Shown: in pieces, positions 1-47,518 of the stretch
Layout of the letters: each line of letters opens with the position of its first letter
Numbering within the stretch: position 1 is the stretch's first letter
Source: Dehalococcoidia bacterium
GTDB taxonomy: Bacteria > Chloroflexota > Dehalococcoidia > Bin125
Direction of reading: 5' to 3'
NCBI GenBank assembly: GCA_022825855.1
Contig: JAJDWB010000017.1
Location: forward strand, 1 to 47,518
DNA length: 47,518 bases
Notes under the pieces: model-generated
The model's database searches: none
What the model saw: only the letters and a program-made list of their open reading frames with translations
What the model was told of the DNA's origin: nothing
Translations under genes and position numbers: made by a program

Positions 1-140
1 CTCGAAAACGCCACGTTCTCGCTCGTCAGCGCCAGCGTCTTCGTGATCGCCGCCGTCAGCGTCGTCTTGCCGTGATCCACGTGGCCAATCGTGCCCACGT
101 TCACGTGCGGCTTCGTCCGTTCGTATACCTGTCGCGCCAT
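1..140 (-). CDS. tuf: Elongation factor Tu, N-terminal fragment (runs off window)
   Basis: GTP-dependent carrier of aminoacyl-tRNA to the ribosome. Only the first 46 codons are present, because the gene reads leftward past base 1. The start [20 protein letters not shown] and the P-loop GHVDHGKT are diagnostic of EF-Tu. It lies 64 bases downstream of fusA, the classical last position of the str operon. A second tuf fragment (the C-terminus) lies at the other end of the window. The two pieces add up to far less than one full gene, so they are best read as parts of two copies. Confidence 0.95.
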
Positions 141-204
141 CTTGCTGTCTCCTACCTGTCGTCTTGCTGGTTGACGGTCGTGGTTTCGCGCACCGGCAGG
201 CGCC

Positions 205-2259
205 TCAGCGGGCCTCCGCCAGGACGCTCTGCGGCACTTCCTCGTAATGGTCGAACTCGATGCTCGCTGTAGCGCGGCCCTGCGTCATCGAACGCAGCGC
301 TGTCGTGTATCCGAATAGGTTGGCGAGCGGCATCTGCGCCTGGATAATCTGCACCGTGCCGCGTTCCTCGGTGCCGTGTACCGAGCCCCGACGGCTGGAC
401 AGGTCGCCCGCCACCTCGCCGAAATACTCGCGCGGCGTTGAGATTTCCACGCGCATCATCGGCTCGAGCTGCACCGGCGCCGCCTTGCGCAGCGCCTCGC
501 GGAACCCGATCGACGCGGCCGTTGCAAACGCCATCTCACTCGAATCGACTTGGTGATACGACCCGTCCGTCAGCGCCACCTTGACATCCACCACAGGGAA
601 GCCGCCGACCACGCCCGAACGCATAGCGTCCTCGACCCCTTTGCGTACCGAGCTGATGTACTGATGAGGCACAGCGCCCCCCACGGTCTCGTCCTCGAAC
701 TCGAAGCCCTTGCCCGGTTCGTTCGGCTCCACCCGCAGCACGACGTGTCCGAACTGTCCGCGACCGCCGGTCTGTCGCACGAAGCGGCCTTCCGACTCCG
801 ACGTGCGTCGGATCGTTTCGCGGTACGACACCTGCGGGCGGCCGACGTTGCACATCACCTTGAACTCGCGCCGCAGCCGGTCCGCGATCACTTCAAGGTG
901 CAACTCGCCCATTCCCGAAATTACGGTCTGAGCGGTCTCGTCGTTGTACTCCACCCGGAAGGTCGGGTCCTCTTCGGCGAGCTTGCGCAAGGACGCACCC
1001 AGCCGGTCCTGATCATCGGCGCTCTTGGCTTCGATCGCAATCGAGACGACCGGCTCCGGGAACGAAATCTGGTCCAGCAGGATCGGCGCCTTGCGGTCGC
1101 ACAGCGTGTCCCCGGTAAAGGTCTCCTTGGGTCCCACGAACGCCGCGATGTCGCCGGCCGAGACGTGGTCAATGTCCTCGCGTGAATCCGCATGCACGCG
1201 CAACAAGCGACCCACGCGCTCGTTCTCGTCGCGCGAGGAGTTGTAGACCGCCTCGCCGGCCTTGAGTGTGCCTGAGTAGATCCGCACATAGGCGATGCGG
1301 CCCACGTATGGATCGGTGACGATCTTGAACGCCAGCGCTGCCAGCGGCTCCGACAGGTCGGCCAACCGCGATTCCGCCCCATTCCGTCCCACGCCCTCCA
1401 CCGGCGGCACCTCGTCAGGCGCCGGCAGGTAGTCCACGATCGCGTCCAGCAACCGCTGCACGCCCACGTTCTTCAGCGCCGAGCCGCACAGGACTGGCGT
1501 AAAGGCGTTTGTGATCGTGCCCCGCCGCACCGCCTTGACAATCTCGTCCACCGACAATTCGTGACCTTCGATGTACGAGATCATCACCTGCTCGTCGAAA
1601 TCGGCGATCCGCTCGATCATCGTCTCCCGCCAACGCCCGGCGTCGGCGACGTAGTCCTCGGGAATATCGCCCTCGGTCGGCGGTGCGTCGCGGTCTGGAC
1701 TGAAGAACCAGGCCCGTTGTCGAATCAAATCGATCACACCCTGGAAATTGTCCTCGGAACCGATCGGAATCTGCACCGGTACCGGGGTCATGCCCAGTCG
1801 TTCACGGATCATCTCCATCGTCCGCCAGTAGTCGGCTCCGATTCGGTCCATCTTGTTGACGAAGCAAATGCGCGGCACCTCGTACTTGTCCGCTTGCCGC
1901 CAAACCGTCTCCGACTGGGGTTCGACGCCGGCTACAGCGTCGAACACGACCACGCCGCCGTCCAACACCCGCAACGAGCGCTCGACTTCGACCGTGAAGT
2001 CGACATGTCCCGGCGTGTCGATGATGTTGATTGTGTGGTCAGCCCACTCGCAGGTCGTCGCGGCAGCCATAATCGTGATGCCGCGCTCACGCTCCTGGTC
2101 CATAAAGTCCATCACAGCGGTGCCTTCGTGCACCTCACCGATCTTGTACGTGATCCCCGTGTAGTAGAGGATCCGCTCGGTCACGGTGGTCTTACCCGCG
2201 TCGATATGGGCAATCACGCCGATGTTGCGCAATGAAGAGATTGGCAGGTCAGCAGGCAT
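205..2259 (-). CDS. fusA: Elongation factor G
   Basis: Translational GTPase that drives ribosomal translocation and, with RRF, recycling. The 684-residue length is close to the family norm of about 690-700. G-domain motifs are all visible: AHIDAGKTT (17-25), the switch region RGITI (60-64), DTPGH (82-86) and NKMD (136-139). Domains II to V follow without interruption. The ATG at 2259 has an AGAGGA element about a dozen bases upstream. It is the third gene of rpsL-rpsG-fusA-tuf and is presumably co-transcribed from the promoter upstream of rpsL. It could be a second EF-G paralogue, but str-operon position and normal length favour the main copy. Confidence 0.97.
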
Positions 2260-2393
2260 GTCCGTAGCTTCCTCTGCTCAGCTCTCTGATCGATCTTCAA
2301 CTGGCGCCGTTTCGCAGGCTGCGACCTGTCGCGGAATCGTCGTGACCTGATTCTCGCCGGCGTGTCTCTGTTTCGCTCCCGCAGCGCCGCGCC

Positions 2394-2864
2394 TTACCAG
2401 CGGTAGTGCGCGAATGCACGGTTGGCTTCCGCCATACGGTGCGTTTCCTCCCGCCGCCGCACGGCGGCGCCGGTGTTGCTGTATGCGTCGAGCAGCTCAT
2501 CCGCCAGCGACAGGTGCGCCGGTCGGCCCTTGCGCGACTGCGCCGAGGTCACCAACCAACGGATCCCCAGCGAGGTCCGGCGGTCGTGCCGAATCTCCAC
2601 CGGGACCTGGTAAGTCGCCCCGCCCACGCGCCTGGGACGCACTTCCATCTCCGGCGTGATGTTGTTCAGCGCCTGGTCGAACACCTCCAGCGGATCCTGC
2701 CGTACACGCTCTTCGAGGATGTCGAGCGCCTTGTACACGATTCGTTCCGCGGTGCCCTTCTTGCCGTTGCGCATCAGCCGATTGATCACCATCTGCACCC
2801 GCTGCGATCCATAGACCGCATCCGGGCGAATCTCGTGTCGGTCGGGCCGTCGTCGTCGCGGCAC
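2394..2864 (-). CDS. rpsG: 30S ribosomal protein S7
   Basis: Primary 16S rRNA-binding protein that nucleates the 30S head. The 156-residue length is exactly typical. The N-terminus MPRRRRPDRHEIRPDAVYGS and the core segments VQMVINRLMRNGKKGTAE and RRVGGATYQVPVE match the family, and the end AFAHYRW is the common C-terminus. It lies 75 bases downstream of rpsL and 134 bases upstream of fusA. In some bacteria S7 represses its own operon at the rpsL-rpsG junction. I see no clear copy of that element in the 75-base gap, so regulation here is undetermined. Confidence 0.97.
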   Translation of the reverse strand: MPRRRRPDRHEIRPDAVYGSQRVQMVINRLMRNGKKGTAERIVYKALDILEERVRQDPLEVFDQALNNITPEMEVRPRRVGGATYQVPVEIRHDRRTSLGIRWLVTSAQSRKGRPAHLSLADELLDAYSNTGAAVRRREETHRMAEANRAFAHYRW

Positions 2865-2939
2865 GCTGCGTCATCCATCTCTAACGCGAGTCGGTCGGAC
2901 CCAGGCCCGAACCGCCCGCAACACTAAAGCGACCACCCG

Positions 2940-3377
2940 TCAGTGGGTGGCCGCGGTCGTCAATCCTGCCGTCTTGCGAGTTCCGTACTTGGAACGCCCT
3001 CGCTTCCGCTCGGCAACGCCAAGCGCATCGAGCGCACCGCGTACCACCTGATAGCGAACGCCGGGCAAGTCACGAACGCGACCGCCGCGCACCAGCACGA
3101 TTGAGTGCTCCTGCAAGGTGTGACCCTCGCCGGGGATGTAAGCCGTGACTTCGATCCCGTTGGTCAGCCGCACACGGCAGACCTTGCGCAAGGCGGAGTT
3201 CGGCTTCTTGGGCGTCACCGTGCGCACGGCCGTGCAGACTCCGCGCTTCTGCGGCGAACCGGAGTCCTGCGACGTCCGGCTGGTCAACGCGTTGTAGCGG
3301 AACCGCAAGGCCGGCGCCTTCGCCTTCTTGCGGGTCTTCTTGCGTCCCTTGCGGGCCAACTGATTGATGGTCGGCAC
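2940..3377 (-). CDS. rpsL: 30S ribosomal protein S12
   Basis: Decoding-centre protein of the 30S subunit. The [10 protein letters not shown] loop, where streptomycin-resistance substitutions occur in other bacteria, is intact with Lys in the usual place, and [18 protein letters not shown] is also canonical. At 145 residues it is longer than the E. coli form (124). Part of the difference is an insertion of roughly 13 residues before PQKRGVCT, a form also found in Firmicutes, and the rest is a short C-terminal tail. First gene of the str operon, with a 272-base promoter and leader region upstream. Confidence 0.97.
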
Positions 3378-3461
3378 GGTCGCTGCTCGATTTCCGCCTC
3401 GTGATCCTCCAGGCCGGCGCGCTCACGCGGGCTCTGGCACGAATACAGGGTCAAAGCCGCT

Positions 3462-3498
3462 GGTTGATCGAACCGGCGCTGGCCGGTGGTCATCAACC
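3462..3498 (-). promoter_or_regulatory. Stem-loop in the 5' leader of the rpsL operon
   Basis: A two-tier hairpin lies in the untranslated leader between the likely promoter (3560-3589) and rpsL. The outer arms GGTTGAT/ATCAACC (7 bp) and the inner arms ACCGGC/GCCGGT (6 bp) are separated by a small asymmetric internal loop and capped by a 4-base loop. There is no T-run after it, so it does not look like an intrinsic terminator. A ribosomal-protein binding site is possible, but that is inference. Confidence 0.5.
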
Positions 3499-3559
3499 GC
3501 TGGTCGGCCTCGACCCTTCCCCGCGCCCGACCGCCTCTGCGACAGGCGCGTGAAACGCC

Positions 3560-3589
3560 ACGATAACCCATTCTTGACCCGCCCTGCAA
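3560..3589 (-). promoter_or_regulatory. Candidate promoter of the str operon
   Basis: On the minus strand, a -35-like TTGCAG (3584-3589) is followed after 18 bases by TATCGT (3560-3565), a good -10 match. Transcription would start near 3552 and leave a leader of about 175 bases before rpsL. A perfect TTGACA at 3639-3644 has no convincing -10 partner at the right distance. The call is by pattern only. Confidence 0.4.
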
Positions 3590-3649
3590 GATGCCTGACC
3601 GAGCCCCCCGACACTTCCGCTGCTGTGTGTTGCCAAGCTGTCAAACCAC

Positions 3650-4570
3650 TCAGACGCCTGCATACGAGTGCAACCCCGTGATCCACAGATTCACGCCCAA
3701 ATAGGTGAACATCACAGCGAAGAAGCCCAGTACCACGATCCATGCCTTGCGCGACCCGCGAAACAGCCGCAGCCAGCGACCATGGATGTAGACCGCAAAG
3801 ATCAACCAGGTCACCAGCGCCGCCGTCTCCTTCGGATCCCAGCCCCAGTAGCGACCCCAAGCGTCGTTCGCCCAGAACGCTCCCAGGGCAATCCCCGCCC
3901 CGAGCAAGGGAAACCCCACCAGCACGGCGCGATAGGTTAGCTCGTCGCATCGTTCCTCGGATGGCAACCAGGCATAGCGACCGCCACGTTCCGCCACCGC
4001 GTCCGGAAACCCTTGCAGCAGATGCATGGCCGCCCCGCCGAATGCCACTGCCAGCACCGCGTACGAGAGGATCATCAACGCCACGTGAATCGTCAGCAGA
4101 GTCGGACTTTGCAGGGCCGGCACCAGGATCTCCTGCCCCTCGCTGGGAAACGCCAGCGCCGACCCGTACAGCCCGCAGGCGACCGGCAACACGAACGCCC
4201 CCGGTAACCTCGTCCCCGACCTCAGCTCGAAGATGCCGTAGAGCAGTACGATCGCAATGCCGAACGCCATGGAGAACTCAAACAGGTTGCTGTACGGCGC
4301 GTGATTCAGCGCCACCGTGCGCATCACCAGACCGACAATCCCCAGTACCGCCGCCGTCCACACGCTCAGCGTCGCTACTCCGCCCAGTGTCGGCGAACGC
4401 AGCGGCGCCGGTTCCGCAGTGCCGAACGAGGATGGTTCGGTGGCAAGCATCCGCCGCGGCGCCCAGCCCAGCCGCAGCTTCGGTTGCACGGCGTACACCA
4501 CGTAGGTCAGCGCCGCGCAGCCGGCCGCGACGAAACTCGCCCAGAGCATGAACAGGGCGCCGTCAGCCAT
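3650..4570 (-). CDS. ccsB: Cytochrome c assembly protein, CcsA/CcsB (ResC) type
   Basis: Integral membrane haem-handling subunit of System II cytochrome c biogenesis, which delivers haem to apocytochromes outside the membrane. The 306-residue polytopic protein carries the haem-binding tryptophan-rich motif WGWDPKET near the C-terminal third, plus flanking histidines (TLLTIHVALMILSY and VYIHGRW). About eight hydrophobic helices are visible. The ATG at 4570 overlaps the stop of the upstream PIG-L gene by 8 bases, so it appears to be the last gene of the long leftward operon. The partner ResB/Ccs1 subunit is not in the window. Naming of the family (CcsA, CcsB, ResC) varies between lineages. Confidence 0.85.
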   Translation of the reverse strand: MADGALFMLWASFVAAGCAALTYVVYAVQPKLRLGWAPRRMLATEPSSFGTAEPAPLRSPTLGGVATLSVWTAAVLGIVGLVMRTVALNHAPYSNLFEFSMAFGIAIVLLYGIFELRSGTRLPGAFVLPVACGLYGSALAFPSEGQEILVPALQSPTLLTIHVALMILSYAVLAVAFGGAAMHLLQGFPDAVAERGGRYAWLPSEERCDELTYRAVLVGFPLLGAGIALGAFWANDAWGRYWGWDPKETAALVTWLIFAVYIHGRWLRLFRGSRKAWIVVLGFFAVMFTYLGVNLWITGLHSYAGV

Positions 4571-5348
4571 CGCGATCCCGCTCCGATTCCTCGGCCTTCG
4601 CCTCAGCGCGCAGCGCGTCTGCTCGGCGCGGCGGCTGCGACCCGCCGAAGGTCAGACGGCGGAACCCCTCGGCCCAGGGCACCCGCCCTGCCCGTGCCGC
4701 CTGCTCCGATCGACGTTGCATCCGCTTCGCCATCTCGTCGCGATTTGCCGCCTGCACCTGAGAGGCATGGCGCAGCAGCGCGTCGATCCTGCGGTCCTGC
4801 TGGTCCGAGACATCGACAAAGAAGTTCGCTTCATTGCTGCCTGCGAGCAGCACCGTGTTCACCCGTACGGGTTCAACGCCGCTCGCCACCTGCTCCGCAT
4901 ACGAGTTCGCGTTGCGCGACAGCGGGAACACCGCATCCAGCGCCGCAATCCCTACCGTTCGGTGATCGCGATGGTTGAACCCTCGATACCCGTCCCACGT
5001 GATCATGAGCTCGGGCCGTACTTCGCGCAGCACACGGACCATTTGTCCGCGAAACTCCGAGCCGTCCTCAACGTGTCCGTCCGGTACGCGCAGAAAGATG
5101 CAGCGCTTGATCCCCAGCTCCCTCGCCGCCGCCTCCTGCTCGGCCTCACGCAGCGCCCCCAAGTCGGCCGGACCGAGCTTGGGATCCTTCGTCCCCTTGT
5201 CACCACTCGTGACCAGGCAGAAGGTCACATCCCAACCCTCGTCCGAGAGCTGCGCAACCGTGCCGCCGCAGGTGAACTCGATATCGTCCGGGTGCGCCAT
5301 CACGACCAGCGCCCGCCGTGCTTCCGCAGCCCTCTCGGCGTCTGGCAT
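4563..5348 (-). CDS. PIG-L/LmbE-family deacetylase
   Basis: Predicted zinc-dependent N-deacetylase of the family that includes MshB, BshB and PIG-L, which remove acetyl from GlcNAc conjugates. The metal and catalytic motif AHPDDIEF lies near the N-terminus, and FNHRDHRTVG supplies the second histidine cluster. The ATG at 5348 is preferred because GAGGAG lies 5 bases upstream. The ATG at 5366 has no ribosome-binding site. The product is 261 residues. The gene follows a GT4 glycosyltransferase by about 30 bases, as expected if one attaches GlcNAc and the other deacetylates it. The substrate is unknown. Close Chloroflexota relatives are annotated only as generic LmbE proteins. Confidence 0.85.
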   Translation of the reverse strand: MPDAERAAEARRALVVMAHPDDIEFTCGGTVAQLSDEGWDVTFCLVTSGDKGTKDPKLGPADLGALREAEQEAAARELGIKRCIFLRVPDGHVEDGSEFRGQMVRVLREVRPELMITWDGYRGFNHRDHRTVGIAALDAVFPLSRNANSYAEQVASGVEPVRVNTVLLAGSNEANFFVDVSDQQDRRIDALLRHASQVQAANRDEMAKRMQRRSEQAARAGRVPWAEGFRRLTFGGSQPPRRADALRAEAKAEESERDRDG

Positions 5349-5378
5349 CTCGACTCCTCGACCCATACTGCAGCGAAA

Positions 5379-6677
5379 TCAGCTCGCCGCCACCAGCAGT
5401 GATTCTGCCGGATCCGGACAGCACGACTCCCGCTGCCAATCCGACATCGCCCGTTCGCGCAGCAGAGCCTCGTAGACATCCAGAATACTGGCGGCCACGC
5501 ATTGCCAGGAGTACACGGACATCGCGTTTGCTGCAGCCCCGCCCATCCGGACTCTCAACGGCTCATCCGAGAGCAATCGCCCGATGGCCGAAGCAAACTG
5601 CTCGGGCCTTCGCTGCGAGACCAGCATCCCCGTCCTCCCATGCGCGATCGTGCTCGCCAGGCCGCCTACACGGGTCGCCACCGCCGGCGTTCCCGAAGCC
5701 ATCGCTTCGACCGCGACCAATCCAAACGACTCATATGCGGACGGCACCGCACAGACGCTTGCCGCCCGGTACAGGTCCGGCAACTGCTCACGTCCGACCG
5801 CATTGACGAAGCGCACTCGGCCGCCGACGCCGCCGTCCTCGGCGAGCTGTCGCAAGCGCGATCGCTCCGCTTCGTCCCGTTCGTCACCGCCCACGATCCA
5901 CAGCGTGGCGTCGGGCCGCGCCTCAATCATCGGCAGCGCCTGGACCAGCAGGTCGACTCCCTTGGCCGGCTCCAACCGTCCCACGAACAGGATTCCGGGA
6001 CCATCGAAAACACCCAGCTCCGGCAACGCCTCGGCCACGCGTCGCCGCGCCGCCTTCAGCCCGTTCGGGTGGAACTTCTCCACGTCCAACCCGCAAGGGA
6101 CGACTTGCACCCGCGACGCCTCCGCGCCGTACTGGCCGATCAGGAATGCTCGTTCATGCGAAGTCGCGCCAATCACCACGTCGGCACAGTTCACCACACG
6201 GCGTTCGCCCGCGATCCGATACTGCGGCTCCGGTTGCTGGAACATCTGCTTGACCGCGCCCAGCGTGTGGAACATCGCGGCGTGCGGAATCTGCCATCGC
6301 CGGGCCAACTCAATGCCGCTCAGGCCGGATACCCAATAGTGAGAATGCACCAAGTCGTAACCGCCGCCGCGTTGCGTGACTTCGGCAACGCCGTCGGTGA
6401 ACTCCGAGACATGCCCGGCTACCTCCATCGGCGTCAACGGCGCCGTCGGTCCCGCCGCGACGTGGAACAGGCGCACGCCCGGCGCGAGCTCCTCAGCGTG
6501 CGGCGCGTCCAGCCGATCGCGCCGGGTGAACACATCAACCTCCCAGCCAAGCCGTCCCAACTGGCGCGACAGCTCAGCGACATACACGTTCATTCCGCCG
6601 GCCTTGGTCGTACCTGCCCGGGCCAACGGAGATGTATGCGTCGAAATCACGGCCAGACGCCGCTGCGGCCGCAACAT
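5379..6677 (-). CDS. GT4 glycosyltransferase, MshA-like
   Basis: Retaining GT-B glycosyltransferase of family GT4. The N-terminal domain begins with STHTSPLARAGTTKAGGMNV, a close match to the acceptor-binding GGMNVYV region of MshA (1L-inositol-1-phosphate GlcNAc-transferase). VHSHYWVSG and the C-terminal nucleotide-sugar motif PSAYESFGLVAVEAMASGTP follow. The ATG at 6677 is chosen because GGGAGG lies 7 bases upstream and it forms a TGATG junction with the upstream gene. A GTG three bases earlier is possible. The product is 432 residues. Sugar donor and acceptor are not proven, and a sucrose-phosphate-synthase-like role is an alternative. No mycothiol ligase (MshC) is in the window. Confidence 0.85.
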   Translation of the reverse strand: MLRPQRRLAVISTHTSPLARAGTTKAGGMNVYVAELSRQLGRLGWEVDVFTRRDRLDAPHAEELAPGVRLFHVAAGPTAPLTPMEVAGHVSEFTDGVAEVTQRGGGYDLVHSHYWVSGLSGIELARRWQIPHAAMFHTLGAVKQMFQQPEPQYRIAGERRVVNCADVVIGATSHERAFLIGQYGAEASRVQVVPCGLDVEKFHPNGLKAARRRVAEALPELGVFDGPGILFVGRLEPAKGVDLLVQALPMIEARPDATLWIVGGDERDEAERSRLRQLAEDGGVGGRVRFVNAVGREQLPDLYRAASVCAVPSAYESFGLVAVEAMASGTPAVATRVGGLASTIAHGRTGMLVSQRRPEQFASAIGRLLSDEPLRVRMGGAAANAMSVYSWQCVAASILDVYEALLRERAMSDWQRESCCPDPAESLLVAAS

Positions 6678-7669
6678 CACCCGCCCTCCCGAGTGAGTCG
6701 CATACGGCGCACCACCGCGTCGCGGCCGCCCAGTTCGTACTTGTATGGCTCGTCACCGCGCAGGAAGTTCACGCTCGACATCCCCCGCTCAACCGCATCT
6801 CGAATGCACAGCACTTTCGATCCCAGCCCGGCCGACAGTTCCCGGAACTTAGGATCGTAGCCACTGTTGTACAGCAGCAGCTGATTTCGAGCCACGAAGC
6901 ACAACACCATCGCCGCCGCCTCGCCCGAAATCGACATCACATATAGCCGTAGCAGACCGGCCTCGGACAGCGATTCCGTCAGGCGCTTGAAGAATGCGCG
7001 CATCTCGTCGGTCAGGAAGACCGCCTTGTCGCCTCGCGAGTCGGCCATCATCGCCATGAACTCCGGCATCCGCCCGGCGACCTCGTCGGGCGTCTCCGCC
7101 GCTTCGAACGCGACAGCGCCGCGCAACTGCCGCAACGGTCGCAGCTTGCGCCGCACCTCACGACGATCACGCGATCGCAGACTCGCGACGTAATCGTCCC
7201 ATCCGTGCCCGATCTCGACCGTGGGACAGACCGCTTCGTCCGAGACATCCAGCCGCCAGCCACGTACGATCGCGACCGCAAAGGCGTCCACCCAGGCTGA
7301 TCCGGGCTCGAGACCTCGGAACTCCGCTGTCAGCGCACCCGCATCCTCCAGACGATCCAGGACCGCCTCCGCCAGCGCGGGTTCCTGTCCCCGCATCGCC
7401 GCCGGACCCAGGTAATCCGAGACTTCATGATCGCCGGCAAATGACCAGTGCGTACCGCAGCGCTTGAGCGGCGCCAGTCCGACCAGTTCTCCGGAACCGT
7501 TCTCGAGGCCCAGCAACTCGACCTCGGCCGTGCTCGACTCACCAAACACCGACCACCAGGCTTGTCCAAACTCCGGCGTCGAGAACGGCATCGCCTCCGC
7601 CGAGCGGCTCAATGCGCTCCAGCGCTCGCTCAGTTCGGCGAACCCCCCGCGTACGACCGTCAGACTCAC
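6677..7669 (-). CDS. GNAT-fold acyltransferase, CelD/BcsL (Acetyltransf_6) type
   Basis: Predicted N-acyl or aminoacyl transferase of the FemAB/CelD-like GNAT group. The early segment MPFSTPEFGQAWWSVFG, the basic helix RDRREVRRKLRPLR and the C-terminal LSAGLGSKVLCIRDAVERG followed by NFLRGDEPYKYELG are typical of Acetyltransf_6. A much longer reading frame exists, but its first part lies inside folE in another frame and is not protein-like. The GTG at 7669 overlaps the folE stop (GTGA) and gives 330 residues. The stop makes TGATG with the glycosyltransferase. Next to the GT4 and PIG-L genes it is a natural candidate to re-acylate a deacetylated aminosugar. The substrate is unknown. Confidence 0.75.
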   Translation of the reverse strand: MSLTVVRGGFAELSERWSALSRSAEAMPFSTPEFGQAWWSVFGESSTAEVELLGLENGSGELVGLAPLKRCGTHWSFAGDHEVSDYLGPAAMRGQEPALAEAVLDRLEDAGALTAEFRGLEPGSAWVDAFAVAIVRGWRLDVSDEAVCPTVEIGHGWDDYVASLRSRDRREVRRKLRPLRQLRGAVAFEAAETPDEVAGRMPEFMAMMADSRGDKAVFLTDEMRAFFKRLTESLSEAGLLRLYVMSISGEAAAMVLCFVARNQLLLYNSGYDPKFRELSAGLGSKVLCIRDAVERGMSSVNFLRGDEPYKYELGGRDAVVRRMRLTREGG

Positions 7670-8241
7670 AGCCGCTGCGTCCCAACCAGCGAGAGGAACT
7701 CCGCCCGCGTCTCCTGCTGCTCTCGGAAACTGCCCCGCATCGCCGATGTCAGCATGCGCGAGCCCGGTTTCTTGATCCCGCGCATTTGCATGCACAGATG
7801 CTCTGCTTCGACAGCCACGCCGGCACCCTGCGGTTGCAGCGTCTCCATCAGCATGTCCGCAACCTGGGCCGTCAATCGCTCCTGCAACTGCGGGCGCCGT
7901 GCGATCGCGTCGACGAGTCGGGCCAGCTTGGACAGTCCAACCACCCGGCCGTTCGGCACATAGCCCACGTGCGCCACTCCGTGAAACGGCATCAAGTGAT
8001 GCTCGCACATTGAGAAAAACGGCACATCTCTGAGGATCACCATCTCGTCGTGACCTTCTTCGAACCCCACCGACAGCAACCTGGGTACGTTCACCTCGCG
8101 CCCACCCAGGGTCTCCTCAAAGGCCGCCACCACCCGCCGCGGCGTTTCCAGCAATCCCTCGCGCGCCGGATCCTCGCCGAGCGCCAGCAACAACTCGCGC
8201 ACCGCCGCCTCGGCCCGCTCCCGATCCACCAGGCTGCTCAT
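7666..8241 (-). CDS. folE: GTP cyclohydrolase I
   Basis: Converts GTP to 7,8-dihydroneopterin triphosphate, the first step of folate/pterin synthesis. The 191 residues include the zinc motif [17 protein letters not shown], the segment [20 protein letters not shown] and the second zinc cysteine in [14 protein letters not shown]. The ATG at 8241 overlaps the thrC stop (ATGA), and its stop overlaps the following GTG start. It is embedded in the long leftward operon. Its product feeds folate, which glyA, further upstream in the same series, also uses. Confidence 0.95.
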
Positions 8242-9329
8242 GCGAGCCCCTCCCTGATCACCGCCTCCGCCTCTTCGTACTCGGGTCCGATCTCCACCAC
8301 ATCGGCCTGAATCGACTCAATTGCTCGTTCCGGATCCTTCAAGCCGTGCCCGGTGATGGTGCAGACCACGCGCCGGCCGGCCAACGACCCGTCGCCGTGC
8401 CGCGAGAGCAGTCCGGCTACCGAGGCCGCCGAGGCCGGCTCACAGAACACGCCTTCCTCGCCGGCCAACGTACGATAGGCATGCAGAATCTCGTCATCGC
8501 CGACGGCGATGATTGCTCCCCGCGACTCATCGCGCGCCGCCACGGCGCCATCCCACGACGCCGGCGATCCAATCCGGATCGCGGTCGCAATCGTCTCCGG
8601 CTGCTCGACCGGCCGGCCCAGGACCAGCGGTGCTGCGCCCGCTGCTTGCACGCCCAACATCCGCGGATGCTTCGACGACCGTTCGGCCTGGAAGTACTCC
8701 CGATATCCACGCCAGTACGCCGTGATGTTGCCCGCGTTGCCCACCGGGATGCAGTGCAGATCCGGTGCGTCGCCGAGTTCATCGACGATCTCCATCGCGG
8801 CCGTCTTCTGACCGTCGATCCGGTACGGATTCACCGAATTGACCAACGCCACCGGCAGGTGTTCGGTCAGTCTCTGGGCCGAACGCAATGCATCGTCGAA
8901 GTTGCCGTCCACCGCCAGGATCTTCGCCCCGTGTGCTGCCGCTTGGGCCAGCTTGCCCTTGGCGATCCGCCCTTCTGGAACCAGCACGAACGCTCGTAAT
9001 CCGCAGCGGGCCGCGTACGCCGCCGCCGACGCGCTCGTGTTCCCCGTTGACGCACAGAGCACCGCCGTCGCCCCCTGTTCGATCGCCTTCGCCACCGCCA
9101 CCGCCATGCCTCGATCCTTGAACGACCCGGTCGGGTTGCACATTTCCAGTTTCAGCCAGACTTCGTCCGCTCCGGTCGCCCGTTCCAGGCTCCTCGCTCG
9201 CACCAGTGGCGTGCTGCCCTCGCCCAGCGACACTCGGGGCGTCGATGCATCGATCGGCAGCCAATCGGCGTAGCGCTCCAGCACGCCGCCGCTGGCCCAG
9301 GGCTCCGACCTGACCGCGCTGCTAGTCAT
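8238..9329 (-). CDS. thrC: Threonine synthase
   Basis: PLP enzyme that converts O-phospho-L-homoserine to threonine. The 363 residues belong to the short threonine synthase class. [10 protein letters not shown] supplies the PLP lysine, [20 protein letters not shown] is the phosphate/PLP loop, and [18 protein letters not shown] is the phosphate-binding glycine loop. The ATG at 9329 overlaps the upstream coiled-coil gene by 8 bases. hom is one gene further upstream, and lysC and thrB lie about 16 kb away on the same strand, so the four enzymes of the aspartate-to-threonine route seen here are split over two loci (asd is not in the window). Confidence 0.95.
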
Positions 9330-10332
9330 CGCCGCGCACCCGCAGGTAGGACTTCAACTCTCGGATCTCCTGCTCCAGCTCTTCGATCTGCCGCCGCCGG
9401 ATCTGCTCCTGCAACGACACGAATCGTTCCTGCTCCTGGGCTGTCAGACTCGACACGCCGTCGATCCGATCGCCCAGCGACGCCACGGCGCGCTCGCGCC
9501 GCGCATCGCGCGCGCGAAGCTGCTCCCCCATTCGTTCGATGTTGCCAATTCGCTCCTCGATCGCCTCAAAGCCACGCTGAACCGAAGAGACAACCGCTTT
9601 GGATGCGTCCAGCGCCTGCAGCGATTCCTCCACACGGCCGCGCAGCGCCTCCACGTTCGTGCTCAGATCCTCCCACTGCTCGGCCGTCTCCTGCACGCGC
9701 CGCAAGCTCTGATACGACAGCTCCAGCCGCTCGGTCAGACTGCCCACTTGACGCTCAAGCGAATCTACTCGCGTCTCCAGCGCGCTGCCGTCGCTCGCCG
9801 ACCGCCGGATCCCGTCCGCGTTCGCCGAGATCCGCGCGCCCAGCGCCACCTGGCTATTCTCGATCTGCGACATACGGTGCGCGGTCTCGCCGCTCTCCGC
9901 GTTGACTCGGCGGATCGACTCGTCGAACACTTCCAGCCGCTCGCGCAAATCGTTCAGCGCCTTTTCGCTCGCCTGCAGCCGCCGCAGCGAATCATTACCC
10001 GACTCACGCACCCCATCGAGTTCCTGCCGCGCCTGGCGGACCGACGCGTCCACCAGCTCCCGATGCTCGGCCAGATCGGCGTTGAACCGGTTCATCCGCT
10101 CGCGCAGGTTTTGTAGCTCGTCGAGCTGGCGCGCGGCCGCGCCGATCTCAGCAGACAGCGACAGCGCCTTCCCCTCCAGCTCGCGCATACGCTGATCCAG
10201 TGCGTCAATCTCCCGCTCCTCGCGCACCCGCGACTGCGCCAACTCGGCCGTTCTGCTCTGCAGGCCGGTCAGCGACTCCTCGAAGCGCAGCCAGCGCCCT
10301 TCACTACCTTCGCCCGGGTTACTGGTCGTCAC
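9322..10332 (-). CDS. Long coiled-coil protein of unknown function
   Basis: I do not recognise a family. From about residue 15 to the end the protein is almost entirely heptad-rich coiled coil (for example [20 protein letters not shown] and [20 protein letters not shown]). It has no signal peptide, membrane helix or catalytic motif. The GTG at 10332, 14 bases inside the end of hom, is the likely start and gives 336 residues. An upstream ATG would lie deeper in hom. Its stop overlaps the thrC start. Position between two threonine genes suggests co-expression, but a metabolic role is not implied. A structural, chromosome- or envelope-associated role is equally possible. Confidence 0.7.
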
Positions 10333-11626
10333 GGCCGTCCTCGATCCGCAGCCGCACGCCCAATTCAATCAGGCTGCTCGAGTGGGCCAGCTTATCGAGC
10401 ACCCGGTCGATCGCCCCATCGGTACAGGCATGAGTCGTCACGATCAGATCCGCCGACCGGCTGTGCTCGGGGTGCGGAGTCTGCAACACCGAAGCGATGC
10501 TCACGCTTTCGGCGGCGAACACCGCTCCCAGCTCCGCCAGCACACCGGCCCGGTCGGGAACCTCCAGCCGCAGATAGGTGCGTACGCAGATGTCTTCGAG
10601 CGAAGCCAGCAGCGGCGACGATTCCAGTCGTCGCTGTTGGCGCGGCTCCTGGCTTGACGCCATGCGGCCGGCGACATCCAGGATGTCCGCCACCACTGCG
10701 CTCGATGTCGCGCCCGACCCCGCGCCCGCTCCTTCCAGCATCACCGAACCAATCAGATCGCCCGACACCGACACCGCGTTCAGTACGCCCTCCACGCCGG
10801 CCATCGGATCCTCGAGCGGCACCAGCGTCGGATGCACGCGTAGGTCAAGCCCGGTCGGCGTACGCCGAGCTGTCGCCAGCATTCGGATCGCATAGCCCAG
10901 ATCGCGCGCGTGGACGAAGTCCCGCGCCGCCAGCGAACGAATACCCTCGCGGTACACGTCGTTCGGCGCGACCTCCGCGTGAAACGCCAACGATGCCAAG
11001 ATCGCCAGCTTGTACGCCGCATCGATCCCGTCCACGTCGTTGGTCGGATCGGCCTCGGCGTAGCCGAGTCGCTGGGCATCACCCAGGGCGTCGGCATAAC
11101 TCAGCCCGTCGCGAGACATCGCCGTGATCATGTAGTTCGTGGTGCCGTTGATAATCGCCCGAACTGACGACACCTCATTCGCCTGCAATTCCCGCTGCAA
11201 CACTCCGATGATCGGGATCCCGCCGCCCACACTCGCCTCGTAGCGCAGTTCCACCCCCCGCGACTCGGCCAGCGACAACAGCGCCGACCCTCGCTTGGCC
11301 ATCACTTCCTTGTTGGCGGTCACTACCGACTTGCCAGCCGACAGCGCCGCCTCGATACACTCTGAGGCTGGCGTTTCCCCGCCCATGAGTTCCACGATGA
11401 TGTCGAGATCGTCGCGCGTCGCCACCTCCGCAGGGTCGGTAGACAGCGACAGCCCATTCGCCGCTAACGCCGACCGCGACGACACGTCTCGCACCGCCGC
11501 CGCGCGGACTTCCAACCCGCGGCCGCAGCGTTGTTCGTAAGCCTGCGCATTCGCTTGCAACGCCTCTAGGACGCCGCCTCCGACGACCCCCAGTCCCAGC
11601 AAACCAATGCCCAGCGACTCACCCAT
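10319..11626 (-). CDS. hom: Homoserine dehydrogenase with C-terminal ACT domain
   Basis: Reduces aspartate semialdehyde to homoserine with NAD(P)H. The 435 residues hold the Rossmann loop GLLGLGVVGGGV, the nucleotide-binding TANKEVMAKRG, the active-site region EADPTNDVDGIDAAYKLAIL, and a C-terminal ACT domain from about residue 350 (LRLEVPDRAGVLAELGAVFA), which in relatives mediates threonine feedback inhibition. The ATG at 11626 forms TGATG with the rpsR stop. Its position directly after a ribosomal protein gene is shared with no functional partner but ensures coupling. Confidence 0.96.
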   Translation of the reverse strand: MGESLGIGLLGLGVVGGGVLEALQANAQAYEQRCGRGLEVRAAAVRDVSSRSALAANGLSLSTDPAEVATRDDLDIIVELMGGETPASECIEAALSAGKSVVTANKEVMAKRGSALLSLAESRGVELRYEASVGGGIPIIGVLQRELQANEVSSVRAIINGTTNYMITAMSRDGLSYADALGDAQRLGYAEADPTNDVDGIDAAYKLAILASLAFHAEVAPNDVYREGIRSLAARDFVHARDLGYAIRMLATARRTPTGLDLRVHPTLVPLEDPMAGVEGVLNAVSVSGDLIGSVMLEGAGAGSGATSSAVVADILDVAGRMASSQEPRQQRRLESSPLLASLEDICVRTYLRLEVPDRAGVLAELGAVFAAESVSIASVLQTPHPEHSRSADLIVTTHACTDGAIDRVLDKLAHSSSLIELGVRLRIEDGRDDQ

Positions 11627-12402
11627 CAGGCGCCGGATTCCTCGTCCGCCGGCGGGTCCGCCGTTTCCTGCGGCGCGTCCGTCGCTTCAGCGGCTTCCGT
11701 TGTTTCGCTTGGTTCCTCGGTCGAAGCCACGCTGGGCGCCGGCTCCGCCGCTTCCTGCGGTGCATCCGTCGCTTCAGCAGCTTCCGTTGTTTCGGTTGGC
11801 TCCTCGGTCGAAGCCACGCTGGGCGCCGGTTCCGCCGCTTCCTGCGGCGCGTCCGTCGTTTCAGCGGCTTGCGTTGTTTCGGTTGGCTCTGCAGCTGGGA
11901 CGACCGTGGCCGACTCCAATATCTCCGCCACCGCAGCCGCAGGCGCCTCGGACGCGGCAGACTCAGCCTCGGCGCCGTCAGGCGCCGCCTCGGACGGCGG
12001 CGCGTCGTCCAACTCCGCTCGCATCGCTCGCTGTGCCATCCGCGTCACCATCCGGAACCGCGAGGTTTGGCGCATGTGCTCGGCCGTGTAGGGCAACAGC
12101 GCCACTTGCCGGGCCCGCTTGATCTCGCGCGCAATCTTGCGCTGATCCTTGGCCGTCAACCCCGTCTTGCGTCGCGGCTCGATCCGGCCCCGATCTGAGA
12201 TCAACTTGCGCAGCCTGTCCACGTCCTTGTAGTCGATGGTCGCCACCTCTTGCGGGGTGAACACCGGCGCACGCCGCCGCCGACCACGACGCCGCGTACG
12301 CTCGATCATCTGCGGCAGCCGCTCGCCCGCTTCGGGCGCAGGCCGGATCACCGGCGCCGGGGACGGCGCCGCCTCAATGTTCGGTTCCGGTTCAGTCGTC
12401 AT
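11626..12402 (-). CDS. rpsR: 30S ribosomal protein S18 with long acidic repetitive C-terminal tail
   Basis: The S18 core occupies about residues 38-110: [20 protein letters not shown] and [15 protein letters not shown] match E. coli S18 closely. Normal S18 is 75-90 residues, but this one is 258. A 37-residue N-terminal extension precedes the core, and about 145 residues of Ala/Glu/Thr/Pro-rich acidic sequence follow. The tail ends in 2.7 copies of a 29-residue repeat ([18 protein letters not shown] is its best-conserved part), encoded by an 87-base tandem repeat. AGGAGA lies 8 bases before the ATG. The gene follows rpsF and ssb, the standard context. The tail is in frame up to a stop that couples to hom, so it is translated unless processed. 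Confidence 0.93.
11657..11889. repeat. 87-base tandem repeat inside rpsR
   Basis: Units begin at 11657, 11744 and 11831 (exactly 87 bases apart) and are nearly identical. The third is partial and fades near 11889. The period is a multiple of three, so copy-number change would add or remove 29-residue blocks without a frameshift. Confidence 0.9.
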
Positions 12403-12455
12403 TCGTACGTCTCCTGAGAACAGTCTCCAGCGCTCATCTCAGAGCGCAGCATCGC

Positions 12456-12890
12456 CTACTCAAACGGCAAATCCCCGGCATCGGGTCCGCCGCTAGGGTC
12501 GCCAGGTCCTTCATCCCAGTTACCGCCGCCACTGTCGCCGAAATCTCCGCCCCCACCACCTCGGCCGCCCAAGAACTGAATGTCGTTGGCGACGACCTCG
12601 GTGGTGTAGCGATTGTTTCCTTCGCGGTCCTGCCACTGCCTCGTCTGCAGGCGACCTTCCACGAACACGGGGCGGCCCTTGCTCAGGTACTGTCCACAGA
12701 GCTCAGCAAGTCGCTGCCAAGCGACGATCGTGACCCACTCGGTTACCTCCTGGCGCTGCCCCTCCCGATCGGTGTAGGAGCGACTGCACGCGATCCGGAA
12801 GTTGGCGACCGCCGCTCCGTTGGCGGTAAAGCGCAACTCCGGGTCGGCGCCCAGGTTGCCGATCAGCATCACCTTGTTCAGTCCAGCCAT
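12456..12890 (-). CDS. ssb: Single-stranded DNA-binding protein
   Basis: Binds and protects single-stranded DNA during replication and repair. The OB fold spans about residues 1-105 ([19 protein letters not shown] near the start, [20 protein letters not shown] in the middle). A Gly/Asp-rich flexible linker follows, and the tail ends in DAGDLPFE, a variant of the DDIPF tip that recruits partner proteins. The ATG at 12890 is used rather than the TTG one codon upstream, giving 144 residues. It lies between rpsF and rpsR, the common bacterial arrangement. Confidence 0.96.
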
Positions 12891-12921
12891 CAATGCACCC
12901 CCGCGCTCATGCGTCCGCAGG

Positions 12922-13224
12922 CTAATGGTCGCGACGGACGATCAGGTGACGCAGCACCTGCTCGTCGATCAACAGCGACTGTTCCAGCTCATCACGGCGG
13001 GAATCCGGTCCGCCGTCGTAATGCGCCAGCAGGTAATGACCCTCGTACGACTGCTTGATCGGATACGCCAGCCGGCGCCGGCCCCAATCGATCACCTCAG
13101 TCACGTCGTTGCCGTACTCGGTCAGCGTGCCGCGCAGATGCGCCATCCGCTCTTCCACCTGCTCACCCGCGACATCAGGGTGCAGCACCACCATGATCTC
13201 ATACTCAGTGTCGCCCTGCGCCAT
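12922..13224 (-). CDS. rpsF: 30S ribosomal protein S6
   Basis: S6 pairs with S18 on the 30S platform. The family pattern is clear in [38 protein letters not shown] and the end [10 protein letters not shown]. The ATG at 13224 is supported by GGAGGAG about 8 bases upstream and gives 100 residues. The reading frame continues 48 bases upstream to a TTG overlapping the glyA stop, but that start is unlikely. It is followed by ssb and rpsR. Confidence 0.95.
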
Positions 13225-13268
13225 GTCTCGCTCCTCCGGTTGCGTTCGGTTGTCTGGTTCGTCTCGGC

Positions 13269-14531
13269 TCAAATGCCAATCCCGGGAATCGGGAAGCCCG
13301 ACGCCAGTTCGCGCACCTCTGCGCCCACGCGCCGGTGCTCGTCCGCGTCGTCAATGTGATCCAGCACGCGGCCAATCAGTGCTGCCACCTGCGACATCTC
13401 GTCCTCGCCCATTCCCCGAGTCGTCAGCGCCGGCGTGCCGATCCTGATGCCCGATGTCACCGTGGGACGCCGCGTGTCGTAGGGAATCGTGTTCTTGTTC
13501 ACCGTGATCCCCGACGCGTCCAGCGCCGCCTCCGCCGCCTTGCCGGTCAGCCCCTTGACGCCCACGTCCAGCAACAGCAGGTGATTGTCGGTCCCGCCCG
13601 AGACCACCCGCCAGCCCTCCGACTGCAACCCAGCCGCGAGCGCGCGAGCGTTCGCCACGATCTGCGCGGCATAGGTCGCGAACTCCGGTGTCGACGCCTC
13701 CTTCAGCGCGACCGCCTTCGCCGCAATCGTGTGCATGTGCGGACCGCCCGAGGTGCCCGGGAAGATCGCGCGATCGATCGGCCGCGCCATCTCGTCGTTG
13801 GTCAGGATCAACGCCGAGCGGGGCCCGCGCAGCGTCTTGTGCGTCGTCGTCGTCACCACCGGCGCATACGGCACTGGCGACGGATGCGCGCCTCCCGCGA
13901 CCAGGCCCGCAATATGCGCCATGTCGACCATCAGCACCGATTCCACTGACTCTGCAATCTCGGCCGCGAGAGCGAAATCGAAGATCCGCGGATAGGCCGT
14001 CGCGCCGACCACGATCACTTTGGGTCGGTGCTCGCGGGCCAACTCGGCCATGGCGTCGTAATCGATCTGTTCCGTTTCCGGATCCACCCCGTAGGACACG
14101 AACTCGAACCAGCGGCCGGAAATGTTGACCGGCAGCCCGTGCGTCAAGTGGCCGCCGTGATTCAACTCCAGACCCATCGCGGTGTCGCCAGGCGAGAGCA
14201 GCGCAAAGTAGGCCGCAATGTTCGCCTGCGTGCCGGAATGCGCCTGCACATTCGCGTGGTCTGCGTCGAACAGCGCCTTGGCCCGTTCGATCGCCAACTC
14301 CTCCACCACGTCCACGAACTCACAGCCGCCGTAGTAACGCTTGCCCGGATAGCCCTCGGCGTACTTGTTGGTCAGCACCGACCCCATCGCCGCCAGGACC
14401 GGCTCGGATGGATAATTCTCCGACGCGATTAGCTCCAGGCCGTCCCGCTGCCGCCCGGCCTCCCGCTCGATTGCCGAAGCGATCTCCGCATCGGCCGCAT
14501 CCAGAGCAGCCCCTGCCAACGTCAGCGCCAT
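13269..14531 (-). CDS. glyA: Serine hydroxymethyltransferase
   Basis: PLP enzyme that interconverts serine plus tetrahydrofolate with glycine plus 5,10-methylene-THF. It has the typical 420 residues. [18 protein letters not shown] is near the N-terminus and [19 protein letters not shown] contains the PLP lysine. It appears to be the first gene of the leftward rpsF-ssb-rpsR-hom-thrC-folE series, since a candidate promoter lies about 90 bases upstream and the next gene to the right is separated by 115 bases. The link with folE is through folate metabolism. Confidence 0.97.
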
Positions 14532-14619
14532 CTCGCACCCATTCGCGTTCCGGAGACCCGCTCAACGCGGGCCGCCGCCGAGTCACACGCCCGACAGCAC
14601 ACGAACCACGGTCGATCTC

Positions 14620-14650
14620 AGCTTACACGCGCTCAAGACGCCTCAGTCAA
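14620..14650 (-). promoter_or_regulatory. Candidate promoter upstream of glyA
   Basis: Minus-strand TTGACT (14645-14650) and TAAGCT (14620-14625) are separated by 19 bases, slightly long. The -35 overlaps the end of the neighbouring gene. The leader of about 80 bases contains a short CCCGC/GCGGG hairpin at 14557-14571. Pattern-based only. Confidence 0.35.
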
Positions 14651-15753
14651 CCAGGCAACCCCCGCCCGGCTTCCAGCCGCGTCCAGGCCGCATCGATCCC
14701 CGCCAGCATGCCACCGCTAACCAACGAGTGCCCACCCATCATCACCGTCGAATCCTCCAACATCGACACCAGTCCCCGCATCCGCTGATCCGTGACTTGC
14801 TCCGAGCAGCCGAGATCGGCCCAGAACCGGTCGCAGCGCGAAATGTCCCAGCCGAGGTGAGACTGGAACGGCCGCGTATCCCAGATCATTGCGTCGCCCA
14901 TCCCCTCCAGCGCCAGAAGAAATCCGTCCCGACCACCCCACTCGAACAGCTCGCCCAGGAGGGACCGCGCCCGGCGCCGACGGGTTCGCATGCCCCGTTC
15001 CTCCGACAGAACCCTCACGCGACAAGAGGTGTCGCGATCCACGACCGCCCAGTCGGATCCGCTGACCCGGCCGGCAATCATCAATTCCCCGTCATGGCGG
15101 GTCATCACGTCGAAGACCCTAAGCGCTTGCTGTACCGACTCATCAAGCTCTGGCCAGTTGGACAGCGCGGCGGCGGTGGCAGCGCCAAGCTGCATCGATG
15201 CGACGCTCAATGCAGCCTTCAGCACCGTCAGGTCTGCCGGCGTATCCACGTCCAGCAGTGACCGCGCCGATCGGGCGAACGACTGAACCCTCACCTCCGT
15301 ACGGTCCCGGACGAGTGAGGCAAAGCGGTTGTCGACCGGCTCACCGGCCAGGCCTTTGAATAGCTCCCCATCGGGCACACCAATCCAGTCGCACGAAAAC
15401 ATGCGATTCGCCGTCGCATGACCCGATTCGATCGTCCCGCGAACCGCCGACCAGTCTTCGGCGGTCATCGCCGGCATCCCCGATCCTGCGTAACAGACTG
15501 GTCCGGCTGTATCACGCGACGCCGTCGCCACGATGTCCCCGATCGACTGGTCCGCGCGCGTCGCTTCGACCGCTAGGTTGGCAATCGATTCGCTGGCAAA
15601 CACCCGCACGCGGTCGAACCCGGCTTCACGCGCGCGCGCCGCCGTATCTTGCAACACCGCACTCCGCACCTCATTGACCATCCGCACCGGAACACAGTCT
15701 TCCGCAAGAGGGCGATGACACAGCCAGAACTCCGAGAGTCGCGTCCCCGACAT
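14647..15753 (-). CDS. Putative nucleotidyltransferase-fold protein with unknown C-terminal half
   Basis: No family is recognised with confidence. The N-terminal half resembles GT-A nucleotidyltransferases of the MobA/CofC type: CYAGSGMPAMTAEDW sits where they have GSD-x-P-x-L-T, and LLDVDTPADLTVLKAAL matches the terminal DxDTPxDL motif. The metal-binding Asp of GSDxP is replaced by Gly, so activity is doubtful. The second half (from about residue 190) includes LALEGMGDAMIWDTRPFQSH and MMGGHSLVSGGMLAGIDAAW and is unfamiliar. The ATG at 15753 begins one base after the comF stop and gives 368 residues. A longer reading frame extends into comF but its extra Arg-rich sequence is not protein-like. 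moaDE is close by, so a cofactor role is conceivable. Confidence 0.55.
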   Translation of the reverse strand: MSGTRLSEFWLCHRPLAEDCVPVRMVNEVRSAVLQDTAARAREAGFDRVRVFASESIANLAVEATRADQSIGDIVATASRDTAGPVCYAGSGMPAMTAEDWSAVRGTIESGHATANRMFSCDWIGVPDGELFKGLAGEPVDNRFASLVRDRTEVRVQSFARSARSLLDVDTPADLTVLKAALSVASMQLGAATAAALSNWPELDESVQQALRVFDVMTRHDGELMIAGRVSGSDWAVVDRDTSCRVRVLSEERGMRTRRRRARSLLGELFEWGGRDGFLLALEGMGDAMIWDTRPFQSHLGWDISRCDRFWADLGCSEQVTDQRMRGLVSMLEDSTVMMGGHSLVSGGMLAGIDAAWTRLEAGRGLPG

Positions 15754-15754
15754 G

Positions 15755-16468
15755 TCAGTGCGCCCGCGCCGCTGTCCAGGCATCAACCACTCGCGCTCCG
15801 GCCGCCAGCAGCGTGCGCGCCGCCTCCGACAGGGTCGACATCGTCGTCGCCACGTCATCCACCAGCAGCACGCCGCGCCCGGCGACGCGGTCTTCCCTGG
15901 CCGCGAACGCGCCCCGTACGATCCGTGACCGGTCCGCCCGTGACGCCGCCTGCGCCTGCCGCGGACCCCACCAGCCCCTCCGCCTCAGGGCGGCAGCGTC
16001 CAGGTCCAGGCCCGTCCGAGATGCGACGGCCCGAGCCAGGTACTCCGCCTGGTTCCCGCCGCGCCGCCGCTGGCGCAGCAGCGGGATCGGAATCGGCACG
16101 ACCATGTCGATGTCGTCGGCGGCCCGAATCTCCCCCGACAGTTCCACCAGCTCTTCCGCCAGTCCCACGACGCCGCGATGCTTCAACGCCAGCACCGCCG
16201 CCCGCGCCGGACCGTCGTAGACAATCCCGGAGCGCAGCTCACGCACGGCCAGCGCCTTCGACTGGCACTCGCGGCAGACCGGCGAGTCCGACGCCAGCCA
16301 GCAGTGACGGCAGCGCCGACCATCTGCTTGCCGCATCAATATCCGACAAGCCAGACAGATCAGCGAGCCCGGCGCCCCACAGGAGACACAGTGAGACGGC
16401 AACGCAAGGTCAATCAACGCCCCTGCAGCGGCCTTGGCCAACTCGCTCGACCGATACACTGCCTTCAT
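15755..16468 (-). CDS. comF: ComF-family phosphoribosyltransferase-like protein
   Basis: ComF proteins carry an N-terminal zinc-ribbon and a phosphoribosyltransferase fold and are linked to DNA uptake or recombination. Here PSHCVSCG with CLAC, and CRHC with CREC, form the cysteine pairs. VVPIPIPLLRQRRRGGNQAE and the PRPP loop VLLVDDVATTMSTLSEAA complete the fold. The start ATG at 16468 gives 237 residues. It overlaps the divergent moaDE start codon (the shared sequence is CATG). GTG and TTG codons slightly downstream are alternatives. A -10-like TACGGT lies 7 bases before the ATG. Confidence 0.85.
   Translation of the reverse strand: MKAVYRSSELAKAAAGALIDLALPSHCVSCGAPGSLICLACRILMRQADGRRCRHCWLASDSPVCRECQSKALAVRELRSGIVYDGPARAAVLALKHRGVVGLAEELVELSGEIRAADDIDMVVPIPIPLLRQRRRGGNQAEYLARAVASRTGLDLDAAALRRRGWWGPRQAQAASRADRSRIVRGAFAAREDRVAGRGVLLVDDVATTMSTLSEAARTLLAAGARVVDAWTAARAH
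16455..16460 (+). promoter_or_regulatory. Candidate leaderless -10 element for moaDE
   Basis: TACACT lies 6 bases before the moaDE ATG, so a transcript would begin at or next to the start codon. There is no Shine-Dalgarno sequence. The element lies within the first codons of comF on the other strand. Confidence 0.4.
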
Positions 16469-17171
16469 GAGCCTCACCGTACAACTCTTCGCCAACCTCG
16501 CCGAGTCCTGCGGGACGCGACAGGTCGAACTCAGCGACCTGCCACAGCCGCTCACCGCTGAGCAGGTCATGGACGCCTTCATCGGTCGCTTTCCCCATGT
16601 CGGTCCGATGCGAGACTCGATCATGTTCGCCGTCAATGCCGAGTACGTCTCGCCTGACCATCCTGTCTGCCTGGCCGACGAAGTCGCCCTGATCCCGCCG
16701 GTCAGCGGCGGGGCAACAGACGACCCACTCTTCAAAATCACTCGAGCCGAGCTCGATCCGAGCGAGTTACACGGCCTCGTGCTCTCCAATCAAGCCGGAG
16801 CGGTCTCACTCTTCCTCGGCGTCGTGCGCAACAACAACCTGGGCCGTGAGGTTGATTACCTCGAGTACGACGCTTACCCGGCCATGGCCACGAAGGTCAT
16901 GCGCCAGATTGCCGGTGAGATTCGCCAGCGTTGGGACGTGCTCGAGATTGCCATGCACCACCGCATTGGACGCCTCGAGATCGGCGAAGCCTCCGTCGCC
17001 GTAGCCGTCGCCTCGGCCCACCGCTCCGAGGGCATCGAGGCCTGCCATTACGGGATCGACCGGCTCAAGGCCATCGTCCCGATCTGGAAGAAAGAAGTCT
17101 GGGCGGACGGCGAAGAGTGGATCGAAGGCTCGCTCACCCCCGCCGCGGAGATCGACGCCGCTTCTGATTGA
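16467..17171 (+). CDS. MoaD-MoaE fusion (molybdopterin synthase)
   Basis: Molybdopterin synthase inserts two sulfurs into precursor Z to form molybdopterin. Residues 1-82 are MoaD (starts MSLTVQLFANLAESCG, ends PPVSGG at 77-82). Residues from about 87 to 234 are MoaE, with the conserved lysines in IVPIWKKEVWADGEEWIEG and the segment VASAHRSEGIEACHYGIDRL. MoaD needs a free C-terminal Gly-Gly to carry sulfur, so cleavage after Gly82 is expected, as known for M. tuberculosis MoaX. It is the only plus-strand gene in the left two thirds of the window. Its start overlaps comF's and its end overlaps the DnaI-like gene by 38 bases. No other molybdenum-cofactor gene is recognised nearby. Confidence 0.92.
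   Translation: MSLTVQLFANLAESCGTRQVELSDLPQPLTAEQVMDAFIGRFPHVGPMRDSIMFAVNAEYVSPDHPVCLADEVALIPPVSGGATDDPLFKITRAELDPSELHGLVLSNQAGAVSLFLGVVRNNNLGREVDYLEYDAYPAMATKVMRQIAGEIRQRWDVLEIAMHHRIGRLEIGEASVAVAVASAHRSEGIEACHYGIDRLKAIVPIWKKEVWADGEEWIEGSLTPAAEIDAASD
16476..16481 (-). promoter_or_regulatory. Candidate leaderless -10 element for comF
   Basis: On the minus strand TACGGT lies 7 bases before the comF ATG, inside the first codons of moaDE. It mirrors the plus-strand element at 16455-16460. A weak GAGG could instead serve as a close-set ribosome-binding site. Confidence 0.35.
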
Positions 17172-18528
17172 TCACCATCGCCGGCTGATCGGTCCGATAG
17201 TCCTTCGCCTTGACGTACTGCACGGTGCCCCGCTGACTATCCAGCAAGCGCGACGCCAGCCTTGGATCCAAACTCTCAGGCGCCACGTTTGTCGTGATCA
17301 ACGTCGGCGCTCGACGCAGATATCGCGAGGCGCAGAGCTGGTACAGCTTCTCGCTCGCCCACTCCGTTGACTGGTGAGCCCCCAAGTCGTCCAGCACGAG
17401 CAGATCGACATCTTTGAGCCAGGCGAAGATCGCCTCGAACGACGCCTCCCCTTCGTCGCGATACGAAGCGCGCAGCGCATCCAGCAGCTCCGGCACCACG
17501 GCGAAGCAGACGCGGTCGCCCGCGGCAAGCCGGTCGTTCGCCGCAGCCGCCGCCAGGTGCGTTTTACCCACGCCGGTGCCGCCGATCAACGTCAGCCAGC
17601 CCGCCGGCTGCTCTGCCCAGGCCACCACCAGCGACTTCGCACCATGCAGATTCTCCGCGTCGCCGCGGCCGCCCAGCCCCTGCTCGCGGAATCTGTCGAA
17701 CGTGTACTGGGCAAGCACCGACTCCGACATCCCGCCGTACTCCCGATAGCGCGCTCCCGGCGACGACTCAGCCAGCTCCAGTCGCGCGACGTCGAGCGTC
17801 AGAAATGATTGCAAGCCGATCGCCGACAGGTCGGCCGTCTCCGCCACCAACACCGTCCTGCGACCGGTGTTGCGCCGGTGGTTGAGCAACTGGAACAGCT
17901 TCTCGCGAGCCCAGTCGGTGGGCGAGATGCAATCCAGGTCGTCCAGGATCAGGAACGGCGCGTCGCGCACGTGCTCGAACAACAAAGCGAACGAGAAGTC
18001 GCCCCCGCTTGATGCGTTCATCGCCGCACGCAGCCGATCCAGCAGATCGGCGGTGACGAAGTACAGCGCCGCCCGTCCCTCCGCGATCCGTCGATTCGCC
18101 ATCTCCGCCGACAACCGCGTTCGTCCCGATCCCGCGGCCCCGGTCAACACCAGCCAGCCCGGTTCCTCGTCGGGCGCGTCGGCGAAGGCGCAGGCCGCCG
18201 CCGCAGACTCGCTTGACGTATCTGCAGCGTCCAGGCGCGCGTCCGAAAGCGGACCGAGATTGCTCAGGCGCTGCAGGCGTGCCGCCTCCCTCGCTTCCTG
18301 TTCCAGACGCCGGCACTCGCAGGGCTGCACGCGACCGAACTCTGGATCGCCGACCGGCCGTGACACGCGCACATAGCCCGCTCCGCCACAGATGTCGCAG
18401 TCAGCAGAGCCGTCACGCGTCCAGAGGGAGTCGTCGCGCTCCAGCTCCTCTTCAGTCTCGGAAGAGGTGCCGGTAGCGCGACGACTCCAGTCCGCCAGCA
18501 GCGGTCCCAGCCGTTGCATCTCCGCCAT
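17134..18528 (-). CDS. DnaI/DnaC-like helicase loader with two tandem AAA+ domains
   Basis: Predicted loader of the replicative helicase. After a short N-terminal region, cysteines 44, 47, 70 and 72 form the zinc motif usual in DnaI (CDICGGAGYVRV, CECR). AAA+ domain 1 (about 120-250) has GAAGSGRT (130-137), with Arg in place of the Walker A lysine, and Walker B LILDDLD. It lacks the sensor Asn (VLVAE) and the arginine-finger segment. AAA+ domain 2 (about 308-455) is intact: GGTGVGKT (316-323), LLVLDDLG, LITTN and DPRLASRLLD. ATG 18528 has GGAGGG upstream and overlaps the DnaD-like gene by 77 bases. The 464 residues compare with about 250-310 for single-domain loaders. Confidence 0.85.
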   Translation of the reverse strand: MAEMQRLGPLLADWSRRATGTSSETEEELERDDSLWTRDGSADCDICGGAGYVRVSRPVGDPEFGRVQPCECRRLEQEAREAARLQRLSNLGPLSDARLDAADTSSESAAAACAFADAPDEEPGWLVLTGAAGSGRTRLSAEMANRRIAEGRAALYFVTADLLDRLRAAMNASSGGDFSFALLFEHVRDAPFLILDDLDCISPTDWAREKLFQLLNHRRNTGRRTVLVAETADLSAIGLQSFLTLDVARLELAESSPGARYREYGGMSESVLAQYTFDRFREQGLGGRGDAENLHGAKSLVVAWAEQPAGWLTLIGGTGVGKTHLAAAAANDRLAAGDRVCFAVVPELLDALRASYRDEGEASFEAIFAWLKDVDLLVLDDLGAHQSTEWASEKLYQLCASRYLRRAPTLITTNVAPESLDPRLASRLLDSQRGTVQYVKAKDYRTDQPAMVINQKRRRSPRRG

Positions 18529-19141
18529 CGCGTCCCTCCGTCTCCCAGCGCTCGAGGATGGCCCGCGCGTAACGCCAGCTGTGCGCATTGTTGGCCGCGG
18601 CTTCGACGAAGGCGTCATGCAGCCAATCGGCGCCGTAACGCGCCTCTGCCGCCTTGAGCTCCTCCGCCAGAATCGGCGGCATTGGTGTCCCAAACGCACT
18701 CTGCCAGATCTCGGGCGCCGTGCCGTAAACCGCCTCCCGCCCATGTACCTGAGCGGAGTCGGGAGGCATTGGAGCCGACGCCATCGCCCTGCGGCCGTCC
18801 GCGTCGTTCAGCGCCAGCCACTCAACCCATCGGCCTGCCGACTGCGCTCGACCAATCAACAACGACCCACGCCGGAGCGCGGCTGATAGTCCCTGCTCGA
18901 ACGCCACGTTGACATCCCGATCCATGCACATGCCGGCCAGCGCCTCAATCAGCGGCCGCTCCTCTCGCAAACCGGCCGTCGACACCCGCCTCGGAAACCG
19001 GCGTTGTCGACCAATCGCCTCAACAGCGAACAGCGTCACAATCAGCTCCGCAGGGTCACTCATCGCAGGCGCCAGGTCCCGTAACAGCGCCTGCGGCAGC
19101 GGCGTCACCGGAGCGCCCGAGGGAAATCCGTCGAATGCCAT
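18452..19141 (-). CDS. DnaD-domain protein (primosome component)
   Basis: The C-terminal half has the DnaB_2/DnaD pattern: EIWQSAFGTPMPPILAEEL followed by a short helix and AANNAHSWRYARAILERWET. The N-terminal half (GFPSGAPVTPLPQALLRDL then MSDPAELIVTLFAVEAIGRQ) resembles the winged-helix portion of Chloroflexota DnaD-domain proteins. In Firmicutes, DnaD and DnaB remodel DNA and help DnaI load the helicase. The ATG at 19141 shares a base with the dnaB stop (TGATG), so synthesis is coupled to the helicase. Its 3' end overlaps the loader start. The product is 229 residues. DNA binding is predicted, not shown. Confidence 0.75.
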   Translation of the reverse strand: MAFDGFPSGAPVTPLPQALLRDLAPAMSDPAELIVTLFAVEAIGRQRRFPRRVSTAGLREERPLIEALAGMCMDRDVNVAFEQGLSAALRRGSLLIGRAQSAGRWVEWLALNDADGRRAMASAPMPPDSAQVHGREAVYGTAPEIWQSAFGTPMPPILAEELKAAEARYGADWLHDAFVEAAANNAHSWRYARAILERWETEGRDGGDATAGTAAGGLESSRYRHLFRD

Positions 19142-20628
19142 CAGAACCCGCTCACTCCCGGTTCAGGCTGCGCATAGAAGTCCTCAAATTTGGCGATCGT
19201 CGTGACAAAGCGCACATCCACACGACCCACCGCGCCATGCCGATGCTTGGCCACGAGCAACTGCGCGACTTCATGGTCGCCCATTCGCGAGGCGTCGCTG
19301 ACCAGGTCGTCCTGGTAGTCGTCGCGGTCGTACATGTCTTCTCGGTAGATGAAAATCACTACGTCGGCGTCCTGCTCAATCGAGCCGCTCTCGCGCAGGT
19401 CCGACAGTTGCGGCACCGGCGGATGCCGACGCTCCACCGCCCTCGACAGCTGTGAGAGGGCCAGGATCGGCACTTGTAGCTCGCGGGCAATCTCTTTCAA
19501 CGTGCGGGAGATCAGAGAGATCTCGCTGACCCGGTTCGTGTCCGACTGCGCCCGTGCCCAACCGTGTACGAGCTGAATGTGATCGACGATGATCAGCCCC
19601 AGACCTGCCCGCTCGTCGCCCTGTCTGTGCGCCCGCTCCTGGAGACGCGTGTGCAGATTCCGCGACTTCGCCCGGACCTCCGCCAGCGACTGACCCGCCG
19701 TGTCGTCGATGTAGATCTCCGCCCGGCTCAGCAGCCCGATCGCCTGCGAAATCCTGGCGCCCTGGTCTTCCGTATGCCGGCCCAACCGCAGCCGCGAGTG
19801 CTCGACGCCCGATTCCGCAGAGACCAGACGCGCCGCCACCTGCTCGGCCGACATCTCCAGGGAGAAAATCGCCACCGGCAGCGTCTGACCGATCGCCGCG
19901 TTGCGCGCCACCGTGAGCGCCAGCGCCGACTTGCCGACCGAGGGTCGCGCCGCCAGCACGACCAGGTCCGAGGCGTGCATCCCTTCGTTGAGCAGCGTGT
20001 CCAGATCGGTGAAGCCCGTCCGCGTCGGTCCGTCGACGCCGAGTCCCGACTCGCCCTCTTCGCCCAACACGTCGCTGAGCAGATCCTCCAGGACACGGAA
20101 GTCCTGCCGCCGATCCGCGCCGCGAATGCCGTACAGAATCTCGACTGCCCGAGTCAGCGATTCACCCACATTCGGGTCCGCCTGGTAGGCCAGTTCGCCA
20201 ATCTCGCCCGCCGCGCGGATCATGTCCCGATACGTCGCCGACCGCTGCACCAGCCGCGCGTAGTGTTCGGCACCGACCGTGGCCGGCAGTTCATAGACGA
20301 GCTGGTTCAGATACGCCTGGCCGCCCGCCTCCTGCAAGCGGCCCTGGTTCGATAGATCGGCCGCCACCGTGATCTGGTCGATCGCCTCATAACGCTCAAA
20401 CACCGCCACGACCGCCGCGAAGATCGCTCGGTGACGCGGATCCATGAAGTCGTTCGGTTCCAGCATCCCCGCCAGGCGCTCGTACACGCCCGGTTCGGCC
20501 AGGATCGCGCCCAACACCGACTCCTCCGCCGCCTGGTCGTGCGGCACTCCACGAGGCGCCGACCGCCCCCGCCCATTCGGCCCGCCCGCTTGCGCCTGCT
20601 CGTCATATGTCGGATCAGAGGAGACCAT
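19141..20628 (-). CDS. dnaB: Replicative DNA helicase
   Basis: Hexameric 5'-3' helicase that unwinds the replication fork. The N-terminal domain starts with VPHDQAAEESVLGAILAEP, and the RecA-like domain has Walker A ARPSVGKSALA, VAIFSLEMSAEQVAARLV, Walker B LGLIIVDHIQLV and SQLSRAVERRHPPVPQLSDL. ATG 20628 is chosen because GGGAGG lies 6 bases upstream; the product is 495 residues. The reading frame extends 45 bases further but without support. It heads the cassette dnaB, DnaD-like, DnaI-like, all coupled. The usual DnaB motif order is complete and there is no intein. Confidence 0.97.
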   Translation of the reverse strand: MVSSDPTYDEQAQAGGPNGRGRSAPRGVPHDQAAEESVLGAILAEPGVYERLAGMLEPNDFMDPRHRAIFAAVVAVFERYEAIDQITVAADLSNQGRLQEAGGQAYLNQLVYELPATVGAEHYARLVQRSATYRDMIRAAGEIGELAYQADPNVGESLTRAVEILYGIRGADRRQDFRVLEDLLSDVLGEEGESGLGVDGPTRTGFTDLDTLLNEGMHASDLVVLAARPSVGKSALALTVARNAAIGQTLPVAIFSLEMSAEQVAARLVSAESGVEHSRLRLGRHTEDQGARISQAIGLLSRAEIYIDDTAGQSLAEVRAKSRNLHTRLQERAHRQGDERAGLGLIIVDHIQLVHGWARAQSDTNRVSEISLISRTLKEIARELQVPILALSQLSRAVERRHPPVPQLSDLRESGSIEQDADVVIFIYREDMYDRDDYQDDLVSDASRMGDHEVAQLLVAKHRHGAVGRVDVRFVTTIAKFEDFYAQPEPGVSGF

Positions 20629-20733
20629 CAACGGCCTCCCCGCGATCAACTTCCCGTGAGGACCCGGACACACAACTGGCGGACGGCCAGCGAATCGGAA
20701 TCTGTCTCAGGACTGCAGGACAGAGACGCGCGC

Positions 20734-21324
20734 CTACTCTTCGGCGTCCTCGACGTCCGCTGCTTCCTCGCCAGCATCCTCGTCCTCGGCAGCCTCCAAC
20801 TCCGCCGCCTCGGCTTCCTCCACCTCGGCCACCACTTCGTCGAAGCTCAGCTCCGCGCTTTCCGCGTCCGGCTCGACGATCACTCGTACCTCGGCAGACA
20901 CGTTGCGAGTCAAACGGACTCGCACATCCTCTGCGCCCAGCGATCGCAGCGATTGCGGCAGCAACACCTGACGATGTTCGATCACCGCCTCCGGCACGCT
21001 CGACGCTGCGATCTCCGTCAGGCGTTCGGCGATGTCGCGGGCCGTGATCGAGCCGAACAACCGGCCCTGCTCCCCGACTCGCGCCTGGAAGGTCAACTCC
21101 TGCCCCGCAATCGCCAGCGCGACCGGACTCGCGTCGCCGTCCAGCTTCTCCTGTCGGATCGCGTCGGCCTGCGCCAGCCGCTCCGCCCGGAACAGGTTGT
21201 TCTTCGTTGTGGGACCAGCCAGGCCCCGCGGCAGCAAGTAGTTGCGCGCGAACCCGTTCTTGACTTCCTTGACCTCGCCCACCAACGCAGTCCCCTCGAC
21301 CTCTTCGAAAAACACGACCTTCAT
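20734..21324 (-). CDS. rplI: 50S ribosomal protein L9 with acidic tail
   Basis: L9 binds 23S rRNA at the base of the L1 stalk. The N-domain signature GTALVGEVKEVKNGFARNYL and LPRGLAGPTTKNN is clear, and the C-domain (about 65-150) follows. The 196 residues exceed the usual 148-150. The excess is a C-terminal tail of about 42 residues made mainly of Glu, Ala and Asp. GGAG lies about 9 bases before the ATG. It lies between dnaE and dnaB; L9 adjacent to dnaB is a widespread arrangement. Confidence 0.95.
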   Translation of the reverse strand: MKVVFFEEVEGTALVGEVKEVKNGFARNYLLPRGLAGPTTKNNLFRAERLAQADAIRQEKLDGDASPVALAIAGQELTFQARVGEQGRLFGSITARDIAERLTEIAASSVPEAVIEHRQVLLPQSLRSLGAEDVRVRLTRNVSAEVRVIVEPDAESAELSFDEVVAEVEEAEAAELEAAEDEDAGEEAADVEDAEE

Positions 21325-21361
21325 CTGTTTGCTCCGCTCGATCCGTCAGCGATTCCAGACA

Positions 21362-21389
21362 ACCATACCGATCCATGCGATACCGCCAA
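21362..21389 (-). promoter_or_regulatory. Candidate promoter upstream of rplI-dnaB
   Basis: Minus-strand TTGGCG (21384-21389), 16 bases, TATGGT (21362-21367). It would start a leader of about 30 bases and drive rplI, dnaB and the two loader genes. Pattern-based only. Confidence 0.45.
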
Positions 21390-21442
21390 ACACATGCCGA
21401 TACAGACGAACGCACGTTCACGATAGAACCTCTGTACATCCC

Positions 21443-24400
21443 TTACAACCCCGCCGCCGAGTCGCCTGCGGGCACGGTCGCTGCCGGCGACGCGGAAATC
21501 GTCGCGCTGCCGCGTTCGCCCAGCGTCCGGCTGACCATCTGCACGACCTGCTCGTTTGCATCCAACCGCCACTCGTCCGAGCAAACCATGACGTCCACTC
21601 GATCACCCTGTCGAATCCGCAGAAACACCGGATCCGACCCGGCGTGCATCAACTTCATCGACGTCAACCCTCCCTCGAGCTGCTCCATCAGTTCGAAGTC
21701 CGCCGCTTCGTTACCCGATGCATCGATCGTGATCCAAAGCGCCGGTGCGGGCTCCGCGACCGCCGGACCCGCGACCGGAATCGGCGTCGGCTCGGTCGCC
21801 GATGCCTTCGGCGCAGATATCTCTGCGACCGTCGACTCTGCCACTGACGTCTCCGGCAAGGAACGCCTGGGCTTCAACATCCACGGCGGCGGTGGCGCGT
21901 TCCGGATCGGTGGAACGACAGTCGGCTCAGGCCCGCCCAGTGGATCGGGCGTCTCCGAGGCGGCTGCCGGGACTGACGCCACCTGTTCGTTCCAGGCCTC
22001 AACCGACTCCACCGCCAGGGTCAGGCGATCCATGCGCACGCGGATGTTCACGCGCGTGACCACGATCTGGTTGGGCTGCCACAGCTCCCGCGTCAGCGCC
22101 CACTGGTCCGGCCAGACCGTCACTTCGGCCGTGCCCGAGAGGTCCTCCAGCATCACCGCGGCAAACGGATCGCCCTTGCGCGTGGTCAACTGACGAATGC
22201 TGTTCACCAGCCCTGCCACGGTCTGTGTGCGTCCCGCCATCTCCTCGGTCAACTCCGACAACTGCGCATCGACCCGTCCCTGCAGCGCTCGAGTGGCAGC
22301 CTGCAGCGGATGCTCCGACACGTACGCGCCCAGTAGTTCCCGCTCCCAGTTGAGCTGCTCGTGCGGCGTCGCGTCCATGCCCTCCTCGAGTTCCACTGCC
22401 GGCGTCGGCGTCGCCACCTCGGCCCCGAACAGATCGAACATCGAGGTCTGACCGCTGTCCCGCAACTCCTGCGCCCGCCGCGCCCGCTTGATGATGTCTT
22501 CTGCCGCCGCGACCATTGCGCCGCGAGGCTCGATCGCATCAAACGCCCCGGTCTTGGCCATAGCCTCAAGCGCGCGCCGGTTCATCGACTTCGTATCCAG
22601 ACGCTCAGCCAGGTCGGTCGCGCTCTGGATCGGACCGTGCTCTTTGCGTTCCGCAATCAGCGGCTCGACGGCGGCCCGCCCCACGCCCTTGATCGTGCCC
22701 AACCCGAAACGGATCGCGCTGCGGCCATCAGCCATCTGCTCGAGCGTGAACGTCGCCTCCGACCGGTTCACGTCCGGCAACAACAGCTGAATTCCCATCC
22801 GCCCGCACTCGGCCGCCGCCTCCCGCACCCGATCGCCGTTACCCGATGCCGCGCGCATCACTGCCGCCATGTAGGGCGCCGGATAGTTCGCCTTGAACCA
22901 GGCCGTCTGATACGCAATCGCCGCATACGACACCGCGTGCGCCTTGTTGAATGCGTAGCCGGCGAACGGCTCGATCAACTCGAAGATCGTCGCCGCGTCC
23001 CGCTCCGTGTATCCCTGCTCTACCGCGCCGCTCAGGAAGTTGCCCCGCTCGGCCTGCATGACCGCGGCAATCTTCTTGCCCATCGCCTTGCGCATGATGT
23101 CCGCCTGCCCCAGCGTGTAGCCGGCAAACTTCCTGGCAATGTGCAGTACCTGGTCCTGGTAGACGATGACCCCGTAGGTGTCGTCCAGAATCTCGCCCAG
23201 GTCGTCATGCGGATAGGTCACGTCCACACGACCGTGCTTGCTCTGGATGAAGCGGGGTATGTGCTCCATCGGCCCAGGTCGGTAGAGGGCCAGCAGCGCC
23301 GCCAGGTCGGGGATCGATGTCGGCTTGAGGTCCTCCACCACGCGCCGCATCCCGCCCGACTCGAGCTGGAACACGCCAAACGTGTCGCCCGTCGCAAGTC
23401 GCTCGTACGTCTTGTGGTCGCCGTCCGGCAGATTCAGATAGTCGATCTCGACGCCTTCGTGTTCCTGTACCAGCGCCACCGCTTCTTCAAGGATCGTGAG
23501 GTTGGTCAGGCCGAGGAAATCCATCTTCAGCAGCCCTACCGCTGCCACCTCGTCCATGCCCCACTGCGTCATCGGAATCCAATCACCGTCCGCCGACTCG
23601 TTCACCGGCCGCCGCAACGGCACGTTTTCCGCCAGCGGCTCCTGCGAGATCACCACTCCCGCCGCGTGAGTCGACGTGTTCCGCACCACTCCGAATAGAC
23701 GCTGCGCGTAGGACAGCAGCTCCGCCACGTTCGGATCGTCGCGCTGCGCCTGCTGAAGGTCCTGCGACTGCGAGATCGCATCGGACACCGAGATATTGAG
23801 CTGGTTGGGCACCATCCGGGCCACGCGGTCGGTGTCGCCCAGTGGAACCCCCAGCGCTCGGCCCGAGTCGCGGATCGCCGCCTTGGCCCCCAGCGTGCCG
23901 AACGTGATGATCTGCGCCACGCGGTCTCGCCCGTACTTCTCCGCCACGTAACGAATCACCTCGTCGCGGCGATTGTCGGCGAAATCCATGTCGATATCGG
24001 GCATCTCTCGGCGTTCGAGATTGAGAAACCGCTCGAAGACTAGGTTGAACGCCATGGGATCGATGTCGGTGATGTCCAGGCAATACAACACCAGGCTCGC
24101 CGCCGCCGAGCCACGCACCGCCCGGGCGATGCCGCGCCGCTTGGCGAACAGCGCGAAGTCCATCACGATCAGGAAGTACTCGGCAAACCCGGTCTCCTGG
24201 ATCACGTGCAGCTCGTACGCCAGCCGATCACGATGGCTGTCCGGTGGATGTCCGTAGCGCTGCTCGAGTCCGCGATAGGCGATGTCGGTCAAATGCTCGA
24301 GCGCCGTCTTGCCCTCAGGAATGTCGGGCTGCGGCAGCATCAGCCGGTCGAAGTCCAGCTTCACGCTGCAGCGCTCCGCCACCATCTGCGTATTCGTCAC

Positions 24401-25183
24401 CGCCTCCGGCAAGTCGTGAAACGTTCTCAGCATTTCCTCTTCCGAGGTGAGATAGAAATCCTCACCGTCGAAGCGGAACCGCTTCTCGTCGGTGCGCACC
24501 GCGTTGGTGCCGATGCAAAGCAGCAGATCGTGCGCGTCGTGATCGCCCGGCTCGCAATAGTGCGCGTCCTGGGTCGCCACGATCGGCACGCGCAGTTCGT
24601 TCGCCATCGCCACGGTGCGCTCCAGGAGCGGCTCGAACTGCGGTAGTCCCTGGTGCCGCTGAATCTCGAAGTAGTAGCGGTCTTCGAACACGTTCCGGTA
24701 CCAGTCAACCACCCGTTGCGCTTCGGCGAAGTCCTCCTGCCTCAACGCTCTCTGCAGCTCGGACGACGGGCACCCGGACAGCACGATCAGGCCTTCCGAG
24801 CACTCGGCAAGCAGTTCTCGATCCAGGCGCGGCCGGTAGTAGAAGCCTTCCAGATGCCCGCGCGTCGAAAGCTGGACCAGGTTGCGCCAGCCGCGTTCGT
24901 TTTCCGCCAGCAACACCAGGTGGTACGAGTTCGATGCCGCCTCGCGGCCGTCCGACCGGTCGTACCGGCTGCCCCGAGCGACGTACGCCTCCATCCCCAA
25001 CACCGGCCTGATCCCCTCCGACTCACAGGCCTTGTAGAACTCGACCGCCCCGTACAGATTGCCGTGGTCGGTGATTGCCAGCGACTCCTGCCCCAGCGAA
25101 TGCGCCCGCGCCGCCAGCGCCGAGATCTTCGACAACCCATCCAACTCCGAGTACTCGGTGTGCGTATGCAGATGAGCGAACAT
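21443..25183 (-). CDS. dnaE: DNA polymerase III alpha subunit
   Basis: Replicative polymerase catalytic subunit, 1246 residues. The N-terminal PHP domain begins with FAHLHTHTEYSELDG and retains the metal-ligand pattern. The palm has RAVRGSAAASLVLYCLDI and the catalytic PDIDMDFADNRRDEVIRY. The fingers and DNA-binding region follow (AFNKAHAVSYAAIAYQTAWF). An OB fold starts near QTVAGLVNSIRQLTTRKGD. A Pro/Ala/Thr-rich linker then leads to a small C-terminal domain (LEGGLTSMKLMHAGSDPVFL). The PHP motif looks intact, so intrinsic proofreading or metal binding is possible. A weak AAGGA lies upstream of the ATG. The 156 bases upstream hold phased GTGG repeats. Confidence 0.97.
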   Translation of the reverse strand: MFAHLHTHTEYSELDGLSKISALAARAHSLGQESLAITDHGNLYGAVEFYKACESEGIRPVLGMEAYVARGSRYDRSDGREAASNSYHLVLLAENERGWRNLVQLSTRGHLEGFYYRPRLDRELLAECSEGLIVLSGCPSSELQRALRQEDFAEAQRVVDWYRNVFEDRYYFEIQRHQGLPQFEPLLERTVAMANELRVPIVATQDAHYCEPGDHDAHDLLLCIGTNAVRTDEKRFRFDGEDFYLTSEEEMLRTFHDLPEAVTNTQMVAERCSVKLDFDRLMLPQPDIPEGKTALEHLTDIAYRGLEQRYGHPPDSHRDRLAYELHVIQETGFAEYFLIVMDFALFAKRRGIARAVRGSAAASLVLYCLDITDIDPMAFNLVFERFLNLERREMPDIDMDFADNRRDEVIRYVAEKYGRDRVAQIITFGTLGAKAAIRDSGRALGVPLGDTDRVARMVPNQLNISVSDAISQSQDLQQAQRDDPNVAELLSYAQRLFGVVRNTSTHAAGVVISQEPLAENVPLRRPVNESADGDWIPMTQWGMDEVAAVGLLKMDFLGLTNLTILEEAVALVQEHEGVEIDYLNLPDGDHKTYERLATGDTFGVFQLESGGMRRVVEDLKPTSIPDLAALLALYRPGPMEHIPRFIQSKHGRVDVTYPHDDLGEILDDTYGVIVYQDQVLHIARKFAGYTLGQADIMRKAMGKKIAAVMQAERGNFLSGAVEQGYTERDAATIFELIEPFAGYAFNKAHAVSYAAIAYQTAWFKANYPAPYMAAVMRAASGNGDRVREAAAECGRMGIQLLLPDVNRSEATFTLEQMADGRSAIRFGLGTIKGVGRAAVEPLIAERKEHGPIQSATDLAERLDTKSMNRRALEAMAKTGAFDAIEPRGAMVAAAEDIIKRARRAQELRDSGQTSMFDLFGAEVATPTPAVELEEGMDATPHEQLNWERELLGAYVSEHPLQAATRALQGRVDAQLSELTEEMAGRTQTVAGLVNSIRQLTTRKGDPFAAVMLEDLSGTAEVTVWPDQWALTRELWQPNQIVVTRVNIRVRMDRLTLAVESVEAWNEQVASVPAAASETPDPLGGPEPTVVPPIRNAPPPPWMLKPRRSLPETSVAESTVAEISAPKASATEPTPIPVAGPAVAEPAPALWITIDASGNEAADFELMEQLEGGLTSMKLMHAGSDPVFLRIRQGDRVDVMVCSDEWRLDANEQVVQMVSRTLGERGSATISASPAATVPAGDSAAGL

Positions 25184-25265
25184 CGGGATCAGCCGTCCTT
25201 AACAGATCATGGCACGTTGGACCAGTGAATGATCCGCCACTCCAACGATCTGGCGAAACGGCGGA

Positions 25266-25315
25266 GACGTGGGTTCGTGGGCAGCTAGTGGGACGGTCGT
25301 GGACGATTCGTGGGC
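25266..25315. promoter_or_regulatory. Phased GTGGG-type repeats between lysC and dnaE
   Basis: Plus-strand copies are ACGTGGGTT (25266), TCGTGGGCA (25274), AGTGGGACG (25286), TCGTGGACG (25296) and an exact second TCGTGGGCA (25307). Spacings are 8-12 bases, about one helical turn. On the other strand they read TGCCCACGA/CGTCCACGA and loosely resemble GC-rich DnaA boxes. The arrangement looks like a multi-site operator upstream of dnaE. Confidence 0.4.
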
Positions 25316-25339
25316 AACCGCCGCGAGATGTGGACGTCC

Positions 25340-26566
25340 CTAGACCGCTTCGTCCAACCGAAACGCCGCGTGCAACACGCGCACCGCTTCTTCGCCGTGC
25401 GCTGCATTGACCAGGCAGGTGATCCGAATCTCCGAGGTCGTGATCAGCTCGATGTTGATCCCCGCCTCCGAGAGCGAACGGAACATCGTCGCTGCGTAGC
25501 CCGGACCCGACTGCATCCCCGTGCCGATCAGCGACACCTTCACCAGGTCGTGCTTGAACAGCACATCGGCGGCGCCCAGTTCCTCGGCTAGCGGCCTGCT
25601 AATCTCACGCGTCTCTTCCCAGTCGGACTGCGAGACCGTGAAGGTCAGATCCGTAAGCTGCAACTCCGAAGCGTTCTGCACGATCGTGTCCACCGAGATG
25701 CCCGCATCAGCCAGGGGACCGAACAACTGAGACGCAATCCCAGGCCGGTCAGGCACGTGCCGCAGGGTGACCGACGCCACGTCGCGGTCCAGGGCAATGG
25801 TTCGTACTCGGTTCTCGGGTTCCATCTGAACCTCCCTGCGAATCAAGGTGCCGCCGCCGGAGCCGAACTCCGCCTGCGACGACGCCACCAGGATCGGTAT
25901 GTCGTAAAGCAGCCCCAGCTCGACCGCCCGTGGATGCATCACGCCGGCGCCCTGCGCCGCCGCCTCAAGCATCTCCTCCGAGGCAATGTCCTGCAAACAC
26001 CGCGCCTGCGGCTCGATGCGCGGATCAGTCGTATAGATCCCTGGCACATCGGTGTAAATCTCGACCTGAGATGCGCGCAACGCAGCGCCCAGGGCTACCG
26101 CCGACGTGTCCGATCCGCCGCGCCCCAGCGTCGCGTAGTCGCCTTGCGGGCTCTGCCCCTGGAATCCCGCCACGACCACCACGTGACCTTCGGCAAACTC
26201 CTCCTCCACCCGCCAGGTATCAATCCCGCGAATGCGCGCACGGCCGAACGTCGCGTCGGTGAACACGCCGGCCTGCGCGCCGGTCAGCGCCACCGCCGGG
26301 CAGCCCAGCTCGACCAGCGCCATGGTCAACAGGGCACTGGAGACCATCTCGCCGGTTGCCATGAGCAGGTCGGTCTCGCGCCGCGGCGGTCGCGGATTGA
26401 TCTCCCTCGCCAGGTTGAGCAGATCGTCCGTCGTCTTGCCCATCGCCGAGACCACCACCGCGACCTGTTCCCCGTCCGCTGCCCGCGATGCCACGCGGCG
26501 CGCGACGTTCCGCAGCCGCTCGACGGAACCGACCGACGTCCCACCAAACTTCTGAACAACGGTCAC
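25340..26566 (-). CDS. lysC: Aspartate kinase
   Basis: Phosphorylates aspartate, the entry step to lysine, threonine and methionine. The 408 residues begin TVVQKFGGTSVGSVERL. The ATP/aspartate site is seen in GRGGSDTSAVALGAALRASQ and EIYTDVPGIYTTDPR. Two C-terminal ACT domains (from about 270) include VPDRPGIASQLFGPLADAGI and LIGTGMQSGPGYAATMF, the usual sites of feedback control. The start is a GTG at 26566 that overlaps the thrB stop (GTGA), so thrB and lysC are coupled. The gap to dnaE is 156 bases. Confidence 0.96.
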   Translation of the reverse strand: MTVVQKFGGTSVGSVERLRNVARRVASRAADGEQVAVVVSAMGKTTDDLLNLAREINPRPPRRETDLLMATGEMVSSALLTMALVELGCPAVALTGAQAGVFTDATFGRARIRGIDTWRVEEEFAEGHVVVVAGFQGQSPQGDYATLGRGGSDTSAVALGAALRASQVEIYTDVPGIYTTDPRIEPQARCLQDIASEEMLEAAAQGAGVMHPRAVELGLLYDIPILVASSQAEFGSGGGTLIRREVQMEPENRVRTIALDRDVASVTLRHVPDRPGIASQLFGPLADAGISVDTIVQNASELQLTDLTFTVSQSDWEETREISRPLAEELGAADVLFKHDLVKVSLIGTGMQSGPGYAATMFRSLSEAGINIELITTSEIRITCLVNAAHGEEAVRVLHAAFRLDEAV

Positions 26567-27489
26567 AGAATCTGCGCCCCGCCCGTATCGATCCCCGTCA
26601 CAAAACCGCGACCCATTATCCCTCGCGCCGCCCCCGCCGACTCGAACGCCGCCTGCACCTGCGGTGCCCGATCCTCGCTCGTCAGCGCCATCAGTGTCGA
26701 ACCGCCGCCGGACAGGTAGGCCGCATATGCGCCCGCCGCGACGACCGCTTCGAACAACTCAAACATCTCCGGAAACAGCTTTGAGCGTGGAATCTGGTGC
26801 AGGCGATCATCGACCGCGGTCGGCAGCGCGTCCCACGAGCCCGTAGTCAGCGCCGCCACCAGCAGCGCCGACCGGCACGAGTTATGTACCGCGTCCTTGC
26901 GGCTCAGCTTGTTCGGCAGCAGCGCTCGACCTTTCTTGGTCGACATGTTGAAGTTGGGCGTAAAGCCAACGAATCGCAGCCCGTCCGCCACCGGCAGCGC
27001 CACGCGCGACACCTCGGCGCCGGACATCGCAACCACCTGGCAGCCGCCGAACAGCGCCGGCGCCATGTTGTCCGCGTGACCCTCGAGGTCCGAACCGAGC
27101 TCCAACACCCGATGCGCCGACAACTGACCGCCCAGCAGCGCGTTTGCCGCGACCAGTCCCGCCCCGCGGCAGGCCGCGCTCGCCCCGAGCCCGCGACCCA
27201 GTGGAATGTCGGCCTCGACCGTCACCTGGATCTCCTCCGCCTCGGGTCGTTCCAGATCCAGCTCCCGATACACCTCGCGCACGGCCTTGCGCACATGACG
27301 AGACATCGGCGAGCGCTCGCCCTCGTCGCCGACGGCCACTGCCACGGTCACCGTCGCATAGCGCTGCAGGGCCACGCCCAGCGCATCAAACCCGGTGCCC
27401 AGGTTCGCCGTCGACGCGGGTACGCGAACCGTGATCGGCCCCAGTGGCTCGATCGCTTCCGCATGTTCCGGCCAAGTCTCAACTGTCAT
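26563..27489 (-). CDS. thrB: Homoserine kinase
   Basis: GHMP-family kinase that makes O-phosphohomoserine, the substrate of threonine synthase. VRVPASTANLGTGFDALGVA is motif 1, IPLGRGLGASAACRGAG is the phosphate-binding motif 2 (GLGAS in place of the commoner GLGSS), and YAAYLSGGGSTLMAL is motif 3. ATG 27489 gives 308 residues. The reading frame extends upstream by 14 codons without support. It is followed by lysC at a GTGA overlap and lies 11 bases after tmk. hom and thrC are elsewhere in the window. Confidence 0.93.
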   Translation of the reverse strand: MTVETWPEHAEAIEPLGPITVRVPASTANLGTGFDALGVALQRYATVTVAVAVGDEGERSPMSRHVRKAVREVYRELDLERPEAEEIQVTVEADIPLGRGLGASAACRGAGLVAANALLGGQLSAHRVLELGSDLEGHADNMAPALFGGCQVVAMSGAEVSRVALPVADGLRFVGFTPNFNMSTKKGRALLPNKLSRKDAVHNSCRSALLVAALTTGSWDALPTAVDDRLHQIPRSKLFPEMFELFEAVVAAGAYAAYLSGGGSTLMALTSEDRAPQVQAAFESAGAARGIMGRGFVTGIDTGGAQIL

Positions 27490-27500
27490 CGCGCCACATT

Positions 27501-28154
27501 CTATGACCGAGATCCCTGTGCATCCAACCACTTGTTCACAACCTGCAGAGCCTCCGTCAACACCGCCGTCGCCGCTTGCCGAGCGTCGATCACGCGGACC
27601 CGCCCCGGTTGCTCTCCTGCCAGCCGGCGAAACCCGGCATTGACCCGCTCATGGAACGCCAGGTCCGCATCGCCGATTCGGTCGCCCTGCGAGGATCGGG
27701 CCCGTGTGCGGGCCAGGCCCTCCTCCGCCGAAATGTCCAGCATCAGCGTCAGATCCGGCGACAGCCCCTGTGTCGCCTCACGGTTCAGAGAAGACAACCG
27801 CTCCAGATCCAGGCCGCGTCCGTAGCCCTGATAGGCCAGTGTCGAGTCCGAATAGCGATCGCTCAACACAATCTCGCCCGCCTCCAGCGCGGGAATCAAC
27901 ACCTCGTGCACGTGCGACGCCCTCGCCGCCAGGAACAGCCAGGTCTCGTCCCAGTCGCTCATCGTCAACTCGGGATCCAGCACCAGACTCCGCAACCGGG
28001 TCCCCAGGGCGGTGCCGCCCGGTTCGAACGTCAGGCGCACCGTATGGCCGGACTGCCCCAGACACTCCGTCAGCGACCGGGCCAGCGTCGTCTTCCCTGC
28101 GCCGTCTCCACCTTCGACGGTGATGAACACGCCCGACCGAGCGTCAGCCGGCAT
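27501..28154 (-). CDS. tmk: Thymidylate kinase
   Basis: Phosphorylates dTMP to dTDP. The 217 residues carry the P-loop VEGGDGAGKTTLARSL, the DR motif in LSDRYSDSTLAYQGYGRG and the lid RARSSQGDRIGD. The ATG at 28154 overlaps the end of the R3H ATPase gene by 11 bases. Close packing with thrB-lysC downstream makes a tmk-thrB-lysC run, with no obvious functional link beyond co-expression. Confidence 0.95.
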   Translation of the reverse strand: MPADARSGVFITVEGGDGAGKTTLARSLTECLGQSGHTVRLTFEPGGTALGTRLRSLVLDPELTMSDWDETWLFLAARASHVHEVLIPALEAGEIVLSDRYSDSTLAYQGYGRGLDLERLSSLNREATQGLSPDLTLMLDISAEEGLARTRARSSQGDRIGDADLAFHERVNAGFRRLAGEQPGRVRVIDARQAATAVLTEALQVVNKWLDAQGSRS

Positions 28155-29796
28155 GGATCCGCACCCGACGGTTCGGCTCGCGGCCCCGGCTGACCGACTC
28201 CAGCGCTTGATCGCTCGCCAACTGGTGTTGCAGTTTGCGAATGTACGGATTTTGCGGCGCCAGATCGATCGATGACTGACGCCCGGCGTGAATCTGCGAA
28301 ATCGCGTCCTCGGCCTCCGACAGCGCGGCCGTCACCGTATCGCTGGGAGCGTCGCCCTTCGACAGCGCGCGCAAGCTCTTCTCCATCTGCAGCACTGTGT
28401 TGTGCTTCAGCACGACCACCGGCAGCCGGCGCGACTCGGCCAGCCGCAGTTCCGGCGGACGCCGACGGAATCCCGCGCGCAGCGTCATCACCACATCCGC
28501 TTCCTCGACCCGCTCAGCAATCGACACATTCGCCCCTGTCTCGCGAATCGCCTCCCGCAGCCGCGACAGCGAAACCCCCAACGGATACACCTTGCGATGC
28601 GGTCCCGACGACATTGATGTCGAACGCCCACCTCGTCGCCGCCGCAGCGGCGCCTCATGCTCCGATCCGTTACCGAACGACGCACCGTTGCCTCGGCCGT
28701 GACCGTTGCCGAACTCGCGGTTGAAGATGTCGTTGGTGGAGGGCTCCAGCCCTGACCAGACGCCGTCCGCCACGCTCGATTCCACCGCATCGGACGACGT
28801 ATGCACCGCCCCGTCGTCGTCGACCTCGCGAATCTCGGCCGCCACCGACTCGCCCCGCAGCAGTGCATCCACCGTGTGGCCAATCTCGGAATGCACCGCC
28901 ACCCGCGTGAACGATTGGATCTCGACCAGCGCCTCGAAGGTCGGCGGCGCCTTGCGCTCGAGCACCGACTTGCGCGTTCCCCGCCGCCGCGCCTCCTCGT
29001 CCGAAAGCGTCACCGTTTGGATCCCGCCGATCAGGTCGACGAGTGTTGGATTCAGCATCAGGTTGGCCAGTGTGTTGCCGTGCGCCGTGGCGACCAGTTG
29101 GACCCCGCGCTCGGCGATCGTGCGCGCCGCCTGTGCCTCAAGCTCCGTGCCGATCTCGTCGATCACGATCACTTCCGGCATATGATTTTCGACCGCTTCG
29201 ACCATCACCGAGTGCTGCAACTCTGGGCGCTCGACCTGCATTCGCCGCGCCCGCCCGATGCCGGCGTGAGGGATGTCGCCGTCGCCGCCGATCTCGTTTG
29301 AGGTATCGACGATCACCACCCGCTTGCCCTCGTCCGCCAGCACTCGCGCCGCTTCGCGCAGGATCGTCGTCTTGCCCACGCCCGGCCGCCCGAGCAGCAG
29401 AATCGAACTGCCCGCCTTGACGAAGTCCTCAATCACCGCCACCGACCCCGAGACCGCCCGACCCACTCGCATCGTTAACCCCACGACCTCGCGCTGCCGG
29501 TTGCGGATGCAGGCGATCCGATGCAGCGTGCGGGGAATGCCGGCCCGGTTGTCGGCGCCGAAGTCGCCGAGTTGCGAGACCACCAGTTGCAACTCGATCT
29601 GCGTGACTTCCGTGTCCCGCAACTCGACCTCGCCCTCCAGGTACCGCGCATACGGACGCCGACCCAGGTCGAGCACGACCTCCAGCAACTCCTCCGCCTC
29701 GCCGCTGGAGCAGACCGCCCTCCTGATGCCTTCTGGCAGTGTCGACAGCAGCGCCTCCAGATCGTCACTGCGCGCCGGGTTGGTCAATGTCGCCAT
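28144..29796 (-). CDS. SpoIIIAA/Ycf45-like AAA ATPase with C-terminal R3H domain
   Basis: P-loop ATPase of the SpoIIIAA/Ycf45 group found in Chloroflexota, Cyanobacteria and plastids. The Walker A GRPGVGKT (136-143), ARVLADEGKRVVIVDTSNEI and Walker B VIVIDEIGTELEAQAARTI are clear. A Gly/Asn/Arg-rich linker (about 375-415) separates it from a second small domain. The last 40 residues (APQNPYIRKLQHQLASDQAL then GREPNRRVRIHAG) form an R3H single-strand nucleic-acid-binding domain. ATG 29796 shares a base with the pdxT stop (TGATG) and gives 550 residues. The function of the family is not established. Confidence 0.85.
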   Translation of the reverse strand: MATLTNPARSDDLEALLSTLPEGIRRAVCSSGEAEELLEVVLDLGRRPYARYLEGEVELRDTEVTQIELQLVVSQLGDFGADNRAGIPRTLHRIACIRNRQREVVGLTMRVGRAVSGSVAVIEDFVKAGSSILLLGRPGVGKTTILREAARVLADEGKRVVIVDTSNEIGGDGDIPHAGIGRARRMQVERPELQHSVMVEAVENHMPEVIVIDEIGTELEAQAARTIAERGVQLVATAHGNTLANLMLNPTLVDLIGGIQTVTLSDEEARRRGTRKSVLERKAPPTFEALVEIQSFTRVAVHSEIGHTVDALLRGESVAAEIREVDDDGAVHTSSDAVESSVADGVWSGLEPSTNDIFNREFGNGHGRGNGASFGNGSEHEAPLRRRRGGRSTSMSSGPHRKVYPLGVSLSRLREAIRETGANVSIAERVEEADVVMTLRAGFRRRPPELRLAESRRLPVVVLKHNTVLQMEKSLRALSKGDAPSDTVTAALSEAEDAISQIHAGRQSSIDLAPQNPYIRKLQHQLASDQALESVSRGREPNRRVRIHAG

Positions 29797-30515
29797 CAGC
29801 CCGACCCTCCGGCTGCGGCAAGTCCCGGCTGCAAGGCAACCCGGGCCGCATACTCGGCGCACAGCCCGACGAAGCGCTCGTGCAGCCGGCCGTCCTCGGT
29901 CAATTCAGGGTGAAACGTCGTCGCCATCAACGAGCCATACTGCACCGCGACCGGCTCACGCTCCTGCTCCGGACCCAGGCGCAGCAGCACATCCACGCCG
30001 TCGGCCACCGTGCGAATGCGCGGCGCGCGAATGAAGATCGCGTGCAGCGGCCCGCCTTCCAACTCGCCCGGCGCGACGTCGGCTTCGAACGAGTCGATCT
30101 GGCGCCCAAAGGCGTTGCGTTCCACCGTCATCGGAACCAGGTGCAAGCCCGGCCGATCCAGCGTCACAATCTCTTCCGCCAGCAAGATGGCGCCGGCGCA
30201 GGTGCCCCAGATCGGCAGACCGGCGCGTCCACGTTCGATGATCGGCTCGCGCAGCTCATACGCGATCATCAACCGCGCGATCGTCGTGCTCTCACCCCCG
30301 GGGATGATCAGCCCGTCGACCCGGCTCAGGTGCTCGGCCGTCCGCACCTCATGCACCTCGGCGCCGACCCGCCGCAGCGCGACGGCGTGCTCGGCAAAGT
30401 CCCCCTGCAGGGCCAGGACACCAACAACAACCGAACCCGACCGCCCAACGTCACCCATTCTGTGCGCAGTCAACTCAGTCACCGGCTCCATTCCCGCGTG
30501 TGTGTCACTCACCAT
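29796..30515 (-). CDS. pdxT: Pyridoxal 5'-phosphate synthase, glutaminase subunit
   Basis: Hydrolyses glutamine to supply ammonia to PdxS. Class I glutaminase features: [15 protein letters not shown] at the start of the fold, [15 protein letters not shown], the nucleophile in [15 protein letters not shown], and the His-Glu pair in [10 protein letters not shown]. The start shown (ATG 30515) overlaps the pdxS stop by 7 bases. It gives an N-terminal extension of about 27 residues before the usual start, so the ATG at 30458 is a real alternative, although neither has a strong ribosome-binding site. Confidence 0.93.
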
Positions 30516-31396
30516 CCCCGCTTGGCCAGGATCTCGGACTCGGGAATCTTGTCGATCTCAAGCCCCGGCATCGCTCTGGGCAGGTTGGTCGACACAACCG
30601 CCAGGATTTCGTCGTCCTCGTAGTGCGTGACCGCACGGACGATGGCATTGGCCATCCGCGCCGGCTCCTCCGATTTGAAGATGCCGCTGCCGACGAATAC
30701 GCCGTCGGCGCCCAGACGCATCATCAACGCGGCGTCGGCTGGCGTGGCGACCCCGCCAGCAGCAAAGTTGACCACCGGAAGACGGCCCATCTCTCGCGTC
30801 TGCCTGACCAACTCCACCGGAGCGCCGATATCGCGAGAGTATGAAACCAGTTCCTCATCGCCCATGCTTTGCAAGCGGCTGATGGCGCCCTGCACCGACC
30901 GCATGTGACGCACCGCCTCAACGATGTTGCCCGTCCCCGCCTCGCCCTTGGTGCGAATCATGGCCGCACCCTCGGCGATCCGCCGTAGAGCTTCGCCGAG
31001 ATCGCGGCATCCGCAGACGAACGGCACCGCGAACTGATGCTTGTTGATGTGAAACGACTCATCGGCCGGCGTCAACACCTCCGACTCGTCGATGTAATCA
31101 ACGCCAAGCGCCTCGAGAATCGACGCCTCGACGAAGTGGCCGATCCGCACCTTGGCCATCACCGGGATCGAAACTGCGTCGATGATCCCGCGAATCAGCG
31201 AAGGGTCCGACATCCGCGCCACACCGCCCGAAGAGCGGATGTCGGATGGTACCCGCTCCAGCGCCATCACCGAGCAGGCGCCCGCTTCTTCCGCGATCCG
31301 CGCATGCTCCGGCGTGACCACGTCCATGATCACGCCGCCCTTCAGCATCTGCGCCAACCCGGCCTTGACGGTCTGCGTCGCGGTTTCAACGACCAT
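30509..31396 (-). CDS. pdxS: Pyridoxal 5'-phosphate synthase, PdxS subunit
   Basis: Makes PLP from ribose 5-phosphate, glyceraldehyde 3-phosphate and ammonia (DXP-independent route). The 295 residues include [20 protein letters not shown], the lysine in [30 protein letters not shown] and [20 protein letters not shown] 31396 is well supported: GAGGTGA lies 5 bases upstream. It is the first gene of the pdxS-pdxT-R3H ATPase-tmk run. A palindrome next to the likely -10 suggests regulated expression. PLP serves glyA and thrC in this window. Confidence 0.97.
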
Positions 31397-31427
31397 CGAA
31401 TCACCTCTCACGGCTATGGGTGCGATC

Positions 31428-31451
31428 AGTCTATCGCGCACCAAGCGCGAT
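31428..31451 (-). promoter_or_regulatory. Candidate pdxS promoter with palindromic operator
   Basis: Minus-strand -10 TAGACT (31428-31433) abuts a perfect inverted repeat ATCGCGC-TTGGT-GCGCGAT (31433-31451). The -35 region is weak, as expected of an activator- or repressor-controlled promoter. The transcript would begin near 31421, about 25 bases before the start codon. Confidence 0.4.
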
Positions 31452-31517
31452 CATGTGCGGAGCGATGCGAATCCCCCCGCCTGCGCATCCCCGTACATGC
31501 AGGACCGCGAACATCGC

Positions 31518-32384
31518 TTAGCCGGTGGCGACTTCGGTCTCCAGCTCCTCGACTTCACCGCCGCCGGCCATCAGATAGGAGAGGCTCTCCAGCGTCAGCG
31601 TCTCACTGCGCCGGTCCTCGACCAACCGTCCGCGTTGGAAGACCAGGAACCGGTCGCCCACCCAGAACGCGTGCTGCGGCTTCGGCGTCACCAGCACTAC
31701 GGCCGTACCGCGCTGAGCGGCGCGCCGAATCAACCTCAGCACTGCGCCCGATTGCCGCACCCCAAGCGCCGATGTCGGCTCATCCAGGATCAACACCCGT
31801 GCGCCGTAGTACAACGCCCGGGCGATCGCCAGACCCTGCCGTTCGCCGCCCGAGAGCGTGTGCGCCGCGCGATCCGGATCGCCCAGATCGACGCCCAGTT
31901 TCTCCAACTCGGTCTGCATCGCTTCCTTGGCGTAGGTCACGTCGAACCGCTGGAAGATTCCCCAACCCTTAACCGGCTCGGCGCCCATGAAGAAGTTGCG
32001 CCACAGCGACATCATTGGCGCCAGTGCCAGGTCCTGGTAGACGGCCACGATCCCGTGCGACCGGGCCTGACGCGGCGAGCTGAACTCGGTTCGCTTGCCG
32101 TCCAGAAGAATCTCGCCCTCGCTCGGCGAGATCAGCCCGCACAGCATCTTGATGAAGACCGACTTGCCCGCTCCGTTGTCCCCGACCACGCAGGTCACTT
32201 CTCCCGCGCGCAAAGCGACATGCACGTCCTCCAGGGCCTGTACCGATCCGAACTGCTTGCCCAGACCTCGAACTTCCAGCACCGGCAGATCCGCTGACTC
32301 CGCATCCGCCTCCGGCGCGGCAGACGCCGTGGCAGCGCCGGTCTCTTCCATGGCGTCGGTCGGTTCCGTCGTCTCGGTCGTCAT
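31518..32384 (-). CDS. Sugar-type ABC transporter ATP-binding protein
   Basis: Single nucleotide-binding domain of the FrcA/RbsA class that powers a BPD_transp_2 permease. Walker A GDNGAGKS (68-75), Q-loop VYQD, signature LSGGERQ (177-183) and Walker B VLILDEPTSA are normal. The H-loop histidine (usually ITH or VSH) is replaced by Pro234 in VLVTPKPQHAF. An acidic low-complexity leader of about 33 residues precedes the domain. It is the last gene of binding protein 2, binding protein 1, permease, ATPase. FrcA-like proteins usually have one domain, so the single domain is not a truncation. Confidence 0.9.
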   Translation of the reverse strand: MTTETTEPTDAMEETGAATASAAPEADAESADLPVLEVRGLGKQFGSVQALEDVHVALRAGEVTCVVGDNGAGKSVFIKMLCGLISPSEGEILLDGKRTEFSSPRQARSHGIVAVYQDLALAPMMSLWRNFFMGAEPVKGWGIFQRFDVTYAKEAMQTELEKLGVDLGDPDRAAHTLSGGERQGLAIARALYYGARVLILDEPTSALGVRQSGAVLRLIRRAAQRGTAVVLVTPKPQHAFWVGDRFLVFQRGRLVEDRRSETLTLESLSYLMAGGGEVEELETEVATG

Positions 32385-32405
32385 CTCCGCTCCAACTCCA
32401 GCCGG

Positions 32406-33446
32406 CTATCCCGACCTCGCGGTTCGCACTCGCTCACCAACCACGTGGTTGATCAACGTGGCGACCAGCAGCAGCACACCGTAGAACGCCCAACGCCAGT
32501 CGGAACTCCAACCGGCATGCGGGATACCGACGAAGGCGATCCCCCAGATCAGCGCGCCGATCGCCGGACCCAGCGCTGAACCGCGTCCGCCCGACATCGC
32601 GCAACCGCCGACGACCGCCGCAATGATGTAGAAGAACTCCTGGCCCACGCCCTGCCCTGCCTGTACCGACGTGTAGCGAATCGCGTTGCTGACGCCCACG
32701 AACCAGGCCGCTCCGGCGGTCAGCATGAACAGGCCGATCTTCGTCCCGTTCACCGGCACGCCCACCGCGCGCGCTGCATCACGGTCGCCGCCGGTGGCGA
32801 AAATCCAGTTGCCAATCTTGGTCCGCCACAGAATCCAGGTCGCGATCAGAATGAAACCCGCCCACCAAATCAACGAGACGCGGAAGTCGGACGGCGCCGT
32901 GCCGAACACCGTCGCCACGATCGTGTGCAACGAGTCGTATCCGCCCGCATCGTCGATGTTCTCGATCAGCGCATCGCCCGTGAAGTACTTGGAGAGCGCC
33001 ACATTCGCCCCGCGCAGGCCGAAGAACGTGCCCAGGGTGATCACAAACGACGGCAACCCGGTCCAGACGACCAGCACGCCGTTCCACAGCCCCAGCGCCA
33101 GGCAGACCAGCAGCGAGAGGAATACGGCCGCCCAGAGGTTCATCCCCCACTCCGTCGCCATCACTCCCAGCAGCGCCCCCGCGGTGCCCACCATGACCCC
33201 GGCCGAGAGGTCGAACTCCCCGCTGATCATCAGCAGTCCTACGGCCACGGCAATAATGCCGTATGGCCAGGCTGTGTCCAGCACCCGGGCAATCGTCGGA
33301 ACCTCCAGCATCGCGCCGGAACTGGCGATGCTGAAGAAGATGAAGAGCAGCGCCGCCGCCACTAGCGACCCCAGCTCGGGCCGTAACACCGCCGTTCGCA
33401 CCCACGGGCGCGCTTTGTCATATGCCGGTAACTGCAACAGTGACAC
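32406..33446 (-). CDS. Sugar-type ABC transporter permease
   Basis: BPD_transp_2 (RbsC-like) inner-membrane permease, 346 residues with about nine or ten hydrophobic helices. The conserved stretch ISGEFDLSAGVMVGTAGALL and the C-terminal GGCAMSGGRGSALGPAIGAL are typical. The start is a GTG at 33446, supported by GAGGAGAGGGG about 10 bases upstream. It lies 33 bases after binding protein 1 and 21 bases before the ATPase. The substrate is probably a sugar by family, but it is not defined. Confidence 0.92.
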   Translation of the reverse strand: MSLLQLPAYDKARPWVRTAVLRPELGSLVAAALLFIFFSIASSGAMLEVPTIARVLDTAWPYGIIAVAVGLLMISGEFDLSAGVMVGTAGALLGVMATEWGMNLWAAVFLSLLVCLALGLWNGVLVVWTGLPSFVITLGTFFGLRGANVALSKYFTGDALIENIDDAGGYDSLHTIVATVFGTAPSDFRVSLIWWAGFILIATWILWRTKIGNWIFATGGDRDAARAVGVPVNGTKIGLFMLTAGAAWFVGVSNAIRYTSVQAGQGVGQEFFYIIAAVVGGCAMSGGRGSALGPAIGALIWGIAFVGIPHAGWSSDWRWAFYGVLLLVATLINHVVGERVRTARSG

Positions 33447-33479
33447 CGCGTCCCCTCTCCTCAGGCGGACTTCCGCACT

Positions 33480-34538
33480 TTACTCCGTCGACGGCTCGTC
33501 GTCGCTGCTCAACGTGCCGATCCGTTGGGTGGCGTTGCGCACCCGCTCAACGTTTCCCTGATCAACGAATCCCGGACCCAGCAGCACGCCCCGGCCCGCA
33601 ATCCACTGCAACAGCGCATCAGCCAGCTCATCGCCTTGGGTACGCTGCGAATACTGCGTCAACCGCGAGTACGCGACGGGCAGATAGCCCTGCAGATACG
33701 GCTGCTGATCGACGGCAAACAGGACCTCACCGTCCTCGATCGCATCCAGGACCTCATCGTTCAACTCGAATACCGCGTGCAGGATCGGTCGAGTTCGGGT
33801 CTCGGTCGAGCGGATCCGATCAATCGCGCTCGACGCCGCATTCATCAGCCAGGTGTTCATCGTGAGCACCACGTCGATCGACGGATCCTCTCGCATCGCC
33901 TGCTCGATCTGCGCGCCCACAGCTCCTTCCGGATCGACGTACAGCTCGGTCAGCTGGCCAATTCGCTGTCCCGCCCTCGAACAGCGCGTGTCCAGCGCCA
34001 CGTTGAGTAGCTCGTGCTTGACGCACAGCAGATGCGCGCCGCCCGCCTCCTTCAGCCGATCCCCGGCCGCGAGACCGGCCACTGTTTCGACCTGGCCGAA
34101 ATAGGAATCGACGCCCAACTCCGCCCCGGCCACATCTCCGGCGTTGATCACATACACCGTGACGCCGATCAGCAGGGCGTCGCTGACCACTTCGGACAAT
34201 GCCTCCGGCTCCGATAGCGTCACGACCACGACGTCGAATCCCTGCTGGACGACTTCGTCAATCAACCGCACCCGCTCCTCGCTGGCCGTCAACGATCGCC
34301 AGAACAGGTTGACATCGAATGTGCGAGCCGCGTCCTCCGCCCCTTCGCGTACATCCTCCCAGAAGGGGTCGCCCTCCGCGCCGTGCACAATCATCGCCAC
34401 CGAGATCGGCGCCGCATCGCCCAGACCCAGACGCTCTCTCGCTGCCTCGGCGCACCCAGCCGCGATCAGCGCTGCCGCCGCCAGGACCAGCAACAGCCAG
34501 ACCCGCCCGAGTCCATCCAGAGACATCCGGCCGCTCAT
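33480..34538 (-). CDS. ABC transporter substrate-binding lipoprotein
   Basis: RbsB-type (Peripla_BP_4) extracellular binding protein. A lipoprotein signal is clear: WLLLVLAAAALIAAGC, with the lipobox cysteine near residue 29. The mature domain starts with the phosphate-free sugar-binder pattern VAMIVHGAEGDPFWEDVREG and has AVDQQPYLQGYLPVAYSR near the end. ATG 34538 overlaps the upstream binding-protein stop (ATGA) and gives 352 residues. The longer reading frame upstream lies inside that gene. It is a clear paralogue of the gene before it. Confidence 0.9.
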   Translation of the reverse strand: MSGRMSLDGLGRVWLLLVLAAAALIAAGCAEAARERLGLGDAAPISVAMIVHGAEGDPFWEDVREGAEDAARTFDVNLFWRSLTASEERVRLIDEVVQQGFDVVVVTLSEPEALSEVVSDALLIGVTVYVINAGDVAGAELGVDSYFGQVETVAGLAAGDRLKEAGGAHLLCVKHELLNVALDTRCSRAGQRIGQLTELYVDPEGAVGAQIEQAMREDPSIDVVLTMNTWLMNAASSAIDRIRSTETRTRPILHAVFELNDEVLDAIEDGEVLFAVDQQPYLQGYLPVAYSRLTQYSQRTQGDELADALLQWIAGRGVLLGPGFVDQGNVERVRNATQRIGTLSSDDEPSTE

Positions 34539-35584
34539 TGGTCCCCGCCCAACTGTGGGTATCGCCGCGCGTTCGCCGAATCCACGAACCCAGGACCGGT
34601 CACCAGCCGCCCAGACGCGGCCCAACGCTCCATCCCGACCAGCACGCCTCTGGTCGCCGGATCCGCTTCCAGGGACTGCATGTAGGCGAACGCAATCGGC
34701 AGGAATCCCTGCAGATACGCCTGCTGATCGACCGCGAACAGTACCTCTCCCGCTTCAATCCGCTGCAGGATCGCGGGCGAAACGTCAAACGTGGCCAAAC
34801 GTGCCAGCGAGCCCGAGGACGCGATCGCGTCCAGGGCCAACTCGGCGATGCTCGAATTCAGAGCCAACACGCCGTCGATACTCTCATCGGCTTGAAGCAC
34901 CGCGGCAATCTCTCCGGTCGTCGAGACCCGATCGGCGGTGCCGGTCACGAACAGCCGCTCCATCGATCCGCCCACCGCCTCCAGGGCCAGACCGGCATTC
35001 GAGCAGCGCGACTCGAGGCCAACATTGCCCGCTTCATGGACCAGACAGAGCAGCCTGGTCACCCCCTCCGAAACCAGGCGTTCTCCCGCGCCCAGTCCCG
35101 CCACGCCGTCGGGCTGCCCGAAGTGCGTCACCGCCCCAAACTCGCGCCCACGTTCCTCACCGGAGTTGATCGTCATCACCACCAACCCCGCCGCCACCGC
35201 CGATCGGATCGAGTCTTCCAGCGCATCCGGGTCGGCCATCGAGACGATCAGCACGTCGTAACCCAGGGCAATCGCGTTGTCGACCAGGCGCACCTGCTCG
35301 CTCACGTTGCCGTCCCCGTCGTAGAACAACTCAACCCCGAATTCCCGCTGCGCCGCGAACGCTCCCGCCGCAACCTCGTCCCAGAACGGGTCGCCGATCC
35401 CGCCGTGCGTGATCATCGCCACCCGGATATCGGTCTCGGGCAATGCCCCGGTGCCGGCCAGAAAAGCGGTCTCCCGGTCGACCCGGCAAACGTACGCGGC
35501 CACCATCGCCAGCGCGACCAGCCCGGCCAGCACCACCCACCGCAGCCAGCCCTCGTTCGCCAGTCGTTCGATCCGTCGAGCCAC
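34535..35584 (-). CDS. Second ABC transporter substrate-binding protein, membrane-anchored
   Basis: Paralogue of the following gene: VAMITHGGIGDPFWDEVAAG and AVDQQAYLQGFLPIAFAY align with its counterparts, and both conserve two cysteines (LLCLVHEAGNVGLESRC here). The N-terminal hydrophobic segment WVVLAGLVALAMVAAYVC lacks a good lipobox (Val before Cys), so an uncleaved anchor is more likely than lipidation. The GTG start at 35584 has AGAAGG about 8 bases upstream; the product is 349 residues. It is the first gene of the transporter operon, with a candidate promoter upstream. Confidence 0.88.
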   Translation of the reverse strand: MARRIERLANEGWLRWVVLAGLVALAMVAAYVCRVDRETAFLAGTGALPETDIRVAMITHGGIGDPFWDEVAAGAFAAQREFGVELFYDGDGNVSEQVRLVDNAIALGYDVLIVSMADPDALEDSIRSAVAAGLVVMTINSGEERGREFGAVTHFGQPDGVAGLGAGERLVSEGVTRLLCLVHEAGNVGLESRCSNAGLALEAVGGSMERLFVTGTADRVSTTGEIAAVLQADESIDGVLALNSSIAELALDAIASSGSLARLATFDVSPAILQRIEAGEVLFAVDQQAYLQGFLPIAFAYMQSLEADPATRGVLVGMERWAASGRLVTGPGFVDSANARRYPQLGGDQ

Positions 35585-35665
35585 CGCGCTGCCTTCTACT
35601 CGGGACGCCGCTCGTCTCTGATGATCAACGCCGGCGCCGGCCGCGCACAGCGCACTGGCTGGCCG

Positions 35666-35694
35666 AGTCCTAGCGGTTGACCGCTAGGCTATCA
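35666..35694 (-). promoter_or_regulatory. Candidate promoter of the ABC transporter operon
   Basis: Minus-strand TTGATA (35689-35694), 17-base spacer, TAGGAC (35666-35671). The spacer is almost entirely the 20-base palindrome at 35669-35688, so a protein bound there would occlude the promoter. The -10 match is imperfect. Confidence 0.35.
35669..35688. promoter_or_regulatory. Perfect 20-base palindrome in a divergent intergenic region
   Basis: CCTAGCGG, four-base TTGA, CCGCTAGG: 8-bp perfect arms. It lies between the transporter operon and the phosphodiesterase gene and ends 9 bases before that gene's ATG. It overlaps the plus-strand -10 candidate TAGGCT (35685-35690). It could be a shared operator or a 5' hairpin. 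Confidence 0.55.
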
Positions 35695-35697
35695 ACC

Positions 35698-36273
35698 ATG
35701 CGCATTGGACTCATTTCGGATACCCACGTGCCCGAGGCTGGCACGGAACTGTGGCCCCAGCTCTGGGAGCGCATCGAGACCGCCGACGTCCTGCTCCACG
35801 GCGGCGACATCCACGACATCCGCCTGATCGACAAGCTGGAACGCGTCGCGCCCATCTACGTTGCACGCGGCAACGGCGACGATGGCTCCGGCGGTCGCCC
35901 CGTCCAGCCCGAGGATCCTCGCCTGCGCGAGGCATGGAATCTCGAATTCGAGGGCTTCCGCTTCGGACTCACCCACGACATGGCCCTGCCCGAGTGGCCG
36001 CCCTACCGGACCGTGGAGTCGATGATGGACCACTACTTCGGTGGACCCCAACACGTCGTCGTCCACGGCGACACCCATGTCGCCTCGATCGAGACCATCC
36101 GCGGCGTCCTGCTGATCAATCCCGGCAGTCCGATGTACCCGCGCAACCTCGACACCAGGCTGGGCACGCTGGGCTTCATCGAGATCGAGAACGGCCGCCT
36201 GCACGCCTGGCTCGAACAACTCGACGAGACTGGCTCCCACGTGATCAAAGAGCAGCCGAAGTACGTCTACTGA
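35698..36273 (+). CDS. YfcE/MJ0936-type metallophosphodiesterase
   Basis: Calcineurin-like metal-dependent phosphoesterase of the small YfcE/MJ0936 family. Metal motifs: ISDTHVP (DxH), HGGDIHD (GDxxD-like), ARGNGDD (GNxD), THDMALP and HGDTHVAS (GHTH-like, here GDTH), then LINPGSPMYPRN. The 191-residue length is typical. ATG 35698 lacks a Shine-Dalgarno sequence, and a -10-like TAGGCT 7 bases before it suggests a leaderless transcript. First gene of the plus-strand block. The physiological substrate is not predictable from sequence. Confidence 0.9.
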   Translation: MRIGLISDTHVPEAGTELWPQLWERIETADVLLHGGDIHDIRLIDKLERVAPIYVARGNGDDGSGGRPVQPEDPRLREAWNLEFEGFRFGLTHDMALPEWPPYRTVESMMDHYFGGPQHVVVHGDTHVASIETIRGVLLINPGSPMYPRNLDTRLGTLGFIEIENGRLHAWLEQLDETGSHVIKEQPKYVY

Positions 36274-36324
36274 GGTATCGAAGCGGCACGCCGAACCCTT
36301 CCCGTGAATCCGCCCGCTCCTGAG

Positions 36325-36355
36325 TTGACGACCGAGCCCGCGCAGCGAATACGCT
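36325..36355 (+). promoter_or_regulatory. Candidate leaderless promoter of the Usp gene
   Basis: TTGACG (36325-36330), 19 bases, TACGCT (36350-36355), then 6 bases to the ATG at 36362. This spacing fits a transcript starting at the start codon. The spacer is slightly long. Confidence 0.4.
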
Positions 36356-36361
36356 AGGCGC

Positions 36362-36877
36362 ATGGCTGGCATCTCGGTCCTGGTTCCTTTTGATCGCTCG
36401 CCGGAGTCGCGACGGGGTCTGGAGATCGCCTTCCACCTGGCCCGCGTCGACCGGCGCAAGTCGCGCGTGCTCCCGATCTACGTCGTCGAGGTAGATCGCG
36501 CCTATCCGGTCGACAGCGACCTGCCCCAGCAATCAGCCCGCGGCGAGGCCTGCCTGGCCGAGGCCGAGGCGGCCGCACGTGAGGCCCGCGTCTCCTGCGA
36601 CGCCATCCTCCTGCAAGCCCGCAGCGCCGGCCCGGCCGTCGTCGACGTGGCCGCAACCGAGAAGATCGACCTGCTCGTCCTGGGCGTCTCCCACGCCAAC
36701 GCCGTGCACACCAGCGGCGGCGAGCAAACCGCCCTCGCCCGTCGCGCCGGCGCCGGCATCGACCTCGGCCACACCGCCGACTACATCCTCTCTCACGCAC
36801 CCTGCGAAGTCGTCGTCGTACGCGAGTCCGCCTATCACCATGACCGCTTCGCAGACCAGAACCAGCTCGAGCGCTAA
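36362..36877 (+). CDS. Universal stress protein family protein
   Basis: UspA-fold protein of 171 residues. VLVPFDRSPESRRGLEIAFHLA is the usual N-terminus and VVVVRES the terminal strand. The nucleotide loop is unusual. After LLVLGVSH the expected G-2x-G-9x-G[ST] pattern is replaced by a longer loop with LGHTADYILSHAPCEV, so ATP binding is uncertain. The gene lies just upstream of two TrkA-type genes; Usp and KTN proteins often co-occur in potassium uptake modules. A CGAGCG-CTAA-CGCTCG hairpin (36868-36883) spans its stop codon. Confidence 0.8.
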   Translation: MAGISVLVPFDRSPESRRGLEIAFHLARVDRRKSRVLPIYVVEVDRAYPVDSDLPQQSARGEACLAEAEAAAREARVSCDAILLQARSAGPAVVDVAATEKIDLLVLGVSHANAVHTSGGEQTALARRAGAGIDLGHTADYILSHAPCEVVVVRESAYHHDRFADQNQLER

Positions 36878-36904
36878 CGCTCGGGGGAATCGAGCCGTGT
36901 CTTC

Positions 36905-37333
36905 ATGCGCGTCGTAATCATGGGCTGCGGACGACTCGGCTCGACGCTCGCCCGCGAACTCGACCACGAGGGCCACCGCGTCACCGTAATCGACGTCGAC
37001 TCGGCCGCCTTCAACTGGCTCGAGGACGATTTCCGCGGCGTGACGATCGTCGGCGCCGGAGAAGATATCGACGTGCAACAGGCGGCCGGAGTCCCACGCG
37101 CCGACATCTTCCTCGCGCTGGCCAATGGCGACAATCGCAACGCCATGGCCGTCCAAGTCGCCAAGCACATCCACGGCGCGCCCCGAGTGGTCGCCCGAAT
37201 CTACGATCCGGAGCGAGCCGACGTCTACCGCCAACTCGGCATCAACGTCGTCAACCCGACCACGATCCTCGACGAGATGGTCCGCGAGGCTGCCTTCGGC
37301 CAACGCGACGACGACACCGGCGAGGAGCGTTGA
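36905..37333 (+). CDS. TrkA-N domain protein (first potassium-uptake regulatory subunit)
   Basis: KTN/RCK domain that binds NAD(H) or nucleotides and gates Trk/Ktr potassium channels. VVIMGCGRLGSTLARELDHE is the Rossmann loop, VTVIDVD the first acidic strand end, and the core ends near MVREAAF. At 142 residues only the N-domain is present; the TrkA-C domain is absent. The following TrkA gene supplies both. Stop and start overlap (TGATG), so the pair is coupled. The Trk/Ktr pore subunit is not in the window. Confidence 0.88.
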   Translation: MRVVIMGCGRLGSTLARELDHEGHRVTVIDVDSAAFNWLEDDFRGVTIVGAGEDIDVQQAAGVPRADIFLALANGDNRNAMAVQVAKHIHGAPRVVARIYDPERADVYRQLGINVVNPTTILDEMVREAAFGQRDDDTGEER

Positions 37334-37995
37334 TGTACATCATCGTCGTCGGAGGGGGCAAAGTCGGCCGCGGCGCCGCGCGAGACCTGATCGGTATGGG
37401 TCATGAAGTCTGCGTAGTCGAACGCGACGCCAACACCGCCTGGTCAATCAACAACGAACTCGGCGAAGTCGCCCTGCTCGGCGACGGCGCGGAGATCCAT
37501 GTCCAGCGCGCCGCCGGCATGAACCGCGCCGATGTCGTCGTCGCCTGCACCGGCCGCGACCAGGCCAACCTCGCCGTCGCCCAGACTGCGCAGACCCGCT
37601 TCAACGTCGGCAAGGTCATCGCTCGGATCAACGATCCGCGCAACGAACGCATCTTCCGCACCCTCGGCTTCGACTACACGATCTCCGCAACCGCAGCGAT
37701 CGTCAACGCGATCGAGCAGGAGGTCAGCGCCGGTCTCTCGCGCCTCACCCAGTTCCGTTCGACCGCCTTTGTCCTCGCCGAAGTCTCTATTCCCCAGGTC
37801 GCGCCCGCGGTCGGCTGCACCGTGCGCGACCTCTCCCTGCCGCCCAACACCGTCCTGGCTCTGATCATTCGCGACGACGATCAGCCTGAGGTACCCGGAC
37901 CAAACACGCTGATTCAGGCCGCCGATGTCGTCATCGCCGTCACCCAGCCGCAACACGAGGCCTCGCTCCGCGAAGCCCTGACCGGAGTAACCTAA
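37333..37995 (+). CDS. TrkA-N/TrkA-C protein (second potassium-uptake regulatory subunit)
   Basis: Contains an N-terminal KTN domain (IIVVGGGKVGRGAARDLIG, VCVVERD, NRADVVVACTGRDQANL) and a C-terminal RCK_C domain from about residue 145 (VAPAVGCTVRDLSLPPNTVL). The ATG at 37333 shares a base with the previous stop and gives 220 residues. Two-gene KTN pairs of this type (one short, one with TrkA-C) recur in Actinobacteria and Chloroflexota. It is probably the ligand-sensing half of a potassium transporter whose pore is encoded elsewhere. Confidence 0.88.
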   Translation: MYIIVVGGGKVGRGAARDLIGMGHEVCVVERDANTAWSINNELGEVALLGDGAEIHVQRAAGMNRADVVVACTGRDQANLAVAQTAQTRFNVGKVIARINDPRNERIFRTLGFDYTISATAAIVNAIEQEVSAGLSRLTQFRSTAFVLAEVSIPQVAPAVGCTVRDLSLPPNTVLALIIRDDDQPEVPGPNTLIQAADVVIAVTQPQHEASLREALTGVT

Positions 37996-37999
37996 CCCC

Positions 38000-38872
38000 A
38001 TGCCATACCACGATCCAAAAGAGCTGCGACGCATTTCTTATCTCGGTCCTGCCGGAACATTCACTCAATTGGCTGCCAGCATTTACAAGCGGGATGCTGA
38101 GCTAATCCCATATCCAAGCATCACTGCGAGTGCCGAAGCGGTGTTGCAACAGGAGGTCGATGCTGCAGTTGTCCCATTCGAGAATGCCCTCGAAGGCTCC
38201 GTAGGCGAAACTCACGACATCATCGTCCATCGCTTCAACCTCGCAATCTCCGGCGAGTTGGTGATTCCGATCGAACAATGCCTGATACTGCCGCCCGGCA
38301 CTGAGCTTCAAAACACGCAGATTGCTCTGGTCCTTTCGCATCCACAAGCGCTCGGACAGTGTCGCCGGTTCATCGAGCGGCGCTTCCCCAATGCCAAGAC
38401 ACAGGCCACTCTCTCCACTTCAGAGGCCGTCGAACGAATGATGGAGGCACAAGTCGATCCTGAGCTGAAGGACCGAGTCGTCGCCATTGCCCCGCGTCAG
38501 GCCGCTGAAATACACGGTGCCCGGATCGGCGAAACCGCCATTCAAGACAATGACCTGAACGCGACACGCTTCGTCGTCCTTACACCACACGGACATGCAC
38601 CGACTGGAGAAGATAAGACGACTTTCGTGTTCAAGACCATGAACACTCCCGGTGCCTTGGTTCAGGCACTGAAGTGTTTCGCGGACCAAGAGGTCAATCT
38701 GACACGTATCGAGTCTCGCGCCGCCAGAGAAGGTCTAGGCTCGTATCGCTTCATGGTCGATTGCGAGGGCCACCGTGATGATGAAAAGCTAAGGGCGGTG
38801 GTCATCCAACTCGAGACCCAAGTTGAGGAGTGGCGAGTGGTCGGTAGCTATCCCAAAGCGCCCCGACCCTGA
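38000..38872 (+). CDS. pheA: Prephenate dehydratase
   Basis: Converts prephenate to phenylpyruvate in phenylalanine synthesis. The PDT domain (about 10-185) has ISYLGPAGTFTQLAA at its start and the catalytic TRF in DLNATRFVVLTPHG. The C-terminal ACT domain has NTPGALVQALKCFADQEVNL and the ESR motif that binds phenylalanine. The product is 290 residues. Sampled lines of the gene range from about 48% to 63% G+C, near 55% overall, while adjacent KTN coding sequence reaches about 77%. Codon use is visibly less GC-biased than its neighbours, consistent with recent acquisition or gene replacement. Confidence 0.95.
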   Translation: MPYHDPKELRRISYLGPAGTFTQLAASIYKRDAELIPYPSITASAEAVLQQEVDAAVVPFENALEGSVGETHDIIVHRFNLAISGELVIPIEQCLILPPGTELQNTQIALVLSHPQALGQCRRFIERRFPNAKTQATLSTSEAVERMMEAQVDPELKDRVVAIAPRQAAEIHGARIGETAIQDNDLNATRFVVLTPHGHAPTGEDKTTFVFKTMNTPGALVQALKCFADQEVNLTRIESRAAREGLGSYRFMVDCEGHRDDEKLRAVVIQLETQVEEWRVVGSYPKAPRP

Positions 38873-38888
38873 ACCGACCCGGACCGTC

Positions 38889-39716
38889 ATGCCGGAAATC
38901 CCCGAGCTGCAGCACATCTCACAGGTCCTGACCGCCCGGCTCGCCGGGCGGCCGATTACGAACGTCGACATCCAGAAACCGATCGTGATCCGCCTGCCGC
39001 GGGAAGACTTCGAGGCCGGCCTGCTTGGTGCGGAGATTCTCGCCGTGCGCCGCAGCGGCAAGTTCCTGCTCCTCGAAACCGATCGCGACAGCGTGATGGC
39101 CGTCAACCCGATGCTCAACGGCCGCTTTCAGTGGATCGACGGTCCCGACGGCAAGCGCAAGGCCCACGCCAGAACCTGTTTCACGCTCAAGTTCCAGTCG
39201 GACGAAGGCGAGCTGGGCATTCGCTACATCGACGAGCGCTACCTGGGCAAGGTCTACCTGGTCGACGCCGAAGACCTCGACCAGGTCCCCGTGCTCAATG
39301 AACAGGGTCCCGACGCGCTCGACCCGGCGCTCGACGAGGACGCGTTCCTCACGCGCCTCAAGCGCTACCGGGGACAGGTCAAGAACGCGCTCGTCAACGC
39401 CCGCTTCATCGCCGGGATCGGCAATGCCTACTCCGACGAGATACTCTTCCAGGCCGGCATCCACCCTTTCACCAAGATCTCGAGCCTCGATCAGGAACGG
39501 CGCATTCGACTCTACGCCGCGATGCACGAGACGCTGAACTGGGCCGCCGGCATCTCCGCTGTCGAAATCGGCAACCGGATCGACCGCAAGCCCCGGGACT
39601 TCCTCAACGTCCACCGCAAGGGCGGGCAACCCTGTCCCCGCTGCGACCACACCATCTCCGAGGTCTCGCCCAACCGCCGCGTCACCTCGTTCTGCCGGAC
39701 CTGCCAGCCCGACTAA
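38889..39716 (+). CDS. mutM: Formamidopyrimidine-DNA glycosylase (Fpg/MutM family)
   Basis: Base-excision enzyme for oxidised purines. Pro2 and Glu3 follow the initiator (MPEIPELQ in place of the common MPELPEVE), Lys58 lies in RRSGKFLLLE, and the C-terminal zinc finger is CPRC...CRTC near the end. The helix-2-turn-helix region (VNARFIAGIGNAYSDEILFQ) is typical. ATG 38889 is chosen over a start inside pheA; the product is 275 residues. It is 16 bases downstream of pheA. An Nei-like specificity is possible. Confidence 0.93.
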   Translation: MPEIPELQHISQVLTARLAGRPITNVDIQKPIVIRLPREDFEAGLLGAEILAVRRSGKFLLLETDRDSVMAVNPMLNGRFQWIDGPDGKRKAHARTCFTLKFQSDEGELGIRYIDERYLGKVYLVDAEDLDQVPVLNEQGPDALDPALDEDAFLTRLKRYRGQVKNALVNARFIAGIGNAYSDEILFQAGIHPFTKISSLDQERRIRLYAAMHETLNWAAGISAVEIGNRIDRKPRDFLNVHRKGGQPCPRCDHTISEVSPNRRVTSFCRTCQPD

Positions 39717-39737
39717 GCCGCGCCTCGCCGCGCTGCC

Positions 39738-40286
39738 CTAGTCGCCCGACAGCACCCGCTCGGACCCGGGGATGAACGGCGCCCAGCCCGGCTGATTCTC
39801 GAGATACTGGCCGAACAGGTTGATCGGACTGACCGTCGGCCGCTTCGGTTCGTTCCTCAGGTGCATCCGAGCCTCTCGCGGGGTGCGTCCCGCCTTGCGG
39901 TGATTGCACCCGCGGCAGGCCGAGACCAGGTTCTCCCACGTGTGCGAACCGCCCCGGAATCGCGGCATCACATGATCGAGCGTCAAATCCTTGAGCGCCG
40001 TGCGGCGCCCGCAGTACTGACACATGAAGCGGTCGCGGATGAACACCTCACGCCGCGACAGCCGCATCACCGGCCGCGGACGCCGGATGAAGTAGACCAT
40101 CCGGATCACCGAGGGCACATCGTACTCGCCGCCCACGGTGCGCAGCAGCGACTTGGCCCGATCCAGCTTGTCGATGACTTCAGCCTTGCCCCGCGACACC
40201 AACACCACAGCCCGGCGCACGTTGCAGACGTGCAACGGCTCGTAGTTCTGATTCAGCACCAGCACCGACTTGTTCAGAACCGTCAT
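39738..40286 (-). CDS. HNH endonuclease family protein
   Basis: HNH-fold protein of the small housekeeping group seen in Actinobacteria, Cyanobacteria and Chloroflexota. The N-terminal region (SVLVLNQNYEPLHVCNVRRA) precedes the zinc-stabilised nuclease motif: CQYCGRR, TLDHVMPRFRGGSHTWENLV and CRGCNHRKAGRTP. ATG 40286 gives 182 residues. Its 3' end converges with mutM 21 bases away. It is not accompanied by a methylase, so restriction is unlikely, and the role is unknown. Confidence 0.88.
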   Translation of the reverse strand: MTVLNKSVLVLNQNYEPLHVCNVRRAVVLVSRGKAEVIDKLDRAKSLLRTVGGEYDVPSVIRMVYFIRRPRPVMRLSRREVFIRDRFMCQYCGRRTALKDLTLDHVMPRFRGGSHTWENLVSACRGCNHRKAGRTPREARMHLRNEPKRPTVSPINLFGQYLENQPGWAPFIPGSERVLSGD

Positions 40287-40368
40287 CACACCGCAGTGAT
40301 CGTACCACCGTCCGCGACGAATGCCGCTCCCGCCCGGTCTCGCTGAACCGAACGACGACAGGCGCGCC

Positions 40369-40953
40369 TCAGCCGCCGCCCAGCGCACTGTTCGCGCCGT
40401 CCACGGCCGAACGCCACTCCTCCACCTCCGCCACAAAGCCCTGGATCGCCGTGTCGAACTCTCCCGGCAGCAGCGCGCGCACCACGGGCACGTTCTCCAG
40501 CATCGTCCAGCCGATCGCCGAGTGGCCCACCACGCCGTCCGCATCGTCCAGCCCGGCCAGCACGACGATCGCAATCGCGGCCTGGATCAGCAGCAATCCA
40601 AACAGCACGCCGAACAGCCCGCCCGCGGCCCGATCCGCCCAGCCCAGCAACAGCAGCGAGGCCAGACCGCGCAGGAAGGTGCCGACCACATACCCGCCCA
40701 CGCTGACCAGCGCGAGAATGACGAAGAAACTGGCCGCCCGCATCGTCCCCGACGGCGACTCCGAGATCGCCAGGTCCGCAAACACCCGCTCGTGATAGAT
40801 CCCGGCCAGGAAGACGCCCAGCACGACGGCGAGCAACGCCACGCTCGCCCGCAGAATGCCCAATCGCCAGCCCCACACGCCGATCCCCACGGCCAGCGCA
40901 ATGATGACCAGGTCGAGAATGTTGAGCCCCAGGATCAGCGACGACTCCGACAC
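40369..40953 (-). CDS. CvpA-family membrane protein
   Basis: Four predicted membrane helices, beginning NILDLVIIALAVGIGVWGWR, the usual CvpA N-terminal segment (colicin V production protein family). The conserved GLASLLLLGWADRAAGGLFG loop follows. The 194 residues end in a soluble region. CvpA proteins are linked to envelope integrity in some bacteria, but their biochemical role is unsettled. It lies between radC and the HNH gene with gaps of 38 and 82 bases. Confidence 0.85.
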   Translation of the reverse strand: MSESSLILGLNILDLVIIALAVGIGVWGWRLGILRASVALLAVVLGVFLAGIYHERVFADLAISESPSGTMRAASFFVILALVSVGGYVVGTFLRGLASLLLLGWADRAAGGLFGVLFGLLLIQAAIAIVVLAGLDDADGVVGHSAIGWTMLENVPVVRALLPGEFDTAIQGFVAEVEEWRSAVDGANSALGGG

Positions 40954-40991
40954 GAAATCACTCTACACAGCCGTCCGCGCCACGCCGATCC

Positions 40992-41840
40992 TCAGCCGGA
41001 GCCGTTGGCCCCGTCCCCCGCGCCCGAGGCCGAGCCCATCAAGCCCAATTCCGCCAACGAAGCAAACTGCGAGCGCGAGACGATCACGTGATCGAGCAAA
41101 TCGATGCCCATCATCTCAGCCCCGGCGGTCAACTCGGCCGTCAGTTTGACGTCCGCCCGCGACGGCGCCGGCGACCCGGACGGATGGTTGTGCACCACGA
41201 TCATCGCCGGGCCCTGGTGCATGATCACCGGGCGTAGCATCTCCGAGACCCGGACCGTCACGCCATGCACCGTCCCCTTGTACAACCGCTCCTCCCGGAT
41301 CAGGCAGTGCTGTTGATCCAGCACCAGCACCCAGACCTCTTCGTGGGTCAGATCGCCCAACAGCCCGCGATAGCGGTCGAACACCTGCTTCGACGTCTGG
41401 AACGGGACCCGCGCCGGCCACTCGTCGTCGGCCAAACCGCGCGCCGCCAGCTCGACCGCCGCCTTGATCCGCGTCACCTTCGCCTCACCCAGCGTGGTCA
41501 CGCGCATCAACTCCTTGATATCGGAACGCAGCAAACCCACTAACCCGCGCTCTGCCAGCAGACCGCGCGAGATCTCCAGCACGTTCTCGCCCTTCCGGCC
41601 AGAACTGAGCAGGATGGCCACCAGTTCCGCGTTGGAGAGCGCATCCGCGCCCAGCCGGATCAACCGCTCTCTCGGACGATCAGCGGGATCCATGTCCTTG
41701 ATCGTGCCGCTCGGGCGTCCCTGCTCGGTTGCGGTCTGCGGCTCCGCCGTCTGAGTGGTCGGCGTTGACTCCCCCGAGTCCTCCGCCGCCCAGGCCGCCC
41801 TCAACTCGGCCTCGTGGTCGCGCATCTGACGGCTCGTCAC
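40992..41840 (-). CDS. radC: RadC-family JAB/MPN domain protein
   Basis: Contains a UPF0758/RadC fold: an N-terminal helix-hairpin-helix region (DALSNAELVAILLSSGRKGE) and the JAB metalloenzyme motif VVHNHPSGSPAPSRADV. The N-terminal extension of about 45 residues (rich in Glu, Thr and Gln) is longer than usual. The start is a GTG at 41840 that overlaps the preceding gene's stop; an ATG at 41825 is possible. The product is 282 residues. RadC is not a proven DNA repair enzyme. The JAB motif suggests a peptidase-like activity. Confidence 0.9.
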   Translation of the reverse strand: MTSRQMRDHEAELRAAWAAEDSGESTPTTQTAEPQTATEQGRPSGTIKDMDPADRPRERLIRLGADALSNAELVAILLSSGRKGENVLEISRGLLAERGLVGLLRSDIKELMRVTTLGEAKVTRIKAAVELAARGLADDEWPARVPFQTSKQVFDRYRGLLGDLTHEEVWVLVLDQQHCLIREERLYKGTVHGVTVRVSEMLRPVIMHQGPAMIVVHNHPSGSPAPSRADVKLTAELTAGAEMMGIDLLDHVIVSRSQFASLAELGLMGSASGAGDGANGSG

Positions 41841-42466
41841 GAATCGTCGCGCTGGTCGCCGAAGCTCGGCAGCTCCACCCGCTCCCGAGCCTGCGCCGCC
41901 TCCGCCTCACGCTCCCGCCGACGCTGTTCCCAGGCATCGTCCGCTTCCGGCTCTTGTCGGTCGCCCTGGCCGTCTGCGATCAGCGCCTCATCCTCACCCA
42001 GCGGCCGCCAGGCCACCAGCGCATTGGTGTGCGGAAAGTGCAACAGGTAGACCCAGCCGCCCGACTCCGGCATCTCCTCGAAAATCAGTCGTGGCACCCG
42101 GAACACCCGCTTCGAGACCAGCACGTAATGCGCGCGGAAGAAGATCAACAAGTCGAACTTGCGCCACTTGCGACCCACCCGTCCGGTCGTCTCGACCGGT
42201 TCCGAGAACCAGTCGCGAAACGCGGACAGCGCCGAGAATCCCGACAGGATGCCAATCAGCGCGAACAGCGAGAACCCGAACCAGGAGCCGCTGTTACCGT
42301 TCAGGGCCTCGACCATCATGTAGACCGCACCCACCGTCAGCAAGCCAAACGCAGGCGTCCAGATCGCGATCGAGCGCAACAGCGACCGACGAGCTCGCTG
42401 CTCGTCCGGCTCCTGGCTGCTATGCCAGTCCTGGAATCTACCCTCCGCCACGACCGCTCTTCCCAT
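41837..42466 (-). CDS. Two-helix membrane protein of unknown function
   Basis: I do not recognise a family. Two hydrophobic segments are seen in the first half (IWTPAFGLLTVGAVYMMVEA and SLFALIGILSGFSALSAF), followed by a cytoplasmic-looking basic stretch, a central region with FRAHYVLVSKRVFRVPRLIF, and a charged, Glu/Arg-rich C-terminal tail. The ATG at 42466 is adjacent to GGAGG with almost no spacer; a GTG slightly downstream or an ATG at 42490 are alternatives. It overlaps the LysM gene end by 29 bases and couples to radC at a GTGA. Confidence 0.6.
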   Translation of the reverse strand: MGRAVVAEGRFQDWHSSQEPDEQRARRSLLRSIAIWTPAFGLLTVGAVYMMVEALNGNSGSWFGFSLFALIGILSGFSALSAFRDWFSEPVETTGRVGRKWRKFDLLIFFRAHYVLVSKRVFRVPRLIFEEMPESGGWVYLLHFPHTNALVAWRPLGEDEALIADGQGDRQEPEADDAWEQRRREREAEAAQARERVELPSFGDQRDDS

Positions 42467-43049
42467 CCTCCGCCGCTCCCGCGGACTCATCCGCGACGCT
42501 GGAGAGACTCCATTGCGGAATCCAGAGCCACTCTCCCCGAATCAACACCGAATCGGCGTCCAGTTGCCAGTTCCAACTCAGCAGTTCCTCCACCGACACG
42601 CCGTGCGCGCCCGCGATCGAGAACAGCGACTCCCCCCGTTGAACCTGGTAGCGCTCAAACGACGCCGGAATCGACGGCGCCGGCGGATCCGGCTGTCCCG
42701 GTACGATCCCGGTCTGCGCAGGAATCGCAATCTCCGGGTTGATGCCCGTCTCTGTTGCGACGGTCGGCGCCGGTTCCATATTCGCGAGCGGCGCAGCCTG
42801 TTGCCTGACCGTCGCAGACGCAATCACGGGCGCGTCGCTCGACAACTCGACTCCGGCCGACTCCGGAAACACCGCCGGCCCTGCAGATCCCTGCGATACC
42901 GTCTGGTCCGAATCGGACGCCTGCCCCCAGACCGCCGCCACGGCGACCACCGCCACGGTCATCGCCACCACCACACACAACTCGAACAACCGCGAGCTTC
43001 GCCGGAACTGCGGTAGACCTTCTGGAAGCACCGGGTTGTCAAGCGCCAT
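42438..43049 (-). CDS. Membrane-anchored LysM-domain protein
   Basis: Probable cell-wall-binding protein. An N-terminal membrane helix (LFELCVVVAMTVAVVAVAAV) is followed by a Pro/Ala/Thr-rich linker of about 90 residues and a LysM domain near the C-terminus: YQVQRGESLFSIAGAHGVSV and LSWNWQLDADSVLIRGEWLW. ATG 43049 gives 203 residues; an upstream TTG is less likely. A candidate promoter and an imperfect palindrome lie just upstream. The downstream overlap with the two-helix protein suggests the two act together at the envelope, which is inference. Confidence 0.75.
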   Translation of the reverse strand: MALDNPVLPEGLPQFRRSSRLFELCVVVAMTVAVVAVAAVWGQASDSDQTVSQGSAGPAVFPESAGVELSSDAPVIASATVRQQAAPLANMEPAPTVATETGINPEIAIPAQTGIVPGQPDPPAPSIPASFERYQVQRGESLFSIAGAHGVSVEELLSWNWQLDADSVLIRGEWLWIPQWSLSSVADESAGAAEDGKSGRGGG

Positions 43050-43067
43050 CGCAGCCCCCGGATACGG

Positions 43068-43100
43068 ATCATACAGCGATTCCGCGAGGCCTCCGAATCG
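43068..43100 (-). promoter_or_regulatory. Candidate LysM gene promoter with imperfect palindrome
   Basis: TATGAT (43068-43073) is a strong -10 match, 18 bases downstream of a weak TTCGGA (43092-43097). An imperfect palindrome centred on GAGGCCTC with GATTC/GAATC ends spans 43077-43100 and overlaps the -35. The rest of 43101-43226 shows nothing clear; no terminator with a T-run follows rplL. Confidence 0.35.
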
Positions 43101-43226
43101 CCGCGAACCCGTAAAGCGCGTTAACAATAGCGCACAATCCGCGCATCCTGAGCCGCGGCACCATGCCCACGCACCGCGCCGACCCGCGCGATCGACCGAG
43201 TCAAGGAACGAGCTGCGACCAGTCGG

Positions 43227-43610
43227 CTACTTGATCTCGACGGTCCCGCCAGCCTCTTCCAGCGCCACCTTGATCGCGTCGGCCTCTTCCTGGGTCACGC
43301 CTTCCTTGACCGTCTGCGGCACCGCCTCGACAAATTCCTTCGCCTCGCGCAGGCCCAGATCGGTCACCGTGCGGACCGCCTTGATCACGTTGATCTTCTT
43401 GTCGCCGAAGGCCGACAGGACCACGTCGAACTCGGTCTGCTCTTCGGCCGCTTCCTCCGTCGCCGCCGCGCCGTTCGCGCCGGGCGCCGCCACCGCGACC
43501 GGCGCGGCCGCCGTGACGCCGAACTCTTCCTCGATCCGCTTGACCAGGTCGCGCGCCTCGAGAATCGTCATCGCGCTGATCAGATCAAACGCTTCGTCTA
43601 CCTTCGACAT
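43227..43610 (-). CDS. rplL: 50S ribosomal protein L7/L12
   Basis: Stalk protein that recruits translation factors. It has an N-terminal dimerisation region ([20 protein letters not shown]), an Ala-rich hinge and a C-terminal domain with [20 protein letters not shown] and [23 protein letters not shown] 43610 is supported by GGAGA 6 bases upstream; the product is 127 residues. It follows rplJ by 68 bases. Loop and hinge lengths are normal. Confidence 0.97.
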
Positions 43611-43678
43611 GTCTGTCTCCACTCAATCCCGGCCCGCTGGGCCGCTCGTACACCGGCCAGCCGCCGGTGAGATGCTCG

Positions 43679-44224
43679 CTATTCCGCGCCGGCGTCCGCC
43701 GACTCCAGTTGTTCCGCACGCGCCTCGACGATCGCCGCGACGTCGCGGAAGACCGCGCTCAGCACGCCGGCCAGTCCGGCCACCGGGCTGTTCAGACCGC
43801 CCGCGACCTTGGCCATCAGCTCGGGCCGGCTCGGCACATCGGCCAGCGCCGACACCTGCGAGCCGTCCTGCAACTGACCCTCCACGTAGACGCCGTGGAT
43901 CGGCAGCTCCAGCCGGGCCTCGCGCGCGTACTTCTGCAGCGCCCTCGGCGCTTCAGTCAGATCGCCGAAGCCGAACAGCAACGCCGTCGCCTCTTCGGCC
44001 AGCTCGGCCGCGCCCGGTTCGCCCGCGCCCTCGGCGGCGCGCCGCCAGAGCGTGTTCTTGATCACCCGCAACTCGGTCTCCGGCGCTTCCGCGCGCAGAC
44101 CGCGCCGCAGTTGCTGCATGTCCTTCACGCTCAGACCGCGATAGTCGATCCCAATCGTGATCGACGCGCGGCCCAGGCGCTCCTCCAGCAGCGCGACCTG
44201 TTCCCGTTTACGTTCAGTCGCCAT
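43679..44224 (-). CDS. rplJ: 50S ribosomal protein L10
   Basis: Anchors L7/L12 on the ribosome and, in many bacteria, represses its own mRNA. The core pattern IGIDYRGLSVKDMQQLRRGL and LRVIKNTLWRRAAEGAGEP is clear. ATG 44224 is preferred, with GAGG about 5 bases upstream; the product is 181 residues. The C-terminal helix that binds L7/L12 dimers (SAVFRDVAAIVEARAEQL) is present. A 250-base leader lies upstream. Confidence 0.96.
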   Translation of the reverse strand: MATERKREQVALLEERLGRASITIGIDYRGLSVKDMQQLRRGLRAEAPETELRVIKNTLWRRAAEGAGEPGAAELAEEATALLFGFGDLTEAPRALQKYAREARLELPIHGVYVEGQLQDGSQVSALADVPSRPELMAKVAGGLNSPVAGLAGVLSAVFRDVAAIVEARAEQLESADAGAE

Positions 44225-44474
44225 ACGCCCTCGCAAGTCTGTCGCTTCCGCCGCCTCGTCCCGCTCGACCACCAGACCTGCAACCACTCGGACATCCGCG
44301 CTCGGGCGGACCCATCTTCGGCTGCTGCCTGCGCCGGTCGTTTCAGGACTCCGCGGAGTCCGCCGGCGGTCTCGGGCGGCAAATGTCTGCCTGTTCCGTT
44401 CTCAGCCTATGCCAAGTCCTGTCTCTACGTCTGCCGCCCGGACAACGCCCGGACGACCACGCTGCGCCGGGCGG
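44225..44474 (-). promoter_or_regulatory. Probable rplJ-rplL leader region
   Basis: A 250-base gap between rplA and rplJ is the usual place for an L10-L12 autoregulatory leader. Two structures are visible. Near the rplA stop, 9-bp arms (44433-44441 and 44467-44475) enclose a 25-base loop. Further on, a perfect 16-base palindrome, GGACTCCG/CGGAGTCC, lies at 44346-44361. I cannot assign the consensus L10-binding kink-turn with confidence; CAGCCGAAGATGGG-like sequence is the nearest. A plausible -10 was not found. Confidence 0.45.
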
Positions 44475-45188
44475 CTAATCCGCCTTCAGCGCGATCGCCG
44501 ACTGCTGCTCCAGCTTGACGCCGGGACCCATCGTCGAAGTAATGCTCAGGGATCGCAGGTAGCTGCCCTTCGAACCCGACGGCCTGGCCTTGACGATCTC
44601 CGAGACCATCGTCGTCAGGTTGTCGAGCAACTGATCCTCGCCGAAGCTCGCCTTGCCCAGCGGCACATGCACCGAGGCCTCGCGATCGGTGCGGAACTCC
44701 ACGCGTCCCGCTTTCGCCTCGCCGACCGCCTTCGCGATGTCGTTGCGATCCACCACCGTGCCCGCGCGCGGATTCGGCATCAACCCGCGCGGACCCAGTA
44801 CCCGGCCCAGCCGGCCGACCTTGCCCATCAGCTCGCGCTGCGCGACGGCCACGTCGAAGTCCGTGAATCCGTCCTGCACCCGCTCGATCAAATCGTCGGC
44901 GCCCACGACTTCGGCTCCCGCCTCCGTTGCGGCCGACGCGGCGTCCCCTTCGGCAAACACGGCCACCCGGACCTCTTTGCCCAGCCCGTGCGGCAGCCGC
45001 GCCGTGCCGCGCAACTGCTGATCGGCGTGGCGCACGTCGAGTCCCGTGCGGATGTGCAGCTCGATCGTCTCATCGAACTTCGCCGTCGCCATCTGCTTGA
45101 CCAGCGCCACCGCCTCGGCCGGCGGATAGTGCTGCTCCTTGTTGTACAACTCCAGCGCTGTGCGATAGCGCTTGCCTCGCTTCGGCAT
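44475..45188 (-). CDS. rplA: 50S ribosomal protein L1
   Basis: L1-stalk protein that helps release deacylated tRNA. The 237 residues include FDETIELHIRTGLDVRHADQ, RLGRVLGPRGLMPNPRAGTV and SKGSYLRSLSITSTMGPG. The ATG at 45188 lies two bases after the rplK stop. In other bacteria L1 represses the L11 operon at the rplK leader. A small hairpin there (45639-45655) could serve, but this is unproven. Confidence 0.97.
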   Translation of the reverse strand: MPKRGKRYRTALELYNKEQHYPPAEAVALVKQMATAKFDETIELHIRTGLDVRHADQQLRGTARLPHGLGKEVRVAVFAEGDAASAATEAGAEVVGADDLIERVQDGFTDFDVAVAQRELMGKVGRLGRVLGPRGLMPNPRAGTVVDRNDIAKAVGEAKAGRVEFRTDREASVHVPLGKASFGEDQLLDNLTTMVSEIVKARPSGSKGSYLRSLSITSTMGPGVKLEQQSAIALKAD

Positions 45189-45190
45189 GG

Positions 45191-45616
45191 CTAACCCTCG
45201 ACTTCCACGCCCATCGAACGCGCCGTGCCGGCGACCATGCGCATCGCCGCTTCAATGTCGTTCGCGTTCAGGTCTTGCATCTTCTGCTCGGCGATCGTCC
45301 GCACCTGGTCCGAGGTGATCGACCCCGCAACCTCACGCCGCGGTTCCGACGCGCCCTTCTCCAGACCCGCCGCTCGGCGAATCAGGTCCGAGGCCGGCGG
45401 CGTCCGCAGCTCGAAGCTGAACGACCGATCCTCGTAGATCGTGATCTGCGCCGGGATCAGCTCGCCCGCGCTCGATGCCGTGCGCTCGTTGTAGCTCTTG
45501 ACGAACTCCATGATGCCCACGCCGTGCTGACCCAGCGCCGGGCCCACCGGCGGCGCAGGACTGGCCTTGCCCGCCTCCAGTTGCAGCGTCAACACTGCTC
45601 GCACTCGCTTCGCCAT
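45191..45616 (-). CDS. rplK: 50S ribosomal protein L11
   Basis: Binds the GTPase-associated centre of 23S rRNA. The 141 residues carry [35 protein letters not shown] and the C-terminal RNA-binding [26 protein letters not shown] lies about 10 bases before the ATG. It is followed immediately by rplA and preceded by nusG with a 91-base gap. Confidence 0.97.
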
Positions 45617-45638
45617 CCAACCGTCTCCCTACGTCGCC

Positions 45639-45655
45639 GGCCGATCCGTTCGGCC
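45639..45655 (-). promoter_or_regulatory. Hairpin upstream of rplK
   Basis: Perfect 6-bp arms GGCCGA/TCGGCC with a five-base loop, 22 bases before the rplK start. It may belong to an L1-type translational operator, but there is no strong sequence match to the rRNA site. The rest of the 91-base gap holds nothing else clear. Confidence 0.3.
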
Positions 45656-45707
45656 CGACGCTGATTTGCCGCGCTCAGTCGTCGCGTTCAACGCACAAGT
45701 GGTCAGC

Positions 45708-46622
45708 CTACTGCTTCTCCACTTGATCGAAGTCCAGCTCCAGGGGCGTCTCGCGGCCGAACATCGAGATCCGCACGCGGACCTTGCCCTTCTCCACGTT
45801 GATCTCCTCGACCTCGGCCACCATGTCGAGGAACGGGCCGTCGGTCAGCCGCACCGAGTCCCCCACCGCGAAGCCCACGCGCACGCGCGGCTCCTCGACC
45901 TGGGTCTGGCCGATGATCTTGGCGATCTCTGCCGGCGGCAGCGGGATCGCCCGGTCTCGCAGTTCTTCCCGCGTACCCACGAATCCGGTCACGCCGGCGG
46001 TGCCGTTGACCACGTGCCAGGACTCGTCCGACGGCTGCCCAGTGCCCTGGTGCAGGCGGATCTGCAGCAGCACGTAGCCGGGCAGCAGCTTGCGCTCCAC
46101 CTCTCTCCGCTTGCCGCCGCGAATCTCGACTTCCTGCTGGGTCGGCACCAGCACATAGCGTTTTTCCGCCGCGCCCTTCTTCGGCTTGCCCGCCCGCTCC
46201 GGCGACAGCTCCACGAACTGATCCTCGACATCCATGTTGCGGATCCGCTGGTCCAGCGCTTCCATCACCCGGTTCTCGTGACCGGTGTAGGTGTTGATCG
46301 CGAACCAGGCCGCGTCGTGCTCCTGGATGCCCTCCAGTGAGACCTCCGCCTCGTCCTGTTCCTCGTCCGCCTCCTCGCCGCGCAGGAAGGTCGGGATCGG
46401 CGTCGGCGCTTCTTCAACCGGCCGGTCGAGGCCAAGCTCGACCAGCGCCTCCGCCGCCGTCGCGTCGAAGTCTGGCTCCTCCGTCTCCGCCTCGGTCTCG
46501 ATCCCCAGCGTCCGAGCCGCCGCCAGGACCTCCTGCAGCTCCCGTTCGGCCGCCGTCATCTCGCGGCGGTCGAAGCCGGAACCGCTCTGCGACGTGTCTG
46601 GTGTGTCTTGTGAAGTCGTCAT
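45708..46622 (-). CDS. nusG: Transcription termination/antitermination protein NusG with acidic N-terminal extension
   Basis: Binds RNA polymerase and links it to ribosomes or Rho. The NGN domain starts near residue 105 (AWFAINTYTGHENRVMEALD), has LLPGYVLLQIRLHQ and TGFVGTREELRD, and the C-terminal KOW domain has VGDSVRLTDGPFLDMVAEVE. At 304 residues it is well above the E. coli length (181); about 104 N-terminal residues are acidic, low-complexity sequence, as in several Actinobacteria. The ATG at 46622 shares a base with the secE stop (TGATG). Confidence 0.95.
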   Translation of the reverse strand: MTTSQDTPDTSQSGSGFDRREMTAAERELQEVLAAARTLGIETEAETEEPDFDATAAEALVELGLDRPVEEAPTPIPTFLRGEEADEEQDEAEVSLEGIQEHDAAWFAINTYTGHENRVMEALDQRIRNMDVEDQFVELSPERAGKPKKGAAEKRYVLVPTQQEVEIRGGKRREVERKLLPGYVLLQIRLHQGTGQPSDESWHVVNGTAGVTGFVGTREELRDRAIPLPPAEIAKIIGQTQVEEPRVRVGFAVGDSVRLTDGPFLDMVAEVEEINVEKGKVRVRISMFGRETPLELDFDQVEKQ

Positions 46623-47062
46623 CAGGGAATCAGCGTTTCCTCGACGACTCGATTCAAGCCGAAGTCAATCACGCCCAGGAAGATGCCCACCGCAATCGCG
46701 ACCACCAGCACCACCACCGTCAGGTTCGCCGTTTCCTGCCTCGATGGCCAGACCACGCGGCGCAACTCGTCGATGATCGCCATGATCGCCCGCGGGTGCG
46801 TCAGCCGGTAGAACAGGCTCTGGACCCGCGGCGCATCGGCGGTCGTCGGCCGCGACGATGCAATCTCACGTCTTGGCCGCGCCGGCAGCGATGGGGCTTC
46901 GCTCGCGCCTGTACCCGATTCGGCTGCGGCGCCGGACTCAACCGGCTCGGCCGCCGGTTCGCTGCGCGACGCGCTCGATCGGGTCGGGCGCGGCGTGGCC
47001 GCGGCTCGCGGTTGGCCGCTCCTGCGTCCTCGCCGGCGACGATTGTCTCGCGTTCTGGCCAC
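46622..47062 (-). CDS. secE: Preprotein translocase subunit SecE
   Basis: Stabilises SecY in the Sec translocon. The single conserved helix and its lead-in are near the C-terminus: IIDELRRVVWPSRQETANLT then VVVLVVAIAVGIFLGVIDFG. The 146 residues include a basic, Ala/Pro-rich N-terminal extension of about 85 residues, longer than in compact one-helix SecE. The GTG at 47062 lies three bases after the rpmG stop. The order rpmG-secE-nusG-rplK-rplA-rplJ-rplL is the classic arrangement. Confidence 0.93.
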   Translation of the reverse strand: MARTRDNRRRRGRRSGQPRAAATPRPTRSSASRSEPAAEPVESGAAAESGTGASEAPSLPARPRREIASSRPTTADAPRVQSLFYRLTHPRAIMAIIDELRRVVWPSRQETANLTVVVLVVAIAVGIFLGVIDFGLNRVVEETLIP

Positions 47063-47065
47063 GGA

Positions 47066-47227
47066 TCACCGAGTCTCCCGGTACTCACGCCGCCCGCGGC
47101 ACTGCGGACAGTACTTGGTCAAGGCCAGCCGGTCGGCGTTGTTCCGACGGTTCTTGGTCGTGTGGTACGTGTGCGACTGGCACTCGCGGCAGCGCATCGT
47201 GATGAACACGCGGTCACCCTTCGCCAT
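47066..47227 (-). CDS. rpmG: 50S ribosomal protein L33
   Basis: Small 53-residue ribosomal protein. [20 protein letters not shown] begins it, and two CxxC pairs (CREC, CPQC) form a zinc site, so this is the zinc-containing (C+) type. HTTKNRRNN is the usual central motif. It lies 86 bases downstream of tuf, with no tRNA-Trp gene in between. Confidence 0.95.
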
Positions 47228-47313
47228 GGCCAGCTCCCTTCCTCGCCCGTCGGGCGAATAGAACCATCATCGCACGAATCGCGACTCCGGCGCTATGTCT
47301 GAGTCACTCGTCG

Positions 47314-47518
47314 CTACTCGACGATCGAGGTGACGGCGCCGGCGCCCACCGTGCGGCCGCCCTCACGTATCGCAAAACGCAGACCCTCCTCCAGCGCAAT
47401 CGGCGAGATCAGCCGCACCGACATCTGCACGTTGTCCCCCGGCATCGCCATCTCAATGCCCTCCGGCAAGCCAATCTCACCCGTCACATCCGTCGTGCGA
47501 ATGTAAAACTGCGGACGG
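47314..47518 (-). CDS. tuf: Elongation factor Tu, C-terminal fragment (enters from right edge)
   Basis: Only the last 68 codons are present. [20 protein letters not shown] and [15 protein letters not shown] are the EF-Tu C-terminus. The start lies beyond base 47518. It is upstream of rpmG-secE-nusG, the tufB position, whereas the left-edge fragment is in the tufA position after fusA. The two fragments do not overlap in the coding sequence, so identity between the copies cannot be judged here. Confidence 0.95.

Follow-up and report, generated by a model that had tools for sequence, protein, structure and literature searches.

Base composition falls abruptly over a single gene in the window analysed here, a whole contig (C15) of 47,518 bp. 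The question that this locus raises is whether that gene, pheA, descended with the cluster in which it lies or took the place of an earlier native copy. The genome holding the window (G000) is a draft assembly of 2.82 Mb in 22 contigs, with a completeness of 96.2% and an estimated contamination of 4.4%. Locally the gene order is usp, trkA1, trkA2, pheA and fpg, all on the forward strand, and the features of the locus are collected in Table 1.

Table 1. Features of the pheA locus, in window coordinates.
Feature	Position	Strand	Remarks
usp (universal stress protein)	36362..36877	+	Native-looking flank
trkA1 (TrkA-N)	36905..37333	+	Native-looking flank
trkA2 (TrkA-N/TrkA-C, KTN)	37330..37995	+	Native-looking flank; 92–93% identical to G011 and G004
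trkA2–pheA spacer, 4 bp	37996..37999	+	Same length in 9 of 13 readable congeners; upstream composition edge
pheA	38000..38872	+	Monofunctional prephenate dehydratase, PDT + ACT; anomalous gene
pheA codons 65–67	38192..38200	+	Contain two (E65, S67) of the out-group residues E65, S67, R122, F124, Q182 and E256
6-residue insertion within pheA codons 149–160	38444..38479	+	Absent from the other 14 sequences of alignment A1
TRF motif, pheA codons 189–191	38564..38572	+	Intact; present in 141 of 141 aligned PheA
ESRA in place of the ESRP ligand motif (ACT), pheA codons 238–241	38711..38722	+	
pheA–fpg spacer, 16 bp	38873..38888	+	Downstream composition edge
fpg/nei-type DNA glycosylase	38889..39716	+	Native-looking flank; ATG at 38889 set by congener comparison, not the upstream TTG given in the ORF list

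The first-pass annotation of this DNA had described pheA as markedly lower in GC than its neighbours, and our measurements bear this out. The gene has a GC content of 56.3% and a GC3 of 0.600, whereas GC3 in the neighbours is 0.82–0.89 (GC/GC3 of 0.664/0.838 for trkA1, 0.658/0.824 for trkA2, 0.654/0.885 for fpg and 0.717/0.872 for the part of usp within locus L002). The 48–63% GC ascribed to individual lines of pheA was reproduced with 60-bp lines from position 38041, the line at 38581 standing at 48.3%. The 77% quoted for adjacent KTN coding sequence is correct for one line of the second KTN gene, that starting at 37801, but it is a local maximum, and the KTN genes average 66.2% and 65.5%. 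At 60-bp resolution, the GC drop starts at the start of pheA and stops at its stop codon, and GC3 is low over all of the gene (0.48–0.66 across five segments). The pheA genes of 14 congeners have a GC3 of 0.74–0.86.

We compared pheA with a genome sample of 776 kb in 41 pieces, the window included, from which 488 genes of at least 150 aa were called. GC3 in these genes is 0.864 ± 0.042, and pheA lies below all 488 (z = −6.2); its codon adaptation to the genome, at 0.401, is likewise below all 488 (z = −4.2), with the four neighbours at 0.678–0.724. A GC3 within the genome distribution, the outcome that the first-pass annotation had named as speaking against a foreign origin, was thus not what this check returned. 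The gene caller is codon-based and disfavours genes of low GC3, pheA itself being absent from its list, and because of this bias we added a caller-free scan with sliding windows of 870 bp. Only 0.84% of 14,798 such windows, counting those over pheA, have a GC content of 0.563 or less. Windows at or below 0.59 fall into 15 segments, one of which is pheA. A Pfam scan of ten ORFs in nine of the other 14 segments (leaving out the second ORF of L148 and the segments in L153 (two), L158, L169 and L178) gave defence- or toxin-antitoxin-type matches in six of the nine: GmrSD, ApeA, HsdR-N, Mrr-N, DUF4411 with an IrrE-type peptidase, and DUF4268 (below cut-off). The other three held RDD/zinc ribbon, bPH/SHOCT and ClpP-like protease matches, and no core biosynthetic enzyme was matched among these ten ORFs. 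The proteins of ApeA-HEPN, GmrSD, Mrr-N and HsdR-N type lie on low-GC islands of G000 at L168:2525-4273, L167:554-2503, L177:9473-12166 and L171:4890-5894, and are probable phage-defence genes.

The slot that pheA occupies is conserved within the genus. The trkA pair precedes pheA in 13 of the 14 congeners (in the remaining one, L012, the contig breaks off at this point), and fpg follows in all 14. The pheA–fpg spacer measures 6 bp in three sister genomes, G003 (L012), G011 (L013) and G004 (L016), referred to here as the trio, and 13–24 bp in the other 11. About 0.5 kb (485–577 bp) separates trkA2 from pheA in G002 (L004) and G006 (L008). Across the pheA loci L003–L031, a TrkA2 match adjoins pheA in 27 of 29, one of these matches being weak (26% identity), and the usp–trkA–trkA–pheA order is widely kept, although it is not obvious what potassium control would have to do with phenylalanine synthesis. 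A single PDT gene was found in G000 (a draft, 96% complete), with no native orthologue elsewhere in the genome, and a survey of the family found exactly one PDT gene in 19 of 20 genomes and none in the remaining one.

As the first-pass annotation had read it, pheA is intact: its 290-codon ORF matches both PDT (PF00800; E = 1.5e-53) and ACT (PF01842; E = 4.1e-8) above cut-off, as it does the NCBIfam model for PheA (NF008865). With an undamaged ORF, TRF motif and pair of domains, and as the product of the sole PDT gene found, the G000 protein, judged from its sequence, probably keeps the function of its relatives, converting prephenate to phenylpyruvate. Two changes set it apart. PMC10845154 names GALV and ESRP as motifs through which the ACT domain binds its ligand; GALV is present in G000 PheA, but ESRP reads ESRA. 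Of 141 aligned PheA, 140 have P at position 241, and only G000 has A. In the region of the insertion, columns 153–160 are filled in no other of the 141 proteins, the exact place of the insertion being alignment-dependent. The two changes together might lower sensitivity to phenylalanine, in which case the lineage would have come by a deregulated enzyme, through takeover or through evolution of its own, for example to overproduce phenylalanine for a partner organism; we consider such an adaptive change improbable.

Among the genes compared, excess protein divergence is confined to pheA. G000 PheA is 56–59% identical to each of the 14 congeners (54–57% in tblastn segments), which are 71–97% identical to one another and 88–91% within the trio. 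The corresponding values between G000 and the 14 congeners are 71–93% for TrkA2, 71–84% for Fpg and 76–94% for RpoB. Expressed as a log-distance ratio of pheA to rpoB, the 14 pairs that include G000 have a median of 6.03 (1.92–8.55), compared with 2.09 (0.76–4.48) in the 91 other pairs, and the ratios of trkA2 and fpg to rpoB are alike in both kinds of pair. Some terminal features of the protein are shared with close relatives: the C-terminal tail of G000 PheA is genus-like, and the protein begins M-P in G000 and in three of three sister genomes, compared with 0 of the 11 other congeners. The trio has peculiarities of its own: besides the short spacer described above, its PheA carries one inserted residue near column 85, and its PheA stem is long (0.25). 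RpoB of G007 and G008 (L210, L211) shares only 76% identity with that of G000, and the RpoB tree places the two next to G006 on a branch of 0.48; their PheA is far less set apart, at 74–81% to other congeners.

Synonymous sites proved less informative. Fourfold-site identity between G000 and the trio is 0.35–0.39 in pheA (0.29–0.30 expected from composition), 0.65–0.66 in trkA2 and 0.55–0.65 in fpg (0.43–0.47 expected for both), and 0.50–0.61 in usp (expected 0.43–0.49); inside the trio, pheA reaches 0.62–0.72. The excess over expectation is clearly smaller in pheA than in trkA2 or fpg, and usp lies in between. The fpg comparisons were made without the L016 rows, whose register was lost (identity of 4%, or no more than 8 sites usable). 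For trkA1, fourfold identity is only 0.49–0.52 (expected 0.42–0.47), though the protein is 95–96% identical. Synonymous divergence alone thus fails to set pheA apart from its native neighbours, and saturation at such sites is not counted here in favour of transfer, since the native trkA1 is equally near it.

The first-pass annotation had proposed comparing a PheA tree with a tree of ribosomal proteins, in place of which we used RpoB, and the match that would have refuted a foreign origin was not obtained: the best trees disagree, although approximately unbiased (AU) tests do not exclude a vertical placement. In the RpoB tree, G000 groups with G003, G004 and G011 with support of 100/100 on an end branch of 0.049, and its RpoB is 92.7–93.9% identical to those of the trio; a program warning stated that bootstrap values had not converged. 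In a 61-row PheA tree, G000 joins the genus clade but falls outside the 14 congeners and the sister genus G017 with support of 96/92; its end branch there is 0.68 (0.58–0.75 over analyses), and in a PheA tree without G017 the 14 congeners still exclude G000 at 94/92. The TrkA2+Fpg end branch of G000 is 0.053. A 19-row PheA tree gave G000 no resolved position. Constraining G000 to the trio in three PheA data sets cost 1.6, 6.8 and 15.2 log units, and the constraint was not rejected in any of them (AU p = 0.202, 0.292 and 0.185, respectively); the cost of 15.2 is that under a mixture model, and under LG+F+G4 it is 14.8. Grouping G000 with all 14 congeners to the exclusion of G017 cost 5.2 log units and was not rejected either (AU p = 0.129). 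The PheA proteins of the trio and of G017 are also on long branches, so PheA may run fast in the group as a whole. In the sister genus G017, PheA (L030 1501-2343) has a branch of 1.54 and is 44% identical to that of G000 and 51% to that of G011; TrkA2 and Fpg of G017 are 65–71% identical to those of G000 and G011, and its pheA has a GC3 of 0.80, slightly below its trkA genes.

Individual residues carry a mixed signal. We defined genus-fixed sites as those with the same residue in all 14 congeners and another residue on which at least 60% of out-group rows agree, which gave 24 sites in PheA. At these, G000 has the genus residue in 14, the out-group residue in 6 and neither in 4, and the genus residue is present at every genus-fixed site of its trkA1 (11/11), trkA2 (23/23) and fpg (9/9). 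When vertical descent was simulated with a long G000 branch, six or more out-group residues arose in 0 of 300 simulations, compared with 5% under the free tree. Shares are a fairer test, because the simulations yield about 16 such sites and the data 24. Taken as a share of all genus-fixed sites, the observed level was reached in 0 vertical versus 25% of free-tree simulations (300 simulations), and as a share of changed sites only, in 2.3% versus 27.7%. Ten sites diagnostic of the trio, at which it differs from the other congeners, point the other way: G000 PheA has the trio residue at five, the other residue at two and neither at three, and five or more trio residues occurred in 13.7% of vertical but only 0.7% of free-tree simulations. 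A trio-residue share of one half was reached in 0 of 300 simulations of either kind. The out-group and trio patterns would be squared in one way if the trio had retained ancestral residues, and in another way by a native, fast-evolving gene. The out-group-like sites lie mostly mid-gene (65, 67, 122, 124 and 182, with 256 in addition) and the trio-like sites mostly towards the gene ends (27, 226, 270, 275 and 281). A mosaic gene was considered and not adopted, because GC3 is low throughout pheA and mean identity to the trio and to the other congeners differs by no more than 5 points in any compared stretch.

No donor was found among 737 other genomes of the phylum (G001–G737), searched as overlapping sets (61 relatives, 393 genomes of the class, 400 of the phylum, 20 of the order, which are the family genomes, and 61 relatives of G132), and the congeners remain the nearest among the matches listed. 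Outside them, the matches listed in these searches are at most 51% identical over most of the PheA length, and a 61-residue PheA fragment in G221 reaches 52%. The best match listed to G000 PheA was 38.6% in 83 plasmid records and 38.7% in 17 phage records, and the single match in IMG/VR was 33%. One search of GTDB contigs returned nothing and in another the best among the matches listed, at 55%, was a congener; a DNA-level search of plasmids with pheA returned no match.

Taken together, these observations are best explained, in our judgement, by replacement of the native pheA in place with the orthologue of a related lineage, that is, by xenologous gene displacement in situ, which we regard as probable. 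Displacement jointly explains the composition, its edges, the confinement of the divergence to PheA and the out-group residues. We infer that the donor would have been a lower-GC relative, outside the genomes searched, that branched before the genus split from G017, with G000 as the recipient, and that its pheA may have entered as a fragment of about 0.9 kb recombined between two native flanks, or else by an insertion after which the old copy was lost. The main competing explanation is that pheA is native and vertically inherited and evolved very fast in the G000 lineage under selection that had relaxed or changed, possibly along with its feedback control, while its GC drifted down. Acceleration of a native gene accounts for the trio residues, the M-P start that is otherwise found among congeners only in the three sister genomes, and the absence of a donor. 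It is not rejected by the AU tests, and it also agrees with the long PheA branches of the trio and G017, with the near-saturation of the native trkA1 at fourfold sites, and with two changes unique among 141 PheA. However, it needs a PheA end branch of 0.58–0.75 against 0.049 in RpoB and 0.053 in TrkA2+Fpg, a fall in GC3 below the range of the congeners' pheA, and six changes to out-group residues, a level reached in none of the 300 vertical simulations whether taken as a count or as a share of genus-fixed sites. We therefore view it as possible but rather unlikely.

Two further explanations fare worse. If the family ancestor had carried two pheA copies and G000 had retained the one that its relatives lost, the stem placement of its PheA would follow with no donor at all; yet the family survey found no genome with a second PDT gene, the G000 gene sits in the conserved slot rather than elsewhere, and its low GC3 would be left unexplained, so that such hidden paralogy seems very improbable. 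Still less credible is that assembly or binning spliced foreign DNA into this contig, as the number of contigs and the estimated contamination of the draft might suggest: the flanks on both sides look native and share one contig, the gene order and the 4-bp upstream spacer are the usual ones, both joins would need to coincide with gene ends, and the closest matches to the protein belong to this genus. Returning to displacement, the first-pass annotation had called pheA "acquired or replaced", for which the best trees and the composition speak, while the AU results (p = 0.129–0.292), the lack of a donor and the 5 of 10 trio residues speak against it. "Replaced" fits better than "acquired", because this is the sole PDT gene found and it sits in the congeners' own slot. 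Replacement itself is only partly supported, given that a vertical placement survives the AU tests, the searches gave no donor and part of the sites are sister-like. As to its being recent, the one pointer is the unameliorated GC3. Since no donor group was identified, and the donor may be unsampled, we put displacement forward as the most likely explanation and not as a settled one.

This locus matters because a core biosynthetic enzyme seems to have been exchanged alone within an otherwise native cluster, the change in composition coinciding with the ends of the gene. The case also illustrates how inspecting base composition visually can point to a replacement that gene content and gene order would not betray. 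Displacement makes a prediction, namely that an as yet unsampled relative of lower GC is the donor. Among the papers listed by a limited literature search on pheA transfer, none concerned this group.

Compared with other PDT–ACT enzymes, represented by NF008865 and the solved relatives 4lub (E = 4.4e-40 to G000 PheA), 3mwb, 6vh5 and 2qmx, the G000 protein shares the domain order and the TRF motif but has ESRA for ESRP and the six-residue insertion, each in 1 of 141 aligned sequences. Displacement in situ is itself already known, and PMC4455057 cites a 2003 paper by Omelchenko and colleagues whose title names it. The replacement of a native gene by a foreign orthologue is termed xenologous displacement, and cases in situ and mosaic operons are on record in PMC1274311 and PMC4455057, the latter giving transferred fragments of about 1200 bp, or one gene on average; further cases are presented in PMC9425974. 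The present case would differ from known displacements in situ in that the donor is a near relative, and an unsampled one, rather than a member of a distant group, that the edges coincide with the gene ends and that the tree conflict, seen in the best trees, does not reach significance in AU tests. It has in common with xenologous displacement the kept gene order, the absence of a second orthologue and a composition foreign to the recipient, and, as in the known cases in situ, a foreign orthologue would stand in the native gene's place.
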